A stretch of DNA of 64,000 nucleotides. Origin: Halobacterium wangiae. GTDB lineage: Archaea > Halobacteriota > Halobacteria > Halobacteriales > Halobacteriaceae. The notes under the pieces were generated by a model that was not told the origin of the DNA, ran no database searches, and saw nothing but the letters and a program-made list of their open reading frames with translations. A program made the translations under genes and the position numbers. Location: NCBI RefSeq assembly GCF_021249345.1, contig NZ_CP089588.1:1736001-1800000 (forward strand), given 5' to 3'. This document shows positions 1-64,000 of the stretch, one piece after another (the stretch's first letter is position 1; each line of letters opens with the position of its first letter).

Positions 1-801
1 TCCGATGATGGTGAGCGTCGACGCGAACGACTTCCGGAGCACGTACTTGTACGCGATGAGCCGGTTCGGGATGCCGTGCGTGCGGAGTCCCTCGACGTAG
101 TCCTTGTCGTACTCCTCGATGAAGCTCGAGCGGGTCATCCGTGCGATGTCCGCTATCGGTGCGAGCGACAGGGTGATCGCGGGCAGCAGCAGGTGCTGGG
201 CGGCACTCACGAACGCCGCACCGTTCGCCGCGAGCAGGCTGTCGACGAGCAGCAGTCCCGTCGTCTCGACGGGCATCGGACTGACGTCGCCGATGCGACC
301 CGTCGCCGGCAGCAGCCCGAGCTGGAACGCGATGAGCAGCTGCAGCAGGATGCCTGCCCAGAACGGTGGCAGGGAGACGTTGAAGAACGAGAACAGCCGG
401 CTGGCGTTGTCCGGCCACTTGTCCTTGTGCTGGCCCGCGACGACGCCCAGCGGCACGCCGACGCCGATCGCGATGAGCATGGCTAGCGTCGTCAGCTCGA
501 AGGTCGCCGGGAAGTAGTCGAGCAGGTCGGTGGCGACGTTCCGCTCGGAGATGAGGGACTGACCGAGGTCGCCCTGCACGAGCCCGGCCATGTAGTCGAA
601 GTACTGGACCCACAGCGGGTCGTTCAGCCCCATCTGCTCGCGGAGCCGCTGGACGGCCTCGTCGGTCGCACGCGGGCCGAGTGCGAGCCTGGCTGGCCGC
701 CCCGGAATCACGCGGGCGAGTGTGAAGATGAGCACCGACAGCCCGACGAACATCGGGATGGTCGACAGCCCGCGTTTGATCAGGTAGTCTCTGTAGCCCA
801 T
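1..801 (-). CDS. ABC transporter permease, DppB/OppB type (partial)
   Basis: Open frame from an ATG at 801 to the window edge, so the C-terminus is missing (267 codons seen). The N-terminus MGYRDYLIKRGLSTIPMFVG enters a first membrane helix, followed by the periplasmic-type linker RLREQMGLNDPLWVQYFDYM and LGQSLI typical of OppB/DppB permeases, then further hydrophobic segments and the start of the EAA loop region (DIARMTRSSFIEEYDKDYVE). It should form half of the membrane channel of a peptide/nickel-type importer. It begins 8 bases after the stop of the binding-protein gene, so the two are one operon. The end of the protein and any ATPase genes lie outside the window. Confidence 0.9.
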   Translation of the reverse strand, partial: MGYRDYLIKRGLSTIPMFVGLSVLIFTLARVIPGRPARLALGPRATDEAVQRLREQMGLNDPLWVQYFDYMAGLVQGDLGQSLISERNVATDLLDYFPATFELTTLAMLIAIGVGVPLGVVAGQHKDKWPDNASRLFSFFNVSLPPFWAGILLQLLIAFQLGLLPATGRIGDVSPMPVETTGLLLVDSLLAANGAAFVSAAQHLLLPAITLSLAPIADIARMTRSSFIEEYDKDYVEGLRTHGIPNRLIAYKYVLRKSFASTLTIIG

Positions 802-809
802 ACGGCGGT

Positions 810-2510
810 TCAGCCCTGGTGGTAGCGGTGGAAGGTCTGGCGGTAGCCCGTGATGCCGTTGTCCTTGAACCCCTGGACGTCGGTGCCGATCGCGTTACGG
901 GTCGCCTGGTTCATCACGAACAGCGCGGGGGCGTCCTCGGCGATGAGTCGCTGGGCCTCCTCGTAGATGGGGATGCGTTCCTCCTGGGTGACCGTCTGGC
1001 GACCCTGGGTGAGGAGTTGGTCGACCTCGTCGTTCTGGTACCACGCGGCGCTGGTCCAGGAGCCGTGGGAGTCACTGTGCCACGCGGGGTAGAGGAACGT
1101 GTCCGGGTCAGCGTAGCTGAAGGACAGGTAGATCGCGAGCATGTCCGGCGTGGACTCCTGGCTCGAGGCCATCTCGGTGATCTTCGACCACGGAGCCTTC
1201 TCGACGGTCAGCGACCCGCCGAGTTCCTGGAGGTTCGACTGGAGCAACAGTCCCATGTTCTGCTCGACGGTGAGCCCGGAGACGTACGTGTAGTTCAGGT
1301 CCAGGTCGCTCGCCGAGTAGTCGGACTGGTCGAGTTCGGCCTGGGCCGCCTCGAGGTCCTTGCCGTACGTCGGGAGGTCCTCGGTGTGGCTCCACATCGC
1401 GTCCGGGAGCGGTCCCCTGAGGTGGTCGGAGTCGCCCGCCATGACGTCGTTGAGCGCGGCCTCGTAGTCGAAGGCGTACGAGATGGCGCGCCGGACGTGG
1501 ACGTCGTCGAGTGGCTCCCGCTGGGTGTGCATGTAGACGTAGAACGGGTTGAACGTCGCCTTCGCGTGCACCCGGACGCCGTCGGAGCCCGCGAGGTCGT
1601 TGTACGTCTGGAGCGGGAGCCACTGGTCGGACATCTGGGCGCCCTCGCGCATGCGGCCCGCCGCGGTCGCGGCCTCCTGGACCATCTCCGTCGTGACGAC
1701 CTCGTAGCCGTCGCCGTCGTGGGGGAACGTTCCCCACCAGTCGTCGTTGCTCTCGATGACGATCTCCCGCTTGCGGTCGCGCTTCGTCAGCTCGTAGGGG
1801 CCACTCCCGGCGTCGTTGTCCTCGAGCCACGCGGTGCCGTAGTCGCCGTTGTCGCCGTACTGGCCGTCGCTGTTGGTGTTGGCCTCGATCTGGTCCTGGT
1901 TGACGATGTAGAGGAACGGCAGCGTGTAGAGGAACGGTGCGAACACGTCGTTCGTGGTCATCTTCACCGTGGTTTCGTCGACGACTTCGACGTTCTCCGG
2001 GGAGAGGACGCCCGACCACATCCACGAGAAGCCGTTGCCCATGTCCATCATGCGCTGGACGGAGTACTTCACGTCCGACGCGGTGACCTGGTCGCCGTTG
2101 TGGAACGTCGCGTCGCCGTTGAGCTGGAACGTGTACGTCCGACCGTCCTCGGAGACGGAGTACTCCTCGGCGAGCCAGCTCTGGAGTTCGGGCGGGGTCG
2201 TGTCCGTGTAGTACAGCAGCGGGTCGTAGACGTTGTGGAGCAGGATGGTCTCCAGGTTGTCCGACCCCTTCATCGGGTCGAGCGAACTCGGGGTGACCGT
2301 GGTGACGTAGTCGAACTCGGTCCCCGGCTGGTTCCCGGTGTCGGTCTGGTCGCCGGCTGTCGTTTCGGTCGTATTATCGCCTGAATCGTTCGTCGTCGTG
2401 TCTGTCTCTTGGTTCCCGGTGCAACCCGCGAATATTGCACTCACACTGGCTGCACTGCCATATTTCAGGAATGTGCGCCGGCTGAATCCGTCTTTGTTAC
2501 TGCTACCCAT
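810..2510 (-). CDS. Extracellular solute-binding protein, family 5 (peptide/oligopeptide type)
   Basis: A 566-residue lipoprotein of the DppA/OppA family (SBP_bac_5). The N-terminus carries a twin-arginine signal (SRRTFLKYGS) and a lipobox-like FAGC, then a Thr/Asp-rich linker, as usual for haloarchaeal binding proteins. Family features include DPMKGSDNLETILLHNVYDP and RRAISYAFDYEAALNDV. I chose the ATG at 2510 over the in-frame TTG at 2525, because GGAGGTG lies 5-7 bases before the ATG. It is followed after 8 bases by its permease. It diverges from the hydantoinase operon, which suggests uptake of a small amide or peptide that this operon degrades; the substrate itself is inferred. Confidence 0.92.
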   Translation of the reverse strand: MGSSNKDGFSRRTFLKYGSAASVSAIFAGCTGNQETDTTTNDSGDNTTETTAGDQTDTGNQPGTEFDYVTTVTPSSLDPMKGSDNLETILLHNVYDPLLYYTDTTPPELQSWLAEEYSVSEDGRTYTFQLNGDATFHNGDQVTASDVKYSVQRMMDMGNGFSWMWSGVLSPENVEVVDETTVKMTTNDVFAPFLYTLPFLYIVNQDQIEANTNSDGQYGDNGDYGTAWLEDNDAGSGPYELTKRDRKREIVIESNDDWWGTFPHDGDGYEVVTTEMVQEAATAAGRMREGAQMSDQWLPLQTYNDLAGSDGVRVHAKATFNPFYVYMHTQREPLDDVHVRRAISYAFDYEAALNDVMAGDSDHLRGPLPDAMWSHTEDLPTYGKDLEAAQAELDQSDYSASDLDLNYTYVSGLTVEQNMGLLLQSNLQELGGSLTVEKAPWSKITEMASSQESTPDMLAIYLSFSYADPDTFLYPAWHSDSHGSWTSAAWYQNDEVDQLLTQGRQTVTQEERIPIYEEAQRLIAEDAPALFVMNQATRNAIGTDVQGFKDNGITGYRQTFHRYHQG

Positions 2511-2687
2511 GCTACCCACCTCCAACCTACCGTGACTTAGTTCTATTGCATAGATGTACCTATTCGCGGTCTAAAAATTACTTTATGCGCCTGTGTCTGT
2601 CGATTCGCACCCGAATCGGTTGCTTAGACAAACGATTTAGAGCCAACCGGGGAAAGCAATTTATACAATTACACGAAACGAGTAGTC
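2511..2687. promoter_or_regulatory. Divergent promoter region between the ABC importer and the hyu operon
   Basis: An AT-rich 177-base gap in GC-rich DNA. On the plus strand TTTATA at 2660-2665 lies 23-28 bases before the GTG start of hyuA, fitting a leaderless transcript. On the minus strand a TTTTTAG-like box is at about 2569-2576, which would start transcription near 2545, leaving a short leader with Shine-Dalgarno GGAGGTG before the ATG at 2510. Shared control of both operons is inferred. Confidence 0.55.
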
Positions 2688-4739
2688 GTGACACGAGATA
2701 CCAACACACAGCGCGTCGCGGTCGACATCGGTGGCACGTTCGTCGACGCCATCACGTTCGACCGCGAGACCGGCGCTGTCGAACTCGAGAAAGCCGCGAC
2801 GACACCCAGCCAACCGTCGAACGGCGTCCTCGACTCCGTCGACAAAGTCGGGGCAGACCTCCCTGCGACGGAGGCATTCGTCCACGGTACCACGCTCGGC
2901 CTCAACGCCGTTCTCGAACGAGACGGCGCGCGCACGGGCGTCATCACGAACGAGGGGTTCACCGACGTCCACGAGATCGGGCGCACGAACCTCGAACGCG
3001 ACGCGATGTACGACATCAACTACCAGAAACCGGAGTCGATGGTGCCGCGGCGACGACGCCTCGGCGTCCCCGGTCGCCTCGACGCCGACGGGGCCGTCGT
3101 CGAGGAACTCGACGAGGACGCAGTACGGGACGCCGCCGCGGAACTCGTCGAGGAACACGACGTCGACGCTATCGCCATCTGCTTTCTCCACTCCTACCAG
3201 AACGGTCAGCACGAACGAGCGGCCGCCGACATCGTGCGGGACGCCCACCCCGACGTCAGCGTCTCCGTCTCCAGTGACATCACCGGCGAGTACCGCGAGT
3301 ACGAGCGCACGAGTACCGCGGTGCTCGACAGCTACATCAAACCCATCTTCGAGAACTACGTCGACACGCTCGGCGGTGCGCTCGCCGACGCCGGCTTCGA
3401 GGAGTCGTTCTTCATCACGCGCTCGGGCGGCGGCACGCTCACCGCCGAGAGCGCGAAGACCGCACCGGTCCACACCATCCTCTCCGGGCCCGCGGGCGGA
3501 CTCATCGGCGCCTCCCAGGTCGGCTCCATCACCAACCGCGACAACCTCATCACGGTCGACATGGGAGGGACGAGCCTCGACGCGGCGGTCGTCGAGGATG
3601 GGTCGCCGGTCGTCAAGTACGACTCCACGCTCGAACACCAGCCGATGCTCATCCCCGTCTACGACATCCGCACCATCGGCGCGGGTGGTGGCTCCATCGC
3701 GTGGCTGGACGGCGACCTGCTCAAGGTCGGCCCGGAGAGCGCCGGCGCCGACCCCGGCCCCATCTGCTACGACAACGGCGGCACCGACCCCACGGTCACC
3801 GACGCGGCGCTCGCGCTCGGCTTCCTCGACCCCGGCGACTTCCTCGGCGGCGAGATGGACACCGCGGCCGAGGCCGCCATCGACGGCATCCAGGAGACGC
3901 TCGCCGACCCACTCGACACGACCGTCGAGGACGCGAGCCGGGGCGTCTTCGACGTCGCACTCGCGACCACGGTCGGCGCCATCCGGGAGATAACCGTCGA
4001 GAAGGGCCTCGACCCGCGGGACTTCTCGATGATGGCCTACGGCGGCGCCGGCCCGATGTTCGTCCCGCTCGTCGCACGGGAACTCGGTGTCAAGGAGGTC
4101 GTCGTGCCGCAGGCACCCTCCGTGTTCTCCGCGTGGGGGATGCTGATGGCGGACGTCGTCTACGACTTCTCCCAGACGCAGATCGCGGTCCTCGACGACG
4201 TCTACCTCGACACCCTCGAGGCGGCGTTCGACGACCTGGAGGCGGAGGGCAGCGAGACGCTCAGTGAGGAAGGTATCGGCGAGGCCCGCCAGCGCCTCGA
4301 ACGCACCATCGAGATGCGCTACCTCGGGCAGGAGCACACCGTCGAGGTGGACGCCGACGGCGTCGCGGACCTCGACGAACTCGCGGACCGGTTCGAGGCC
4401 CAGCACGAGACGCGGTACGGCCACACGATGAACGACCCCGTCCAGGTCGTCCACCTGCGGGTGCGCGCCATCGGCGAGAACGACAAACCGACGCTCGACC
4501 CGCAGCCACCCCGGGACGGTGCTCTCGAGGCGGCCGGGAGCCGGGACGCGTACTGTTTCGCCGCGGGCGAGTTCCGCGACTTCGACGTCTACGAACGCGG
4601 GGACCTCACGCCCGGCGACGAACTCGACGGCCCCGCGGTCGTCACGGAACCCACGACGTCGCTGGTCTTCCACTCCGACCAGTCGGCGACCGTCGACGAC
4701 TACGGACACATCGTCGTCACCACGGAGGACGAACAATGA
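2688..4739 (+). CDS. hyuA: Hydantoinase/oxoprolinase subunit A (HyuA)
   Basis: A 683-residue protein of the hydantoinase A/5-oxoprolinase family, usual length. The N-terminal acetate-kinase-like fold begins with RVAVDIGGTFVDAITFD, and the second phosphate-binding segment is VDMGGTSLDAAVVEDG near residue 290, with GAGGGSIAW and GADPGP following. The family hydrolyses cyclic amides (hydantoins, 5-oxoproline or related compounds) with ATP, working with HyuB. Start is a GTG placed 23-28 bases downstream of a TATA-like box. The stop overlaps the HyuB start by four bases (ATGA), so the pair is translationally coupled. The true substrate (N-methylhydantoin, oxoproline, acetone-type carboxylation) cannot be decided from sequence. 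Confidence 0.92.
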   Translation: MTRDTNTQRVAVDIGGTFVDAITFDRETGAVELEKAATTPSQPSNGVLDSVDKVGADLPATEAFVHGTTLGLNAVLERDGARTGVITNEGFTDVHEIGRTNLERDAMYDINYQKPESMVPRRRRLGVPGRLDADGAVVEELDEDAVRDAAAELVEEHDVDAIAICFLHSYQNGQHERAAADIVRDAHPDVSVSVSSDITGEYREYERTSTAVLDSYIKPIFENYVDTLGGALADAGFEESFFITRSGGGTLTAESAKTAPVHTILSGPAGGLIGASQVGSITNRDNLITVDMGGTSLDAAVVEDGSPVVKYDSTLEHQPMLIPVYDIRTIGAGGGSIAWLDGDLLKVGPESAGADPGPICYDNGGTDPTVTDAALALGFLDPGDFLGGEMDTAAEAAIDGIQETLADPLDTTVEDASRGVFDVALATTVGAIREITVEKGLDPRDFSMMAYGGAGPMFVPLVARELGVKEVVVPQAPSVFSAWGMLMADVVYDFSQTQIAVLDDVYLDTLEAAFDDLEAEGSETLSEEGIGEARQRLERTIEMRYLGQEHTVEVDADGVADLDELADRFEAQHETRYGHTMNDPVQVVHLRVRAIGENDKPTLDPQPPRDGALEAAGSRDAYCFAAGEFRDFDVYERGDLTPGDELDGPAVVTEPTTSLVFHSDQSATVDDYGHIVVTTEDEQ

Positions 4740-6511
4740 GCACACAGGACATCGACGCGGCCACCGTCGAGGTCGTCCGGAACTACCTCACGTCGGCCGC
4801 CACCGAGATGCAGCGCACGCTGATCAGGACCGCCTACAACACCATCATCTACGAGATCCTCGACTTCGGGATCTCCGTCTTCGACAGGGACCTGAACCTC
4901 ATCGCCGACTCGCCCGGTCTCGCGCTGTTCCTCGGCGCGAACGACTACGGCATCGAGAAGGCCGTCGACCACGTCGGCGAGGAGAACATGGACCCCGGGG
5001 ACGTGTTCATCATGAACTACCCGTACTGGAGCGGCACGCACACCCTCGACGTGCTGCTGTTCGCGCCGGTGTTCCACGACGAGGAACTCATCGGGTACAC
5101 GACGTGTCGCGCCCACTGGCTCGACCTCGGCGCGAAGGACTCCGGCTACGTCCTCGACTCCACGGACGTCCACCAGGAGGGCGTCCTCTTCCCCGGCACG
5201 AAGGTGTACAAGGGCGGCGAACCGGACCCGGAGATCATGGACATCATCCGGTTCAACTCCCGGATGCCCGAGAAGGTCGTCGGCGACCTGAACGCGCAGG
5301 TCGCGGCCGTCCGCACGGGCGAACAGCGCCTCCAGGAACTGTACGAGAAGTACGGCGCCGACACCGTCGAGACCGCCGTCGAGCGGATTCTCGACCACGG
5401 CGAGCGCACGGCACGGGCGGCCGTCGAGGAACTGCCCGACGGGACGTGGTCCGCGACTGGGTACGCCGACGGCGTCTACCGCGACGACGACGACCTCATC
5501 AAACTCAGCGCCGAGGTCACCATCGACGGCGACGAGTTCGCCGTCGACTTCTCGGGGTCCTCGGGCGAAGTGGACGAACCCCTGAACATCCCGCCCGGGA
5601 TGAGCGAGACCATCTGCAAGCTCTGCTTCAAGACGCTCACCACGCCCGAAGAGGACTCCAACGGCGGCCAGTACGCGCCGCTGACGATGCACGTCCCCGA
5701 GGACAACATCTTCAACGCGAGCTACCCCGCGCCGACGTTCACCGTCTGGACGGGCATCGTCGGCATCGACGTCGTCTACAAGGCGCTCGCGAAGGGGATG
5801 CCAGACCGCGTGCCCGCGAGTTCGGGCGGCGACCTCGCGGACATCATGCTGTACGGTGAGAACCCGGAGACCGGCCGCCCGTTCGTGGAGGCGAACAACG
5901 AGGGCGTGGGCTGGGGTGCGGGCGTCGGCCACGACGGCGCGAACGCGCTCATGCACATCAGCGAGACGATGGTCCGCAACATCCCCATCGAGGTGTTCGA
6001 GAACAAGGCGCCCATCCGCTTCGACCAGCTGTCGCTGCGCGAGGACTCCGGCGGCCCCGGCAAACACCGCGGCGGCCTCGGCATCCGTCGGGACTTCCGC
6101 GTGCTCGAACCCGTCGGCGCGCTCTCGATCATCCAGAAGACCCGCACCGACAACTGGGGGATGGACGGCGGGCAGCCTGGCAAAAAGAACGTGGTCGTCC
6201 TGGACTCCGAGGCGGAGGACTTCGACGAGCGCGTCGAGGTGCTCGTCGACAACGACCACCTCCACGAGGGCGAGGGGCGACACGTCGGGATGTTCCGCGG
6301 GAACTTCACGCCCGGCGAGGTCATCTCCAACCGCACCGCCGGCGGCGGTGGGTACGGCGAACCGTACGACCGCGACCCCGAGCGCGTGCTCGAGGACTAC
6401 CGCGACGACTACGTCTCGCGTGAGGCCGCACGCGAACAGTACGGCGTCGCCATCACCGAGGACGGGGAGATCGACGACGAGACGACGGCCGAACTCCGGG
6501 GGAGCCGATGA
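4736..6511 (+). CDS. hyuB: Hydantoinase/oxoprolinase subunit B (HyuB)
   Basis: A 591-residue member of the hydantoinase B family, near the typical 550-600. Characteristic stretches are EMQRTLIRTAYNTIIYEILD at the N-terminus, DVFIMNYPYWSGTHTLD, CRAHWLDLGAKDSG, and near the C-terminus REDSGGPGKHRGGLGIRRDF and NRTAGGGGYGEPYDRDP. It is the partner subunit of HyuA in ATP-dependent opening of cyclic amides. Its ATG overlaps the HyuA stop and its own stop overlaps the next start by four bases. The four-gene series therefore looks like one transcript. Confidence 0.92.
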   Translation: MSTQDIDAATVEVVRNYLTSAATEMQRTLIRTAYNTIIYEILDFGISVFDRDLNLIADSPGLALFLGANDYGIEKAVDHVGEENMDPGDVFIMNYPYWSGTHTLDVLLFAPVFHDEELIGYTTCRAHWLDLGAKDSGYVLDSTDVHQEGVLFPGTKVYKGGEPDPEIMDIIRFNSRMPEKVVGDLNAQVAAVRTGEQRLQELYEKYGADTVETAVERILDHGERTARAAVEELPDGTWSATGYADGVYRDDDDLIKLSAEVTIDGDEFAVDFSGSSGEVDEPLNIPPGMSETICKLCFKTLTTPEEDSNGGQYAPLTMHVPEDNIFNASYPAPTFTVWTGIVGIDVVYKALAKGMPDRVPASSGGDLADIMLYGENPETGRPFVEANNEGVGWGAGVGHDGANALMHISETMVRNIPIEVFENKAPIRFDQLSLREDSGGPGKHRGGLGIRRDFRVLEPVGALSIIQKTRTDNWGMDGGQPGKKNVVVLDSEAEDFDERVEVLVDNDHLHEGEGRHVGMFRGNFTPGEVISNRTAGGGGYGEPYDRDPERVLEDYRDDYVSREAAREQYGVAITEDGEIDDETTAELRGSR

Positions 6512-7290
6512 CCGACGTCCTCTGGATCGACCCGGTCGGCCACGACGACTTCTCGGGCGACATCGGGGCGATTCTCGATGCGGCCAGTCGCCCCGACACG
6601 ACCGTCGACGTGACGTCCCTCGACCGCGGCCCCCACCACGTCGAGTACCACTACTTCGAGGCGCTCGTGACGCCGGACGTCCTCCACCTGGTGAAACGCG
6701 CGGAGAACGACGGCTACGACGCCGTCGTCATCGGCTGCTTCTACGACCTCGCCCTGGAGGAAGCCCGCGAGGTGAGCGACACGATGCCGGTCGCCGCGCC
6801 CGCGGAGGCCACGACCCACCTCGCGACCACACTCGGAGACTCGTTCTCCGTCGTCGTCGGCCGCCAGAAGTGGGTGCCCCAGATGCGCGACCGCGTCCGC
6901 AAGTACGGCTTCGGCGACCACCTCGCCTCGTTCCGCCCCGCCGACCTGGGCGTCCTCGACTTCCAGGCGGACCCGGAGACGACCCAGCGCCGCCTCCGCG
7001 AGGCCGCGACGGCAGCCGTCGAGGAGGACGACGCGGAGGTCGTTATCCTCGGCTGCACCGCGGAGTACGGCTTCTTCGAGGACCTCCAGGCCGACCTCGG
7101 CGTGCCCGTCCTCGACGCGGTGACGGCGCCGTTCAAGTACGCCGAACTGCTCGCCGAACTCGCCGACTTCGGGTGGACGCACAGCAAGGTCGGCGGCTAC
7201 GAGTCGCCGCCCGTCTCGGAGATCGCCGAGTGGGGCATCGAGGACGACTACGAGAACGCCGACGTGTGGACGCGAGGTGACGGAGAGTGA
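6508..7290 (+). CDS. Asp/Glu/hydantoin racemase family protein
   Basis: A 260-residue protein of the aspartate/glutamate/hydantoin racemase superfamily. The two catalytic cysteine sites of the family are visible: DAVVIGCFYDLALEEAR near residues 72-88, and VVILGCTAEYGFFEDL near 180-195. This agrees with a cofactor-independent two-base racemase, converting the D/L forms of a hydantoin or amino acid for HyuAB or the downstream peptidase. It overlaps the stop of hyuB (ATGA) and the next gene starts inside its last codon. The precise substrate is inferred only from the operon. Confidence 0.85.
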   Translation: MTDVLWIDPVGHDDFSGDIGAILDAASRPDTTVDVTSLDRGPHHVEYHYFEALVTPDVLHLVKRAENDGYDAVVIGCFYDLALEEAREVSDTMPVAAPAEATTHLATTLGDSFSVVVGRQKWVPQMRDRVRKYGFGDHLASFRPADLGVLDFQADPETTQRRLREAATAAVEEDDAEVVILGCTAEYGFFEDLQADLGVPVLDAVTAPFKYAELLAELADFGWTHSKVGGYESPPVSEIAEWGIEDDYENADVWTRGDGE

Positions 7291-8390
7291 CCGACCGGGA
7301 GCGCGTCGCGGCCTGCCAGGACCGCCTCGACAGCGTCGACGCCGACGCCGTCGTGCTGTTCCCGAGCACCGACATGCAGTACCTCTCGGGGTTCACGGAC
7401 GAACCGATGGAGCGCCACCTGTTCCTCTTCGTCGGTCGGACCGACGGCCCCCTGTTCGTCGCGCCCGAGATGTACGACAACCACATTCGCCACGACTCGT
7501 GGGTTGAGGACGTCCGGACGTACGCTGACGGCGAGGACCCGCTCGTCCTGCTGGAGCACGCCGCCGACGAACTCGGCTTCAGGGGTGGCCGCGTCCTCCT
7601 TGACGACCGCATGTGGGCGCGGTTCACGCAGGACTTCCGCGACCTGTTCCCGACCACCGAGTTCGGCCTCGCCAGCGAGGTGCTCGAACCCCTCCGTCTG
7701 CGCAAGGACAACGCGGAACTCGACGCGCTCCGTCGCGCAGGGGAGGCAGCGGACGCCGCGATGGACGACGTCCGTGACCTCGGCGAGGACGCGGTCGGAA
7801 TGACGGAGGCGGAACTCGCTCAGTTCGTCGAGGAGCGTCTCGCCGCTCACGGCGGAGACGCCCCGTCGTTCGCTATCATCGCGGGCAGCGGGCCGAACGG
7901 CGCGAAACCCCACCACCGCCACGGCGACCGCGAAGTCCAGAGTGGTGACCCCGTCGTCTTCGACTTCGGGACGCGCGTCGACGGCTACCCCAGCGACCAG
8001 ACCCGGACGGTCGTGTTCGACGGTGATCCCCCGGAGGAGTTCGAGACGGTCCACGACGTCGTCCGCGAGGCACAGCAGGCCGCCGTCGAGGCTGTCGAAC
8101 CCGGAGTACCGGCGGAAGCGGTGGACGCCGCCGCTCGCGACGTCATCGCGGACGCGGGCTACGGCGACGAGTTCGTCCACCGGACCGGCCACGGCGTCGG
8201 CCTCGACGTCCACGAGGAACCCTACATCGTCGAGGGCAACGACCAGCCGCTGGAACCCGGGATGGTGTTCTCTGTAGAGCCAGGCGTCTACCTCGAAGGC
8301 GAGTTCGGCGTGCGCATCGAGGACCTTGTCGTGGTGACGGAGGACGGTTGCGAGCGGCTGAACCACACCGACCGCGGCTGGAGAGCGTAA
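7287..8390 (+). CDS. M24 family metallopeptidase (Xaa-Pro aminopeptidase/prolidase type)
   Basis: A 367-residue protein with an N-terminal creatinase-like domain (YLSGFTDEPMERHLFLFVGR) and a C-terminal pita-bread metallopeptidase domain. Metal ligands can be followed as VVFDFGTRVDGYPSDQTRTV (two Asp), HRTGHGVGLDVHE (His), VFSVEPGVYL (Glu) and GVRIEDLVVV (Glu). The GTG start overlaps the preceding stop by four bases (GTGA). M24 enzymes cleave X-Pro peptide bonds, or C-N bonds in creatine-like compounds; in this operon it may process the carbamoyl or dipeptide product, which is inference. Confidence 0.9.
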   Translation: MTDRERVAACQDRLDSVDADAVVLFPSTDMQYLSGFTDEPMERHLFLFVGRTDGPLFVAPEMYDNHIRHDSWVEDVRTYADGEDPLVLLEHAADELGFRGGRVLLDDRMWARFTQDFRDLFPTTEFGLASEVLEPLRLRKDNAELDALRRAGEAADAAMDDVRDLGEDAVGMTEAELAQFVEERLAAHGGDAPSFAIIAGSGPNGAKPHHRHGDREVQSGDPVVFDFGTRVDGYPSDQTRTVVFDGDPPEEFETVHDVVREAQQAAVEAVEPGVPAEAVDAAARDVIADAGYGDEFVHRTGHGVGLDVHEEPYIVEGNDQPLEPGMVFSVEPGVYLEGEFGVRIEDLVVVTEDGCERLNHTDRGWRA

Positions 8391-8480
8391 GAGAGGGCGT
8401 CAGTCCGGTTCTCGCCGGTGTTTCTTCAGAGTCAGGACGCTCGCTGGGAGCAGGGAACGCTGCCCGGAGACGACCAGCGT

Positions 8481-8969
8481 TCAGTAGTTGTAGAGGGAGA
8501 CGACGAACGGGAGCCGGTCGTACATCCAGACGGCGAGCGGGAGTCCGACGATGGTGATGGAGGCCACCCACGCGAAGAACATCCAGACGCCACTCGCCCA
8601 CCAGCCGACGAGGAGGAAGTACGCCGCTCGCAGGGGCAGCGAGTACTGCTCGCTGGTGCCCTGCGTGATGGTCACGTTGCCGTCCTCGTCCACAGTGCGC
8701 TCCGTCTCGATCGTCCGGTCTTTCAGTGAGACGATCTTCGGGACGAAGTTGATCATCTTGATCCCGAGGGGCATCCCGATTATCGTGAGATTGAGGAACC
8801 AAGCGATACTTAGCCAGACACCGCTCGCCCACCAACCGACTAGCAGGAAATAGACCCCCCGAACGACGATTGAAGGACTCGTATCTTCCTGCTCGATAGA
8901 CACGTTCACGTTCTGCGTGACGGACTGCCCGCTCGACTCGTCCGGTCCAGTGTCAGTTGTGTTTCCCAT
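8481..8969 (-). CDS. Duplicated YccF-domain membrane protein
   Basis: A 162-residue integral membrane protein made of two copies of the YccF (DUF307) motif. Copy one is near residues 34-80 (LLVGWWASGVWLSIAWFLN, then IIGMPLGIKMINFVP). Copy two is near 112-158 (LLVGWWASGVWMFFAWVAS, then IVGLPLAVWMYDRLP). The first eight or so residues of each core are identical. A polar linker (DRTIETERTVDEDGN) separates them. No function is established for the family. It stands alone, convergent with the hyu operon. Confidence is high for the family, low for any role. Confidence 0.8.
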   Translation of the reverse strand: MGNTTDTGPDESSGQSVTQNVNVSIEQEDTSPSIVVRGVYFLLVGWWASGVWLSIAWFLNLTIIGMPLGIKMINFVPKIVSLKDRTIETERTVDEDGNVTITQGTSEQYSLPLRAAYFLLVGWWASGVWMFFAWVASITIVGLPLAVWMYDRLPFVVSLYNY

Positions 8970-9087
8970 TAGCAGCCTGGAAACAGCACGGGGCTCTCGA
9001 CTGATTAAACCTTTCTCTGACCGCCACAGTCGAGAGGAGTACTGGGGGTAGCTGTGATGCCTCCGCGTTCTGCCGACGAGGTCACTC

Positions 9088-9104
9088 TGGGTTCGGGCGG
9101 ATTC
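9088..9104 (+). repeat. Direct repeat of the tRNA-Val 3' end
   Basis: The 17 bases tgggttcgggcggattc at 9088-9104 are identical to 9227-9243, the discriminator, acceptor strand and part of the T-arm of the tRNA-Val gene. Such a partial tRNA copy is what an integration or excision at a tRNA attachment site leaves behind. The 120 bases between the copies contain no recognisable gene. Confidence 0.6.
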
Positions 9105-9226
9105 TCACCGATGGAAGACTCGCTGATGCTCGTCTTCCAGAATTCGAATCCTTCCTCGCCCCATTTACGACGCCACGACGCGCTCAGCGACTGCTGTGTC
9201 GCTGAGGGGCGTCGGTTTGCTGAAAA

Positions 9227-9300
9227 TGGGTTCGGGCGGATTCGAACCACCGACCTCGGCCTTGTAAAGGCCGCGTCATAACCAACTAGACCACGAACCC
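9227..9300 (-). tRNA. tRNA-Val (anticodon TAC)
   Basis: On the minus strand the sequence folds as a complete cloverleaf: acceptor GGGTTCG/CGAACCC, D-arm with TAGTTGGTTA, anticodon stem CGGCC/GGCCG closing the loop TTTACAA (anticodon TAC), and T-loop TTCGAAT. Discriminator base A; CCA is not encoded. No intron is seen. Confidence 0.95.
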
Positions 9301-9382
9301 GTACCCGAGAGGAACTGTCGCGCGGCAAAAACGGTTTCCCTTCGTCGGAACGACCAAACCGTCGGAAACCGTACGTGTGGAC

Positions 9383-9922
9383 ATGGCTCGGCGCTTGTTT
9401 GCTGTGCTCGTCCTCGCACTCCTCGCGGCGGTCGCCCTCGTCTACGTCGGATTCTCGCCGGACACGCAGGCGGAGGTGACCGTCAGGGACGGCGGCAACC
9501 AGACGACCCACGACGGGACCACCACCCAGAACGCCAGCGACGAGGGGAACGCCTCGGTGCAGGTGGCCGACGACGGCGGGCAGACCCTCGGTAACGTCTC
9601 CGTCCGGATCGCCGACGACCCACAGGAGCGCTACACCGGACTGAGCGAGACGGAGTCACTCGGCCCGAACGAGGGGATGCTGTTCGTCTACGCCCAGGCG
9701 GGCGAGCGCACGTACGTGATGCGGTCGATGGACTTCCCCATCGACATCGTGTTCGTCGACGCGAACGGCACTATCACCGAGATCTACCACGCGCCCGTCG
9801 AGGCGGACAACCAGAACCTCACGGAGTACACCGGCTACGGGAAGTGGGTGCTGGAGGTGCCGTACAACTGGACGGTCGAGCACAACGTGACGGTCGGCGA
9901 CCGGATCGCCGTCGAGCGCTGA
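9383..9922 (+). CDS. DUF192 family protein, membrane-anchored
   Basis: A 179-residue protein with an N-terminal hydrophobic anchor (MARRLFAVLVLALLAAVALVYVGF), a Thr/Asn-rich linker (about 30-65), and a DUF192 domain to the end. Family hallmarks are YTGLSETESLGPNEGMLFVY, YVMRSMDFPIDIVFVDANG and the closing GKWVLEVPYNW. The domain should lie outside the membrane. An in-frame GTG two codons upstream (9377) is an alternative start. The function of DUF192 is not established. Transcribed alone, away from the tRNA. Confidence 0.85.
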   Translation: MARRLFAVLVLALLAAVALVYVGFSPDTQAEVTVRDGGNQTTHDGTTTQNASDEGNASVQVADDGGQTLGNVSVRIADDPQERYTGLSETESLGPNEGMLFVYAQAGERTYVMRSMDFPIDIVFVDANGTITEIYHAPVEADNQNLTEYTGYGKWVLEVPYNWTVEHNVTVGDRIAVER

Positions 9923-9977
9923 CGGTGTTTCGGTTCGTAGGAAAGTCTTTTTGCAGACGGTTACTTCTCCTCAGAGG

Positions 9978-11891
9978 ATGAGTACCGCCACAGAAGACGA
10001 CGACCCCTTCGAAGACCAGCGGGAGAAGGTCGACAACGCGATGTACCGCCTGTTCGACGAGTACGGGCGGGACAACTGGTTCGCGGCGCTCGTCGGCGTC
10101 CTGGCCAGCATCCTCGCTCGCGTGCTCGACCTCGTCCCCGCGATCATGCTGGGGTACGCCGTCGACGCCCTGACCGGGGGCCAGACGTTCCTCCCGTTCC
10201 TCCCGGAATCTATCCGTCCCCCGACGCGCGAGATGGAGCTCTACTGGACCGTCGCCATCATCTCCGGTGCGTTCCTCGTCGGTGCGGGCTTCCACTGGCT
10301 GCGCAACTGGGGCTGGAACTCCTTCTCCCAGCACATCCAGCACGCCGTCCGGACGGACACGTACAACAAGATGCAGCGCCTGAACATGGACTTCTTCGCC
10401 ACGAAGCAGACCGGCGAGATGATGTCCATCCTCTCGAACGACGTCAACCGCCTCGAGCGCTTCCTCAACGACGGGATGAACTCCGTCTTCCGGCTCTCCG
10501 TGATGGTGGTGGCCATCGGTGTCGTACTGTTCTACTACAACTGGCAGCTCGCACTGATCACGATGCTGCCGGTGCCGGTCATCGCGTGGTTCACGTACAA
10601 GTTCGTGAAGGCCATCCAGCCGCAGTACGCCGACGTCCGCTCCTCCGTGGGTCGCCTGAACTCCCGCCTGGAGAACAACCTCGGCGGCATCCAGGTCATC
10701 AAGACCTCGAACACGGAGTCCTACGAGACCGACCGCGTCGACGACGTCTCCCAGGGCTACTTCGACGCGAACTGGGGCGCCATCACCATCCGCATCAAGT
10801 TCTTCCCGGCGCTGCGCATCATCTCCGGCGTCGGCTTCGTCCTCACCTTCCTAGCCGGCGGCTACTGGGTGCTCGTCGGCCCGCCGCCGTTCATGTCCGG
10901 GTCGCTGTCGGCAGGTGAGTTCGTCGTGTTCATCCAGTTGAGCCAGCAGTTCGTCTGGCCGATGGCGCAGTTTGGCCAGATCATCAACATGTACCAGCGA
11001 GCGCGCGCCTCCAGCGAGCGCATCTTCGGGCTGATGAACGAGCCCTCGCGCATCGAGGAGAACCCGGGCGCCGACGAACTCACCGTCACCGACGGCGACG
11101 TGGTGTACGACGACGTCACCTTCGGCTACGACGAGGAGGCCATCGTCGAGGACGTCGACTTCGCCGTCGAGGGTGGCGAGACGCTCGCGCTCGTCGGGCC
11201 GACGGGCGCCGGGAAGTCCACGGTGCTCAAACTCCTGCTCCGGATGTACGACGTCGACGAGGGGGAGATCCGCATCGACGGCGAGGACATCTCCGACGTG
11301 ACGCTGCCGAGTCTCCGCCAGCACATCGGCTACGTCAGCCAGGACACGTTCCTGTTCTACGGCACCGTCATGGAGAACATCAAGTACGGCACGTTCGACG
11401 CCGACGACGAGGACGTCGTCGCGGCCGCGAAGGCCGCCGAGGCCCACGAGTTCATCCAGAACCTCCCGGAGGGCTACGACACGAAGGTCGGCGAGCGCGG
11501 CGTGAAACTCTCGGGCGGCCAACGCCAGCGCATCGACATCGCGCGAGCCATCCTCAAGGACCCCGAGATCCTCATCCTCGACGAGGCCACCAGCGACGTC
11601 GACACGGAGACGGAGATGCTCATCCAGCGCTCTCTCGACCGCCTCACCGAGGACCGCACGACGTTCGCCATCGCCCACCGCCTCTCGACCATCAAGGACG
11701 CCGAACAGATCGTCGTCCTCGAGGACGGCCGAGTCGTCGAGCGCGGCACCCACGAGGACCTCCTCGCCGAGCAGGGCCTCTACGCGAACCTCTGGGGCGT
11801 GCAGGCCGGCGAGATCGAGGAACTCCCCGACGAGTTCATCGAGCGCGCCGCCGAACGCCAGGCCCACGTCGAGGAAGAAGTCGACGACTGA
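9978..11891 (+). CDS. ABC exporter, fused membrane and ATPase domains
   Basis: A 637-residue half-transporter of the MsbA/lipid-multidrug exporter type. Residues about 15-330 form the six-helix ABC transmembrane domain. The nucleotide-binding domain follows, with Walker A GPTGAGKS near residue 406, Q-loop YVSQDTFLF, signature LSGGQ near 511, Walker B ILILDEATS and the H-loop AIAHRLSTI. The C-terminus is acidic. It should work as a homodimer, exporting a lipid, drug or peptide that cannot be named. The ATG at 9978 is preferred over an in-frame TTG at 9951 because homology begins after it. Confidence 0.93.
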   Translation: MSTATEDDDPFEDQREKVDNAMYRLFDEYGRDNWFAALVGVLASILARVLDLVPAIMLGYAVDALTGGQTFLPFLPESIRPPTREMELYWTVAIISGAFLVGAGFHWLRNWGWNSFSQHIQHAVRTDTYNKMQRLNMDFFATKQTGEMMSILSNDVNRLERFLNDGMNSVFRLSVMVVAIGVVLFYYNWQLALITMLPVPVIAWFTYKFVKAIQPQYADVRSSVGRLNSRLENNLGGIQVIKTSNTESYETDRVDDVSQGYFDANWGAITIRIKFFPALRIISGVGFVLTFLAGGYWVLVGPPPFMSGSLSAGEFVVFIQLSQQFVWPMAQFGQIINMYQRARASSERIFGLMNEPSRIEENPGADELTVTDGDVVYDDVTFGYDEEAIVEDVDFAVEGGETLALVGPTGAGKSTVLKLLLRMYDVDEGEIRIDGEDISDVTLPSLRQHIGYVSQDTFLFYGTVMENIKYGTFDADDEDVVAAAKAAEAHEFIQNLPEGYDTKVGERGVKLSGGQRQRIDIARAILKDPEILILDEATSDVDTETEMLIQRSLDRLTEDRTTFAIAHRLSTIKDAEQIVVLEDGRVVERGTHEDLLAEQGLYANLWGVQAGEIEELPDEFIERAAERQAHVEEEVDD

Positions 11892-11927
11892 CGCGGTCTA
11901 CTTTTACCGTTCCTCTCGCGTTCGCGC

Positions 11928-12704
11928 ATGACAGCCTACTTGCCGGTGGCCTGCGTACGCCGACGCATGCGACTCGCGGACGCGACGTGGACTGACGCCG
12001 ACGCGGCGGCGACGGACCTCGCGGTCCTCCCGGTCGGCAGCACCGAACAGCACGGCCCGCACGCACCCCTGGGTACCGACGCGATCACCGCCGAGACCGT
12101 CGCCGAGGCTGCCGCAGACGCCTACGACGGCGAGGTCGTGGTCGCGCCCGCTCTTCCAGTGGGCGTCTCCGAGGAGCACCGCCAGTTCACGGGCACGCTG
12201 TGGCTCCAGCCTGACACCTTCCGCGCGAACGTCCGCGAGGTCGTCGCCAGCCTCGCGAGCCACGGCTGGGACCGCGTCGTCGTCGTCAACGGCCACGGCG
12301 GGAACGTCCCGGCGCTCGGCGAGGTCACGTCGACCATCACGCGCCACGACGACGCGTACGCGGTGCCGTTCACGTGGTTCGACGCAGTCGGCGACCACGC
12401 CGCGGACATGGGGCACGCCGGCCCCCTCGAGACGGCGTTCCTCCGGCACACCGACCCCGAACTCGTGCGCGAGGGCCGCGTCGAGGCGGCCCGCGAGGGC
12501 GCCAGCGACGGCTGGGGGGACTGGGTATCGTACGCGAACCTCGCTCACGACGTCGCGGAGTTCACGGAGAACGGCGTGGTCGGCGACCCCGCCGGGGGCG
12601 ACGCTGCTCGCGGCGAGGAACTGCTCTCGCTGGCGACCGCAGCGCTCTGTGAACTACTCGCCGCGGTCGCGGACCGGGACGTCACGCGGCCACCCCACAG
12701 ATAG
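11928..12704 (+). CDS. Creatininase family protein
   Basis: A 258-residue creatininase-fold protein. The metal-site motifs are GSTEQHGPHAPLGTD (near 30-48), PVGVSEEH, and VVVNGHGGN (near 119-127), plus an AGPLETA segment with GHAG. The fold includes creatinine amidohydrolase, FAPy deformylase (ArfB) and MftE, so the substrate cannot be named. A TATA-like CTTTTAC at 11901-11907 fits leaderless start at this ATG. The family-like N-terminus MRLADATW, 13 codons downstream at 11967, is the other candidate start. The next gene converges on it, 3 bases away. Confidence 0.85.
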   Translation: MTAYLPVACVRRRMRLADATWTDADAAATDLAVLPVGSTEQHGPHAPLGTDAITAETVAEAAADAYDGEVVVAPALPVGVSEEHRQFTGTLWLQPDTFRANVREVVASLASHGWDRVVVVNGHGGNVPALGEVTSTITRHDDAYAVPFTWFDAVGDHAADMGHAGPLETAFLRHTDPELVREGRVEAAREGASDGWGDWVSYANLAHDVAEFTENGVVGDPAGGDAARGEELLSLATAALCELLAAVADRDVTRPPHR

Positions 12705-12707
12705 CGG

Positions 12708-15062
12708 TTAGTTCGGCTCGACGATCGCGTCCTCGCGCAGCGCCTCGTCTAGGTTCGCCAGGCCTTCCCCGGCGAACCAGTTCAGCAGGTCTGTCACCTC
12801 CCTGGGCCCGCTCACGACGTACGGCGCGGCCGTGGCGTCCCGGTCGGACCCGACGGCGACCGCGACGCCGTCACCGCCGAGCACCTCGAAGGCGGCCTCG
12901 TCGGTCGTGTCGTCACCGATGTACACCGTCAGCCACTGCTCGTCCTCGGGGGTGTACCGCTCGCGCAGCAGTTCGACGGTGGCACCCTTCCCCCAGTCGA
13001 CGTCCGGGCGGAGTTCCACGATCTGCTTGCCCTCCGTGACTCGAAGCGCGTCGTCGGGGTCGTGGTCCGCGAGCGCGGTCTCGACGACCTCCCGGACCGC
13101 CTCGCCGTCGCAGTCGGCCTGCCGGTAGTGTACCGTCGCGGTCACCTCCTTGTCCTCGACGAAGACGCCGTCGTCGTCGCCGAACGCCTCCTCGACGGCC
13201 TCGCAGACCGCCGGGAGCACCTCCTGGACCTGGTGTGCGACGGAGTGCACGGACCGCTCGTCGCCGTCGTGGAGTTCGAGGCCGTGGTTGCCCGCGTAGT
13301 AGGCGTCCTCGACGGCCGCCCGCTCGCGGACGTCCTCGACCGCGCGCCCGCTGACCACCGCCACCGCCGCACGCGGGTGGGCCGCGAGCGACTCCAGTGC
13401 CTCCTGCGCCCGGTCGCGGATCGCCGCGGCGTCCGGGTCGTCGACGATGTCGGCGACCGTCCCGTCGAAGTCCGTCATCACGAACAGGCCGTCCGCTAGC
13501 CGGAGATTGTCCGCCAGCCACTGCTTGCGGCCCCAGACGGACACCGGCGAGGACTGCCAACTCGGCGTCCCCTCCTCGGGCTGCTCGTCGCGGTCGACCG
13601 GGATGCCCGTGAACTGGTCGTCCACCCAGGCGTCGTTGTCCTCGCTGTGGACGCGCCGGCGGAGCGCCCGCATCCGCCGCTTCCGCGTCCGCTCGGGCAT
13701 CGAGAGCGCGGCCTCGATGGTCGTCGCGAACTCCTCGGTGTCGTTGGGGTTGACGACGAGCGCGGCGTCGCCCAGCGACTCGACGGCGCCCGCGAACTCC
13801 GAGAGCACGAGCACGCCGTCGTCGTCCAGCTGGGAGGCGACGTACTCCTTGGCGACGAGGTTCATCCCGTCGCGGAGCGGGCTCACGAGCGCGACGTCAG
13901 CGTGGCGGTACAGCGCCGTCAGCCCCGCCCGCGAGTAGTGGTCCTTGGTGTACACCACGGGCGTCCACGACTCTGTAGCGAAGCGGTCGTTGATCTCGCG
14001 GACGCGGCGCTCGACCTCGTCCTGGAGCTGCTGGTACTCGTCGATCTGCGTCCGGGACTCGCTGCCCTTCTGGACGTACGTGAGTTCGCCGCGGCGGTCC
14101 GGACGGTGCTCCCAGAGCCACTCCAGAGCGTCGAGGCGCTGGAGGATGCCCTTCGTGTAGTCGAGGCGGTCGACGCCGACGGCGACCTGCTCGCCGAGGT
14201 CGTACTCCGCGGAGAACCTCTCCCAGAGCTCCTCGATCTCCTCGGCGCCCGCGCGCTCGGCGTGCACGTCCGCGTCGACGCCCAGCGGGTGGCTCTGCAC
14301 CCGCGTCGTGTGGCCCTCGTACGTGACCAGCCCGGCGTCCACGTCGACGGTCGCGTCGTCGAACACCTCGGCGACGCACTCGCAGAACGACTCGCAGTAC
14401 GTCTCGCTGTGGAAGCCGAGCAGGTCGTTCGCGAGCAGTCCCTCGAGTATCTCGCGGTGCTCGGGACACGAACGGAACGTCTCCCACGCTGGCCACGGGA
14501 TGTGCCAGAACTGCGTGAGGAACGCGTTCGGGAGCTGTTCGCGAACCAGACGGGGCGCCAGCGCGAGGTGGTAGTCCTGGAACCAGACGACCGGGTCGTC
14601 GTCCTCGGCGCACGTGACGATGGCGTCCGCGAACGTCTCGTTGACCTGCCGGTAGTAGTCCCAGAACTCGTTGTCGAAGGACGCCCGCGTCGGCATGCCG
14701 TGACAGAGCGGCCACAGCACCTGGTTGCTGTAGCCGTAGTAGTAGCCGTCGAGCTCCCGGTCGCTGAGGTGGAGACGCTGGATCGTGTACGACGGGTCCT
14801 CGGGCGGGACCCGGACGCGGCCGCGGTCGTCGGCCACGTCGAAGTCGGCGTCACCGCTCCCCCACGCGACCCACGTGCCCGAGAGTTCCTGCATGATGGG
14901 GTCGAGCGCCGCGGTGAGGCCGCCCGCCGGCTGGGACACCGTCACCTCGTCGCCGTCGTAGCTGTGCGTGTACGGCTCGCGATTCGACGCGACAAGTAGT
15001 TCTCGGCCCTCGAGTGCGTCCACGACGGGGCTCTCGCTGTCCGACTCCTGGCGTTCGGTCAC
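12708..15062 (-). CDS. otsA-otsB: Trehalose-6-phosphate synthase/phosphatase fusion
   Basis: A 784-residue bifunctional protein. Residues about 20-490 are a GT20 glycosyltransferase: [58 protein letters not shown] and [14 protein letters not shown]. From about 525 a HAD-type phosphatase follows, with DFDGTVADI near residue 530, [17 protein letters not shown] and [10 protein letters not shown]. It makes trehalose 6-phosphate from UDP/ADP-glucose and glucose 6-phosphate, then dephosphorylates it, giving the compatible solute trehalose. The start is GTG at 15062; an ATG six bases upstream is out of frame. Confidence 0.95.
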
Positions 15063-15399
15063 AGTGCATCGACCCCGTTAGGGGCCCGCTCGAGTACGGT
15101 TCCGCTGCAGTCGATTCCCTGCCAATCGACGGGGCTCCACGCCCGTATGTTGCCTGCCATGGGCTTCGGCGATGTAGACGGGCGTGAGCCGGATAAGATG
15201 ACGAGTCCATTTCACCGAATTCACTGCCGTAAGCCCCTGATATCGGCGTTTAAGCTCAGGCTACGTCGCGTAGTTTAGCCGCCGACTACCGCTCGACACG
15301 CATCCCCCGGAGCGCTCGGACCCGGACGGTCGTTCGTCGCGCTCGGGACGGGTGTCGACGCGCTACCCGCTCGACGGCGGAGCGAAAGGAGAGCCTAGG
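15063..15399. other. Intergenic stretch upstream of the trehalose gene
   Basis: About 340 bases without a convincing gene. It holds the upstream region of the minus-strand trehalose gene and the 3' flank of the next minus-strand gene. A GGGGCCCCTAACGGGG-like imperfect palindrome on the minus strand near 15075-15090 is the only visible structure. I see no clear TATA box. Confidence 0.5.
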
Positions 15400-15816
15400 T
15401 CAGTCGTCGCCGTCCTCCTCGGCGCCCGCGTGGGCCTCGTCGAGTGCGGAGCGGAGTTCGGGCACCGTCGCTGCGAGTTCGCCAACCTGGTCGCGGGCCG
15501 TCTCCAGGTCCGCGAGCACGTCCTCGACGGCCGCCAGGTCGGCCTCCAGGTCGTCGGCGTCCTCGAACGCGTCGGCGCGCTCGCCGACGACGAACGCCTT
15601 CTTCGCGTCCCGCAAGTGGCCCTCGACGTCGTCGACGGCGAGCGCCGAGCGGAGCGCGTTCAGCACGCCGAGGGTGTTGTCCGCCTCCACGTCCCAGATG
15701 TCGTCCCCGGCGGGCAGTTCCGCGCGGGCGGCATCGAGGTGTTCCTCCACGTCGGCCCGCATCTCCTCGGCCGCCTCCCCGAACAGTTCGTCGTCGTCGA
15801 GTGATGACTGGCTCAT
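15400..15816 (-). CDS. Conserved haloarchaeal protein (DUF5790-like)
   Basis: A 138-residue acidic, mostly alpha-helical protein beginning MSQSSLDDDELFGEAAEEMRAD, with a heptad-like pattern of Leu/Val and Asp/Glu through the second half (ADLAAVEDVLADLETARDQVGELA) that suggests a coiled coil. I recall this family as DUF5790 in haloarchaea, but that assignment is from memory and not certain. No catalytic motif, signal peptide or membrane segment. Function unknown. Confidence 0.75.
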   Translation of the reverse strand: MSQSSLDDDELFGEAAEEMRADVEEHLDAARAELPAGDDIWDVEADNTLGVLNALRSALAVDDVEGHLRDAKKAFVVGERADAFEDADDLEADLAAVEDVLADLETARDQVGELAATVPELRSALDEAHAGAEEDGDD

Positions 15817-15876
15817 GGCTTCGAGTTCGCCTGCACGGAATTTAAAGGCCCGCCCCAGACTGAAGGTGAAATCCGC

Positions 15877-16203
15877 CTACGAGACGCTCGCGAGTTCCAT
15901 CAGCGGGTAGCCGTCGACCATCGCCATCTCCGCGACCACCTCGCGGCCCTCGTAGGCGACGACGATCTCGACCTCCATGTACTCGCCCGTCAGTTCCGTG
16001 TAGCCGTGTTCGGTGTCGAGTCGCTCCGCTACGATGTCGACGGTGACGGACTCGCAGAACGGCTGGTTCTCGATGGACTCCTCGATGGCCGTCTCGAGAC
16101 TCGAGGCGCTCGCCGGACTCACCGGCGTCCCCGCGAACTGATGGTAGAGCGTCCCGAACTTGATGCCCGCCTCGAAACACGCCTGCTCCGCGTCGGTTGC
16201 CAT
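15877..16203 (-). CDS. mptD: Dihydroneopterin aldolase, archaeal MptD family
   Basis: A 108-residue protein of the DUF381/MptD family. The conserved N-terminal segment is FEAGIKFGTLYHQFAGTPVS. It ends in ...VVAYEGREVVAEMAMVDGYPLMELASV, which matches the family length and closing motif. MptD cleaves 7,8-dihydroneopterin to 6-hydroxymethyl-7,8-dihydropterin, in the methanopterin/folate branch of pterin synthesis. In haloarchaea it would feed folate. Standalone gene on the minus strand. Confidence 0.8.
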   Translation of the reverse strand: MATDAEQACFEAGIKFGTLYHQFAGTPVSPASASSLETAIEESIENQPFCESVTVDIVAERLDTEHGYTELTGEYMEVEIVVAYEGREVVAEMAMVDGYPLMELASVS

Positions 16204-16415
16204 ACCGACTCCTGCGTGCGGCCGGGGCTAAGAACTGTCGTCTGCCGCGGTGTCGGTGACGGGTGGGAGCCGGCGAGCCAGCGAATCGCGCACGCTGGCG
16301 TCGGTTCGCTGGCCGTGGACCCGCCGGTCGAGTCGTGTGGCACTAGTGAGTGCGTAGACAGGTGTACGCGGCGAACCGCACGATTCATTGCCCGGTGGCC
16401 GCGACCCTCAAACGA

Positions 16416-17183
16416 ATGGACGACCCGGTCCTCCTCACTGGCGCCTCGGGCCGCGTCGGGCAGGCCATCCTCGGCGGCATCGGCGACGACTACGACTGGC
16501 GGCTGCTCGACCGGGAGCCGCCGACGGGCGACCCCGGACACGACTACGTCGTCGCCGACGTCACCGACGAGGACGCCGTTCGCGACGCCGTCGAGGGCGT
16601 CGGCGCCGTAGTTCACCTCGCGGGCGACCCCCGACCGGAGGCGCCCTGGGAGAGCGTGCTCCGGAACAACATCGACGGCACGAAGACCATCCTCGACGCG
16701 GCCGTCGACGCCGGCGTCGAGAAGTTCGTGTTCGCGTCCTCGAACCACGCCGTCGGCCACTACGAGACCGCCCGGAAGCCCGACCTCTACCGTCGCGACG
16801 ACGACTTCCGCCTCGACGGCACCGAACTCCCGCGTCCGAGCAACCTCTACGGCGTCTCGAAGGCGACCGGCGAGACGCTGGGCCGGTTCTACTTCGACGA
16901 GTACGACCTCTCGTTCGTCGCGGTCCGCATCGGCAACCTCACCGAGGGCCACCCGCCGATCAACTACGAGCGCGGGCAGGCGATGTGGCTCTCCTACCGG
17001 GACTGCGCGCACCTCTTCGAGTGCTGTATCACCGCGGACTACGACTACGAGGTGGTGTACGGCATCTCGGACAACGACCGCAAGTACTACAGCCTGGAGC
17101 GCGCTCGCGAGGTGCTGGACTACGACCCCCAGGACAACTCCGCGGAGTGGAACGACGACGAGCTGGTCTCCGAAGACGACTGA
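16416..17183 (+). CDS. azf: NAD-dependent epimerase/dehydrogenase, Azf-like (glucose-6-phosphate dehydrogenase)
   Basis: A 255-residue extended short-chain dehydrogenase. The Rossmann nucleotide site is LLTGASGRVGQAIL at residues 5-18. The acidic LLDREPP after the second strand favours NAD. The catalytic region has FASSNHAVGHYE and SNLYGVSKATGE with the YxxxK pair. The sequence closely resembles what I recall of haloarchaeal Azf, the NAD-dependent glucose-6-phosphate dehydrogenase; a nucleoside-sugar epimerase role cannot be excluded. ATG at 16416 is chosen because the Rossmann motif begins four residues later; an upstream in-frame start would add an unlikely basic tail. Confidence 0.75.
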   Translation: MDDPVLLTGASGRVGQAILGGIGDDYDWRLLDREPPTGDPGHDYVVADVTDEDAVRDAVEGVGAVVHLAGDPRPEAPWESVLRNNIDGTKTILDAAVDAGVEKFVFASSNHAVGHYETARKPDLYRRDDDFRLDGTELPRPSNLYGVSKATGETLGRFYFDEYDLSFVAVRIGNLTEGHPPINYERGQAMWLSYRDCAHLFECCITADYDYEVVYGISDNDRKYYSLERAREVLDYDPQDNSAEWNDDELVSEDD

Positions 17184-17278
17184 GGCCGCTCCCGAACCAG
17201 GAGGTGACTGGTTCCAACGGGACGCGACGTATCGCCGAGACGAACTATTTTTGTCTCTGCTCTCGACTCCTGGACTGT

Positions 17279-17488
17279 ATGGACGACGCTGCCCTCCAGC
17301 ACCGACTCTCCGGCATCGAGCGGCGCCAGCGCCTGATACTCGTCCTGCTCGTCGTCCCCTACCTCGTCGGTTTCGCCTACCTCGTCGGCGTCTGGGTCGC
17401 GGGCGCGCTCTACACCGTGGTTGGTCTCCTCCTGTTCGCAGCGGCCGTCGTCCTTCGCAGACGGCGGCCGGACACGACGGCCCAGTAG
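17279..17488 (+). CDS. Small two-helix membrane protein
   Basis: A 69-residue protein: a charged N-terminus (MDDAALQHRLSGIERRQRL), two hydrophobic helices (about 20-40 and 43-60) and an Arg-rich tail (LRRRRPDT). A CTATTTTT box at 17245-17252, 27-34 bases before the ATG, supports a leaderless transcript and the start. No family recognised. It lies between the Azf-like gene and htpX. Confidence 0.7.
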   Translation: MDDAALQHRLSGIERRQRLILVLLVVPYLVGFAYLVGVWVAGALYTVVGLLLFAAAVVLRRRRPDTTAQ

Positions 17489-17666
17489 GTGGACCTCGGT
17501 AGTCGTCCTCCACGGACTTGCCTCCGTCTCGCATCCCCAGAGGCCACCGACAAACTGTCCGGGAGGAAACACGTGTCTCTCGGTCGTCCCCACTGGGTGC
17601 GACGCAGTCGCGGAATCCGTGACGCGAGCGCGAATAGACTGCGCGAGACGCGATACCACGGAGATG

Positions 17667-17673
17667 GATTTAT
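17667..17673 (+). promoter_or_regulatory. TATA box of htpX
   Basis: TTTATAA at 17667-17673 lies 26-32 bases before the htpX ATG, in otherwise GC-rich DNA. This is the spacing expected for a leaderless haloarchaeal promoter. Confidence 0.65.
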
Positions 17674-17698
17674 AAGACCGAGACCGTAACCCTCACCC

Positions 17699-18535
17699 AT
17701 GAAACATCCCGGATTGAAGCTACGGATGGTACTCGTCGGTTCCATCCTCTTCGCGTTCTACTCGCTGGCGATCGCGGTGGCGTGGGCCATGTTCGGCCAG
17801 AACAACACCATCCTCGCCATCGCCATCCTCGGCAGCGTCGTGCTCGTCGGCTTCCAGTACAAGGTCGGCAAGTGGGCCGCGTTACGGAGCGTCGGCGCCG
17901 AAGACATGCCCGAACAGCAGTACGCCCAGATCCACCAGTTCGTCGAGGGCGTCTCCCGCGACATGGGCATGGAGAAGCCGCGGCTGATGATCGCCAACAT
18001 GGGCGTGCCGAACGCGTTCGCGGTCGGCCGCCGCGGTAACGGCACCGTCGTCGTCTCCCGCGAACTCATCCAGATTCTCGACCGCGAGGAACTCAATGGC
18101 GTGCTCGCCCACGAACTCGCGCACATCGACAACCGCGACGTCGTCATGATGGTGCTCGGCCAGGGTATCGCGTCCGTCGTCGGTATCATCGCTCAGTACG
18201 TCGTGCTGTTCACGGGCGACAACGACCTGGCGGACTTCTTCCTCGCCATCGTCGTCGGTAACCTCGTGCAGTTCTTCGTGATGCTGTTCGTGCTCGCCAT
18301 CTCCCGCTACCGCGAGTACGTCGCCGACTCCGACGCCAAGGGCGTCATCGGCCGTGGCGACCCGCTCGCCCGCGCCCTCGAGAAGATCCAGCAGGGCAAC
18401 CAGCGCTCCCAGAACGACCGCCTCGACGAGAACGTGAGCGCACTCTGCATCTTCGGCAGCAGCAAGGGCGTGCTCGCGAAACTCGTCTCCACGCACCCGC
18501 CCGTCGAGGAGCGCATCCGCCGCCTCCGCTCGTAG
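17699..18535 (+). CDS. htpX: HtpX-type zinc metalloprotease (M48)
   Basis: A 278-residue membrane protease. Two N-terminal helices are followed by the M48 zinc motif HELAH (in NGVLAHELAHIDNRDVVMM, near residue 138), then two further helices (about 160-205), and the third ligand Glu in YREYVADSDAK. It ends with HPPVEERIRRLRS, the family closing motif. It degrades misfolded membrane proteins at the cytoplasmic face. Length is typical. The next small gene starts directly after its stop. Confidence 0.95.
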   Translation: MKHPGLKLRMVLVGSILFAFYSLAIAVAWAMFGQNNTILAIAILGSVVLVGFQYKVGKWAALRSVGAEDMPEQQYAQIHQFVEGVSRDMGMEKPRLMIANMGVPNAFAVGRRGNGTVVVSRELIQILDREELNGVLAHELAHIDNRDVVMMVLGQGIASVVGIIAQYVVLFTGDNDLADFFLAIVVGNLVQFFVMLFVLAISRYREYVADSDAKGVIGRGDPLARALEKIQQGNQRSQNDRLDENVSALCIFGSSKGVLAKLVSTHPPVEERIRRLRS

Positions 18536-18775
18536 ATGGCGGGCGTCCGCGAACTCCTCGCGGTCGCGCTGGGGGTCGTCCTCGGGGTCGGCCTACTCGC
18601 CGCCCCCAAGGCAGCGATTCGACTCTCCGTGTTCATGGGTCCGCACCGACGGCGCCGCCACGGCGAGTACGGCGGCGAAGACGACATCCCCACGACGTGG
18701 GTGTACGTCGTCCGCGCGCTCGGCGTCGCCTGCATCGCCATCGCCGGCGTCATCGCCTACCAGACGTTCGCGTAG
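18536..18775 (+). CDS. Small membrane protein downstream of htpX
   Basis: A 79-residue protein with two hydrophobic helices (about 5-28 and 56-78) joined by a basic/His-rich loop (MGPHRRRRHGEYGG). The ATG directly follows the htpX stop codon (TAGATG), so it is co-translated with the protease. No family or catalytic motif recognised. A role in membrane quality control is only suggested by the operon. Confidence 0.75.
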   Translation: MAGVRELLAVALGVVLGVGLLAAPKAAIRLSVFMGPHRRRRHGEYGGEDDIPTTWVYVVRALGVACIAIAGVIAYQTFA

Positions 18776-18787
18776 TCCGCGAAGAAC

Positions 18788-19399
18788 TCAGTCGAACAGT
18801 CCCGAGACGTCTGCTTCTCGACGCCGCCTGCGCTGGACGTGCTGGCCAAGTCGCGTCGCGATCAGCGCGCGCTGGGCGTCCTCGGTGAGGAAGTCACAGA
18901 GCAGCACGCCGAACTCGTTCAACTCGCCGTCTGCGAGTCCGCGCTCGGCGTACCGCGCGGCGTCCTCGAACGTCGCCTCGTCGTAACCCAGTTCCTCGCC
19001 GAGTACGGCCGCTGCGGCGACCGCGGACGGCGCGCCGAGGGAATCGAGTTCGAGCGCGGCGCCGTCGAGTTCGAGGCGCTGGACGGGCGCGCGTTCGACG
19101 AGTTCCGGGTCCGCTCCGAGCGCGTCGAGGTACTCCCGAACGGCGTCGACGTTGACGCCGCGGTAGTCCCCCGGCAGGTCCGCGAGGTAGCCCGCGCTGC
19201 TCTCACAGAGACCGACGGCGCCCGCCCAGTTCCGCTCGCGAGCGTGGTGGACGGCCGCCGTGAACTGGATGAGGCCGTGGAGCAGTCGCTCGTCCGGGCC
19301 GTCCTCGAGTTCCAGCCACTCGTCCTCCCAGGCGTCGTGGGCGGCGTGGTAGTAGCCCGCGTTGTGAATCGCGATTCCCGCGCGGAGCGCCGCGTCCAT
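18788..19399 (-). CDS. DUF309 domain protein
   Basis: A 203-residue protein. The N-terminal half holds the DUF309 signature, AIHNAGYYHAAHDAWEDEWLELEDGPDERLLHGLIQFTAAVHHA, whose His and Glu pattern (HxxHDxWE) is characteristic. The C-terminal half is acidic and ends with a basic RRRREADVSGLFD tail. The family is widespread and of unknown function. It converges with the htpX pair and is followed, on the same strand upstream, by the MFS gene. Confidence 0.8.
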   Translation of the reverse strand: MDAALRAGIAIHNAGYYHAAHDAWEDEWLELEDGPDERLLHGLIQFTAAVHHARERNWAGAVGLCESSAGYLADLPGDYRGVNVDAVREYLDALGADPELVERAPVQRLELDGAALELDSLGAPSAVAAAAVLGEELGYDEATFEDAARYAERGLADGELNEFGVLLCDFLTEDAQRALIATRLGQHVQRRRRREADVSGLFD

Positions 19400-19447
19400 G
19401 GGCAGGGTTGCGCGTCGACCCGCAAAAGCGTCCCGTCCGACAACTCG

Positions 19448-20698
19448 TCAGTACCGGACGCTCGGGAGGAAGCTCCCGGTCTCCCGGTGGACGCCCGCGA
19501 CGAGGATCAGCGCCGCGACGACCGGGAGCGCGGCACAGGCGAGGTAGACGGGCCAGAAGCCGATTGCGTCGACGAGGGGGAGTGAGACGACCGGGCCGAA
19601 CCCGCCGCCGATGTCGCCGAACGCGTTGTTCGTGCCGACGGCGCGCCCCATCTGCTCGTCCGGGACGAGGTCGGCCAGCAGCGCCATCAGCGGGCCACTG
19701 GTCCCGCCCTGGCCGGTGCCGACGAGCGCGCAGGCGAGTGCGAGACTCGCCACCGAGTCCGCGAGCGCCATCAGGACGAACCCGAGGGAGGTGGCGCCGA
19801 GGAAGAACAGCAGGGTGGGAACGCGGGACTGCAGGCGGTCGCTCGCGTAGCCGCCGAGGAACATGAACGTCCCCGCGGCGACGACGGTGATGGCCATGAA
19901 GATGCCCGAGGAGCCCTGGGGGCCCAGGCCGAAGACGCCGAGGTCCTTCTGGTTCAGGAAGAGGACGAGCGTGGCGAACAGCGCGCCGATGTAGACGAAC
20001 AGCACGGCGAAGTTCACCAGTCCCACCGTCACCGCCGGGAGACCGGTGTTGACGTCCCACGGCTTCACCGACTTGCTCGAGGACCCCTCGACGTGCGTCT
20101 CCGGGACCGTCGCGTACGCGATGCCGCTGGCGACGAACGCGAAGACGGTCGCGACGACGAACGCTGTGATGGTCCCCGCGACTTCGCTGACGATGCCGCC
20201 GACGACGACGCCCGTCGGGAAGCCGAACAGGACGCCGCCGCGGATGAGCCCCATGTTCGCGCCGCGGGACCCGCCGTCGCTGACGTCCGCGGCGATGGTG
20301 TACGCCGTCGCGAAGACGAGCGCGCTCCCGACGCCCCAGAGGATGCGGGCGCCCATGAACCAGCCCTCGGGGAACGGCGCGATCATCGCGACGACGTAGC
20401 CGAACGTCGCGAACCCCTGGACGAACATCCCGACGACGAACGGTGTCCGGGTTCCGACGCGGTCGACGAGCACGCCCGCCGGCGCGTTCGCGAACAGTCG
20501 CGAGAACCGGTTCGCGCTCAGGATGACGCCGACGAGGAACGGCGAGATGCCTAGGACTGCGCCGAGGTTCGGGAGGATCGGGAAGATGACGCCGCCGCCG
20601 AAGCCGATGAAGAACGTGGAGACGATGACCGCGCCGATGACCAGGTAGTCGTCGGTGAGGTTGCGGACGCGCCCGACGAGTCGACTGACGGCGCTCAC
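19448..20698 (-). CDS. Major facilitator superfamily transporter
   Basis: A 416-residue, 12-helix MFS protein. The loop 2-3 motif is GVLVDRVGTRTPFVVG, and the second half carries FLGGYASDRLQSRVPTLL. Drug- and sugar-type family features such as GQGGTSGPLMALLADLVP are present; the substrate cannot be predicted. The in-frame GTG at 20698, giving VSAVSRLVGRVRNLTDDYLV, is the best start: longer versions read into promoter DNA. This GTG overlaps the TGA of a 22-codon leader frame (20695-20763). Confidence 0.88.
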   Translation of the reverse strand: MSAVSRLVGRVRNLTDDYLVIGAVIVSTFFIGFGGGVIFPILPNLGAVLGISPFLVGVILSANRFSRLFANAPAGVLVDRVGTRTPFVVGMFVQGFATFGYVVAMIAPFPEGWFMGARILWGVGSALVFATAYTIAADVSDGGSRGANMGLIRGGVLFGFPTGVVVGGIVSEVAGTITAFVVATVFAFVASGIAYATVPETHVEGSSSKSVKPWDVNTGLPAVTVGLVNFAVLFVYIGALFATLVLFLNQKDLGVFGLGPQGSSGIFMAITVVAAGTFMFLGGYASDRLQSRVPTLLFFLGATSLGFVLMALADSVASLALACALVGTGQGGTSGPLMALLADLVPDEQMGRAVGTNNAFGDIGGGFGPVVSLPLVDAIGFWPVYLACAALPVVAALILVAGVHRETGSFLPSVRY

Positions 20699-20763
20699 GG
20701 CTGTCTGGCCTCGCTCGGTCTCCGCCGAAGCGGGCGTCCCACGGCCCCGTCGTTGGCGTCCAT
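20695..20763 (-). CDS. Possible 22-codon leader peptide before the MFS gene
   Basis: An ATG at 20763 opens a 22-codon frame (MDANDGAVGRPLRRRPSEAR...) whose TGA at 20695-20697 overlaps the GTG start of the transporter (GTGA). An AT-rich box, AAATTTTC on the minus strand around 20780-20788, sits 17-25 bases before the ATG. If transcripts begin here, the short frame would be read first and could couple translation of the transporter. Coding is not proven. Confidence 0.3.
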   Translation of the reverse strand: MDANDGAVGRPLRRRPSEARQP

Positions 20764-20885
20764 CTACGCTCTGGTAGGCGAAAATTTCCCAAAAGGGTTG
20801 GGAAACCCTCCGGGATTGCAGCATACTTCGAGTGCAGGAGGGCGATACAGCGGTCGCCCGCGGGCTCGGTACGGCGATAATGTAG

Positions 20886-20898
20886 CGTCCGGACGGAG
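20886..20898 (+). repeat. 13-base copy of the tRNA-Arg 3' end
   Basis: cgtccggacggag at 20886-20898 is repeated at 20983-20995, the 3' end of the tRNA-Arg gene. It may be a remnant attachment site. Being short, GC-rich and partly palindromic, it could also be chance. Confidence 0.35.
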
Positions 20899-20982
20899 TC
20901 CGCGCGAGCGGCGTAGCCGTGAGCGGTAAGCGACCGCGGGCACGTCCGGTCGTTTCGGAGCGAGCGCTAGCGAGTGTAGAAA

Positions 20983-21055
20983 CGTCCGGACGGAGATTTG
21001 AACTCCGGTCCCTGGCTCCGCAAGCCAAGAGGATAGTCCACTACCCTACCCGGAC
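20983..21055 (-). tRNA. tRNA-Arg (anticodon GCG)
   Basis: Minus-strand cloverleaf: acceptor GTCCGGG with TCCGGAC, D-loop with AGTGGA, anticodon stem TTGGC/GCCAG (one G-U pair) around loop TTGCGGA (anticodon GCG), T-arm with TTCAAAT, discriminator G. No intron seen and CCA not encoded. Confidence 0.95.
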
Positions 21056-21206
21056 TCACTCACCAGTACCCCGGGATTACGTAAAGCGGTTACGATTGGG
21101 GTTCGCAGTGGTGGCGCCTCGCACGACCTGTCTGCGGACGGGACACCCCGCTGGGCGAACACGAAGCAAATCGGTTATATCCCGGGCTGCCGTCGGTCGG
21201 TCGCAC

Positions 21207-21875
21207 ATGAGGGCAGGCGTACTCGCTGTCGTCGATGGAACGTTCAAGATGGTGGACTCGTTCACCGAGACCGTCACCGAGGACGAGCAGGAACTGACGC
21301 GGCGCCTGGAGATCGACCGCGTGTTCTCCCTGCCGGACAACAGCATGGCGTTCGCGGGTCGCGCGGCCGCCGAGCGACTGGCGAACCAGCGTGACGCGGC
21401 CATCGAGGACGACGAAATCCGCGTCACCGAGGGGACCGAGGTCGTCACGGACTACACGGAGTTCGTCGGCGTCACCGGCGAGTTCGTCGTGGCGAGCAGC
21501 GGGAGCGGCGCGTTCGCGTTCGACCTGATCGGCGCGGAGACGAACACGGACCTCGAGCGCGCGACCCTCGACCTCGACGGCTTCTTCGCGAACCACGGGT
21601 CGGCGACGCCGTGGCGCGCGGGGTTCTCGGGGAACGACGAGTCGGGGATGAACGGCGTCTTCCACGGCGTCGACCTCCGCCAGAGCCACGACTTCGATAG
21701 CCTGCTCGCGGACTCCAGTCTGAACCAGCTCGGGCTCTCCTACGGTTACGACGGCGACGAGGTGAAGATGACCGCCTCTCGGAGCGGCTACGTGGAGGTC
21801 TACCAGCCGTCGTCGTACGACGCTGCGGCGTTCCTGACGTACCTGCGCGAGGAGATGCTCGACCACGTCGTCTGA
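21207..21875 (+). CDS. Conserved haloarchaeal protein, function unknown
   Basis: A 222-residue acidic soluble protein starting MRAGVLAVVDGTFKMVDSFT. It has mixed alpha/beta character without a motif that I recognise (LIGAETNTDLERATLDLDGFF; a C-terminal SYDAAAFLTYLREEM helix). A TTATAT box at 21175-21180, 27-32 bases before the ATG, supports the start and leaderless transcription; the frame extends upstream into tRNA-Arg, which rules out a longer protein. Confidence 0.8.
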   Translation: MRAGVLAVVDGTFKMVDSFTETVTEDEQELTRRLEIDRVFSLPDNSMAFAGRAAAERLANQRDAAIEDDEIRVTEGTEVVTDYTEFVGVTGEFVVASSGSGAFAFDLIGAETNTDLERATLDLDGFFANHGSATPWRAGFSGNDESGMNGVFHGVDLRQSHDFDSLLADSSLNQLGLSYGYDGDEVKMTASRSGYVEVYQPSSYDAAAFLTYLREEMLDHVV

Positions 21876-22004
21876 GCACTCCGAGAGTTCATATCGGAGG
21901 GCGACACACCCTTCCGCGTGCGACCGAAAACCGCCGGACGGAACCGACCTTATTGCCCAAGGACAACGCTTATGCGCGGTGTCTCCCTGTGGTGAACTAC
22001 GATT

Positions 22005-23426
22005 ATGGGCGACACTGAGGACATCTACGAGGACCTCGACACCGACGTCAGCCTGGAGGAGTTCCGGGAGGCCGTCGAGTCGAAGGTCGAGCAGATGGGC
22101 GGGCTCGCCGACGAGGAGACGGCGGCCATGCTCATCGCCCACGAACTCGACGACGGCGAGGTCAACGGCATCGCCGACATCGAGGTGGAGATGGACGAGG
22201 TGAAGTTCCTCGCGAAGGTGACGAGCGTCGGCGACGTGCGGACCTTCGAGCGCGACGACGAGGACAACCCCGAGGGCCGCGTGGTGAACGTCGAGGTGGC
22301 GGACGAGACGGGGAGCGTCCGCATCTCGCTGTGGGACGAGCAGGCCGTCGCCGCCGAGGACGAACTCGACGTCGGGCAGGTCCTCCGCATCAAGGGCCGA
22401 CCGAAGGACGGCTACAACGGCGTCGAGGTGAGTGTCGACCAGATGGAGGTCGACGACGACGAGGAGATCGACGTCCAGGTGCAGGACGAGTACGCCGTCG
22501 CGGACCTCTCGCTGGGTATCTCGGACGTGAACCTGACGGGCGAGATTCTCGCGACCGAGAGCGTGCGGACGTTCGACCGCGACGACGGCAGCGAGGGGAA
22601 GGTGTCGAACCTCGTGGTAGGCGACGAGACCGGCCGCGTCCGCGTCACGCTGTGGGACGACCAGGCCGACCGCGCGACCGAACTCGACGCGGGCGAGGTC
22701 GTGGAGGTCGTCGACGGCTACGTGCGGGAACGCGACGGCAGCCTCGAACTCCACGTCGGCGACCGAGGCGCCGTCGAAGTAGTCGAGGCGGACGTCGCCT
22801 ACGAACCTGACTCGACGCCCATCGACGCGCTCGAACTCGACGACTCCGCGGACATCGCGGGCGTCGTCCGCTCGGCGGACCCGAAGCGGACGTTCGACCG
22901 CGACGACGGCAGCGAGGGCCAGGTCCGGAACGTCCGCCTGCAGGACGACTCTGGGGACATTCGGGTCGCGCTGTGGGGCGAGAAGGCGGACCTCGACATC
23001 GGTCCCGGCGACGAGGTGGCGTTCGTCGACGTCGACGTCCAGGACGGCTGGCAGGACGACCTCGAGGCGTCCGCTGGCTGGGGGTCGACCGTCATCCCGC
23101 TCGCCGACGGCGCCGCCACGTCCACCGACGACGGTGACGACGAGGCTACCGGGCTGTCGGCGTTCGGCAGCGACGACTCAGGCAGAAGTAGTGGCGACGA
23201 AGAACCCAGTTCGACGGCGAGCGCGGCGAGCGACGGCGGTGCGGTCGCCGAGGGCGAGGAAGTGGAGTTCACGGGCGTCGTCGTGCAGGCCCAGGACCCG
23301 GTGATCCTGGACGACGGCGAGGAGACGATGAGCGTGGAGACCGACGCCGACGTGACCCTCGGCCAGGAACTGACGGTCCGCGGGTCGCTGCAGGACGGCC
23401 GCCTCCGCGCCGAAGAACTGCGGTAG
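22005..23426 (+). CDS. Single-stranded DNA-binding protein, RPA/OB-fold (RpaC-like)
   Basis: A 473-residue acidic protein with three similar OB-fold repeats at about residues 60-150, 165-255 and 265-350. Each opens with a variant of (A/T)S/SV-RTF-RDD--EG and continues VR(I/V)(S/T)LWD-QA. A Ser/Asp-rich linker (375-415) is followed by a fourth short OB-like unit to the end. This is the layout of the haloarchaeal standalone RPA (RpaC), which coats single-stranded DNA in replication and repair. It appears monocistronic, with an AT-rich CTTATG about 35 bases upstream. Confidence 0.85.
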   Translation: MGDTEDIYEDLDTDVSLEEFREAVESKVEQMGGLADEETAAMLIAHELDDGEVNGIADIEVEMDEVKFLAKVTSVGDVRTFERDDEDNPEGRVVNVEVADETGSVRISLWDEQAVAAEDELDVGQVLRIKGRPKDGYNGVEVSVDQMEVDDDEEIDVQVQDEYAVADLSLGISDVNLTGEILATESVRTFDRDDGSEGKVSNLVVGDETGRVRVTLWDDQADRATELDAGEVVEVVDGYVRERDGSLELHVGDRGAVEVVEADVAYEPDSTPIDALELDDSADIAGVVRSADPKRTFDRDDGSEGQVRNVRLQDDSGDIRVALWGEKADLDIGPGDEVAFVDVDVQDGWQDDLEASAGWGSTVIPLADGAATSTDDGDDEATGLSAFGSDDSGRSSGDEEPSSTASAASDGGAVAEGEEVEFTGVVVQAQDPVILDDGEETMSVETDADVTLGQELTVRGSLQDGRLRAEELR

Positions 23427-23471
23427 CCCGGGACCTGCAGAAGTCCGGACCTCTTGCGGCAGCCCGGGCCT

Positions 23472-23669
23472 CTAGTTGTGGGCTTCGCTGTCCGGGTTCC
23501 CGGTCTCGGCGGCGTCCTGACGGCGCTTCTCGTCCTGTTTGTCAATCTCTCCGCGTTCCTCGGCTTCTTCCTCTCGGGCCTCCTCGATGTTCTCCTCGGC
23601 GTCCTCCTCGTTCGCGTCGACCTCCTGTTCGGCGGCCTCGCTGGCGTCGGTCTGGTGGTCGTCGGACAT
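23472..23669 (-). CDS. Small acidic charged protein
   Basis: A 65-residue highly acidic, Glu/Ala-rich protein (MSDDHQTDASEAAEQEVDAN...), predicted as one charged helix or disordered. The same frame is open far upstream, but through the antisense of the histone and deacetylase genes, so the ATG at 23669 is chosen. No family recognised. Confidence 0.55.
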   Translation of the reverse strand: MSDDHQTDASEAAEQEVDANEEDAEENIEEAREEEAEERGEIDKQDEKRRQDAAETGNPDSEAHN

Positions 23670-23772
23670 AGCGTCCGAATCTTCGTGCCTGACGTCGAAA
23701 TGTGTGTTGGCCCCCCTACACCCGCCTGGCCTAACGGAAACAGTTAAGCGTGCGACAGCCACGCATTGACGC

Positions 23773-24204
23773 ATGAGCGTCGAACTCCCGTTCGCGCCCG
23801 TCGACAGTATCATCCGGGAGCACGCTGGCGACTTGCGGGTAAGCGCGGACGCGGCGGAGGAACTCGCGCGCCGCATCCAGCGCCGGGGGGCGACACTGGC
23901 AGCGGACGCCGCCGAACGCGCGGCCGCGGACGGCCGGAAGACACTGATGGCGGCCGACTTCGGCGCCGAATCGGTGGCCGACGGCGACGACCTGACGCTC
24001 CCGGTCGCGCCGGTCGACCGCATCGCGCGCCTCGACATCGACGACAGGTTCCGCGTGGCCAAGGACGCGCGCGTCGCACTCGCCGAACTACTCGAAGTAT
24101 ACGCGACGGACGCCGCGCGCGGCGCCGTCGTCCTCGCCGAACACGCCGGTCGACGCACCGTACAGGCCGAGGACGTCGAGACGTACTTCGCGCTCGTGGA
24201 ATGA
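23773..24204 (+). CDS. Archaeal histone, tandem doublet
   Basis: A 143-residue protein with two fused histone folds. Fold one (about 1-66) reads LPFAPVDSIIREHAGDLRVS...AEELARRIQRRGATLA...DGRKTLMAADF. Fold two (about 75-143) reads LPVAPVDRIARLDIDDRFRVA...ALAELLEVYATDAARGAVVLAEHAGRRTVQAEDVETYF. The fused doublet, equivalent to a histone dimer, is the haloarchaeal form (HpyA/HstA). It is acidic compared with other archaeal histones, so it may regulate rather than compact DNA. Its stop overlaps the next start by four bases. Confidence 0.92.
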   Translation: MSVELPFAPVDSIIREHAGDLRVSADAAEELARRIQRRGATLAADAAERAAADGRKTLMAADFGAESVADGDDLTLPVAPVDRIARLDIDDRFRVAKDARVALAELLEVYATDAARGAVVLAEHAGRRTVQAEDVETYFALVE

Positions 24205-25217
24205 GATTCGGGTTCGACGATACGTGTCTCGAACACGACCCAGGGGCGCGCCACCCCGAGAGCCCGGACCGCCTGGTCGCGATCAAGCGCGGTCTCTCGA
24301 AGCGCCACGGCGTCACCTACGAGGGCGCGACCCCCGCGACCGAGGCCAACGCGACAGCCGTCCACGACGCCGGCTACATCGAGGAGATCCAGTCGTTCTG
24401 TGAGTCCGGCGGTGGCAACTGGGACCCCGACACCATCGCGTGCCCAGAGACGTGGCCCGCCGCGCTCGCGAGCGCCGGGCTCTCGATGGACGCCGTGCGC
24501 GCCGCGCTGAACGGTGCGGACGGCCGCAACACGCCGTTCGCGCTCGGGCGGCCGCCCGGCCACCACGCCGTCGAGGCCGACGCGATGGGGTTCTGTTTCC
24601 TGAACAACGCCGCCATCGCCGCCCAGTACGCCCTCGACGACCTCGACGCGGAACGGGTCGCCATCTTCGACTGGGACGTCCACCACGGCAACGGCACGCA
24701 GGACATCTTCTACGACCGCGGTGACGTCTTCTACGCCTCCATCCACGAGGACGGTCTCTACCCGGGAACTGGCGACCTCGACGAGACGGGGGAAGGCGAC
24801 GGCGTGGGCACGACGCTGAACGTGCCGTTCCCCCGCGGGTTCGGTGACGCGGAGTACTGCGCGGCCGTCGAGGAACTGCTCGCGCCCGCGCTCGCCGAGT
24901 TCGACCCGGACCTGTTCGTCGTGAGCGCGGGCTTCGACGCCCACCGCCACGACCCGATCTCCCGGATGCACGTCTCCGACGAGGGGTACGCCCTGCTCAC
25001 CGACCGCGTCCGCGACATCGCCGTGGAGACGGACGCCGCGCTCGCGTTCGTCCTCGAGGGCGGCTACAGTCTGGACGCGCTCGCCGACGGCATCGGCATG
25101 GTCCACGAGACGTTCGACGGCCGCGAACCGTTCGAACCAGCGGAGGACGTCGACGACGACGCCCGCGTGCTACTCGAGGAGATCCGCGACGTCAATCAGG
25201 CGCTCGGGTCGAAGTAG
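24201..25217 (+). CDS. Histone deacetylase superfamily protein
   Basis: A 338-residue arginase/deacetylase-fold protein. Active-site segments are GRPPGHHAVEADAMGFCFLNN (tandem His), VAIFDWDVHHGNGTQDIF (Asp and His zinc ligands) and VSAGFDAHRHDPISRM (second Asp). It ends with EGGYSLDALADGI. Members remove acetyl groups from lysines or polyamines. The ATG at 24201 overlaps the histone stop (ATGA), so both are made from one message; the direct substrate is untested. Its last 22 bases overlap the convergent cca gene. Confidence 0.92.
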   Translation: MRFGFDDTCLEHDPGARHPESPDRLVAIKRGLSKRHGVTYEGATPATEANATAVHDAGYIEEIQSFCESGGGNWDPDTIACPETWPAALASAGLSMDAVRAALNGADGRNTPFALGRPPGHHAVEADAMGFCFLNNAAIAAQYALDDLDAERVAIFDWDVHHGNGTQDIFYDRGDVFYASIHEDGLYPGTGDLDETGEGDGVGTTLNVPFPRGFGDAEYCAAVEELLAPALAEFDPDLFVVSAGFDAHRHDPISRMHVSDEGYALLTDRVRDIAVETDAALAFVLEGGYSLDALADGIGMVHETFDGREPFEPAEDVDDDARVLLEEIRDVNQALGSK

Positions 25218-26545
25218 CCCGCCAGTTCCGCGCCGAACTCCGCCGCGAGTGAGGCGACGTCGGTACCCGTGAGTACTTCGTAGTCGCCACGCTCGACGAT
25301 GGATTCGACGTGCGCGCCGAGAGCGACGTCCGTCAGGTGGTCTTCGGCGAACTCGCGGGCGGTCCGCACGTCGCGTTTGCGCTCGACGACGTACCGGTCG
25401 CCGTCGACGAACGGCCCGTAGGCGTCAGTGTTGGCGTACTTCTCGTAGAACCCCGCCGCGTGCCCGGAGACGTACACCGGTGGTCCCTCGTGGCGTTCGA
25501 CCGCCGAGAGTTCCGCGACTTCGAGCTCCGCGAACAGTACCGCGCGCTCGTCTGCCCACGTCGCCGCACGCAGCACCTCGAACCCGCGTTTCTCCAGGCC
25601 GCGCACGAGGCCGTTACGCGAGCGGTAGAGCTGGGGGTAGAGCTGGTCGTCGACGAGGTCCGGCGCGTCGAAGACCACCGCGAGCGGCGTCGTCCCGCGT
25701 CGCTCGACGTGCCCGCGGACGCCCGCGGCGTCGAGTGGGTCCGGTGAGTCCGGCTCGAACACTGCCTCGCTGGGGTCGGCGAGGAACGCCCGGGCGTGGT
25801 GGATGACCCGCGCGACGTTCGTCGCGGAGACGACGGCCGCGACGTTCCGCTCGGGGTCCGTCGGGTCCACGACCACGAGCGCGTCGTCGAACGTCGCCGC
25901 AGCGTGGTCCTCGGGGTCGACGTGAACCTGGGGCCGCCACTCCCGGATGCCCTCCAGCATCTCCCGGAAGCCCCCGTACTCCACGACCAGGAGCTCCGTG
26001 AGGTAGCCCGAAAACCCTCGCGTCCGCAGGTCGCTGCCGTACGCGCCGACGCCCTTCAGGAACTGCTTGAACAGTCGCACGTCGCCCGCCAGGTCGTCGT
26101 CCAGCCGTTCTTCGAGGTAGGCGTTGTGGAACGGCGTCCGGTCGACCGCCGACTGAATCTCCGTCGCCGAATCCGTGCGGTAGCACGGCACGAGGTCGAC
26201 GTCGTACCCCTCGAAGACACCCTTCACGTAGGGGTGTTCGGCGTACTCCTCGCGGCCCCCCGGCAGCACCGCGTTCCCCACCTGGAGCCCGTACGCCTCG
26301 AGGTCCTCCCGTGAGAGGTCGGGTGGGAATCGGACGAACAGGTCGATGTCGCGGTCGCCAGCGACCCACGTCCCGCGGGCCGTGCTCCCGACCTGCAGGA
26401 CGTCAGCGTCGACGTCCAGTTCGGCGACGGCCTCGCGCGCCCGGTCTGCGAGCCGCTCTGCGGTCGCCGCGAGCGCGGCCTGCTCGTCGGGCGTCGGGTC
26501 CACGCGCTCGCGGACGACGTCGAGGACCGCCTCGAACTCGCTCAT
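25196..26545 (-). CDS. cca: CCA-adding enzyme (archaeal class I tRNA nucleotidyltransferase)
   Basis: A 449-residue protein, typical archaeal length. The nucleotidyltransferase signature is VGSTARGTWVAGDRDIDLFVRFP near residues 51-74, with the DxD catalytic pair. The tail matches the class I family (YVSGHAAGFYEKYANTDAYGPFVDGDRYVVERKR). It adds or repairs the 3' CCA, needed here because the three tRNA genes in the window do not encode CCA. ATG at 26545. Confidence 0.95.
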   Translation of the reverse strand: MSEFEAVLDVVRERVDPTPDEQAALAATAERLADRAREAVAELDVDADVLQVGSTARGTWVAGDRDIDLFVRFPPDLSREDLEAYGLQVGNAVLPGGREEYAEHPYVKGVFEGYDVDLVPCYRTDSATEIQSAVDRTPFHNAYLEERLDDDLAGDVRLFKQFLKGVGAYGSDLRTRGFSGYLTELLVVEYGGFREMLEGIREWRPQVHVDPEDHAAATFDDALVVVDPTDPERNVAAVVSATNVARVIHHARAFLADPSEAVFEPDSPDPLDAAGVRGHVERRGTTPLAVVFDAPDLVDDQLYPQLYRSRNGLVRGLEKRGFEVLRAATWADERAVLFAELEVAELSAVERHEGPPVYVSGHAAGFYEKYANTDAYGPFVDGDRYVVERKRDVRTAREFAEDHLTDVALGAHVESIVERGDYEVLTGTDVASLAAEFGAELAGYFDPSA

Positions 26546-26643
26546 ACCGCGGTTTCACACGGCGGCGCCTAAGCCGTGTCGATGGTCTGCCTGCTGGCGA
26601 AACGAAAGCCATATCAAATCCCGCCGGATAGCAACGGTTGCAA

Positions 26644-26716
26644 GCCGCCGTAGCTCAGTTGGTAGAGCACCTGGTTGTTACCCAGGTTGTCCCAGGTTCG
26701 AGCCCTGGCGGCGGCG
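26644..26716 (+). tRNA. tRNA-Asn (anticodon GTT)
   Basis: Complete cloverleaf: acceptor GCCGCCG/CGGCGGC, D-arm TAGCTCAGTTGGTAGAGC, anticodon stem CCTGG/CCAGG around TTGTTAC (anticodon GTT), T-arm with TTCGAGC, discriminator G. No intron, CCA not encoded. Confidence 0.95.
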
Positions 26717-26759
26717 TGGTTCTTCCCGCGACAACGTACGAAGCGACGGCTGTTCGACG

Positions 26760-27149
26760 TCAGTACTCCCAGTGTTTTACGTTGTCCACGTCGATGCGGA
26801 CGGGCGTGTTCTCCGACCACGCGTCCTCGTCGACGCCGTACTTCCGATTGATCCGGTGTAAGGCCTCCCGTCCCTCCTCGTCGTCCTCGATGACCTCCGC
26901 GGTCCCCTGGAGGGTCACGCCCCACTGCGGCCGTCCGTCCTCGTCCTTCTGGACGGAGAGCGCGACCCGTGGGTTCCGCTGGATGTTCTCCAGTTTGCGG
27001 CCCGTCGTCACGATCTCGATGCTGCCGTCGCGGTAGGTGTACCAGAGCGGCGCGACGTGCGGCCGGTTCTCGTGGCTCGTTCCCAGGTGCGCGACCAGCG
27101 GCTCACTGGTGAGCAGTGCTTCGACCTCCTCGGGGACGGGCTGGCTCAT
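26760..27149 (-). CDS. Pyridoxamine 5'-phosphate oxidase family protein
   Basis: A 129-residue single split-barrel flavin-binding protein. MSQPVPEEVEALLTSEPLVA is followed by HLGTSHENRPHVAPLWYTY, IEIVTTGRKLENIQRNPRVA and VTLQGTAEVIEDDEE, the usual pattern of the PNPOx-like family (FMN or F420 binding). A specific substrate cannot be predicted. Start at the ATG of MSQP, since a longer frame is open only into non-homologous sequence. Confidence 0.85.
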   Translation of the reverse strand: MSQPVPEEVEALLTSEPLVAHLGTSHENRPHVAPLWYTYRDGSIEIVTTGRKLENIQRNPRVALSVQKDEDGRPQWGVTLQGTAEVIEDDEEGREALHRINRKYGVDEDAWSENTPVRIDVDNVKHWEY

Positions 27150-27280
27150 ACGAGACGATTCGGGAGCCAGTCCCCTCAACCTGGCTCCGCTCGGAGGGTT
27201 CGAACCCCGCGCCCGCACCTGCGCCCTCCTCCACAGTCCCAGGGGCACTCCAACTCGGACCCCGGGTTCGAGGACGCGGT

Positions 27281-28945
27281 CTAGACGGGGTCCAGTTCGT
27301 AGGTCTCGATGATGGCCTGACGGTCGATCTTCCCGAGCGCCGTCATCGGTAGCTCGGATTCGACGGTGAACGCGACGGGCTGCTTGTAGTCCGCGAGCTC
27401 CTCGTCGGCGTACGCCTCGAGCGTGGCTTCGTCGAGGTCGCTCCCCGGGCGCCCAAGGACGAATGCGTGGCCGGCCTCGCCCCACGAGTCGTCTTCGACG
27501 CCGATGACCATCGCCTGCTCGACGTCGGGGTGGTCAGCCAGAGTCTCCTCGATTTCGGGGGGATAGACGTTGTACCCCCCGGAGATGTACATGTTCTTCT
27601 TCCGGCCGCGCAGGCGAACGTCGCCGTCACTGTCGACGAATCCGAGGTCGCCCGTGTGGACCCACTCGTCGTCGACGAACGCGCCCTCGTTGTGCTCGGG
27701 GCTGAGGAACTCCCGCATGACGCCGTCGCCCCGCACGACGAGTTCGCCCGTCTCGCCCGCCGGGAGGAACGCGTCGTCCTCGTCGACCGTGCGCACCTCG
27801 AAGCCCGGGAACGCCCGCCCGACGGTATCGAGAAGCTCCGAGACTGGCGCCTCCGGGTCGGTGAGCGTCACGAACCCCCCGGTTTCGGTGAGCCCCCAGC
27901 CGGTGACCGCGTGCGTCGCGGCCTGCGCCATACCCGCGAGAACGTCCTCGGAGGGCGCCTGCCCAGCGACGACCGCGACCTCCAGGGAGGAGAGGTCGGT
28001 GTCGGCGTAGTCGTCGTGGTTGAACAGCATCCCCCACATCGCGGGGACGTTCCCGACCATCGAGACCTCCTGGGACTCGATCAACTGGAGGGCGACTCCG
28101 GGGTCGAAGGCGTCGAGGAACACGACGTCCGCGCCCCCGACGACCGCGCTCCCCATGAGTTCGGTCGCGCCCCCGACGTGGTCGGTCGGCAGGTGGACCA
28201 GGACCGTGTCGTCCGCGTCGATCCCCCAGCTCGCGGAGATTGCGGTGCCCTGGAAGACGACGTTGCGGTGCGTGAGAACTGCGCCCTTCGGGTCGCCAGT
28301 CGTCCCGCTCGTGAACACGACCAGCAAACCAGCGTCCGGGTCCGTGCATCCGGGAGTGTCCCCCGTGTTCGGTGTGCCGTCGGGGTTCGCGACCGTCCAC
28401 TCGTACTCCCCTGCTTCGGGGAGGTCGTCCGCGTACCCCTCGCTCAACCAGTGCGTGGACTGGATGTCACCGAACGCGGGGACTTCCTCGAGGATCGCCT
28501 GGAAGTCGGTGTCGCGGTACTGGCTGGCGCCCACGAACGCGACCGGATTCGTCGCCTCGAGGACGTGCTGGTGGTCGCTCGGCGTCCCCCTAAGGTCGAG
28601 AGGTACGAGCGTCGCGCCGAGTTTCGCGGCCGCGAAGTAGACGCCTGCGAACTGCGGTGACGGTGGGAACAGCGTCGCCACGAACTCACCCGGCTCGACG
28701 CCCTCCTCGGCGAGCAGTGCGGCGAGTCGACTCGCTTCCTCGTTCAGTTCACTCCACGTCACGGCCGCTTCACTCGCGTTCACGAGTCCGAGCGGCGAGT
28801 ACGTGTACGCCCGCTCGTCGGGTCTACTCGCCGCACGACGCTCGAGATACCACTGGAAGACGCCCGTATGTGGTTCCTCGCGGTCGTACTCGTAGTCCTC
28901 TGTAGCTATGCCCCCGGGTCCGGTCGCTGTTTCTGCGTCAGTCAT
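27281..28945 (-). CDS. AMP-forming acyl-CoA synthetase
   Basis: A 554-residue ANL-superfamily adenylating enzyme. The phosphate loop is VVFTSGTTGDPKGAVLTH near residues 200-217; further motifs are GWGLTETGG, TGDLGFVDSDGDVRLRGRKK near 430-450, and the C-terminal YKQPV...LPMTALGKIDRQ with the catalytic Lys. It activates a carboxylic acid to acyl-AMP and then acyl-CoA. It follows a MaoC-type hydratase with an 8-base overlap, pointing to fatty- or aromatic-acid metabolism; the chain length is unknown. Confidence 0.92.
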   Translation of the reverse strand: MTDAETATGPGGIATEDYEYDREEPHTGVFQWYLERRAASRPDERAYTYSPLGLVNASEAAVTWSELNEEASRLAALLAEEGVEPGEFVATLFPPSPQFAGVYFAAAKLGATLVPLDLRGTPSDHQHVLEATNPVAFVGASQYRDTDFQAILEEVPAFGDIQSTHWLSEGYADDLPEAGEYEWTVANPDGTPNTGDTPGCTDPDAGLLVVFTSGTTGDPKGAVLTHRNVVFQGTAISASWGIDADDTVLVHLPTDHVGGATELMGSAVVGGADVVFLDAFDPGVALQLIESQEVSMVGNVPAMWGMLFNHDDYADTDLSSLEVAVVAGQAPSEDVLAGMAQAATHAVTGWGLTETGGFVTLTDPEAPVSELLDTVGRAFPGFEVRTVDEDDAFLPAGETGELVVRGDGVMREFLSPEHNEGAFVDDEWVHTGDLGFVDSDGDVRLRGRKKNMYISGGYNVYPPEIEETLADHPDVEQAMVIGVEDDSWGEAGHAFVLGRPGSDLDEATLEAYADEELADYKQPVAFTVESELPMTALGKIDRQAIIETYELDPV

Positions 28946-29393
28946 CGTTCTCGAATGCCCCAGTAGTGATCATCAGGAGGTTCGTCCGGTACTCCACTAC
29001 CGTCTCCCCGCGCTGGTTCTTCCCCTCCACGCCGAGCGTGACGACCCCGCTCTCCTCGTCGCGCGGCGTCTTCTCTAGGACCTCCACCTCGAAGTGCACG
29101 GTGTCGTCGATGTACACCGGCCGCCTGAACTCGACGTCGTTCATCCCCGCGTTCGCCCGGATCCCAGTCGGCTCGTTCGAGTATAGCAAGCCCTCCGCGA
29201 GCCCGAGCAGGAACGTCCCCTGGACGACTCGCTCCCCGAAGTCCGTCTCCGCGGCGAACTCGCGGTCAGTGTGAATCGGCAACCAGCACCCCGTCGTGTT
29301 CGCGTACTCGACGACGTCACTCTCCGTGATCGTCCGCCCAATCGTCTCCACCGCCTCGCCGACCACCACCTCGTCGTAGAAACCCCCGAGCAT
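28938..29393 (-). CDS. MaoC-like (R)-specific enoyl-CoA hydratase/dehydratase
   Basis: A 151-residue hot-dog-fold protein starting MLGGFYDEVVVGEAVETIGRT. The hydratase-2 region has DVVEYANTTGCWLPIHTDREFA and ERVVQGTFLLGLAEGLL. It would hydrate a trans-2-enoyl-CoA. The ATG at 29393 is preceded by a G-rich ribosome-binding-like stretch (GGGGGTGGA) and is preferred over an upstream in-frame start at 29456. It overlaps the acyl-CoA synthetase start by 8 bases. Confidence 0.87.
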   Translation of the reverse strand: MLGGFYDEVVVGEAVETIGRTITESDVVEYANTTGCWLPIHTDREFAAETDFGERVVQGTFLLGLAEGLLYSNEPTGIRANAGMNDVEFRRPVYIDDTVHFEVEVLEKTPRDEESGVVTLGVEGKNQRGETVVEYRTNLLMITTGAFENDD

Positions 29394-29564
29394 TCCACCC
29401 CCAGATTCGACACCCACCGATTTCACTCTAGGGAATGCGCATGTATCCGCGGCCACGAGTACTCCGGGGACCCTCGACGCCCCGGACCGGTCCGGGGGGT
29501 TCCCATCTGCCTCTGACCGAGGTTATGAACAGTTAATGCCTCCTCTGGTGTTACTCGACGTGAC

Positions 29565-29784
29565 ATGGTCCTCGGTGACCTCCTCCCGGACACGCCGCTC
29601 GTGAACGTCCTCGTCATCGTTAGTGCCACAGCCCTCACCTGGCTCGGGAGCGGCTGGCTCGAGGAGTCGGCCGATGTCGATAACTGGCGCCGAGGCGCAC
29701 ACGCTACTACTCGCGTACGGACTGTTCGTCGCGTGGATCATTGGGGATGCCCTTGGTCTCACACACCTCATCAAGGCCGCCTAA
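29565..29784 (+). pseudogene. Probable remnant of a sodium/calcium exchanger-like gene
   Basis: Frame one from the ATG at 29565 reads VLGDLLPDTPLVNVLVIVSA...LTWLGSGWLEESAD, like the first helix of haloarchaeal exchangers. It then turns into a basic tail without membrane character. In the +1 frame, 29674-29784 encodes ITGAEAHTLLLAYGLFVAWI...LGLTHLIKAA, like the last helix of a membrane protein. The simplest reading is an internally deleted gene whose ends were joined out of frame. The parent family is recalled from the LGSGWLE segment only, so it is tentative. Confidence 0.4.
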
Positions 29785-29894
29785 CGGAACGGCCGCGATT
29801 CCCCCTTCAGCTCTAAGGGGGATGCCTCGAACCCGTTGAGCACAGGCAGTTTATTGTCGGAACGCTGATGTGGGTCCCGCGACCAGGCTCGGTA

Positions 29895-30584
29895 ATGGTG
29901 GTGACCGTTAGTGAGGGAGTCTGGTGTATCGATTGCCAGACGCTCGACCAGCCAAACGCCTTCATAGTTGAGGACGACGAACTCACGCTCGTCGATGCGG
30001 GGTGGCCCGGCGATGTAGCAACGGTCGAACGCGGGCTCCAGGCCGCGGGGTTCGAACCCGCTGACATCGACAGAGTCCTCCTTACGCACTACGACGCCGA
30101 CCACGTCGGCACACTGTCGAAGCTAGCAGGATTGGATGCTCCACTCCACATCCACGGAGCAGAAGCCCCGATTCTCGCTGGCGAGGAACTCCCACCGTGG
30201 CGTGCACGACACGGCATCGAGGTCCTCCACCGACTCTACTACCGGCGCCTTACACTTCCAGACCTCCCTATCCGCGCCCTCGATGATGGGGACACGATAG
30301 GGGGATTCACCGCAATCCACACACCCGGACACACCCCTGGGCATACGGCGTACATCCACGAGGGCCTCTCGGCGGTCTTCCTCGGCGATCTCGCATACGG
30401 ACTCAACGATGACCTCCACGCCTCGGGCTGGCTCACGAGCTTTAACACACGGGAAGTTCAGGAAAGCATCCACGCACTCCTCGAGCACACACTGCCACAT
30501 TACGTACGCGTGCCCAGGCCACGGTCCGGTTCTCAAGGACGCACACGCTCGCCTCCAGGCACTCCTCGCAGACTGAACCGATAA
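29895..30584 (+). CDS. MBL-fold metallo-hydrolase with frameshifted 3' end
   Basis: A metallo-beta-lactamase-fold hydrolase. It has THYDADHVG with the zinc-binding HxxxDH pattern (near residue 55), HTPGHTPGHTAY and VFLGDLAYG. Up to HTLPHY the frame is intact, then it turns into a basic tail. The expected ending, CPGHGPVLKDAHARLQALLAD followed by TGA at 30573-30575, is present in the next frame. So there is a one-base-class frameshift near 30500-30510. The ATG at 29895 follows a TTTATTG box at 29850-29856. The gene lies at the border of the accessory region and is probably decaying. Confidence 0.7.
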   Translation: MVVTVSEGVWCIDCQTLDQPNAFIVEDDELTLVDAGWPGDVATVERGLQAAGFEPADIDRVLLTHYDADHVGTLSKLAGLDAPLHIHGAEAPILAGEELPPWRARHGIEVLHRLYYRRLTLPDLPIRALDDGDTIGGFTAIHTPGHTPGHTAYIHEGLSAVFLGDLAYGLNDDLHASGWLTSFNTREVQESIHALLEHTLPHYVRVPRPRSGSQGRTRSPPGTPRRLNR

Positions 30585-31442
30585 AAGCGAGAATAATCCA
30601 CGCACCATGTCCTCGATCGATGAAGCACAAAACTACCCTGTAGCGACTCCTGAATCGAGAAGCAAGTCCTAGTCAACGAGACGCAGCATCCCATACCGAT
30701 AACGAACCTGCTCAATCAAGCGAAAGACACTCTCGAAACTCCTAGAGCGCTCTTTTCGAACTCATACTCCATTATTTCGGCCGCAAGAGTTCGCGTGGGT
30801 TGGTGTTTGGTGGGGTGTATGGGGGTTATTTTGGGGTGGTTGGTGGGGTTCTGTGTTTGGTAGTGTGAGGTCCGGGGCCCTGTGTTCTGGGTGTCTGTGC
30901 GTGTGAGGTAGGGGGTTGGGGGAGTCTGGGTGTAGGGTCTTGATTCTGGGTTCTGTGTTGTTTCGGGGGTGGGTTCGTCTTCTGGGGGTTCTCCGGGGGT
31001 TCTAGAGGGGGTTTTGTTGGGTGGTTGTGTTTGCTGGGGGTCGTTGGTGTCTTGGGCGGTCTGCTCTGTGTTAGTTTGGTCGGGGGAGTGAGCCGAGTGT
31101 GTTCCTCTTCGTGTTCAGTGGGTTCGATTAGAATGGGTTTGTGTTCATAATGGGCTTCCGTCTGGTGGTTTCACTCCCTCACCGGGGTGGTGTTCGACTA
31201 CTATTCCGGGGCTTCTCGGGGTGATTTCATGGTTTTCTGGGCATCCCCGGGGGGTTTCTGGTGGGTTCTGTGATACGACGGGGTGTATTCTGGGTGTGTT
31301 TCTCTGTATTGTGGTGTGTTTGCGGGGGTTTGGGGTGATTATGAGGATGGTGTGGGTATTGGTGGTTCCTAGAGGGGTGCTCTACTGGTTTCTCCGTGGG
31401 TTTCACCGAGTATGGTAGTGGGGTGAGTAGCGGCTAGTTGGC
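30585..31442. other. G/T-skewed non-coding stretch at the island border
   Basis: From about 30,780 to 31,420 the plus strand is almost only G and T (long runs such as ggggttattttggggtggttgg), with few A or C. No frame on either strand looks like a haloarchaeal protein. The first 190 bases are ordinary AT-richer sequence. The stretch contains several CTAG sites, which are rare in the preceding 30 kb. No repeat unit, tRNA or integrase was seen. Confidence 0.6.
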
Positions 31443-31826
31443 ATGGTTGGTATGGCTAGCCGTGTGGGGTTTGAGTCCCTGGGGGACTCCCTCGATTGGG
31501 TGTTCTCTTGGGGTGGTTCTCAGTATAGGGGAGACGCTGATTCTTTGGCTTCACTAGCGTGGCTGTGTGAACATTTATCGTCCGAGGGTTCAATGTGGAT
31601 ACATATGGTCCTCAGCGTTTGGGAGGTGTTTCTCGCCCTGTTCGGACGGGGCGAGGATCCCGAAGATGAAGGTGGTGAGGAGGATGATGAGGGTCGTTTC
31701 GTTCCTTCCCCGTTGGATTTGTCTGTTCGCATCGGTCATGGGGGGTCGGACAGCCAGAGAGTCCGTGAACTCGCCAAATTAAGCGAACAAGCAGGAGAAA
31801 TCGAAGAAGAACAGCGCGGTGACTGA
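31443..31826 (+). CDS. Hypothetical protein with acidic tract
   Basis: A 127-residue frame starting MVGMASRVGFESLGDSLDW. A hydrophobic middle (SMWIHMVLSVWEVFLALFG) may be a membrane or amphipathic helix. It is followed by a strongly acidic run (DPEDEGGEEDDEG) and a charged C-terminus (KLSEQAGEIEEEQRGD). The acidic composition favours coding on this strand. No family is recognised and no clear promoter is seen. Confidence 0.4.
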   Translation: MVGMASRVGFESLGDSLDWVFSWGGSQYRGDADSLASLAWLCEHLSSEGSMWIHMVLSVWEVFLALFGRGEDPEDEGGEEDDEGRFVPSPLDLSVRIGHGGSDSQRVRELAKLSEQAGEIEEEQRGD

Positions 31827-31863
31827 GCAGATTGCTTAGTCAATACCGTTTACCAATTGCGCT

Positions 31864-31884
31864 GTCGAATAATCGGTGTTCTCC
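31864..31884 (+). repeat. Intergenic repeat copy 1
   Basis: GTCGAATAATCGGTG followed by TTCTCC. Copies 2 and 3 are at 32450-32471 and 33141-33160. All three lie in gaps between genes. Confidence 0.55.
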
Positions 31885-31920
31885 GACATCCCGCTGGATT
31901 GCTAAGTACAATAGATGTTG

Positions 31921-32361
31921 TTAGCGATTATCCGATTTACAGCCTCCGAGTAAGACGAGCAGCGGGGTTTCTGGCCAGTCACCAGTGACAACAGTGACGC
32001 TATAGCATTCGTTTTTTGAACCAATGGCAGCGTCAATTGTGGCGTCTCTCCACTTGCTTTTGGGTATCTTGGCCCGAACAGTCCAGTGGCGTGCATCTGG
32101 CTTCTCTTTCCACTCGTTAATGGTGTACTGTGGCAGTTCTTGTTCTGACCCCGGGGCGAGTTGATACGATGCCTGGTGAACTAGAGTGCCGTTACGGAGG
32201 ACTTCGAGCGAGACTTCGAAAGGGTCTGCAACACTGTTCGCGAGTGTAACTGCTCCTAGTGTATCGGCTCGCATCCCAAGTTCGGCTTTGAGAGTCGCAC
32301 AGCCTGTTACCGACGTGAGGGCTGTAGAACCGAGGACTGTGAGGGCCTGACGGCGATTCAT
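31921..32361 (-). CDS. Tat-type lipoprotein, unknown function
   Basis: A 146-residue exported protein. MNRRQALTVLGSTALTSVTGC combines a twin-arginine start and a lipobox-like TGC. The mature part looks like a small beta-sandwich (TLANSVADPFEVSLEVLRNG; TVVTGDWPETPLLVLLGG), typical of the many short haloarchaeal surface lipoproteins. No specific family is recognised. It is flanked by two copies of the intergenic repeat. Confidence 0.75.
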   Translation of the reverse strand: MNRRQALTVLGSTALTSVTGCATLKAELGMRADTLGAVTLANSVADPFEVSLEVLRNGTLVHQASYQLAPGSEQELPQYTINEWKEKPDARHWTVRAKIPKSKWRDATIDAAIGSKNECYSVTVVTGDWPETPLLVLLGGCKSDNR

Positions 32362-32449
32362 GCTGTTACTAAGCCAAAATAGCGGTAAGTGCCTTATGCA
32401 AAACTGATTCATCCGCAATTCTGCTACTGGCGGTTTCGGGAAATGCTCA

Positions 32450-32471
32450 GTCGAATAATCGGTGGTTCTCC
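32450..32471 (+). repeat. Intergenic repeat copy 2
   Basis: GTCGAATAATCGGTGG followed by TTCTCC, with one extra G relative to copy 1. It lies between the lipoprotein start and the peroxiredoxin promoter. The similarity to copy 3 extends downstream (GGGGGGA ... GCTCAG). Confidence 0.55.
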
Positions 32472-32616
32472 AATACTGAGGGGGGAGGACTAGCTCAGTA
32501 TAGTAGTTTAGTTGGTTCACACATTCCGTGTGACTCGAATTCTTCGCCCGTCTTGCTGGTGGGGTAGTCTTCAGTGTCGGCGGTCCGCTTTTAGGTTTGG
32601 GGGCCAATGTGTGGGC

Positions 32617-33096
32617 ATGATTAGCGAGGGGGATACTGTCACGGATTTTTCGCTCCCGGGGACTGCTGGTGAAGAGATTAATGAGTACGAATTATCCGAG
32701 TACACGGACAGTGGCGCGGTGATTTTGGTGCTTTATCCGTTTGATTTCAGTCCGGTCTGTACGACGGAACTCTGTGAATTCCGGGACGCCAACTGGCTCT
32801 CCTTCACGGAGAACGTGGACGTATTCGGCATCTCTCATGACGCTTGCTACGCCCACAAGCGATTCATCCAGGAGTACGACCTCCCCTTCCCCCTGCTTAG
32901 TGACACCCGTGGACGCCTCACCGATCGGCTAGGACTCTCATACGATGAGTGGGAACACCACGAAGGCGTCCCCAAGCGCGCTCTTGTCACCATTGATGAC
33001 ACAAATACTGTTCGCTATACCTGGGTAACCGAATCCGCCTACGAATCCCCAAGCCTTGACGAGCTCCACGAGACTGTTAAAGTCATTGTCAACTGA
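32617..33096 (+). CDS. Peroxiredoxin (AhpC/TSA, Bcp-like)
   Basis: A 159-residue thioredoxin-fold peroxidase. The peroxidatic site is FDFSPVCTTELCEFRD near residue 45; a second Cys four residues later and a Cys in HDACYAHK could resolve the disulfide. The ending is HETVKVIV. It reduces peroxides with thiols. A TTTTAGG box at 32589-32595 lies 22-28 bases before the ATG, so it is probably leaderless. It sits between repeat copies 2 and 3. Confidence 0.9.
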   Translation: MISEGDTVTDFSLPGTAGEEINEYELSEYTDSGAVILVLYPFDFSPVCTTELCEFRDANWLSFTENVDVFGISHDACYAHKRFIQEYDLPFPLLSDTRGRLTDRLGLSYDEWEHHEGVPKRALVTIDDTNTVRYTWVTESAYESPSLDELHETVKVIVN

Positions 33097-33140
33097 GGGA
33101 TTCGTAATCCTGCTTAGCAGCTATTTCTCGAAGTGAGCCT

Positions 33141-33160
33141 GTCGAATTAGCCAGTGTTCT
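33141..33160 (+). repeat. Intergenic repeat copy 3 (diverged)
   Basis: GTCGAATTAGCCAGTGTTCT, followed by TTCCTCC and a shared GGGGGGA...GCTCAG tail with copy 2. It lies downstream of the peroxiredoxin. Confidence 0.45.
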
Positions 33161-33285
33161 TTCCTCCTAATTTGGGGGGATTTCGCTCAGAACAGCAGAG
33201 CGACTCACTAAATGATTCACCAAGTACGTCTATGGAGGGTGGTGTTTCAACAGGGCAAAGTGTGCTCAATTAGAGGAGCGAATGC

Positions 33286-33513
33286 ATGGGTCGTGACCTC
33301 TCTCTCAAGAACTTCCTAAAGGACTTAGGAATGCGGATTGGGGCTGCAGCCGTTGTTGTCGGTATATTCTTTAGTCTCGGATATGCTAACCGAACCGATT
33401 TCTTCGGTCTTTCCAGCCTCCTTGGCAACCAGCTCGTTTTCTTTGCTGTAGCTTTCCTACTGGTCGGAATTGCTTCCATATGCTGGATCGTGTTCCAGCG
33501 GCACGGGAGTTAG
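33286..33513 (+). CDS. Small two-helix membrane protein
   Basis: A 75-residue protein with a charged N-terminus (MGRDLSLKNFLKDLGMR), helix one (about 17-35), a short loop (NRTDFFGLSSLLGN), helix two (about 47-68) and an FQRHGS tail. No family recognised. Standalone on the plus strand, converging with the large ATPase gene. Confidence 0.65.
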   Translation: MGRDLSLKNFLKDLGMRIGAAAVVVGIFFSLGYANRTDFFGLSSLLGNQLVFFAVAFLLVGIASICWIVFQRHGS

Positions 33514-33623
33514 CTGCCTAAACCCACGTAGCACTCTAGTGTTTCAATTCCGATCTTCAAAACCAAACTCGAGAACGATTTCCCGCTAGCAACTACTGCC
33601 AGGTTGGCCATTAGAACTGAGGA

Positions 33624-36600
33624 TCACTCCTCGTGGAACGCTTCCGCTTGACGCTGTTTCTTGTTTTGTTTGTGCAGCCATTCTGCGGGATAGACCGCGG
33701 TGAGGCCTGGCTCGTTGATACGGAATTGGTGTGGTGGCGTCGTCGGAGCATACGTTTTTTCGACCCGGGGTTCGCCCTCGAGAGGATCATTGAGGGCTTG
33801 GAGGACATCATGGCCTGCGGATTGACTCATGACCACCCAGATAGCCTCCTCGGGGTTGCAGGCGGCCATCTTATCGTAATCACTGGGCACGGCGCGCGCT
33901 ACGTCGTGATTGATGCGTTCGACTTCGCCGGTGACTACAATGTTTCCGTCGGCATCGAGGCCGACGACATCGAGGCGGCGTTGGTCGTATTCCGTGCTGG
34001 CTTCACGCGGGGTTTCCTCGCTAGTACTCATGAAGGCCTCGACGGGGAACGCAGGCTCGTCCCTTTCGTCGAGTTCATAATACCGAAGCACCTCCACAAC
34101 TGTGGAGTCGGGGTTGTTCTTGAATTCGAGGACGATGTGTTCCCAGAGGATTTCAACGCCGAGGACGTGTTCAGTGGACTCATCGAGGTCGCCCTTTGTG
34201 TGGCCGAAATCGATGCCCTGGCGGTACTGCTCACCGATGGCGTGGCGACCACTCGCGGGCACAGAATACAATCGATGCGGGTGGTCCCTATCATGTCTTA
34301 GTACGTCCGCGTCGAGAAGGCCCTGAATCTCCTCACTACTGATGCCCGTGTATTCTTGGAGGCGTAACATGGAGTCCTCTTTCAGATCGTACTCCGGGGG
34401 TTCATACCGGAGTTGCTGAGCATTATATACGGCTTGAAGGAATGCGAGCTGGCGCGCACTCCACTTACTCTCCTCGAATTCTTTCGGGGTGAGTTTGAGG
34501 TGGAGGCTCGTAATCGGAATATCATCCTCATCAACGTCATCGAGCCTAGAGCAACACTCGATCGCGCGCTCCATACCCTCCATGCTCGGGTTGTATCGCG
34601 AGTCGCACTCCCGGCACGTGAGGGCGTGAGTTTCCCCATGGTACTCCACAGTACGTGGAAGGCGTTTTGTGAGCGCGAGCGGACTCAACACACCACCCAC
34701 ACCCATTCCTAATTCCTCCTCACCCTCTTCTTCTTCCTTGGCGTCCGTGTGGGCGTTCTCTGGGATAGTACTGGGTTCGCGAACCACCACGCCCGATTCT
34801 TTCTCCGTGCGTTCCTGAGTCGATCTGAGCGCGCTCACAAAGCCCTCGCCCTCCCCCTCAGTCAGTGGCTGGGGGCCATCCCGAATACCAGGAGGTTGCG
34901 GGAGTGATTGAACGAGGAATGGCCGGGGCTCGACTGAATTGAATCCCGAAGGAAGCCGGACCATCCACTCCCCACGCCTGAGCGCACGCAACCGATTCCC
35001 AACCTCCCTCCTCGAAGTATCCTCGGTACTGAGGCGCTCAGATAGGCGACGATCCAATGCGACATTCCCCGTCACAATCGTCGAGACATTATTCAAGACC
35101 TCACTATACGCCCGAGGGCTCGCATCCTCGAGTTGCTGGGGGAACTGCATCGCAAGCGTCACCGAACACCCAAACCCACGCGACTGCGCAAGAAACTCCG
35201 AAAGCAACCCAGAAACTGCAACACTCGCAGCCTCCTCAACATACACATTCACCAACCCCCCAGAACTACCGCTAGTCTTACTACTACCGCGACTACCACT
35301 CATCGCAGTACTAGGAATAGAACTAGCACCCCCCGGATCAGAAGAATCCCCGATTCCAAGGCTTGCACCCTCATCTTCAGGACTCCTCCCCAGAGAACTC
35401 CCCTCCTCGTGTGCCCGATTGGGTTCCATTTCTATTCCGGAGTCAACTCTGGGTTGGGTTGCTTGTTCGTGTTGGCTGCGGCGTTTGAGTGCACTCCAGA
35501 GATTCGACAGTACAACCAGCGTAAGCACACGCTGGAACTCTGAGCGTAGTCCACCCGTATCGAAGATGATGACTTCGTCCTCACTGATGTGCTCGAACAA
35601 ATCAAAATACGCATCTACGCTCCCAGAACCCTCCTCATCAGTACTTGAGGATAATCCCCCACCACTCAACTCGCCTTCCTCATCATCACCAACTCCTCCT
35701 GTATCTGAGTCCTCCTGTTCGGGGTCTCCACCGGTACTGGATTCTACACCCACTCCGAGTGATTGTGCATCCTGTGTTCTCGTCTCGTGCCCCGCGATGG
35801 TGGTCTCATCCGGGACGTGATTGAAGATGCGTGCGAGGCGTCGATCAACGGGGATCTTCTCTACGCGAGTAGCCACCCCGCCCATGAGTTCGTTAAACGA
35901 GCGTGCTTGATTCGCGGTGACGCCAGCCAGCATCCCCTCGAGGTCCGGGTCCGAGACTGCGGGCGGGGTCTGGTCTTCATGCATCTTCTGAATAGTAGTA
36001 AGAAATTCGCGGTGCGTGAATGCGTCCTGGCCATGCACGGGATCAAACATCGCCTTCAACACATACCGAATAATATCTGGGGAGCGTACGGCGCGCTCGA
36101 AGCGCTCCGGGCCCATGATCTGGGTTAGAATCTCGATGTAGTGCTCGACCTTGTCCTCGACCGCGCTTGTCCGCGCAATACCCATCCTGAGTTCTGGCCG
36201 GATATCGAAGAACGAGAACGCGGGAAGCACGCGAGCGCAATCAAAGTACGTCACGCCCTCGAGATCCCCGTGCTTCGCGTAATGAGCCCTGAGGTACTCG
36301 GTGGCCATCCCATCACCCTTCGGATCAATCAAAATATCCGCGCCTCCTGTGGATTCCTGGTTCTCGAGGATTCCATTGATCAGGCTCGTGGATTTCCCTG
36401 AGCCAGTCCGCCCAAACCACGCCACATGCAACGACTGAAGGCTCGGAGGAAGCACAATAGATTCCGACTCGGTGCTCCCGTCCTCGGTGAGCGCACGACC
36501 CAGAGGGAGACCACTACCTCGATAGGTTTCGAGCTCACTCGGTGGTGGCCGCTTGAGGCGAGTTCGCTCACCCGGTGTTGGGGCGACTCCGCGCACGCCT

Positions 36601-37937
36601 TGATTCGTGAGCGCACTCCCATCGAGAACGAAGAAACTCGGGGCTTCCCTGGCATCCACCACAAACCCCCGACTACCCCTCCGAGTGAAACGCGACCGAA
36701 GCCCCCCGAAGGACGCCCCCTCGAACTCCCTAGTACTAATCCTATCCCGGAGTCTTCTCGCGTTCTTCCCTCTCTGTAGGCGGCCCTGAATCTCGTATTT
36801 CGGACCCGCGAGTCCTCCAAACAACCCCTCTAATCCACTCCCACTGAATGCATGCTTGGTCGCTTTATCGGTCTTCGCGGCGGCCGTATCCTCGTATTCG
36901 CCCTGGTCATCGCTGTCTTGGTATTCTTCACCTTGGGGGTCGGTGGTGAGGAGGCGTGCGTTCATCAGGAATGACCGATGCGTCTCTCTCGCCCGGATGC
37001 TCTCGATGCGCTCACGATCACTGTGAGGGATTGGCGTGCCCTCGGGCGCACTCCCGAAAATCGTGCTCGTGAGTTGTGCACCTATGCCGTCCTGGTAGGA
37101 TTCGATATCCCCAATTCGGGCGTCGGCCTCACTCGACCAATCCGGCTTCGGACGCAGAAGTACCTGATATACTCCCGGGCGCCCATGGCTCGTGAGGAAC
37201 TCGAGTACTCCAGAGAGTGGGGTTCGAGAGTGTTCGCTAGCTCGGAATGACTCGAAGTCCTGGAGGCGAGTCTGCCAATCCTTCGAGCGCCCAACCACGC
37301 CCTCAAAGACAACCCCAACCAACTCTCCTGTACCCTGCCCGCCAACAGTACTCAGGCTCTCCTCAGTACCCCGCCCCTCGAGAACCTCTTCAGTGTTCTC
37401 GCCTGGAGTTTCCTGGTTGAGTCGAGAAACCAGGATCTCCCGGGGGTAGGGTTCTGGTTTCGTAATCCTCTCGAGCTCGTAGGAGTCCGGGAACAACCCC
37501 TGAAGCACTCGCTCAAGCCCACCAAGGAGCTCCGGGGGATTCACACCGAAGAGGTACTCAGTGGATCCGTCCCCCGGTGAAACAATGAGGCACTCGAACA
37601 CCGGTCGCCTCATAGACTCTCGGCCTAGTTCTTCTAGAAGTTTCCTGAGGGGGTTTCGACCCAGAGTGGTGTTCGCCTTGCTTGTGAGCTGGTGGAGGCG
37701 ACGAACATGCGAAAGCACAGTTTCGACCTCCACGTCATCACGAGATGGACGCACCCGCAGAAACACCCGCCCATCTTCATCCCCAGCGGATTCTCCACTA
37801 TGTGTCTCAGAGTTCTCTTGCTCTACGCCCGGAGCACTCCTATTGGTATAGGAAGTGTCTCCTGCGTTCTTTGTTCCCTGTGTTGATTCTACATATCCGC
37901 CTGGATTCCTCCTATTGGGCTTGCTCGGATTCGACAT
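33624..37937 (-). CDS. Conjugation-type coupling ATPase (TraG/VirD4/HerA-like) with nuclease-like C-terminus
   Basis: A 1437-residue protein. After a disordered N-terminus, the P-loop AWFGRTGSGKST is near residue 510, ILIDPKGDGMATEY near 555, IFDTGGLRSEFQR near 790 and the VYVEEAASVAVSGLLSEFLAQ helix near 900. A CxxC...CC cluster (LTCRECDSRYNPSM) is near 1110, then winged-helix-like sequence, and RLDVVGLDADGNIVVTGEVERIN near 1335-1350, resembling a PD-(D/E)XK core. It would pump or dock DNA for conjugative transfer at the membrane. No other secretion genes are in the window. An in-frame GTG six codons upstream (37955) is an alternative start. Confidence 0.82.
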   Translation of the reverse strand: MSNPSKPNRRNPGGYVESTQGTKNAGDTSYTNRSAPGVEQENSETHSGESAGDEDGRVFLRVRPSRDDVEVETVLSHVRRLHQLTSKANTTLGRNPLRKLLEELGRESMRRPVFECLIVSPGDGSTEYLFGVNPPELLGGLERVLQGLFPDSYELERITKPEPYPREILVSRLNQETPGENTEEVLEGRGTEESLSTVGGQGTGELVGVVFEGVVGRSKDWQTRLQDFESFRASEHSRTPLSGVLEFLTSHGRPGVYQVLLRPKPDWSSEADARIGDIESYQDGIGAQLTSTIFGSAPEGTPIPHSDRERIESIRARETHRSFLMNARLLTTDPQGEEYQDSDDQGEYEDTAAAKTDKATKHAFSGSGLEGLFGGLAGPKYEIQGRLQRGKNARRLRDRISTREFEGASFGGLRSRFTRRGSRGFVVDAREAPSFFVLDGSALTNQGVRGVAPTPGERTRLKRPPPSELETYRGSGLPLGRALTEDGSTESESIVLPPSLQSLHVAWFGRTGSGKSTSLINGILENQESTGGADILIDPKGDGMATEYLRAHYAKHGDLEGVTYFDCARVLPAFSFFDIRPELRMGIARTSAVEDKVEHYIEILTQIMGPERFERAVRSPDIIRYVLKAMFDPVHGQDAFTHREFLTTIQKMHEDQTPPAVSDPDLEGMLAGVTANQARSFNELMGGVATRVEKIPVDRRLARIFNHVPDETTIAGHETRTQDAQSLGVGVESSTGGDPEQEDSDTGGVGDDEEGELSGGGLSSSTDEEGSGSVDAYFDLFEHISEDEVIIFDTGGLRSEFQRVLTLVVLSNLWSALKRRSQHEQATQPRVDSGIEMEPNRAHEEGSSLGRSPEDEGASLGIGDSSDPGGASSIPSTAMSGSRGSSKTSGSSGGLVNVYVEEAASVAVSGLLSEFLAQSRGFGCSVTLAMQFPQQLEDASPRAYSEVLNNVSTIVTGNVALDRRLSERLSTEDTSRREVGNRLRALRRGEWMVRLPSGFNSVEPRPFLVQSLPQPPGIRDGPQPLTEGEGEGFVSALRSTQERTEKESGVVVREPSTIPENAHTDAKEEEEGEEELGMGVGGVLSPLALTKRLPRTVEYHGETHALTCRECDSRYNPSMEGMERAIECCSRLDDVDEDDIPITSLHLKLTPKEFEESKWSARQLAFLQAVYNAQQLRYEPPEYDLKEDSMLRLQEYTGISSEEIQGLLDADVLRHDRDHPHRLYSVPASGRHAIGEQYRQGIDFGHTKGDLDESTEHVLGVEILWEHIVLEFKNNPDSTVVEVLRYYELDERDEPAFPVEAFMSTSEETPREASTEYDQRRLDVVGLDADGNIVVTGEVERINHDVARAVPSDYDKMAACNPEEAIWVVMSQSAGHDVLQALNDPLEGEPRVEKTYAPTTPPHQFRINEPGLTAVYPAEWLHKQNKKQRQAEAFHEE

Positions 37938-37949
37938 AGACGCAACCCA

Positions 37950-37976
37950 CCCCACTCACCCAATGGGGGTGTGGGG
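37950..37976. promoter_or_regulatory. Imperfect inverted repeat before the coupling ATPase
   Basis: CCCCAC (37950-37955) and ACCC (58-61) pair with GGGT (67-70) and GTGGGG (71-76) around a 5-base loop, with a 2-base bulge. It lies just upstream of the ATPase start at 37937, where an operator would sit. No binding protein is known. Confidence 0.35.
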
Positions 37977-38214
37977 ATTGAGTACCCGACTCCAGCGGCC
38001 CAGAGCGCATAAACTAGATTTCTCCCCCACTGATACCTCCCAAGAAGTGACCAATCCCGGCCTCAATCTAGGAAGCAGCTCATTGGATAGCGCTTTGAGT
38101 ACCAACCTTGGAGTCGTAATTACTGCTAACAATGATTCTAGTGCGGTTGCTCTATTCGGTTTGACGTCTAAGTTCGAGCCACTAGGTTACTACGTGATGT
38201 GCGAAGGGAGAATT

Positions 38215-38553
38215 CTACTCTTCTGAGAATACAGCGGCGAGTTCAGCTAGTAGTGGCGCGGCGTCTTTGGCTCCGTGATAGTGTATCACGCCCTCTCGAG
38301 CGTCATAGTCGAGCCAACCCCATTCTTCGAGCTTCGGGAGATGTCTGTGGTGCAGAGCCATTTCTAGTTCAGGAGGGCTCGTTGACGGCAGCCGATCATT
38401 GATGTGGGAGACGACTGCGTCAACCGACTCCGTGTCGGCCCGAGCACTCGTCTCGAAGTACTGAATTAGTCCCCGGCGGTGGGGGTGTGCTAACGTCTTC
38501 AGAAGCCGGTTTAGCTTTGGTATCTTATCCGGGTTGAACTCGCCGTCAGCCAT
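38215..38553 (-). CDS. Winged-helix regulator (DUF7344-like)
   Basis: A 112-residue protein of the haloarchaeal ArsR-like wHTH type. LNRLLKTLAHPHRRGLIQYF is the first helix pair and recognition region, and LEMALHHRHLPKLEEWGWLDYDAREGVIHYHG is the wing. It likely controls neighbouring genes of the island. The DUF number is from memory. It lies upstream of, and in the same direction as, the coupling ATPase gene. Confidence 0.75.
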   Translation of the reverse strand: MADGEFNPDKIPKLNRLLKTLAHPHRRGLIQYFETSARADTESVDAVVSHINDRLPSTSPPELEMALHHRHLPKLEEWGWLDYDAREGVIHYHGAKDAAPLLAELAAVFSEE

Positions 38554-38888
38554 TCGTCATACATTATTCCTCCACACGGATAATTCTTCCAGTGCTACCC
38601 CTACATCTGGCAGAATAATCCACCTGAGTACTGAATATTCCCTCTGCTCGACTCACGCGCTTCTGTGCCCGGAATCACCTACACTACTTCCTTTTGTGTC
38701 CACAGGAAACCTCCGTACTTCGCCAGAATATACACTAGTGGAATAGGTGGCCTGCATAGGGTCAAGGGCATTCGTACGCTGACCTTCTGTAGGAGGGGAG
38801 GGACTCAGTGCCGTCGGAAAACGCTTTGACTTCCTGCTCACTGACGGCCGGAGAGAACGTGGGAAGAACTCGCAAGGTTAGCAATTTC
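38554..38888. other. Gap without a recognisable gene
   Basis: About 335 bases between two minus-strand wHTH genes. Short frames exist on both strands, but none has an acidic, haloarchaeal composition or a motif. No repeat or RNA fold was noticed. Confidence 0.45.
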
Positions 38889-39140
38889 TCACTTTGTGGG
38901 CGTATACGTTTCTAGTAGTTTATTTTTCCCTGCATCAGTTATCCACCAGGCTCTTGCCCGCCCGATCTTCTTTGTATCTAACAGTCCTTCTTCTGCCATT
39001 GATTGTAACCGAGAGTGCATACCTTGGTAGGTCAAATTAAACGCCCTCACAATCTCCGTAGTTGACACTACGGGGCCTGATGAAATCACCACTCTATATA
39101 ATATGTCCTCGTCGTCTATTGTGGGTTTCCGGCCGGCCAT
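38889..39140 (-). CDS. Small winged-helix DNA-binding protein
   Basis: An 83-residue wHTH protein: MAGRKPTIDDEDILYRVV, then SGPVVSTTEIVRAFNLTYQGMHSRLQSMAEEGLLDTKKIGRARAWWITDAGKNKL. The recognition helix and the Arg-rich wing are clear. CTAAAAA (TATA on the minus strand TTTTTAG, at 39164-39170) lies 24-30 bases before the ATG at 39140, so this start is preferred over one seven codons upstream. Probably a local regulator. Confidence 0.75.
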   Translation of the reverse strand: MAGRKPTIDDEDILYRVVISSGPVVSTTEIVRAFNLTYQGMHSRLQSMAEEGLLDTKKIGRARAWWITDAGKNKLLETYTPTK

Positions 39141-39224
39141 GTACAAATAATGGGCAAACAATCCTAAAAATCATAGGTATAGACACGGCTTCTATGGAGG
39201 ATTCAATTTCACTAGACAGTTACG

Positions 39225-39843
39225 AGGTAGCCGGTATATGATTGCCGAGCAGGCTCAAGGTGAGCGCGAGAGAGGCGATCTGTGGCTTATTGGGGTCCTG
39301 GGCGAGACTCATGGGGCCCGTGAAGTCGCACGTGTGGAGGTAGGTGGCCACCCTGAATGATGGAATCGCGATCAATGTATACGCGAGTAAGCGAATACCT
39401 CAAATCCAGCTACTATTCTTCGTGAGGGCGGCGATGAAGCCAAAAACAACCCCAGGGAGGCAGGCAATGGCGATGCCTGGAAGGACGTACTCCATGGTCG
39501 TGGTGATGCGGCCGTCGAGGACACGACAGAGTGGGGCCTAGAATGCCGTTGAGTACCCTCAATCAAGCGTGAGGAGATTAATCCAGTGTGCCAGGAATCG
39601 CTCTATTAGTGTTGGATCAAGGTTGTGGGGGTCAGTGATTCGCGCCTGCATCTCTGGCGGCGGCGGCAGATTACTTCTCGGGCACGGATGGTTGAGACAG
39701 TATCTGGGGAACGCGACCCGCGCGTAGAGTTTCCGATACGCCATCACCGTTGTGAGACCGAATAAGATGGTGACACCCAGGACCACCTCACCGACCGATA
39801 GGGCGATTCGGCGTGCGAGATACCGTGGATAACTCTTCGCCAT
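39225..39843 (-). pseudogene. Decayed DppB-type ABC permease
   Basis: From the ATG at 39843, MAKSYPRYLARRIALSVGEV matches the start of the neighbouring permease. In one frame the sequence continues through HWINLLTLD, a TGA stop (39559-39561), GYSTAF, a TAG stop, then VLDGRITTTMEYVLPGIAIA and FIAALTKN, another TGA, and IASLALTLSLLGNHIPA, where it breaks off. These segments align in order with WIVDVTTLDWGYS, TTLEYVIPGVAIAILLG, LIAALSRD and IATLAVAFGLLAGQ of the intact paralogue. At least three nonsense changes plus a 3' truncation make it a pseudogene. Confidence 0.8.
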
Positions 39844-40044
39844 CGTAAGTCCGAAAAACACTGAGTTAGTCTGTTAGGAACCTTGGCTACCTGCCGATAC
39901 CGGCCGAACCACTATTACTGATTTCCCTGGCAGTTGCTCGACGGGGACTGACATTTATTGCCGCGTACACGTCTTATATCCTATAAAATTCCCTCCGACG
40001 ATATGCAGCCCAGTCTTCGAGTCCCTTACTGGGGAATACGTAGC

Positions 40045-41001
40045 TTAGTCGGACTGAATTCTCGGATCAAGGTACCCGTAGAGAATGTCCTGAATCAGAT
40101 TCCCAGCAATCCCAATGAAGACGAGGACCATGGTCGTCCAGATTGCGAGCCTGATATCCGGCAACCGGACAGCCCGGAGGCTAGCCTCTGCCAACCCAGA
40201 TATCCCAAGGACCGATTCGACGATGTAAATATTCAGCATCAACACTCCAAGGATTTCGGCTACGGACAGAGATACAATGGGTATCGCTGCGTTCCGTAGC
40301 AAGTGCCGGGCCATATTCAGTCGCGGCGAACCCTTCGCGCGGAGTAATTTGACGAAGTCTTTCCCAACTTCGTCAAGAACTGCACTCCGAGCAAATCGTA
40401 CTTGCCCGGCAAGCAAGCCAAACGCCACAGCGAGCGTCGCGATAGTCTGAGTGTCCAGTACAGGAAACACGATTATCACCCCTTCGACAGCGACGAGTGT
40501 TGTTCCAGCTAAAAACTCTAGGTAATAGATGGTCATGAATGCGGGAATGCCGAGCAACACGTAGGATCCAACGCGACTCGACCAATCCAGGGGGCGGTCC
40601 CTAGAGAGCGCTGCAATCAATCCAAGAGTAACCCCTAGAAGGATTGCGATTGCGACACCGGGAATAACGTACTCGAGGGTGGTTTGTACTCGCCCATTCA
40701 GGACATCGATGACGGGCTTCTCGTACGCGCGCGAGTACCCCCAGTCGAGCGTCGTGACATCCACAATCCAGTTGATATACCGTTCGTGAAGCGGGTTGTC
40801 GAGGCCCCGGGCCTCGACGAAGCCCTGTCGGATTCGAGCGATTTCCTCTGGCCCAGCCCCGCCATAGCGTGCACTGGCAAGGATTCCATCTAGTCGCTTA
40901 TACACCATGAGATTAACCAGAAAGAACGTGGCAGAGACTACGAGGTACGCGGAGACGAGCGATAGGCCTACGCGACGGATGATTAATCGGGGGTAGCTCA
41001 T
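40045..41001 (-). CDS. ABC transporter permease, DppB/OppB type
   Basis: A 318-residue six-helix permease. MSYPRLIIRRVGLSLVSAYLV is helix one, then a large external loop with RGLDNPLHERYINWIVD and LDWGYS. The EAA-type coupling helix is VLDEVGKDFVKLLRAKGSPR. It would be one half of a peptide-type importer channel. It diverges from a DppC-type permease 200 bases away and lies next to a decayed copy of itself. No binding protein or ATPase genes are nearby, so a complete transporter must recruit them from elsewhere, or this is a remnant. Confidence 0.88.
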   Translation of the reverse strand: MSYPRLIIRRVGLSLVSAYLVVSATFFLVNLMVYKRLDGILASARYGGAGPEEIARIRQGFVEARGLDNPLHERYINWIVDVTTLDWGYSRAYEKPVIDVLNGRVQTTLEYVIPGVAIAILLGVTLGLIAALSRDRPLDWSSRVGSYVLLGIPAFMTIYYLEFLAGTTLVAVEGVIIVFPVLDTQTIATLAVAFGLLAGQVRFARSAVLDEVGKDFVKLLRAKGSPRLNMARHLLRNAAIPIVSLSVAEILGVLMLNIYIVESVLGISGLAEASLRAVRLPDIRLAIWTTMVLVFIGIAGNLIQDILYGYLDPRIQSD

Positions 41002-41201
41002 CGTTGGAGGCTCCCAGGATTGGCCTCGTTCGTGATGGCTGTCGGGACTTTTCTGGAGGGCATCTCTGCCGGAGGATTGTCTCAGACGAACTAATAAATC
41101 TATCCCGGAGTGAACTACGCAGTGAGGCCAAGAACGCAGAACTTGGATGACTCGCAGGAACGCTTATAGTAATGTGCTATTGATGAGTAAAGCGATGCGA
41201 G

Positions 41202-42413
41202 ATGCCCTCCAATGAGCCATCGCCGCCCGAGTTCACAAAAATATCGTGGGAGGACGTCGATCAATCACGGTATCGCTTAAACGCAAAAACCATCGGGCTA
41301 CTTCTCGCACTTAGCACGCTCGCAGCACTGTTCATCTACGATTACGTCGTCACTCCGGACGAACTATTCTGGTTCCTGCACTGGGACGTCGGCCGAATGG
41401 ACTGGCTCTTCCTCATCTCCCTCGTACTGTTCACCCGATACGCCCTCGTTCCACTCGCGGAAAACAGACACCATACCCTCCGGTATCTTCGGAAGTTCCG
41501 GTCCAAGCCGGCCGGTATTCTGAGCCTCGCGTTCCTCATTCTCTTCGGCGTGCTTGGCCTCCTCGGCCCCGAAATTGTCCTCAATAAGTCGTATCCACGA
41601 CTAGCGCACAAGCTGCAGCCACCAGTGTTCACCTCCGTCTATGTCGGCGACGTCTACTACTACAACTGCGTTGGTGAGCTCACGAATGGCTACTGCCATG
41701 GGACATGGGAGTACCCACTCGGGGCAACCCAGTACGGGGAAAACATCGCGGGCCTCCTCATAGAAGGCATGCACGTCGGCTTGAAACTCGGACTCTCCAC
41801 GGCGATGATTATGGCGGTCATCGCCACCGCCGTCGGGACCACTGCAGGCTACTTCGGTGGCTTGATCGATGACATCCTCATGCGTTACGTGGATTTCCAG
41901 CAGACGATTCCCGCAATCGTCGTGTATATCGTCCTCGCGACGATGTTCTTCGGGCACCACGAAGGCGTTTCAGACGGCGGCCTCTTCTCGCTCGCGCTCG
42001 TCTTCGGGCTTCTCGACTGGGGCGGCATGGCACGACTTATCCGAGGGGAAGTCCTCAAACGCCGCTCAAAGCCATACATTCGGGCTGCAGAAGTCGCCGG
42101 CGCTAGTCACCTGCAGATTATTCGCCGACACGTCATCCCGAACTCCACGGCAACGATTGTTACGTCGCTTACAAGGCTGATACCCGTACTCATCCTAGTG
42201 CAGGCCGCGCTCGCATTCTTAGAGCTCAACCGAGTCGGCTCAGACTCGCTGGGGCGAGTCCTCCGAATCGGGCTCTCTGCGGATGCCATGACCTGGACGC
42301 AAAAATGGTGGGTGAGTACATCCGCAGTCGTCCTCCTCATCGTCGTCATGGTCGCGTTCAACGTGTTCGGTGACACCGTCCGGGATTTCCTCGACACAAA
42401 CGAAACAGGATAA
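41202..42413 (+). CDS. ABC transporter permease, DppC/OppC type
   Basis: A 403-residue permease, about 100 residues longer than usual because of an N-terminal extension with two more hydrophobic segments (LLLALSTLAALFIYDYV; WLFLISLVLFTRYALV). The DppC core is ILSLAFLILFGVLGLLGPEI, ENIAGLLIEGMHVGLKLGLSTA, AGYFGGLIDDILMRYVDFQQTIP and the EAA region RLIRGEVLKRRSKPYIRAAEVAGAS. It pairs in type with the divergent DppB-like gene. A CTTATAG box lies at about 41162-41168. Confidence 0.88.
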   Translation: MPSNEPSPPEFTKISWEDVDQSRYRLNAKTIGLLLALSTLAALFIYDYVVTPDELFWFLHWDVGRMDWLFLISLVLFTRYALVPLAENRHHTLRYLRKFRSKPAGILSLAFLILFGVLGLLGPEIVLNKSYPRLAHKLQPPVFTSVYVGDVYYYNCVGELTNGYCHGTWEYPLGATQYGENIAGLLIEGMHVGLKLGLSTAMIMAVIATAVGTTAGYFGGLIDDILMRYVDFQQTIPAIVVYIVLATMFFGHHEGVSDGGLFSLALVFGLLDWGGMARLIRGEVLKRRSKPYIRAAEVAGASHLQIIRRHVIPNSTATIVTSLTRLIPVLILVQAALAFLELNRVGSDSLGRVLRIGLSADAMTWTQKWWVSTSAVVLLIVVMVAFNVFGDTVRDFLDTNETG

Positions 42414-42677
42414 CCGGTAAGCCAGCAACACACCAGCGCACTCGCATTCGAACGCCATTAACCGTGAGTGGCTTGGAGTGCCACAGAACACGTACTATAG
42501 AACGCCTGGACTTCAATCTACCCAGATGTCCCTACTGTGATACTACCCACTACACAGGCCAAGAACCAGCCCACGACTCACTCAGATGTGCATTTCGTAG
42601 TGGTCTTGTTGGGGGGACTAGCAATCGCGTGCGAACATCTATCATGAGGGCGGGTTAGACAATAGTAGACAGCGAAG

Positions 42678-44747
42678 ATGCCGGACTCATTCTATAAACA
42701 GGTCTTCGAGACGGCCTCAGCTAGCATCGCGATTCATGAACCGGGTACAGCGCGGTTTGAAGCAGTGAATCAAGCGTATGCGAGCGCGCTCAATTATACT
42801 CAATCAGCGCTTGAGGGGCGATCACTTTGCGACCTTGCCGGGCAGGAAGCGTCGTCACTCGGTGTTGCGATCGAACGGGCGCTTGACGGCGACTCCCATA
42901 CATTCGAGACCGCGCTGACAGATGGTGATGGCGTTAAACGGTGGGTGGCGCTTGATCTGGATACAATCACCGTCGACGACCAGCTACAGCTGGTTTCGAC
43001 GCTTCGGTCTGATCCGGTAGACGACGGGGAAGCGACTGATAGTCTCTCGGAGCGTCGCCTTGAGATGGCGCTCACGGGGACGAACACTGGTGTCTGGGAA
43101 TGGGATGTTGGAACGGATGAGGTGATTTGGACGGAGAGTATGGAACGATTATTCGGTCTCGCCCCTAGTACGTTCGATGGTACGTTCGAGGCCTTCTCTA
43201 AACGCGTTCATCCTGAGGACCGGTCTACGGTCGAATCGGCGATTGAGGCTGCACTCGAGGATGGCGAAATGTTCGAATCAGAGTACCGGATTACTCGTGA
43301 GGATGGAGAGCAGCGCTGGGTGCATGCACGCGCTGAACTGCAAGACACTGTGAGTGGACCGGGTCGGATGATTGGCATGGTAACAGATATCACTGGGAGA
43401 AAGCAAAACGAGCAGGCGCTTCGCCAGCAGGAGCAACATTACGGAGAACTCGTTGAGCGGTTGCCGGATGCACACTACACGATCGATAGCCAGTGGAGAG
43501 TCACCTTCTGTAACGAGGCGCTGGCGGAGCGCCTTGAACAGCCTGTCAGTGAAATCCAGGGCGAACTCCTCTGGGACTTATTCCCAGAGTCAAAGGGTGG
43601 TATTCTGGAACAGAAGTTCAACCAGGTCATGGAGACTGGTGAGCCGGTGGATTTCGAGTTCCACTACCCATTCGGGGACAAGTTGGTTAGTATACAAGCG
43701 TACCCGTATAACGACGGGATTGCCGCGGTCTCCACGGATGTCTCGGACCAGCAAGAGGCGTTATTGAGCATTCTCGACGCAACGCCAGTCATCCTCTACC
43801 GATTCGACAGTGATGGCGTGTTCCAGGAAGTACGGGGTGAGATGCTGTCGAAAGTCGGTATTGACCCCGACGATCTTATCGGTGAACGCATATTCGAGGC
43901 CTATGCTGGCAACGAGGAAGTCATTACCGCGGCCGAACGCGCACTCGAGGGGGAGTCCTTCCGGTACAATCTCACACTAGGCGATATCACGCTCGAAACG
44001 CATTATAAGCCGGTCTACACGGATGGCAAGGTGACGAGTGTGATCGGCGTCTCGATGGACGTCACGGAACTTCAGCGCCAGCGTGAGCGGATGGAGTTCT
44101 TCAATTCGATTCTCCGCCATGACGTCCTCAATGGGATGACCGTTATCAAGATGCGTGCGGAACTATTAGCTGATGAACTTGAGGACGATCATGCGCAGTA
44201 CGCACAGACGATTGTAGACTGGTGTGACACGACGACTGAAGTCACAAAGCGCGTCCGTCGAGTCGTCGAGACGCTCGCAACACCTAGTAAAGAACATCAA
44301 CTCGAGCCGATTGATGTCTCGGCGATTCTCCACCGAAAGCTCCGAGAACTGGGAACGGCTTTTCCCGAGGTAGCATTTGAAACAGCAGTACCCGACGGTA
44401 CTCGGGTACAAGCCGACGAGTTACTCGCTGACGTCCTCGGCAACGTCCTGTCTAACAGTATTGAACATAACGAAACAACTGGCCTCAGGGTCGAGACAGC
44501 TCTCGAGATAACCGGGGATACTGTCCAGATACGAATCGCTGACAACGGTTCCGGAGTCCCCGATGAGCGGAAGGAATCGGTTTTCCGTCGCGGTGAAACC
44601 TCACACGCTAAGGAAACGGGCTCGGGATTCGGCCTCTTTTTCGTTGATGTGATGATCGAGAAATACGGTGGCAACGTACGGGTTGAGGACAGCGATACTG
44701 GTGGTGCTTGTTTCGTTATCGAATTGGTCAATGAAGGTGGATACTGA
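42678..44747 (+). CDS. Multi-PAS sensor histidine kinase
   Basis: A 689-residue cytoplasmic kinase with no membrane helices. There are four PAS-like units: about 3-110, 125-245 (GVWEWDVGTDEVIWTESMER; ITGRKQNEQALR), 250-360 (HYTIDSQWRVTFCNEAL) and 362-470 (VTELQRQRE). The phosphoacceptor is FFNSILRHDVLNGMTVIK near residue 475-490. The ATPase domain has NSIEHNETTG, DNGSGVPDE and GSGFGLFFVDVM. The short DHp motif RHD(V/I)LN is common in haloarchaea. Its signal is unknown. The response-regulator gene follows after 46 bases. Confidence 0.9.
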   Translation: MPDSFYKQVFETASASIAIHEPGTARFEAVNQAYASALNYTQSALEGRSLCDLAGQEASSLGVAIERALDGDSHTFETALTDGDGVKRWVALDLDTITVDDQLQLVSTLRSDPVDDGEATDSLSERRLEMALTGTNTGVWEWDVGTDEVIWTESMERLFGLAPSTFDGTFEAFSKRVHPEDRSTVESAIEAALEDGEMFESEYRITREDGEQRWVHARAELQDTVSGPGRMIGMVTDITGRKQNEQALRQQEQHYGELVERLPDAHYTIDSQWRVTFCNEALAERLEQPVSEIQGELLWDLFPESKGGILEQKFNQVMETGEPVDFEFHYPFGDKLVSIQAYPYNDGIAAVSTDVSDQQEALLSILDATPVILYRFDSDGVFQEVRGEMLSKVGIDPDDLIGERIFEAYAGNEEVITAAERALEGESFRYNLTLGDITLETHYKPVYTDGKVTSVIGVSMDVTELQRQRERMEFFNSILRHDVLNGMTVIKMRAELLADELEDDHAQYAQTIVDWCDTTTEVTKRVRRVVETLATPSKEHQLEPIDVSAILHRKLRELGTAFPEVAFETAVPDGTRVQADELLADVLGNVLSNSIEHNETTGLRVETALEITGDTVQIRIADNGSGVPDERKESVFRRGETSHAKETGSGFGLFFVDVMIEKYGGNVRVEDSDTGGACFVIELVNEGGY

Positions 44748-44793
44748 TGATGCGAACTATATTCAATCGAGAGGTCGAAGAAGGGTGGAACGA

Positions 44794-45435
44794 ATGACGG
44801 ATCACGACCGCCCGGTCATTCTCATCGCCGAGGACGAACCGTCTGTTGCAGAGGGATATGGACTATGGCTCGGCGACCAGTACGAAATCAGGCTAGCAAC
44901 TAATGGACAGGAGGCTCTGGAAATCGTTGATGAGACGGTCGATGTCGTGTTACTGGATCGAATGATGCCTCATCGGTCTGGAGTCCAGGTGTTAGCGGGA
45001 ATCCGTGAGCGAGGAATCGACTGTCGTGTTGCGATGGTGACGGCGGTTGAACCTGACTTCGATGTGATTGAGATGGGGTTCGACGCTTACATCACCAAAC
45101 CGCCGGACCGCCAGGAGTTACTCGATACCATCGAGCAGCTGCTCGATCGGGCGACACTCAATAGCGCGCTACAGGAGTATCATTCGTTGATGGCGCGTAA
45201 AGGCGCCCTTCAGGCTCAGAAAACCGAAGAAGAACTCCATGAGAGTGCAGAGTACCAGGAACTGCTCGAACGGATTGAGGTGAAACGCGCGGAAGTCGAC
45301 GAGGACCTCGGGGATATGGGCGCGGACATCGATTTCGTCAGTTCAGTCCGTGAGATCGAAGGCGCGAATGATAGCGTCGATGATATTGGACTAGGTGATA
45401 GTGACGCGTTTGAGACGACGGGTGAAGATCAATGA
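44794..45435 (+). CDS. HalX-type response regulator
   Basis: A 213-residue protein with an N-terminal receiver: ILIAEDEPSVAEGY, the phospho-Asp in VVLLDRMMPHRSG, and the Lys in YITKPPDRQELL. A C-terminal HalX domain (about 120-175) reads RATLNSALQEYHSLMARKGALQ...EYQELLERIEVKRAEVDEDL. The rest is acidic. No DNA-binding domain, so it probably signals through protein contacts. The ATG at 44794 begins just before the receiver. Its stop overlaps the next start by four bases. Confidence 0.85.
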   Translation: MTDHDRPVILIAEDEPSVAEGYGLWLGDQYEIRLATNGQEALEIVDETVDVVLLDRMMPHRSGVQVLAGIRERGIDCRVAMVTAVEPDFDVIEMGFDAYITKPPDRQELLDTIEQLLDRATLNSALQEYHSLMARKGALQAQKTEEELHESAEYQELLERIEVKRAEVDEDLGDMGADIDFVSSVREIEGANDSVDDIGLGDSDAFETTGEDQ

Positions 45436-46100
45436 ATGAACCGTACGATGCGAGTGGATTCCTACCGGGTAATACTCTAGATGAGCTTCCCGCAGGGACG
45501 AACATCGCCATCGTGGGCCCGTCCATGACTGGGAAACGAGAGTTAGCGCTACAGCTGCTAGCAACCGGGTACGAGAGTGGAGAAGGCGTCCTCTGTATCA
45601 CGACGGACAGCGCAGCGACCGTTAACAGTGATCTCGAACGCTACGTTGGCTCACTAGATGAGGGTCGCGTCGGCATTATAGATACCTCTGGCAGTGAAGG
45701 CCAGGAGTTACTCAATGTGACCACGGAGAGCGTTTCGTCGCCTAGTGACCTCACGGGGATTAGTATCGGGACGGCAAAATTATTCCAACAATTCGAGAAC
45801 AACGGGATTACCGATATTCGATACGGCCTGATCTCAGTGTCCACGCTCTTGCAGTACTTGGATAATCAGACGGTCTTCAAATTCATTCATATCTACACGA
45901 AACGAATCGGGGCAACTGGTGGCCTCGGAATCTACACCCTCGACAGCGATGCTCATGAGCCACAGCTAGTTAATACAATCACTGGACAATTCGACGGCGT
46001 GATTGAACTCCGGGAACCCGCTAATGGCGACCTCGAGTTCCGCATCCGCGGATTCGGAAAGCGACCCACCCCCTGGGGAAGCCTCCAGGAAGAGGAGTAA
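45432..46100 (+). CDS. RecA/KaiC-superfamily ATPase-like signalling protein (DUF7504-like)
   Basis: A 222-residue protein. The P-loop-like NIAIVGPSMTGKRELALQLL (near 23-42) has GPSMTGKR rather than GxxxxGK(S/T), so Arg follows the Lys where Ser/Thr is usual. VGIIDTSGSEGQ and the closing GVIELREPANGDLEFRIRGF are typical of the small haloarchaeal KaiC-like proteins found with kinases and regulators. It is co-translated with the HalX regulator (ATGA overlap). It likely acts as an output or adaptor; whether it hydrolyses ATP is doubtful. Confidence 0.75.
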   Translation: MNEPYDASGFLPGNTLDELPAGTNIAIVGPSMTGKRELALQLLATGYESGEGVLCITTDSAATVNSDLERYVGSLDEGRVGIIDTSGSEGQELLNVTTESVSSPSDLTGISIGTAKLFQQFENNGITDIRYGLISVSTLLQYLDNQTVFKFIHIYTKRIGATGGLGIYTLDSDAHEPQLVNTITGQFDGVIELREPANGDLEFRIRGFGKRPTPWGSLQEEE

Positions 46101-46245
46101 GAAAATGGTCAATGATTGCTGCGTGCAGTAGCACTGATTTGCCACCCGTCCTCGCGCTCCATCGAGCGCCTACTATTTGAGGCCTGCAATGGCAACCAGG
46201 AACAGTACCCGATTGAATCGAAGCAATGAGCGCTCAACTACTGAT

Positions 46246-47280
46246 TCAGTGCCCGAGTATCCGGGAATCCCTGGCGTCGGTGACCGCTCGATACGTCCTT
46301 CCCCGTGTTTCGCCCGCTGAGACGACTTGATTATAGGACTCTAACTTACTCAGGTAGTCACCAACACGGCGTGGCGTCCGCGCCTCCTCCTCGCCGACCC
46401 GTTGTTCGTATTCCTCGTAGATCCTACTCTTCGCCGACTCACCAAGCTCCTCGAGGACCTCAAGGACGATGCGTTCATGCCGCTGTAATCGACTCCGTGC
46501 CTTCTGGCGGATACGATTTATCGCAGTCTCCCGGCCAGCCTCGATTACGCCTGACGTCAATTCCTCTTGGTCGCTCGCGCGAGCTGCATCCACGGCCGCC
46601 CGTAGGGTTTGAATCGCCTCCCGTGCATTCCCATTGGCGAGCGCTGCGACCTCCTCGAGATCCCTGGTGGTGTACGCCCAGGATTCGAGGCCACGGACAG
46701 CGCGTGGCTGGAGAATCCCTACGAGGGCATCCTGGGAATATGGTCCGTATGGGATATTCTCCGTCCACTCGATACTGACTGATTCGCGTCGAAGTCGGTC
46801 CCGGAAGCGGTCCTCGTCGTTCACGATGGTGACGACGCCAACCCCGTCCATGGCGTTAAGGTCGGCAATGAGGTGTGGGTCGTCGAGTTGGTCGGCTTCG
46901 TCGAGTACGATCACGCACCCGGAGTCTGGAAGTGCCGATCGGACTCGTGAGCGGAGGGCGGTCTGTGGCGTCTTCGGTTGCACGACGCCCGGGCGGCCGA
47001 GGCCCTGGAGGATGGCAGTGTACGCCTGATAGGGCCGATGGTTCGTCCAGCAATCCACTAGAGCTGTTCTGACTGCGGTCTCCTCATCGAGTTCCTGGAG
47101 CACCCAGCGCGAGGTCGCCGTCTTCCCCGCACCTGGTGGCCCTGAGAGGAGGACTGGATTGGGGGCTTCACCGTTCGTGATTGGGGAGAATGCGGAGGCG
47201 AGCGCGGTGGTTTCACCGTCTCGCGCATGAAGGTCCTCGGGCACCCAGCCCTCGTCGAAGACGTGTGGATGGGTGATCAT
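46246..47280 (-). CDS. Orc1/Cdc6 family replication initiator
   Basis: A 344-residue AAA+ protein. Walker A is LLSGPPGAGKTATSR near residue 45, Walker B is CVIVLDEADQL near 122, sensor-like VVTIVNDEDRF follows, and the C-terminal winged helix has RIYEEYEQRVGEEEARTPRRVGDYLSKL and VVSAGETRGRTYRAV. It would bind origin repeats and load the helicase, or regulate the island. The ATG at 47280 follows a TTATCC box (47304-47309). The upstream frame to 47337 uses a TTG and would read through that promoter. Confidence 0.9.
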   Translation of the reverse strand: MITHPHVFDEGWVPEDLHARDGETTALASAFSPITNGEAPNPVLLSGPPGAGKTATSRWVLQELDEETAVRTALVDCWTNHRPYQAYTAILQGLGRPGVVQPKTPQTALRSRVRSALPDSGCVIVLDEADQLDDPHLIADLNAMDGVGVVTIVNDEDRFRDRLRRESVSIEWTENIPYGPYSQDALVGILQPRAVRGLESWAYTTRDLEEVAALANGNAREAIQTLRAAVDAARASDQEELTSGVIEAGRETAINRIRQKARSRLQRHERIVLEVLEELGESAKSRIYEEYEQRVGEEEARTPRRVGDYLSKLESYNQVVSAGETRGRTYRAVTDARDSRILGH

Positions 47281-47303
47281 ATCCAGGGAGTGCGTCGACA
47301 GGC

Positions 47304-47331
47304 CGGATAAGGATATAGGGCATATTTCCGA
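47304..47331 (-). promoter_or_regulatory. orc1/cdc6 promoter with shared upstream element
   Basis: On the minus strand GAAATATGCC is followed after 7 bases by CTTATCCGG, the TATA-like TTATCC lying 24-29 bases before the ATG at 47280. The same arrangement precedes the RecA-like gene at 52356. Confidence 0.55.
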
Positions 47332-47373
47332 ATACAATACGGTAACTACTGGGATGGCAGCGTCCCGAATTCG

Positions 47374-48081
47374 CTAATCGGACGCAGAAAACTCGTCCAG
47401 GCCACTCTGCTCCCCAATGTCGATTTGCTCGTACAAGTCTGGCGTCTCCGTATCCGGATTATTCACCTGCTTCGACACGGGGTACGCCTCAAGGACGTCC
47501 TCGGGATAGGTGTCAAGGACACCCATCGCGTCCGTGGTGTCACCCGTCAACCACGCGGTTTCCTCGGTGGGTTCGAGCATCACTGGCATTCGGTCATGGA
47601 TCGGTTCCAGAACCGCATTCGGCTCCGTCGTCAGAATCGTCACCGTCTCTCTAAGACTGTTCCCGGACGCGGGTTCCCACTGGCTCCAGAGTCCAGCGAA
47701 CGCGAACGGTTCTCGGTCCTCGCGGACGATCCGGTAGGGTTGTTTCCTCCCACGAGCGCCCTGCCACTCGTAGAATCCGTCGGCGATGACGAGACATCGC
47801 TTGTTCTTGAGTGCACTCCGGAACATTCCGGAGTCCTGGACGCCCTCCGCTCGTGCATTGATCGGGTTCGGGACGTCATCAGGGTCGTCGGCCCACTCAG
47901 GAACGAATCCCCACTCCAAGACGTCGGCGGTGTCGGGGTTCTCGTTGGTGATGGTGACTAGGCCGTCACTGGGGTCGATGTTGTACTTCGGGACGTACGC
48001 CTCGACTGCGTCCGTGGTGGCAACGTCAAAGCGTTGCCGGAGGACGCTGATGTCGACGGCAAGGCTGGTCCGACCACACAT
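47374..48081 (-). CDS. SOS response-associated peptidase (SRAP/YedK/HMCES family)
   Basis: A 235-residue SRAP protein. Catalytic Cys2 is at MCGRTSL, and the other active-site segments are NPINARAEGV, CLVIADGFYEWQ (Glu) and IHDRMPVML (His). The family forms a DNA-protein crosslink with abasic sites in single-stranded DNA through Cys2. The start must be the ATG at 48081 for Cys2 to become N-terminal; the longer frame would bury it. It sits among replication and repair-like genes of the island. Confidence 0.9.
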   Translation of the reverse strand: MCGRTSLAVDISVLRQRFDVATTDAVEAYVPKYNIDPSDGLVTITNENPDTADVLEWGFVPEWADDPDDVPNPINARAEGVQDSGMFRSALKNKRCLVIADGFYEWQGARGRKQPYRIVREDREPFAFAGLWSQWEPASGNSLRETVTILTTEPNAVLEPIHDRMPVMLEPTEETAWLTGDTTDAMGVLDTYPEDVLEAYPVSKQVNNPDTETPDLYEQIDIGEQSGLDEFSASD

Positions 48082-48261
48082 ATACTCCTCTACACCGCCA
48101 AGAGAGGTTAACCCCCCGGGCCAAGTGCTCGGCATAGAGATTGTTTGTGATTGAGGGGGTCCTAACTCGGTATACTGGGTTAGCCTGTGGGTGGTCATGC
48201 CCGGTATGCTTGAGACGCCTTCCGCATCAGCTAGAGCCTCCCGAAGAAGTATGTATTAGAA

Positions 48262-49233
48262 ATGTTACCTGAAGATATGGATCTTGAAGCGGACAGTCCG
48301 ATCGAGGCAGGCGAGGGGGAGGTCAACCTCTCGGTTATCCAGTTGGTAGAAACATCCCCCGACTTCAGGCAATGGTTCGTTTCACAGGCAGTGCCTCATC
48401 TGGAGATTGAAGAATACATTGGCGGCATCATACAGGAGCACTACGCTGGTTTAGGCGAGTCAGACATCGAATTCGGCTTCCGCACTACCTCAGGCGCACG
48501 CCACCTCGTGCTGGTCGAGAACAAGATCGACGCCTCCTTCCAACCAAATCAGATCGAGCGCTACTACAACCGCGGTCAGTTTCGCGTCGATCGAGAGAAC
48601 TGGGATTCGTTTACAATTTGTTTGTTGGCCCCGGAACGCTACGTCTCGCAGGAAACGAGGGCCGAATTTGATTCGGTCATTCATTATGAGGCCGTCCTCA
48701 ACTACCTAGACGATCTACCTCACGATAGTGTAGAGTTCTTCCAAGCACTGATAAAGTCGACAGAGCAGAAATCAAGTACAACTGACGCCTCCAGTGTCCT
48801 GCGGTCAATTGGAGATACGTTTCAACGCAGAACTGACCTAACGAACCTCCATCAATCGGTTAGTTACAAAAAACGGATTGCGTTCCGCTCGAGCCACCCA
48901 GAACATCCAGCCGCTGTTCAATACGATGTGGACATCAGAGATACCGGCGACGACGGCCGGACACAGGTCAGATTACAGCTGTTGAACGAAGAGGACTTGA
49001 CCGGGGAAAAACGCGAGAAGCTCGAGTCGGTCGTCTCCCAGCACATCGATTCACTCCCAGATTACAAACCCAAGTTGGGGGACGAAAAGAAGAACATTGC
49101 AGTCAAGCAGATTCACCATGACGAAGTCGTACAGGATTCACCGTACGATTCCTATATCGTTGCTATCGCCGACGAATTACGGAATTTGAGTGAGACTTTC
49201 CACCCGGTGTTCGTCAGAAGCCCCGTTTGCTAA
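48262..49233 (+). CDS. PD-(D/E)XK nuclease superfamily protein
   Basis: A 323-residue protein. The core is SDIEFGFRTTSG followed by HLVLVENKIDASF, giving Asp68 and Glu86-x-Lys88, the PD-(D/E)XK triad. Then QIERYYNRGQ fits the Gln-containing helix after it. The C-terminal half (about 195-320) is unlike anything I recognise. Such proteins are usually restriction or repair nucleases. It stands alone, diverging from the SRAP gene. Confidence 0.72.
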   Translation: MLPEDMDLEADSPIEAGEGEVNLSVIQLVETSPDFRQWFVSQAVPHLEIEEYIGGIIQEHYAGLGESDIEFGFRTTSGARHLVLVENKIDASFQPNQIERYYNRGQFRVDRENWDSFTICLLAPERYVSQETRAEFDSVIHYEAVLNYLDDLPHDSVEFFQALIKSTEQKSSTTDASSVLRSIGDTFQRRTDLTNLHQSVSYKKRIAFRSSHPEHPAAVQYDVDIRDTGDDGRTQVRLQLLNEEDLTGEKREKLESVVSQHIDSLPDYKPKLGDEKKNIAVKQIHHDEVVQDSPYDSYIVAIADELRNLSETFHPVFVRSPVC

Positions 49234-49325
49234 CATCCACCAATGTACTAGCTATCCAATCATACCGTCTTCGGCTGTACTGAAATATCACGTGCGGGTA
49301 ACGACTACTGGAAACTAGGTGCTGA

Positions 49326-51434
49326 TTACGAGCCGTACTCGCCGAGTGTAGCGTCACGGGTGTCGTCAAGGAACGCTCGGATATCTTCCTCGCGGTACTC
49401 CATTGGCGCCAACACTGACTCTGCAGCCCGAATGAGTTCGTCGACGTAGAACCCACCATCGTACGTCTTAGGGTCCTCTGCGAGGAGTTGCACGCGGTCG
49501 CGACCCCGCTTAGAATTGTCGACGACGACGTACTCGACGTTCTCCCCAGCGTGCTTCTCAAGGCCGACATCTGTGGCGCGCTCGAGGGCAGCGACGTTCC
49601 GCGTTGATTGAGAGTACTCCGCGAGGGGCTTCGACACCCGGTTCGTAATCGCCAACGCAGACGCCTCGACCTCCTGAGCCTGTAGTCGAGAAATCTCGGC
49701 TTGAACCTCTTGACATACAGCCTCCGGGTCCCGCGTCCGTGAGTACGTCTGAATGAACGACTTCTGGACGTCCTTGATGTACGGGGGCGTGGAGTGCTGG
49801 CGGGCCTCGATGCCCCTGTGCTTGTACGCCTCTGAGTTACTGGGATTGCTGTCGGCTTCGAAGCCGAAATACCGCGTGAGGGCGCCCGCGTCATCGTTCC
49901 GCCTGGGGCAGAACGCAATCCACTCATACTCAGCCTCATGCTCGAGACGAATCCCCGTCTCGTCGGTGATCTCCCTGGCGACCTCCTTGATCGGGGTTTG
50001 CTCGCGGTCAGGCATCGCTTGGACCCAGACGGAGTCGACGATGCCGTGGACGACGCGCCAGCCGTGTCGTTCGAAGTACTGCTTCGCGTCAAGGAGGATC
50101 TCACGGGCGTACGCGTTGATAGCTTCGTGGCACTCGATGCGCCCGAACTTGGCGTTCGCGAACCCCTGGTAGCCGAAACAGGAGACGAGAATCCACTTCA
50201 ACGCCGCAGAAGCCCCCTCCAGAGCCTCGACCTCCCCAGGGTCGTCGGTCTCACGGATTTGGCGCTTGATGTCATCGCGGTCATCGATAATCGGGCCCAG
50301 GACCTCCGGGAGATACCCATCCTCAGGGCAGACTGCGTAGTTCAGGCCAGGGACGTCTTTGCGGTCGGGGTGACAGTCGCAGCGAACGGTCTCCGGACTG
50401 AGGTTGTGCTCGCGAATGATATTCGGATACAGAGAGCTAAAATCGAGCTCGTGTACGTCCTCGTGGACGCCGACGTCGGGCGCAAACGTGTAGCCACCAC
50501 GGTCAGCAGTGTCGAGTGTTCGCGCGGTCTTGAAGCGTTCGTGCCTCCAGGAGCGCCACGGCACCAGTACACCCCGGTTGTCGGCGTACCGGATCTGGAT
50601 GGCCGTCAAGATGTTCCCGATGGATGCCCACGCAGTCTCCTGGAGTGGCTTCCAACTCCGACGAACCAGGTCGAGCATCCCCTCGACGTTCGCTTCCTTC
50701 AGCCAGAACGTATTGCTCTCGTCGACAATGACGCGTCCCGGGAGATTATGCCTCGGAGGAGAGTGCCCGACCTGGCCGTAGGACTCGTACGTCGACGCCC
50801 CAGCGAGTTGCTGGTAACCCGGCTCCCGGCCTAACTGGTAGTCGTTCTCTTGGGCGGCATCGAAGAGCAGTGGAATCACGCGACTACTCGATACTTGCAG
50901 AATATCCGGGTCTACAGCTTGAACGCGAGCTCCAACCTCGCCAGCAACCTCCCGGGGAGTGCCAGTGATTGTGTCCTCACCTATGGTCGCTTCCTCGAGG
51001 CCGGTTTCGTAACTCGTCGGCGGAACCGTGAGCCGTACCACCGACGGTGTCCGAGTCGGTTCTGGGTTGGTTCCAGTTTCGAGGCAGTAGCGGAACTCCC
51101 GGGAGAGATCTACATTGTAGAGGCGGATCGCGCCCGGGCGTCCGAGTTGACTCGCAGTACGCGCCAGCTCGTCGACGGCGTCCAGCCTCACCGCATCTAC
51201 TCGAAGGACCTCAGTGGGGTTTTGACGCCACCCTGGACGCCGCGTAACCACCTCCAGATGGTGGACGCGGGGATGGCCGTCGAAGACGCTCACGACCTCA
51301 CTCCGGAGGTCCTCGCTGTTGGTCTCCACGTACAGCGTCGGATGGTAGGTATGGGTCTCACGTTCAATCCCATTCTTGGTGAGCGTCCATGTGACGGCTG
51401 TCCCAGGCTCAGGGTGGTCGACCTTGTAGACCAT
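49326..51434 (-). CDS. Atypical family-B DNA polymerase (PolB2-like)
   Basis: A 702-residue PolB relative. Motif A is HELDFSSLYPNIIREHN (Asp near residue 332). Motif B is KWILVSCFGYQGF rather than KxxxNSxYG. Motif C is VVHGIVDSVWV near 460-470, where the usual YGDTDS has lost its first Asp but kept the second. No exonuclease DIE or second exo motif is visible in the first 250 residues. It therefore resembles the archaeal PolB2 group known for disrupted catalytic motifs. Start ATG at 51434; a longer open frame runs through the next two genes. Last gene of a three-gene operon. Confidence 0.85.
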   Translation of the reverse strand: MVYKVDHPEPGTAVTWTLTKNGIERETHTYHPTLYVETNSEDLRSEVVSVFDGHPRVHHLEVVTRRPGWRQNPTEVLRVDAVRLDAVDELARTASQLGRPGAIRLYNVDLSREFRYCLETGTNPEPTRTPSVVRLTVPPTSYETGLEEATIGEDTITGTPREVAGEVGARVQAVDPDILQVSSSRVIPLLFDAAQENDYQLGREPGYQQLAGASTYESYGQVGHSPPRHNLPGRVIVDESNTFWLKEANVEGMLDLVRRSWKPLQETAWASIGNILTAIQIRYADNRGVLVPWRSWRHERFKTARTLDTADRGGYTFAPDVGVHEDVHELDFSSLYPNIIREHNLSPETVRCDCHPDRKDVPGLNYAVCPEDGYLPEVLGPIIDDRDDIKRQIRETDDPGEVEALEGASAALKWILVSCFGYQGFANAKFGRIECHEAINAYAREILLDAKQYFERHGWRVVHGIVDSVWVQAMPDREQTPIKEVAREITDETGIRLEHEAEYEWIAFCPRRNDDAGALTRYFGFEADSNPSNSEAYKHRGIEARQHSTPPYIKDVQKSFIQTYSRTRDPEAVCQEVQAEISRLQAQEVEASALAITNRVSKPLAEYSQSTRNVAALERATDVGLEKHAGENVEYVVVDNSKRGRDRVQLLAEDPKTYDGGFYVDELIRAAESVLAPMEYREEDIRAFLDDTRDATLGEYGS

Positions 51435-51435
51435 C

Positions 51436-51681
51436 CTATTCGTTGAGGCGGGCTTCGAGCTCGGTGATACGGCGCTCCTGAGCGACCAGGATCGAGAGGT
51501 AGATTGAGTCGAGATCGCGGGGGAGATTCGCGTATCCCGCGGCATCGGCGTACCCGCGGGCGTGCTCCCAGAGGCGGTCGTAGTGCGCCTGATCGCGGTA
51601 TCGAAGCGCTCGCCGAAAATCACCCAAGTCGCTGTGTGTGGACTCGAGGCGGTCACGGTAGGTGCGGTTCGTTCGCCCCAT
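51436..51681 (-). CDS. Small protein between RecA-like and PolB genes
   Basis: An 81-residue charged helical protein (MGRTNRTYRDRLESTHSDLGDFRRALRY...ILVAQERRITELEARLNE), the end looking like a coiled coil. Its stop is one base before the polymerase ATG and its start is one base after the RecA-like stop, so it is co-translated with both. It may bridge the two proteins. No family recognised. Confidence 0.75.
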   Translation of the reverse strand: MGRTNRTYRDRLESTHSDLGDFRRALRYRDQAHYDRLWEHARGYADAAGYANLPRDLDSIYLSILVAQERRITELEARLNE

Positions 51682-52356
51682 CTATACGCCACCCCAGGCT
51701 TCGCGGGCGGCCCGCCCCTCATAGAGACTCTTGCGCTCCTGGAGGACTTCCTGCCAGAACGCCCACGTGGTCTGCACCCAGCCATCACTGAGGTCGTACA
51801 TCAACGTCTCCATGCCCTCGCCCTCGAAGCGCGGCCCGAACTTCGTCCGCCGATACTCCAATGAATGCTCAGCGATAGCCGCAATGGGTTCACTAAACTC
51901 GTCGGCACCATGGCGAGTAAGGAGGACGGGGATATCGTGGTCGCGAGCGATTCGCGCGAGTTCAGCTAAACCCCGGGTCAGCATCGCCTGGGGGTCGTAC
52001 CCGCGGACGTCGTCGTCGCGGTAGTGGTAATCGACGACGGGCACAATGAGCATGGACACCTCGTCTTGGAGGCTGGTGCGCAGGCGCCTGATGAGGCTGG
52101 TATGCTGATAGGGAGTGAACCCGCGAGCGACCTGCACGCGGTCGAGGACACGATCACTCGGCGCAAGCTCGCGGAGGCGACTCGTGACGGCGTGATGCCC
52201 GGAGTCCACCCAGTACGCGGGCCCGGAGTTGAGGAGAACGTGATCAATCACCAGGGTATGGATGGCGTCGATTCCATGGGAGTCCGGCGTTTCGAGGAGA
52301 GTCAACCCCGACTCAAGACTCGGAAGATCGGGCATATCGTGGTCCGGTGTTGGCAT
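51682..52356 (-). CDS. RecA/RadA-like protein lacking a P-loop
   Basis: A 224-residue protein with the RecA-core pattern. The usual GPPGSGKT position reads LTLLETPDSHGIDAIHTLV (residues 19-36), without the Gly-Lys-Ser/Thr. The later strands SMLIVPVVDYHYRD (Walker B-like) and IPVLLTRHGADEF are kept. It is probably an inactive or ATP-independent paralogue that works with the polymerase downstream. The ATG at 52356 lies 25-30 bases after a TTATCT box. First gene of the operon with the small protein and PolB. Confidence 0.7.
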   Translation of the reverse strand: MPTPDHDMPDLPSLESGLTLLETPDSHGIDAIHTLVIDHVLLNSGPAYWVDSGHHAVTSRLRELAPSDRVLDRVQVARGFTPYQHTSLIRRLRTSLQDEVSMLIVPVVDYHYRDDDVRGYDPQAMLTRGLAELARIARDHDIPVLLTRHGADEFSEPIAAIAEHSLEYRRTKFGPRFEGEGMETLMYDLSDGWVQTTWAFWQEVLQERKSLYEGRAAREAWGGV

Positions 52357-52380
52357 ACCCAGTAGTGGCTTCGAGACGCC

Positions 52381-52404
52381 AGATAAGCCAGCCGGCATAT
52401 TTCG
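52381..52404 (-). promoter_or_regulatory. Promoter of the RecA-like/PolB operon with shared upstream element
   Basis: On the minus strand GAAATATGCC is followed after 6 bases by CTTATCTGG; TTATCT (52381-52386) is 25-30 bases before the ATG at 52356. Compare 47304-47331. Confidence 0.55.
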
Positions 52405-52560
52405 AGAACTCCCCGTCTACCCGCCCCGGACTCAGTGAACTCAAGCTTAGACCACTCCTGAATACCACATTGCCCTCACTCCCAAGCCTAGTTCGCCCAC
52501 AATACCTATCATCGCCTGTGGAGTGCATACGACCATCCCAGTGCTTTCCAGGGTACTCTC

Positions 52561-54012
52561 ATGATTCGGAAACGCTCCTTCGGCGTCCTTGCTGTGGTTC
52601 TTCTCGTCATGCTCGCTGGGTGCACAGGCGTACTCAGTGACCAAACAACACCACAGAACACACCCGGCATAACGTCTGAACCCACTACGACAGAACTGAC
52701 GGGGACATCAACATCACCAACTGGACCCGATGGGGAGCTTTCGATTCACTTTATCAACGTCGGGCAAGGATCGAGCACCCTCATCATTGGGCCGAGTAAT
52801 GAGACGATGCTCATCGACTCCGGGGACTGGTCCGATGACGGCGAAGACGTCCTCAAGTACCTCCAAGAACGCAATATCGAGCGCATTGATTATCTCGTCA
52901 GTACGCATGCTGATGCTGATCACATCGGGGGCCATGAAGCCGTTATCAACTACTTCGAAACTCAGGGTGAGGGAGTTGGTGCGGTGTATGATTCGGGGAT
53001 TGCATCGAGTTCCCAGACCTACCAGGGGTACCTCGACACCATTGAGGAGCACGATGTGACGCTCTATGAGACGCGGGCCGGCGACACCATCCCCTTCGAG
53101 GGTGTCGATACTCGCGTGCTCGCACCACCAGAGGGGTATCTCGCGGATGGCGACCGAAACGAGAACAGTATCGTTCTTAGACTCGGCTACGGGCAATCGA
53201 GCTTTCTACTTCCTGGTGATGGTGAGACCGCGTGCGAAGAATATCTTGTTGAGGAGTATGGTTCGGGGCTGAACGTGACCGCGATGAGTGCCGGCCATCA
53301 CGGCAGTCAGTCGAGTTCCAGTAGTGAATTCCTCGATGCAACAACACCCCGGGTCGCCGTTATCTCCAGTGCCTACGACTCCCAGTACGGCCACCCACAC
53401 GAATCCGTTCTCGAACGATTCCATGAACAATCAATCCGGGCCTATTGGACGGCTACACACGGGAATATTCGAATACGGAGTACAGGCTCCACAATAACGG
53501 TTGCAACGCAGCGCCAAGCGCCAACCAGTCCCCTCGAAATCCGTGACAGCGACCCAGTCGAACCCGGCCTCGAGGATGAGCTGGTCGTCCGAACTACCAT
53601 CCAAGTCAGTGGTTCAGTGACAGAGGAGACGACCACAACATCGGGAACGAAGACGACGGAGGAGACACTAGATCAGGATGGGGAGCTGTCTATTGCTGGG
53701 TTTCACGCGGACGCAGAGGGGGATGATGCTGAGAATCTGAATGATGAGTACGTCGTTTTCGAGAACACTGGGAGCGAATCACTCGAGTTGGGGGGTTGGA
53801 CGGTCAGTGATTCCGCGGACCACACCTACACATTCCCATCCGGATTCACACTCGATCCTGGTGCCCAGGTAACTCTGCATACAGGTAGTGGAACAGACTC
53901 GACGAGCGACCTGTACTGGGGTGCTGGAAGTGCTATCTGGAACAACGCCGGCGACACCATTATCGTAGAGAGTGATGAGGGTAGTCTCGTGCTCGAGGAG
54001 GATTACGAGTGA
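52561..54012 (+). CDS. Secreted ComEC-type MBL-fold lipoprotein with lamin-tail domain
   Basis: A 483-residue exported protein. The N-terminus MIRKRSFGVLAVVLLVMLAGC is a lipoprotein signal, with a Thr/Pro-rich linker to about 55. Residues 60-310 are the ComEC/Rec2-type MBL domain: FINVGQGSSTLI, STHADADHIGGHE, LLPGDGE and SAGHHGSQSS. Residues 365-483 match a lamin-tail domain (DEYVVFENTGSESLELGGWTVSD; AIWNNAGDTIIV). It may be a surface nuclease or phosphodiesterase held near nucleic acid. It is co-translated with DUF3006. Confidence 0.88.
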   Translation: MIRKRSFGVLAVVLLVMLAGCTGVLSDQTTPQNTPGITSEPTTTELTGTSTSPTGPDGELSIHFINVGQGSSTLIIGPSNETMLIDSGDWSDDGEDVLKYLQERNIERIDYLVSTHADADHIGGHEAVINYFETQGEGVGAVYDSGIASSSQTYQGYLDTIEEHDVTLYETRAGDTIPFEGVDTRVLAPPEGYLADGDRNENSIVLRLGYGQSSFLLPGDGETACEEYLVEEYGSGLNVTAMSAGHHGSQSSSSSEFLDATTPRVAVISSAYDSQYGHPHESVLERFHEQSIRAYWTATHGNIRIRSTGSTITVATQRQAPTSPLEIRDSDPVEPGLEDELVVRTTIQVSGSVTEETTTTSGTKTTEETLDQDGELSIAGFHADAEGDDAENLNDEYVVFENTGSESLELGGWTVSDSADHTYTFPSGFTLDPGAQVTLHTGSGTDSTSDLYWGAGSAIWNNAGDTIIVESDEGSLVLEEDYE

Positions 54013-54287
54013 TTCCTGATGGGACGTACACGGGTGTCGTGGACCGATTCGAGGACAACCACGCAGTAGTCCTGCTCGACGGCGATGTAGAGACGGTCGG
54101 CGAAATCATCCTCGAGAAAGACCAGTTGCCTGAGGACGCCCAGCACGTCGACGCCGTCCTCCATATCGAACTCAAGAACGAGGACCTACTCAATATCGAG
54201 TACGGAGAAGAGGAGACAAGGGTCCGTCGAGAGCACGCTCAGAAGCGATTTGATGACCTGGCTAAACGCCCGCCGTCCAGAGATTGA
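54009..54287 (+). CDS. DUF3006 family protein
   Basis: A 92-residue protein (IPDGTYTGVVDRFEDNHAVVLLDGD) of the DUF3006 family, whose members are usually encoded next to ComEC-type MBL proteins, as here. The GTG start overlaps the preceding stop (GTGA). Cytoplasmic, acidic, with a charged C-terminus. Function unknown. Confidence 0.82.
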   Translation: MIPDGTYTGVVDRFEDNHAVVLLDGDVETVGEIILEKDQLPEDAQHVDAVLHIELKNEDLLNIEYGEEETRVRREHAQKRFDDLAKRPPSRD

Positions 54288-54291
54288 GAAG

Positions 54292-55155
54292 ATGAACCGG
54301 ACTAGGTACTTCTCTGACGACTGGCTCGGAATCGAGTGGAGTGATTGGGTGAACCTCGATCCTTCTGCCGGCTATATCTCTGAACTTCCAACCGGTGAGG
54401 GGCTCTACCGCGTTCGTCACCTCGACCGGGACGGGCTCACCTACATTGGGGAGACAGGGCGAAGCGTTCGCGGCCGCGTTCGCTCACTCGCTCGCGGGAC
54501 CTACAACGATGAGATGCCTTACCGGGACCCACACACTGCTGCTCCGTGCATGTGGGCCATCCGTGACCAGGACGGTCCAGCACTCGAGGTCTCTGTTGCC
54601 GTCCCGGACGAGGCGACAGGCAAGCAGCAGCGGAAGGCGATAGAGGACGCGCTCATCGCTCTTTACCGGCGAGGGGCGGGCGAGAGCCCCACCGCCAACT
54701 TCGGGCGCATCATTCCAGGCTACCGCCAGTCGAGCTACCGAAGTGACGGTCTGACTGGCGGCCCCCTGCCGGAGGGCGAGACGGAAGCGAACGCGGCCCC
54801 GGGTGTCGGTCCGCTTCCCTGGACCGATGCGGACTCCCCAACCACGGAGGACTGGATGGGAGTGGATTGGACATCGCCGTGTCCACTGACCGAAGCCGAT
54901 AGCTCGATTCCCGATAGCGACGGCCTCTATCGGATCTGGCACCGGGGAGAGGAGGCGCCACTCGAGTACGTCGGGCAAAGTTCAAACCTCCGCTCCCGGC
55001 TGTACCGTCACCGCCGAAACCGTGGTGAGAGCCTGCTATTCTCCTACTCAACTCTCCTCGAGCACGACGCGCTCCACATGCGTGAGGAGGTCGAGACGGA
55101 CCTCCTCGGCGCCCACTGGCTAGCCTGTCGGGAGTCCCCGAGAGACCAGTATTGA
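54292..55155 (+). CDS. Double GIY-YIG-like domain protein
   Basis: A 287-residue protein with two related halves. Each starts with a SDDWLGIEWSDW / TEDWMGVDWTS motif and has a GIY-YIG-like core: GLYRVRHLDRDGLTYIGETGRSVRGRV near 36-62 and GLYRIWHRGEEAPLEYVGQSSNLRSRL near 216-242. The second half keeps LYRHRRNRG. The GLYR/YIG (YVG) pairs stand for GIY and YIG, and Arg follows. It may nick or cut DNA. It starts 4 bases after the DUF3006 stop, so the three genes form an operon. Confidence 0.7.
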   Translation: MNRTRYFSDDWLGIEWSDWVNLDPSAGYISELPTGEGLYRVRHLDRDGLTYIGETGRSVRGRVRSLARGTYNDEMPYRDPHTAAPCMWAIRDQDGPALEVSVAVPDEATGKQQRKAIEDALIALYRRGAGESPTANFGRIIPGYRQSSYRSDGLTGGPLPEGETEANAAPGVGPLPWTDADSPTTEDWMGVDWTSPCPLTEADSSIPDSDGLYRIWHRGEEAPLEYVGQSSNLRSRLYRHRRNRGESLLFSYSTLLEHDALHMREEVETDLLGAHWLACRESPRDQY

Positions 55156-55184
55156 GTGTTCGACTGTTCGGGGGGAGACTAACT

Positions 55185-56741
55185 CTAGTCGAGAGCGTCG
55201 AGAGAAGGACCTGTGAGTCCGCCATCCCACCAGAGCACGGCGATTCCGTACTCGGTCTCGAGGTGTGAGAGGTAATCCATCATTGGTTGAGGGGGTTCAC
55301 TACTCAGGAACAGCCCAGGGGTGGATTCTCCAGCGAATTCTTCTCGCTGGATTACGTCCGAGTACCTGTACTCTACTACCTGTCCTACGGCCTTGCGAAT
55401 ACGCCCCCACAGGTCGCCCGTGCTGGTTGATTTCACCTCGAATACGAACACTGGACCACCCGTTTTGTAGGCGATGAGGTCACTGTGTCTCGTCTTCTTA
55501 CAGGTGAATCCACGCTCCTCAAAGATCGACCGAAGCCGGCCGACTGCCTGCTCATGCTCCGTAGTCGCTGCTCGCTGGCTCTCCTTGTTCGACTCATAGA
55601 AGATAGTCTCCTCTTCGGTCACTTCCCCAGTTGTCTCGGGGACAGGATTGTCAGCAATATCCTGTAAGGGCGACGTAGCGAGTTCGCTCGTCTCCTCCTC
55701 GGATTCGATGGGCGTGATGAGCCCATCCTCGTAGGCCTCCCACAGTTCGTACCCCGCTTCGGTTAGCCCCGTTCTGGTTGGCCCTCCTCCCTGACTGTCA
55801 CGCTCCGCGTATCCGAGCGCCTGCAGCCATTCTCGGTGCCGGATTGCGACTCCCGCCCCCTCCATGTCGTGGCCGTAGGGGCCGCTATTGAGGATTAATC
55901 GAAGTTCCTCGTCGGAGAGCGGCCCCATCGACGCGAGGGCATCCAGCAAGAGATCAAAGCCAGCCACCGCCCCGTCGAGAAGCGCGAACAGGGTTTCAGA
56001 GTCCGGGTCGGCAAGGTAGCGTTTGCCGGCAGGGCCCAAACGATACTCACCATTGGTCGAGTCAACCAGGTTGAGGCTCCGGAGAAAGTTCAGATATTGG
56101 CTTCTGGTCGTCTCGCTGTCCGCATCGAATTCTTCTCGGAGCCACTCGTTTGCGGCGTCCTCTGTCGGGGACTCCGCTTCTACGTACTGAATGAACGTGT
56201 GAAGGTTCTCGATTCGGTTGCTGACGCCCCCAAAGAACCGATCGCAGGTCAGGCGTTTGTCTGTGGACTGTGTCATCGACTCCCCTCCGTTCCCTCTGTG
56301 AGCCTCCCAGCTTCCGATACCCAACTCACGCATGTGGAACCGGTAGACCATCCGGGTTCCATCGGTCACGTATTCGTGGTCCTCAACGTTCGCGAGGCCG
56401 CGGTACTCGTACTCATCAACGCCATCCTCACTGGTAAACAGATAGATGGGGATTGGCTCATCAGCGGCATCAATGAGCGCCTTGTTCGCGGGCGTCTCAA
56501 TCTGATCTCCCTTCTCCTCAACGTCCTCCCCGGTGTAGGTGAACTCGCTCCCGCTCCCGAACTCGTCCGCGTAGATGGCGCCCTCGTTCGCAAGGAGAAT
56601 GACGTATTTCCCTTCGTCAGGGTGGCGGTAGGTGATTCCCTTGAACTGATATCCGAAATCGGTCCCAAATACCTCCTCCACCTCGTTCTGTGAAAGCGTC
56701 TCGCCGATACTGAGGTTTCGAGTGAGAGGGAAATCAGCCAT
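55185..56741 (-). CDS. Candidate modification-dependent restriction enzyme (SRA-like, wHTH, PD-(D/E)XK)
   Basis: A 518-residue protein. The first 130 residues resemble the ScoMcrA-type SRA domain: GYQFKGITYR, SEFTYTGED, GDQIETPANKALIDAA, IPIYLF and YEYRGLANV. The middle (about 185-345) looks like winged helices (GPLSDEELRLILNSGPYGHD; TRTGLTEAGYELWEAYEDG). The C-terminus (395-518) has ERGFTCKKTRHSDLIAY and VFVFEVKSTSTGD, giving Asp near 421 and Glu-x-Lys near 435 of a PD-(D/E)XK nuclease. It could cut DNA with modified bases. It is convergent with the GIY-YIG operon and stands alone. Confidence 0.72.
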   Translation of the reverse strand: MADFPLTRNLSIGETLSQNEVEEVFGTDFGYQFKGITYRHPDEGKYVILLANEGAIYADEFGSGSEFTYTGEDVEEKGDQIETPANKALIDAADEPIPIYLFTSEDGVDEYEYRGLANVEDHEYVTDGTRMVYRFHMRELGIGSWEAHRGNGGESMTQSTDKRLTCDRFFGGVSNRIENLHTFIQYVEAESPTEDAANEWLREEFDADSETTRSQYLNFLRSLNLVDSTNGEYRLGPAGKRYLADPDSETLFALLDGAVAGFDLLLDALASMGPLSDEELRLILNSGPYGHDMEGAGVAIRHREWLQALGYAERDSQGGGPTRTGLTEAGYELWEAYEDGLITPIESEEETSELATSPLQDIADNPVPETTGEVTEEETIFYESNKESQRAATTEHEQAVGRLRSIFEERGFTCKKTRHSDLIAYKTGGPVFVFEVKSTSTGDLWGRIRKAVGQVVEYRYSDVIQREEFAGESTPGLFLSSEPPQPMMDYLSHLETEYGIAVLWWDGGLTGPSLDALD

Positions 56742-57205
56742 GCCTCTCCATCCAAGGTGACACTAATCAATTCACGGGGTTACTTCCCTTCAGACTTCGG
56801 GAAACTTGCTCAGGGGTCTACCCAACATCTGAATTCTCTATACCGATCGCTATCGTGTGTCGGAGAATGTTGGATTGTTTGACACTCGATTCAACGAGAC
56901 TGCTGGACCCCCGGTAGAAGTTCAGTTATTTCTGGCAGGCTGACCCGGGAAGCCACCACCACAGCCGGTTTCTTGTCAGCATATATCTGACCGTCCGTTT
57001 GACGTACCCCATCATGGACGCAGCAGCTGCGCGGGAGAGACAACAGGTGGGAGACTGGACGTACTCCCCCTCCCGAGCATGTGTGATCGGTACATCCCCT
57101 GTTGCCAAGAAAATCTCCTCGAGCGATTTCTCCGGTGAGTCTCAACGAGGCCTCCAGTTTCAGTTTCACCATGTTTGGCGAAGGTAAAGGCATCACCTTG
57201 CCATC
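56742..57205. other. Gap without a recognisable gene
   Basis: About 460 bases upstream of the restriction-like gene. Short frames on both strands lack acidic composition and start signals. No repeat or RNA gene was noticed. Confidence 0.45.
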
Positions 57206-57475
57206 ATGGCGGACATGGCCGAGTTCGATTGCGCAGACTGGACTGACGGTGTGGTGATTCATGAACCCTGGTTTGAGGAGGGGCTCGACCGGACGTGCGA
57301 GAACGAGCTGCCAGGGCTCTGGGTAGGGAACATGGATGGCTTGGAGGAGATCGACACCCTCGAACTCGTCAACTTCCATGACCGCGATGATCTCCACTCA
57401 GCGGTTGTCATGGAGCGCGACCACGTGCCTACACTCGTTGAGGCCCTAGAAGCGTGGTATGAGTCTAGCGAGTGA
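57206..57475 (+). CDS. Small acidic protein
   Basis: An 89-residue strongly acidic protein (MADMAEFDCADWTDGVVIHEPWFEEGLDR...ELVNFHDRDDLHSAVVMERD). The composition fits a halophilic soluble protein, and the longer minus-strand alternative lacks it. It has mixed strand/helix character and no motif that I recognise. A Met three codons in (57215) is an alternative start. Confidence 0.5.
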   Translation: MADMAEFDCADWTDGVVIHEPWFEEGLDRTCENELPGLWVGNMDGLEEIDTLELVNFHDRDDLHSAVVMERDHVPTLVEALEAWYESSE

Positions 57476-57625
57476 TGTCGGCCACGTATTTCTTAATCGC
57501 ACTCGGCGAAGATCGAGTTTATCGCCCTTCCCCAGATTCAAAATGGCTGTGAGAGCGTGTTTTTATATAAATAAGTTACTCGAATAACACTATAAGGGTT
57601 GAAAATATAGCATCATTGGCCAAGC

Positions 57626-58141
57626 ATGCGTCTGCCAAGAAGGAGGAGGGGGGTACGGAGAGCGATTGAAGAAGACGTAGTTCCCCAAGTCCCCCGGAAT
57701 TCGTATCACGACCTTCCTGATGAGGCCCTCCCTCTAAAGTTCGATATTAGTCCCTGGACAATCGCCTTATCTTGTCTCCCACATGCGACTGGGTCTCCTC
57801 GGACGGATGCAGTATATGTCCTTGAATGCATGTGGACGTCGCAGTACAGGGAGAGGGTAGCCATCCATTCTGGGAACCCAAGCCCAAGCTGGGCTGGAGA
57901 GGTTGATGGCGCAAACCGCATTTTGTACGTTGGAGTTACCGTGAATCTGCTCAAGAGACTCGATGAGCACCTCAATAATAGTGGTAGTGGCCCAGCAGAC
58001 TTCACTAAGGTTTTCCCACCGATAAGGATCCTCAACGTGAACTGGTATCCATCCTACCAAATCGCGTGTCAGGCAGAACGGATCACAGCTGACCTCTTAG
58101 CGGAGGAGTTTCCTGAAGACTTTGTTGCCCAGCCTGGGTAA
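57626..58141 (+). CDS. GIY-YIG nuclease-like protein
   Basis: A 171-residue protein. DAVYVLECMWTS (near 60) and RILYVGVTVNLLKRLDEHLNN (near 107-127) form the GIY and YIG motifs with the Arg helix; ITADLLAEEFPEDF supplies a Glu near the end. This resembles single-domain GIY-YIG nucleases, though an insertion of about 25 residues separates the two motifs. AT-rich DNA with TATAAG about 33 bases upstream could be its promoter. Confidence 0.65.
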   Translation: MRLPRRRRGVRRAIEEDVVPQVPRNSYHDLPDEALPLKFDISPWTIALSCLPHATGSPRTDAVYVLECMWTSQYRERVAIHSGNPSPSWAGEVDGANRILYVGVTVNLLKRLDEHLNNSGSGPADFTKVFPPIRILNVNWYPSYQIACQAERITADLLAEEFPEDFVAQPG

Positions 58142-58200
58142 TGATTCAGTCATGATTACGGGAAAGAGTAAAATCGGTTGAGTGTGAGTGGGTAGACAGA

Positions 58201-59460
58201 ATGGTTCGTCGCCAGTGGAGGTTTATCCAGGAGATTGACTCTGCTCTCTCTACCGATTCAGAGTCACTGACGACGAAAGAGGCTACCCCTGAGATTCTTC
58301 AGTTTCTGAAGAGAAATGCTGTGGGTGAATTATCCCCTCTGGATGTTCAGGCATTACGCTGTAACGCCTTTATATATGCAGATATGCTCAAAAACAATCG
58401 GAATGTTATAACTCCCTTCGACGTTGCAAACTCCATTGAGTTCGCTCTTCGGCATGCTGACGGTGTCCAGAAAGTCCAACTAAAAAATAGGATCCCTGAT
58501 TGGTTCGGAACCGGGAATCTTCGAAAGACGCCTGGCTCATATTGTCGGTCGGACTATGGTCGACATGATTTACTGCGAGTTGCACCGGTCATCAAGGATA
58601 CCGAGGCAATCCTCAATTCACTCAATAATCCACCGTGCCTCTCAAGCAAACGAATCGACCATCTCCTGTATCAAGAGATCCTCCTAGAGGAGAAATACAT
58701 CGACCTTGGCAAACGAACTGGGTTCCGGGAGATCCAGCGTCACGAAATTGACGTGCTAGCTGCCAGGATCAAATTCCAGCTCGAAGAAATGGGATGGAAG
58801 TTAGTGCATACTACTAACCCCGAAATCGATGTCTGGGCGGATCCTGGCCGTCTTGTAGATCTAATCGCTGGTAATGGGGACGTGTTATCTGGACGGGAAA
58901 TTGAACAGTTGATAGTCGGCTCTTTGCTTCGGTACCTCCCAGAAGTCTCTCCTTCAACAGAATTCGTCATTGATGGGATCTATGACGTCCTGGAAGCACA
59001 GTTGGAGAGAAGGCATGGCTGGCGTCCGATCACTACCGCTGACAGGACGACGTGGTTTAATGACATAGACCGTCACCTAGTGATGCTCTGTAATCAGTTC
59101 AACCATCACTACGAGGTAATCCAATCCGCGGGAGAAATGTCGAATGAGGAATTAGAGCAAACTAAAAGCTTCCTCGGAGAGAATGAGGAATGGATTGCGA
59201 AGCTCATCCGGGTAAAACGGGCAGATCTCAAGGACCTCCAAGTCTGGTTGGGGGCCAAGATTGACGCTAACGGTACTTGGGATGCACTTTCACAGGCAAC
59301 GAACGTAACGGCAGATGAGGATATCCCAACCGGAATAGAGTCTAAAGGCGGGGCAACGACGTATGATATTGTTCGGGAGCTAGAAGAGAAGCTTGAGGAA
59401 GCGAGGAAAGAAGACGAGGAGGAAGAGGAAGATAGTGGCCTAGGCGGGCTACGATTTTAG
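58201..59460 (+). CDS. Unknown protein, partner of the zinc-ribbon gene
   Basis: A 419-residue, mainly helical soluble protein without a recognised domain. The region near 70-105 has FIYADMLKNNRNVITPFDVANSIEFALRHADGVQK; near 230-265 it has GREIEQLIVGSLLRYLPEVSP. The tail is a long charged helix with a Glu/Lys-rich acidic stretch (EARKEDEEEEEDSGLGG). It is followed after two bases by the zinc-ribbon protein gene. The pair is probably one functional unit; function unknown. Confidence 0.75.
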   Translation: MVRRQWRFIQEIDSALSTDSESLTTKEATPEILQFLKRNAVGELSPLDVQALRCNAFIYADMLKNNRNVITPFDVANSIEFALRHADGVQKVQLKNRIPDWFGTGNLRKTPGSYCRSDYGRHDLLRVAPVIKDTEAILNSLNNPPCLSSKRIDHLLYQEILLEEKYIDLGKRTGFREIQRHEIDVLAARIKFQLEEMGWKLVHTTNPEIDVWADPGRLVDLIAGNGDVLSGREIEQLIVGSLLRYLPEVSPSTEFVIDGIYDVLEAQLERRHGWRPITTADRTTWFNDIDRHLVMLCNQFNHHYEVIQSAGEMSNEELEQTKSFLGENEEWIAKLIRVKRADLKDLQVWLGAKIDANGTWDALSQATNVTADEDIPTGIESKGGATTYDIVRELEEKLEEARKEDEEEEEDSGLGGLRF

Positions 59461-59462
59461 CA

Positions 59463-60545
59463 ATGTACACGGTCGTCGTTTGCTCTAACTGTAAGCACGT
59501 CTGGATCGCAAAAGACCGTCCAAAAACAAGTGAATGTAGAAAATGTGGTCGGACTCGGAAGTTCTCCAAGCTGAAAAAGTATTACCAGGATGAGGATCTT
59601 GCGGCTGCGAAACTTGCCCGAGCGCAAGTTCAAGCGAGAGTGCATGGCCAAGAAGATAGATTCGAGGAGGCCCTTGAGAGGGGAGTTCTTCACGAGGAAA
59701 TTGACTCTGTCTTCACCCAAGACCAGTATATCTCTGGTCAAGGTGTCGATGCTGAAGAGGTACGAAAAGCTGTAGGCCGAATGCTCTCCTCCCCTGACGC
59801 ATCAAAGCCACGGCGGGAGATTGTTCGAAAGGGGATTCGGAACCAGGAGAAACCCACACTAGAGGGTTTCATAGAGTACGCTGAATCGAATGGGTTGGAC
59901 GCAAGTGATGCTGTTCTCCGGCTGGAAAAATTGGCGCGTTCAGGCCGGATTTCACTCCCCGCAGGAATTTCACTTTCTGAGGTGGAGGCGACAAGCCAAG
60001 AGCTGTTAGAGTCAGAGATCGACGATACTCGGGGTGATTTGGAGAGCGAGTCTGATTCGGGCTCTACGAGCTATAAGAGCAAGCAAAAAGCGATTTTGAT
60101 GAATGCGATTGGGGAGGTCGGCTCCAACCCAGAAGCCGTAGTTGAGTACGCAGTGAATCAGGGGATGTCGCGGGAAAACGCTGCGTTACGTTTAGAGAAG
60201 TTCGTTCGAACGGGGGAGTCCGTAGAGATTGAGCTATCCGATGTTGAAGGAGTAGTTGCTGGTATCCTCGGGGAAGAACCCCATGAAACGTCTGGACAGA
60301 AGGAGGATTCTGATCCCGCCGAGGGTACGAAGGAGAGCAATTCTAACCCCACCCGGGGCCGTCGAAACCAGCGCGAAATAATGATTGACGCCATCCGAGA
60401 GACTAACAACCCTAATCGCACTGATGTTATCAACTATGCTTCTGAGAACGGAATCTCCCGTAAGAAGGCCGAACGATTCCTAGAGAAAATGCTACAAGTC
60501 GGAGATGTTACCGAAAGTACGAGCGGTGAACTCCGATTATTGTAA
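59463..60545 (+). CDS. Zinc-ribbon protein with three HTH-like repeats (DUF5817-like)
   Basis: A 360-residue protein. A zinc ribbon (CSNCKHVWIA...SECRKCGRTRKF) at residues 8-32 is followed by KLKKYYQDEDLAAAKLARAQ, as I recall for haloarchaeal DUF5817. Three tandem units of about 50 residues follow: REIVRKGIRNQEKPTLEGFI..., KAILMNAIGEVGSNPEAVVEYA... and REIMIDAIRETNNPNRTDVINYA..., each ending in a -RLEK/FLEK-(F/M/L)-G- wing. They look like winged-helix units separated by Ser/Glu-rich linkers. Likely a DNA- or RNA-binding partner of the preceding gene. Confidence 0.75.
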   Translation: MYTVVVCSNCKHVWIAKDRPKTSECRKCGRTRKFSKLKKYYQDEDLAAAKLARAQVQARVHGQEDRFEEALERGVLHEEIDSVFTQDQYISGQGVDAEEVRKAVGRMLSSPDASKPRREIVRKGIRNQEKPTLEGFIEYAESNGLDASDAVLRLEKLARSGRISLPAGISLSEVEATSQELLESEIDDTRGDLESESDSGSTSYKSKQKAILMNAIGEVGSNPEAVVEYAVNQGMSRENAALRLEKFVRTGESVEIELSDVEGVVAGILGEEPHETSGQKEDSDPAEGTKESNSNPTRGRRNQREIMIDAIRETNNPNRTDVINYASENGISRKKAERFLEKMLQVGDVTESTSGELRLL

Positions 60546-60557
60546 ATCGAGGCAGGT

Positions 60558-61976
60558 CTATGTTGGCAATTCATTGTGGTGTTTCAGAAGCTTAGCGAAG
60601 AATTTGCCGTCGATGATTTTTATGGGGAGGTCAAGGCGGCTGCGGAGGATTTTGACGGTTTCATTTACTGGGGCAGTATGGCCAGCGATAATCACTGGGA
60701 AAACAGCACACTTTTCGAACCGAAGGAACGGACGCAAAATCTGGTTAAGATGTTGCTCACTCATCTTCTCTACGCTTTTTCCACCTGCTTCGACAGCGGA
60801 TTTGATTGGGAGTGAAACAAAGACTGCATTCTTGTTTCCTCGATCCAGTTCGATGTCGAAGTCTGATATCTCCCACGGACCGTGTGACTTTCTAGTTTCC
60901 TGTGAGAGAGTCCTCCGGCTCGTCGGAGCTATAGCAGAATTATCTGCAAAAATGGCTTTGAGTCTTTCTTGGATTTCGCCATCATCCATCGAATTAACTG
61001 CTTCTTCCTCCGTAGAGGTGAGATGTATTGCCTCGAGCTTCGATTCCCTCACACTCCAAATCTCCTGAAAGACGGAATCAGTGTTAACACGGAGGAAAAA
61101 TGGGATGACTCCAGTCGGCTCCTTCTCGATAGCCCTGATCCAAGCGCGTGCGAGTGCCCACAAGTGAGGTTTCTTCGAAGGCATAGAACCTGGGAGGCTA
61201 CTCTTGTTCACTGCATTCCCTCGGTTCAGACCCCCTAAGGCATGAAAGACCTTTGATCGGTCCGGGAGATTGCCAACATCAATGTCCGGTGCGTCGATTG
61301 ACAAAAGACCCCTCTTTGAAAGATCGTAGGCGTACACCTGGAGACCCGAAGAAGACTCCATCGCCTCATTCAGGTGGGTTTCTAATCCCTCAACCATATT
61401 ATTGAATCTCTCTCTCAATTCATCTGAGGTAGGAGCAGAGTGCTCACTCTCTGAATCTGCGTCATGGCCTTCCCCCTCTATAACTGAATTTAGAACTTCT
61501 ATCGCATTGAGTACTAGGAACCAGGTGAAACCATGGTGGTCATCTAAACTGTCATCAGTAAGAACATAGGAAGCCCCATCCGCTAACCCGTCCAGTGACT
61601 CCAACGTTTCACGCCATAAAGAACTTCCCCGGCCGATTTTCGCTTCTCCAGCCTCAATCCCACCAAGAGACAGTATGAGGGCCATTGCCCTTTTCGTCGC
61701 TCGCCACGGATTCTCCCGTAGATTGCTACCGTACTTTCTCAGAGCAAGCGTCTCGTTAATGGTAAAGGAGCGCTGGAGTACGTGTTTCCCACGATCAATC
61801 CAGGTTTGAAGGTGGTTGACTTCAATATCTGAAAACGCTTGACTTCGTTTCGCTCTTGCACAAAAACGAACTAGTTCACCGATTATTTGCTTCTCGTCGT
61901 AGTTCGGGTCGATCTTCCCCAGAGCGGTTCGAGCATCCTCCATTCCCTCACCGAATTCCTTACGCTGATCGTGCAT
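60558..61976 (-). CDS. Unknown protein with possible PD-(D/E)XK-like C-terminus
   Basis: A 472-residue protein. The N-terminal 330 residues are helical and unrecognised (HGFTWFLVLNAIEVLNSVIEG). The last 100 residues have ISDFDIELDRGN...VFVSLPIKSAVEAGGKSVEKM, and then LRSRLDLPIKIIDGKFFAKLL, which look like the strand order of a nuclease fold with Asp and Lys at the right spacing. That reading is uncertain. Its ATG lies two bases after the stop of the nucleotidyltransferase gene, so they are co-transcribed. It converges with the zinc-ribbon gene. Confidence 0.7.
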   Translation of the reverse strand: MHDQRKEFGEGMEDARTALGKIDPNYDEKQIIGELVRFCARAKRSQAFSDIEVNHLQTWIDRGKHVLQRSFTINETLALRKYGSNLRENPWRATKRAMALILSLGGIEAGEAKIGRGSSLWRETLESLDGLADGASYVLTDDSLDDHHGFTWFLVLNAIEVLNSVIEGEGHDADSESEHSAPTSDELRERFNNMVEGLETHLNEAMESSSGLQVYAYDLSKRGLLSIDAPDIDVGNLPDRSKVFHALGGLNRGNAVNKSSLPGSMPSKKPHLWALARAWIRAIEKEPTGVIPFFLRVNTDSVFQEIWSVRESKLEAIHLTSTEEEAVNSMDDGEIQERLKAIFADNSAIAPTSRRTLSQETRKSHGPWEISDFDIELDRGNKNAVFVSLPIKSAVEAGGKSVEKMSEQHLNQILRPFLRFEKCAVFPVIIAGHTAPVNETVKILRSRLDLPIKIIDGKFFAKLLKHHNELPT

Positions 61977-61978
61977 TA

Positions 61979-62350
61979 CTAATCCTCAATGAATCGATGT
62001 AAATCAAGTTTTGTTTCCTCGAATTCCTCTCGAAAACGAGAACCCTCTGGATATAGTTCCTCGAATTCCTCTTGGGTGTACAACCAAGTATCCACGTACG
62101 GTTCCTCAGGGAGTGCAAGTAGAGAACGTCGTAAATCAAACCGAACCCCGTTAAACGCCTCGGCCAACACGAAGAGATCGACATCGTCAGCCTCGATACC
62201 CTGTTCAACGGCCGAACCAAAGAGGAATAGTCTGTCTGGTTGAATTGGAAGGATACCTTCAATGAGTTCCCTCAACAATTGCCTCGGAAGTGGAGACTGC
62301 AGACTACCATCGTCGCAAAGTTTCACAGTATCTTCGTTGGTTGGGTCCAT
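61979..62350 (-). CDS. MNT-type nucleotidyltransferase-fold protein
   Basis: A 123-residue protein with the minimal nucleotidyltransferase core LFLFGSAVEQGIEADDVDLFVL: Gly45-Ser46 and Asp56-x-Asp58, the metal-binding pair. The rest of the chain (RFDLRRSLLALPEEPYVDTW; FEETKLDLHRFIED) completes a small domain. MNT proteins often modify a partner (as antitoxins in HEPN/MNT pairs) or a nucleotide. The downstream partner here is not an evident HEPN protein. Middle gene of a three-gene cassette. Confidence 0.8.
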   Translation of the reverse strand: MDPTNEDTVKLCDDGSLQSPLPRQLLRELIEGILPIQPDRLFLFGSAVEQGIEADDVDLFVLAEAFNGVRFDLRRSLLALPEEPYVDTWLYTQEEFEELYPEGSRFREEFEETKLDLHRFIED

Positions 62351-62418
62351 AATTTAACAGCTCCCCAATAATGTATGGCCACTATCTCCTTGAAGGAGAC
62401 ACGGTAAATTCGGTACAG

Positions 62419-63144
62419 TCATTCGAAGCTGATTTTCACGGCTGCGTTATTACGTATGGTTGGGTTTTCCGAAGGAATGGTAGCTAAGCCAAGAGCGTAT
62501 TCTGTATCGATGTCATCGTATGAGCCATACGCACAGTAGAGAGGGTGTTCTGGAAGTTCTCTATTTAGATCAAGGGTCCTCGCCGGCAGCCAGTTCGATT
62601 GATCTAACGGAAGACGGGTGCATTGGTTCATATGAATCCTGTCACTACAAATGGCGTAGCACGCTTTCTCAGCGCCATTCCGGTCATTGGCGTGCAATGA
62701 GACACATTCGAGGTTGTCAAAGGCGGATACGGCGGTATTAATCGCTTCTCGTGCTTCTACGCTAAGGAATGGGTCTGACTGGGGAATGTAGATGTGGGTT
62801 GGATTGAAGACTTCGGATAATCCCTCCAAGAGGTTGTTGTGAGTGACCTTTGAGAACTGCAAATCCGGGACCTTTTCTGATGAGTCGAGTTGCTCAAGTA
62901 GGAACCATCGCTCTGCTTGGTGGAAACCAGCAATAACCGAAGATAAGTTGATTCTTGAGATGGCAGGGATTGAATCCCCCCTCAACCACTCGGAGGGAAT
63001 AGGCACTCGTTGGTGGAGCACCTTGAATGATTCTTGACCACGTTTTTCCGTACTCTCTCCTCGGACTTCTTCTCCGATTACCGCACCTTCCTCGTACTCA
63101 TCACGCAATTCTCGAAGAAGTTCCAGAGCGAGGTCATTATTCAT
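62419..63144 (-). CDS. Unknown protein, first gene of nucleotidyltransferase cassette
   Basis: A 241-residue acidic soluble protein (MNNDLALELLRELRDEYEEGAVIGEEVRGE...). Mixed alpha/beta segments include SRINLSSVIAGFHQAERWFLLEQL, FNPTHIYIPQSDPFLSVEAREAINTAVS and a C-terminal LGLATIPSEN. No motif is recognised. The gap of about 70 bases to the nucleotidyltransferase gene and the same direction suggest one operon. Confidence 0.75.
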   Translation of the reverse strand: MNNDLALELLRELRDEYEEGAVIGEEVRGESTEKRGQESFKVLHQRVPIPSEWLRGDSIPAISRINLSSVIAGFHQAERWFLLEQLDSSEKVPDLQFSKVTHNNLLEGLSEVFNPTHIYIPQSDPFLSVEAREAINTAVSAFDNLECVSLHANDRNGAEKACYAICSDRIHMNQCTRLPLDQSNWLPARTLDLNRELPEHPLYCAYGSYDDIDTEYALGLATIPSENPTIRNNAAVKISFE

Positions 63145-63454
63145 GGATATTTACCCGCAGCTTGGGCACTTTACTATATCCCCTACGCCAGTGTTCATAG
63201 ACAAGAGATTGGTTGATGCCATTGCTCCTCAATCATCCCCAACTTCTCTGTACTGGCCCAGCCTCAGGCCGTTGTTGGAGAAGGTTGGAACATTCGATGT
63301 TTCATTGGTGGTGAAGTTCATTCTATGGGGTTCCTCCATTTGAGGACACGCCAGAACCGGCAGAAACTATGGCCGCATACGTACGGGGACCCAGTGTGTG
63401 AGTAGGATTTCCGGGAACGACCTGGACATAATCTACAGGCGAGGAGATGGAGAA

Positions 63455-63619
63455 TCACAGGCCAGTGATCTCCCCGATCTCCACCTCATCTAAGTACTGA
63501 CAGTCTCCCTTGTAGATCGGCTTTCCCTCGTAGACCACCAGTGCATGCTGGAGTTCATCGATAGCAGTGGCGGCATCCTCTAAGACACGAGCTGCCTCTT
63601 TAGCAATATCAGCCAGGAG
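63455..63619 (-). pseudogene. Frameshifted or truncated gene fragment
   Basis: The frame reads LADIAKEAARVLEDAATAID... then LVVYEGKPIYKGDCQYLDEV and ends at TGA 63455-63457. The composition is like a real acidic helical protein, but it is preceded by a stop (63620-63622) with no start codon. An ATG in another frame at 63651-63653 (MRASSTRVTRLTPG) could be its displaced N-terminus. Family not recognised. Confidence 0.4.
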
Positions 63620-63674
63620 TCAAACGGGTAACTCTCGTCGACGACGCTCTCATTCTACGGCTGGAACCCGTTTC

Positions 63675-63693
63675 CGTCCTCCTGTGGAGGACG
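63675..63693. repeat. Hairpin repeat copy 1
   Basis: CGTCCTCC-TGT-GGAGGACG, a perfect 8-base-pair stem with a 3-base loop, preceded by AACCCGTTTC. Copy 2 is at 63942-63958. Confidence 0.55.
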
Positions 63694-63941
63694 TCGTCCC
63701 GCAGATGCGAGAGATGGCACTCTAAGTTGCCTTCCTATCTGTGTGGGTAGGCCCTTGATTCAGGAAGGTCTGGTCACAGAGGACACGATGACCTGCGGTG
63801 AGAGAGCCTGTCTTGAAAACTGAGAGGCGATGACTCGTCGCGGGGTGGGTGCACCCGTGATTGTGCCACGATCCCCCAGAAGCCGAGCGAGAAACCCTCG
63901 TGGTTGACGTTTCTGGCGTATTTGGATCGTAACCCGTTCAC

Positions 63942-63958
63942 ATCCTCCTGTGGAGGAT
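63942..63958. repeat. Hairpin repeat copy 2
   Basis: ATCCTCC-TGT-GGAGGAT, preceded by AACCCGTTC. Compared with copy 1 one stem pair is changed from G-C to A-T on both sides. Flanking similarity (GTNCCG ... AT--CACTC) extends the repeat to the window end. Confidence 0.55.
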
Positions 63959-64000
63959 ATCGTTCCGTCTCGGGACGTGGGATATCACTCCGGGCATGCG

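What the first reader, a model, noticed from the sequence alone, without database searches (positions are those of the whole stretch)
49326..52356. Atypical PolB with a degenerate motif C, co-translated with a RecA-like protein lacking the P-loop
Motif C reads HGIVDS: the first Asp of DTD is replaced by Ile, while the second, which corresponds to a metal-binding Asp in family-B polymerases, is kept, as is motif A. The exonuclease motifs are not visible. The RecA-like protein has LETPDSHGID in place of Walker A. Two catalytically altered proteins in one operon hint at a structural or translesion role. A PolB2 group with disrupted motifs is known in archaea; the pairing with a P-loop-less RecA relative is the notable part.
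Basis: partly seen in the sequence, partly recalled or inferred. Interest (0 to 1): 0.6.

Follow-up and report, generated by a model that had tools for sequence, protein, structure and literature searches.

The report
Known archaeal PolB2 mutasome operon

Summary
The window, from a Halobacterium-like haloarchaeon, encodes three butted genes on the minus strand: iRadA, PPB2 and PolB2. PolB2 has motif C HGIVDS, an intact motif A and no recognisable exonuclease domain. The RadA-like protein lacks Walker A and also the Walker B Asp.

It is PPB2 and begins with that family's hallmark MGRT. SRAP and Orc1/Cdc6 genes follow, both reported as enriched neighbours of polB2.

This is the PolB2 mutasome operon described by Makarova 2014 and Timinskas 2025. 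HGIVDS is the normal PolB2 sequence here: 92 of 95 haloarchaeal PolB2 ORFs matched H[GA][IV][VI]DS. A tree puts the window protein inside PolB2, away from canonical PolB. None of 88 iRadA relatives has a P-loop. The trio recurs across haloarchaea and in methanogens, and dN/dS in related operons is 0.13-0.36.

Sulfolobus PolB2 enzymes lacking the same Asp are robust polymerases and mismatch/lesion extenders. The most likely function is therefore damage-tolerance synthesis by an active PolB2, with iRadA and PPB2 as non-catalytic scaffold parts. The 'structural only' idea is disfavoured.

Minor additions: a second diverged operon, a PCNA-box-like PolB2 tail, a low-GC island. Interest is low.

The parts
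51682..52356 (-). iRadA: RadA/Rad51-like protein without Walker A or Walker B Asp; likely start ATG 52356, alternative ATG 52398
   Evidence: Pfam Rad51 E=4e-5; PDB sequence matches to RadA/RadB; AF2 model pLDDT 82 with Foldseek top hits RadA/Rad51 E~1e-12, TM ~0.55-0.6; alignment with own RadA and RadB
51436..51681 (-). PPB2 (arCOG07300-type), 81 aa, starts MGRTNRTYRDRL
   Evidence: ATG directly after the iRadA stop; homologues in 18 of 20 relative loci starting with MGRT-like sequence; MGRT is the hallmark N-terminal motif in PMC11791011
49326..51434 (-). PolB2-group family B DNA polymerase, 702 aa, motif C HGIVDS, D(K/R)GG motif before motif A, degraded exonuclease part
   Evidence: Pfam DNA_pol_B 106 bits, NCBIfam NF004418 982 bits over cut-off 692; tree; motif counts; Foldseek to family B polymerases E~1e-38
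47374..48198 (-). SRAP (SOS-response-associated peptidase) gene, reported recurrent neighbour of polB2; same strand, downstream
   Evidence: PF02586 E=9e-68; SRAP also near polB2 in 13 of 80 relative loci
46246..47337 (-). Orc1/Cdc6-type AAA+ ATPase gene, reported recurrent neighbour of polB2
   Evidence: AAA_22 1e-13, Cdc6_lid 4e-6; Orc homologue near polB2 in 39 of 80 relative loci
49326..49361 (-). C-terminal PCNA-box-like tail of PolB2 (TRDATLGEYGS), weak; inferred
   Evidence: L-[SGATE]-x-[FYW] type tail in the last 18 residues of 79 of 95 haloarchaeal PolB2s, against a mean of 9.3 and maximum of 21 in 500 shuffles

Best explanation
This is a PolB2 mutasome operon. PolB2 is most likely a catalytically active, exonuclease-free family B polymerase that uses the motif A Asp (D331) and the kept motif C Asp (D467) as metal ligands, and that extends mismatched or lesion-terminated primers during damage tolerance. 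iRadA no longer binds ATP and serves as a RadA-fold docking subunit for PolB2. PPB2 forms a helical (trimeric) bridge whose MGRT arm sits between PolB2, iRadA and DNA. Shown here: gene anatomy, motif states, operon conservation, phylogenetic placement, and purifying selection in relatives. Inferred from published work on Sulfolobus and from published models: polymerase activity, extender role, complex formation and damage induction.
For: Trio in order iRadA-PPB2-PolB2 with 0 and 1 nt junctions. The same trio occurs in 17 of 20 regions taken (the other three are the canonical-PolB locus, L041 and L053), in 67 of 80 haloarchaeal genome loci, and in methanogens: all three genes were detected in L174-L176, while more diverged loci match PPB2 and/or iRadA only weakly. 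Motif C is HGIVDS in 87 of 95 haloarchaeal PolB2s, so it is a fixed family trait and not local decay. Tree: PolB2 forms one group at 100/99, the haloarchaeal clade is 100/100, canonical PolBs are separate. dN/dS is 0.13-0.36 in two pairs of related operons. Literature: S. islandicus and S. solfataricus PolB2 lacking the first Asp are robust, exonuclease-free extenders (PMC8764526); iRadA/PPB2/PolB2 heteropentamer model and Orc1/Cdc6 and SRAP neighbours (PMC11791011).
Against: No biochemistry for a haloarchaeal PolB2 was found. Motif B of the haloarchaeal PolB2s is also altered (N to V). polB2 can be deleted in Halobacterium NRC-1 without loss of viability (PMC1906834), which fits a damage-tolerance role but proves none. 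I could not model the complex.
Confidence: 0.88

Rival explanations
1. The haloarchaeal PolB2 has lost polymerase activity and acts only as a structural or regulatory factor at stalled forks or origins, with iRadA and Orc.
For: First motif C Asp and the motif B Asn are gone; Orc1/Cdc6 neighbours; an inactivated status was proposed in 2014.
Against: Motif A Asp and the metal-binding motif C Asp are invariant in 14 aligned PolB2s. The same motif C substitution is compatible with full activity in Sulfolobus.
Confidence: 0.1
2. Decaying or recently inactivated gene pair of no function.
For: Two catalytic-site losses in one locus; patchy distribution (21 of 40 related genomes match iRadA).
Against: dN/dS well below 1 in related operons, intact frames, invariant motifs, presence in hundreds of genome records.
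Confidence: 0.01
3. A canonical replicative PolB (PolB1/PolB3 type) with a single-site change, or a plasmid replicase.
For: Often on haloarchaeal megaplasmids (89 plasmid records with a place covering at least 80% of the query) and near Orc genes.
Against: Tree separates it from canonical PolBs. The genome has its own YGDTDS PolB (L035). polB2 is dispensable in NRC-1.
Confidence: 0.01

Closest known systems
Archaeal PolB2 mutasome (PolB2 + PPB2/arCOG07300 + iRadA), PMC4104785 and PMC11791011
   Same: Three genes, order iRadA-PPB2-PolB2, MGRT start of PPB2, missing first motif C Asp, D(K/R) motif, lost ATPase site, SRAP and Orc1/Cdc6 neighbours
   Different: Nothing that changes the kind. A PCNA-box-like ending is common in haloarchaeal PolB2s here, whereas the paper reports clamp motifs more often in iRadA
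Sulfolobus islandicus Dpo2 (PolB2), PMC8764526
   Same: PolB2 group, Ile at the first motif C Asp, no exonuclease motifs
   Different: Crenarchaeal and biochemically tested; the haloarchaeal protein is untested
Halobacterium NRC-1 polB2 on pNRC200, PMC1906834
   Same: About 52% identical to the window protein; next to an orc gene
   Different: An IS200/IS605 gene and others lie upstream of polB2 there; the window operon is uninterrupted
E. coli Pol V mutasome (UmuC, UmuD', RecA)
   Same: Translesion polymerase working with a RecA-family protein and a small partner (analogy drawn in PMC11791011)
   Different: Y-family polymerase, active RecA, unrelated small subunit; analogy of organisation only

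Membership tests
PolB2 group of family B DNA polymerases | Phylogenetic placement with PolB2, outside canonical PolB | tested here: met
   PolB2 rows one group at 100/99; canonical PolBs and E. coli Pol II outside. Crenarchaeal PolB1/PolB2/PolB3 were not available, so the comparison is with Halobacteriota canonical PolBs.
PolB2 group of family B DNA polymerases | First Asp of motif C replaced, second kept, conserved His before it | tested here: met
   HGIVDS; literature description
PolB2 group of family B DNA polymerases | Exonuclease motifs lost or degraded | tested here: met
   No exonuclease Pfam domain in the window protein or 13 relatives
PolB2 group of family B DNA polymerases | Conserved D(K/R) motif upstream of motif A | tested here: met
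   DRGG in all 80 loci and in the window
iRadA | RadA/Rad51 ATPase-domain fold without the N-terminal domain | tested here: met
iRadA | ATPase site residues missing | tested here: met
   Walker A and Walker B Asp absent against own RadA and RadB; no P-loop in 88 relatives
PPB2 (arCOG07300) | Small (~80-90 aa) protein with conserved N-terminal MGRT | tested here: met
   MGRTNRTYRDRL, 81 aa
PPB2 (arCOG07300) | Homotrimer binding PolB2 and iRadA | not testable with these tools
   No multimer prediction available
PolB2 mutasome | Three genes in one conserved operon | tested here: met
PolB2 mutasome | DNA-damage-inducible, error-prone lesion bypass | not testable with these tools
   Shown only in Sulfolobales

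The most novel reading that the evidence does not exclude
This genome carries two diverged, complete PolB2 mutasomes (46% identical PolB2s; one in a low-GC island, one in a GC-rich stretch) that may divide labour, and haloarchaeal PolB2s may bind PCNA through their own C-terminal LSxF-like tails rather than through iRadA.
Probability: 0.3. Interest if true: 0.3.

Novelty: already known. Interest (0 to 1): 0.12.

Why it matters
It closes the lead: the motif C change is a family trait compatible with catalysis, and the pairing with a P-loop-less RadA relative is the published PolB2 mutasome. What remains open is whether haloarchaeal PolB2 is active, and why some haloarchaea keep two diverged copies; both are testable in genetically tractable Haloferax or Halobacterium.

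Tried and rejected
Viral contig search for PolB2 relatives: none confirmed. A first motif C regex was wrong and was redone (one search corrected). The first iRadA alignment request failed on a frame error and was repeated. I considered a relocated P-loop; rejected. The PolB2 model (pLDDT 75) was too weak to judge active-site geometry and was used only for fold.

Full report
Observation. The window belongs to a single-contig genome of 3.11 Mb. A same-genus relative (G002) has a contig of 157,757 bases, the length of Halobacterium hubeiense plasmid pSTJ002, so the genus is very probably Halobacterium. On the minus strand three genes abut: a RadA-like gene (51682-52356, or from ATG 52398), an 81-aa gene (51436-51681) and a family B polymerase gene (49326-51434, 702 aa). 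The stop of the first touches the start of the second, and one base separates the second from the third. The longer 820-aa polymerase ORF is mechanical over-extension.

Motifs. The polymerase has motif A DFSSLYPNII, motif C HGIVDS, and an altered motif B (KWILVSCFGY). Pfam finds DNA_pol_B and no exonuclease domain in it or in 13 relatives. In the PDB alignment motif C faces the Thermococcales polymerase motif with the second Asp kept. The RadA-like protein matches Rad51 weakly. Aligned with the genome's own RadA and RadB it lacks the whole Walker A, and the Walker B Asp is Pro. Its predicted structure (pLDDT 82) matches RadA and Rad51 best. No P-loop was found in 88 relatives.

Family traits, not local decay. 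Among 95 haloarchaeal PolB2 ORFs motif C is HGIVDS in 87, HAIVDS in 2, HGIIDS in 2, HGVVDS in 1 and QAIVDS in 1; two more were regex mis-hits elsewhere in the sequence. Seven more diverged methanogen PolB2s have HGIVDC. DRGG, the published D(K/R) motif, is in all 80 genome loci. dN/dS is 0.15-0.22 for PolB2, 0.13-0.24 for iRadA and 0.22-0.36 for PPB2 in two pairs of related operons.

Neighbourhood. The trio in this order is present in 17 of the 20 regions taken around iRadA or PolB hits; one of the other three is the canonical-PolB locus, taken on purpose. PPB2 and iRadA were found beside PolB2 in 67 of 80 haloarchaeal genome loci, with Orc in 37 of those and SRAP in 13; some of the remaining 13 loci are cut by contig ends, and others may belong to a subgroup with genes inserted between PPB2 and PolB2. 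In two Halobacterium plasmids the genes upstream of PolB2 include an IS200/IS605 transposase and an Rrf2-type regulator. The trio also occurs in methanogens. 454 candidate stretches in the genome collection encode relatives, and 89 plasmid records hold a place covering at least 80% of the query. In the window the genes on the same strand downstream include SRAP and Orc1/Cdc6, the neighbours reported as enriched around polB2.

Phylogeny. In a 48-row tree (LG+C20+F+G4) the window PolB2 lies in the haloarchaeal PolB2 clade (100/100), joined with methanogen PolB2s (100/99) and apart from canonical YGDTDS/YADTDS PolBs and E. coli Pol II. Two long rows make the deep canonical part unsure, but not the PolB2 group.

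Literature. Makarova et al. 2014 (PMC4104785) reported PolB2 with disrupted catalytic motifs in an operon with an inactivated RadA and arCOG07300, with arORC2 neighbours, and extra two-gene copies in haloarchaea. Feng et al. 2022 (PMC8764526) showed that Sulfolobus PolB2 without the first Asp is robustly active, lacks exonuclease and extends mismatches and lesion termini. Timinskas et al. 2025 (PMC11791011) named PPB2 and iRadA, described the MGRT arm, modelled the heteropentamer, and noted Orc1/Cdc6 and SRAP neighbours. The 2007 Halobacterium NRC-1 knockout study (PMC1906834) found polB2 dispensable. I found no paper beyond Timinskas 2025 using the names iRadA or PPB2 together with PolB2.

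Mechanism. The best reading is an active extender polymerase with non-catalytic RadA-fold and helical partners. For this protein the activity, complex and damage induction are inferred, not shown.

Small additions. The genome has a second complete, diverged trio (L034, PolB2 46% identical, HAIVDS) near 3.02 Mb. The PolB2 C-terminus ends in an L-x-x-aromatic type tail in 79 of 95 proteins, against a mean of 9.3 by shuffling; it resembles the end of the genome's canonical PolB (QTQTGLGSFT) and may be a weak clamp-binding motif. GC content falls from about 0.67 to about 0.50-0.60 from near 30 kb of the window onward, so the window operon lies in a probable island or integrated replicon.

Noticed in passing
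G000:C1:3020671-3023647 (locus L034, 4672-7712): Second complete iRadA-PPB2-PolB2 operon in the same genome, PolB2 46% identical to the window copy, motif C HAIVDS, in GC-rich surroundings (0.69).
   Followed up: partly
window 30000-64000: GC drops from about 0.67 to 0.50-0.60 near 30 kb and stays low to the window end; a 1443-aa ORF (33624-37955, minus) weakly resembles a type IV coupling protein. Probable integrated plasmid or island.
   Followed up: partly
L041 6158-7092 (G014:C2): iRadA-PPB2 pair without PolB2, PPB2 starting MGRA; such two-gene copies were noted by Makarova 2014.
   Followed up: partly
L185 and L186 (Halobacterium plasmids pNRC200 and pSTJ002); gaps over 600 bases in 14 of 80 loci: A PolB2 subgroup with 0.7-4.5 kb inserted between PPB2 and PolB2; in the two plasmids the genes upstream of PolB2 include an IS200/IS605 transposase and an Rrf2 regulator.
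   Followed up: partly
window 52561-54287 (+): Divergent gene pair next to the operon: metallo-beta-lactamase plus lamin-tail protein and a small ORF; a lamin-tail and DUF3006 pair also lies near polB2 on pNRC200.
   Followed up: no
window 48262-49233 (+): PD-(D/E)XK_4 nuclease-like ORF convergent with polB2, between polB2 and SRAP.
   Followed up: no
window 55185-56741 (-): Large ORF with a weak SAD/SRA-like N-terminal match, perhaps a modification-dependent restriction enzyme.
   Followed up: no
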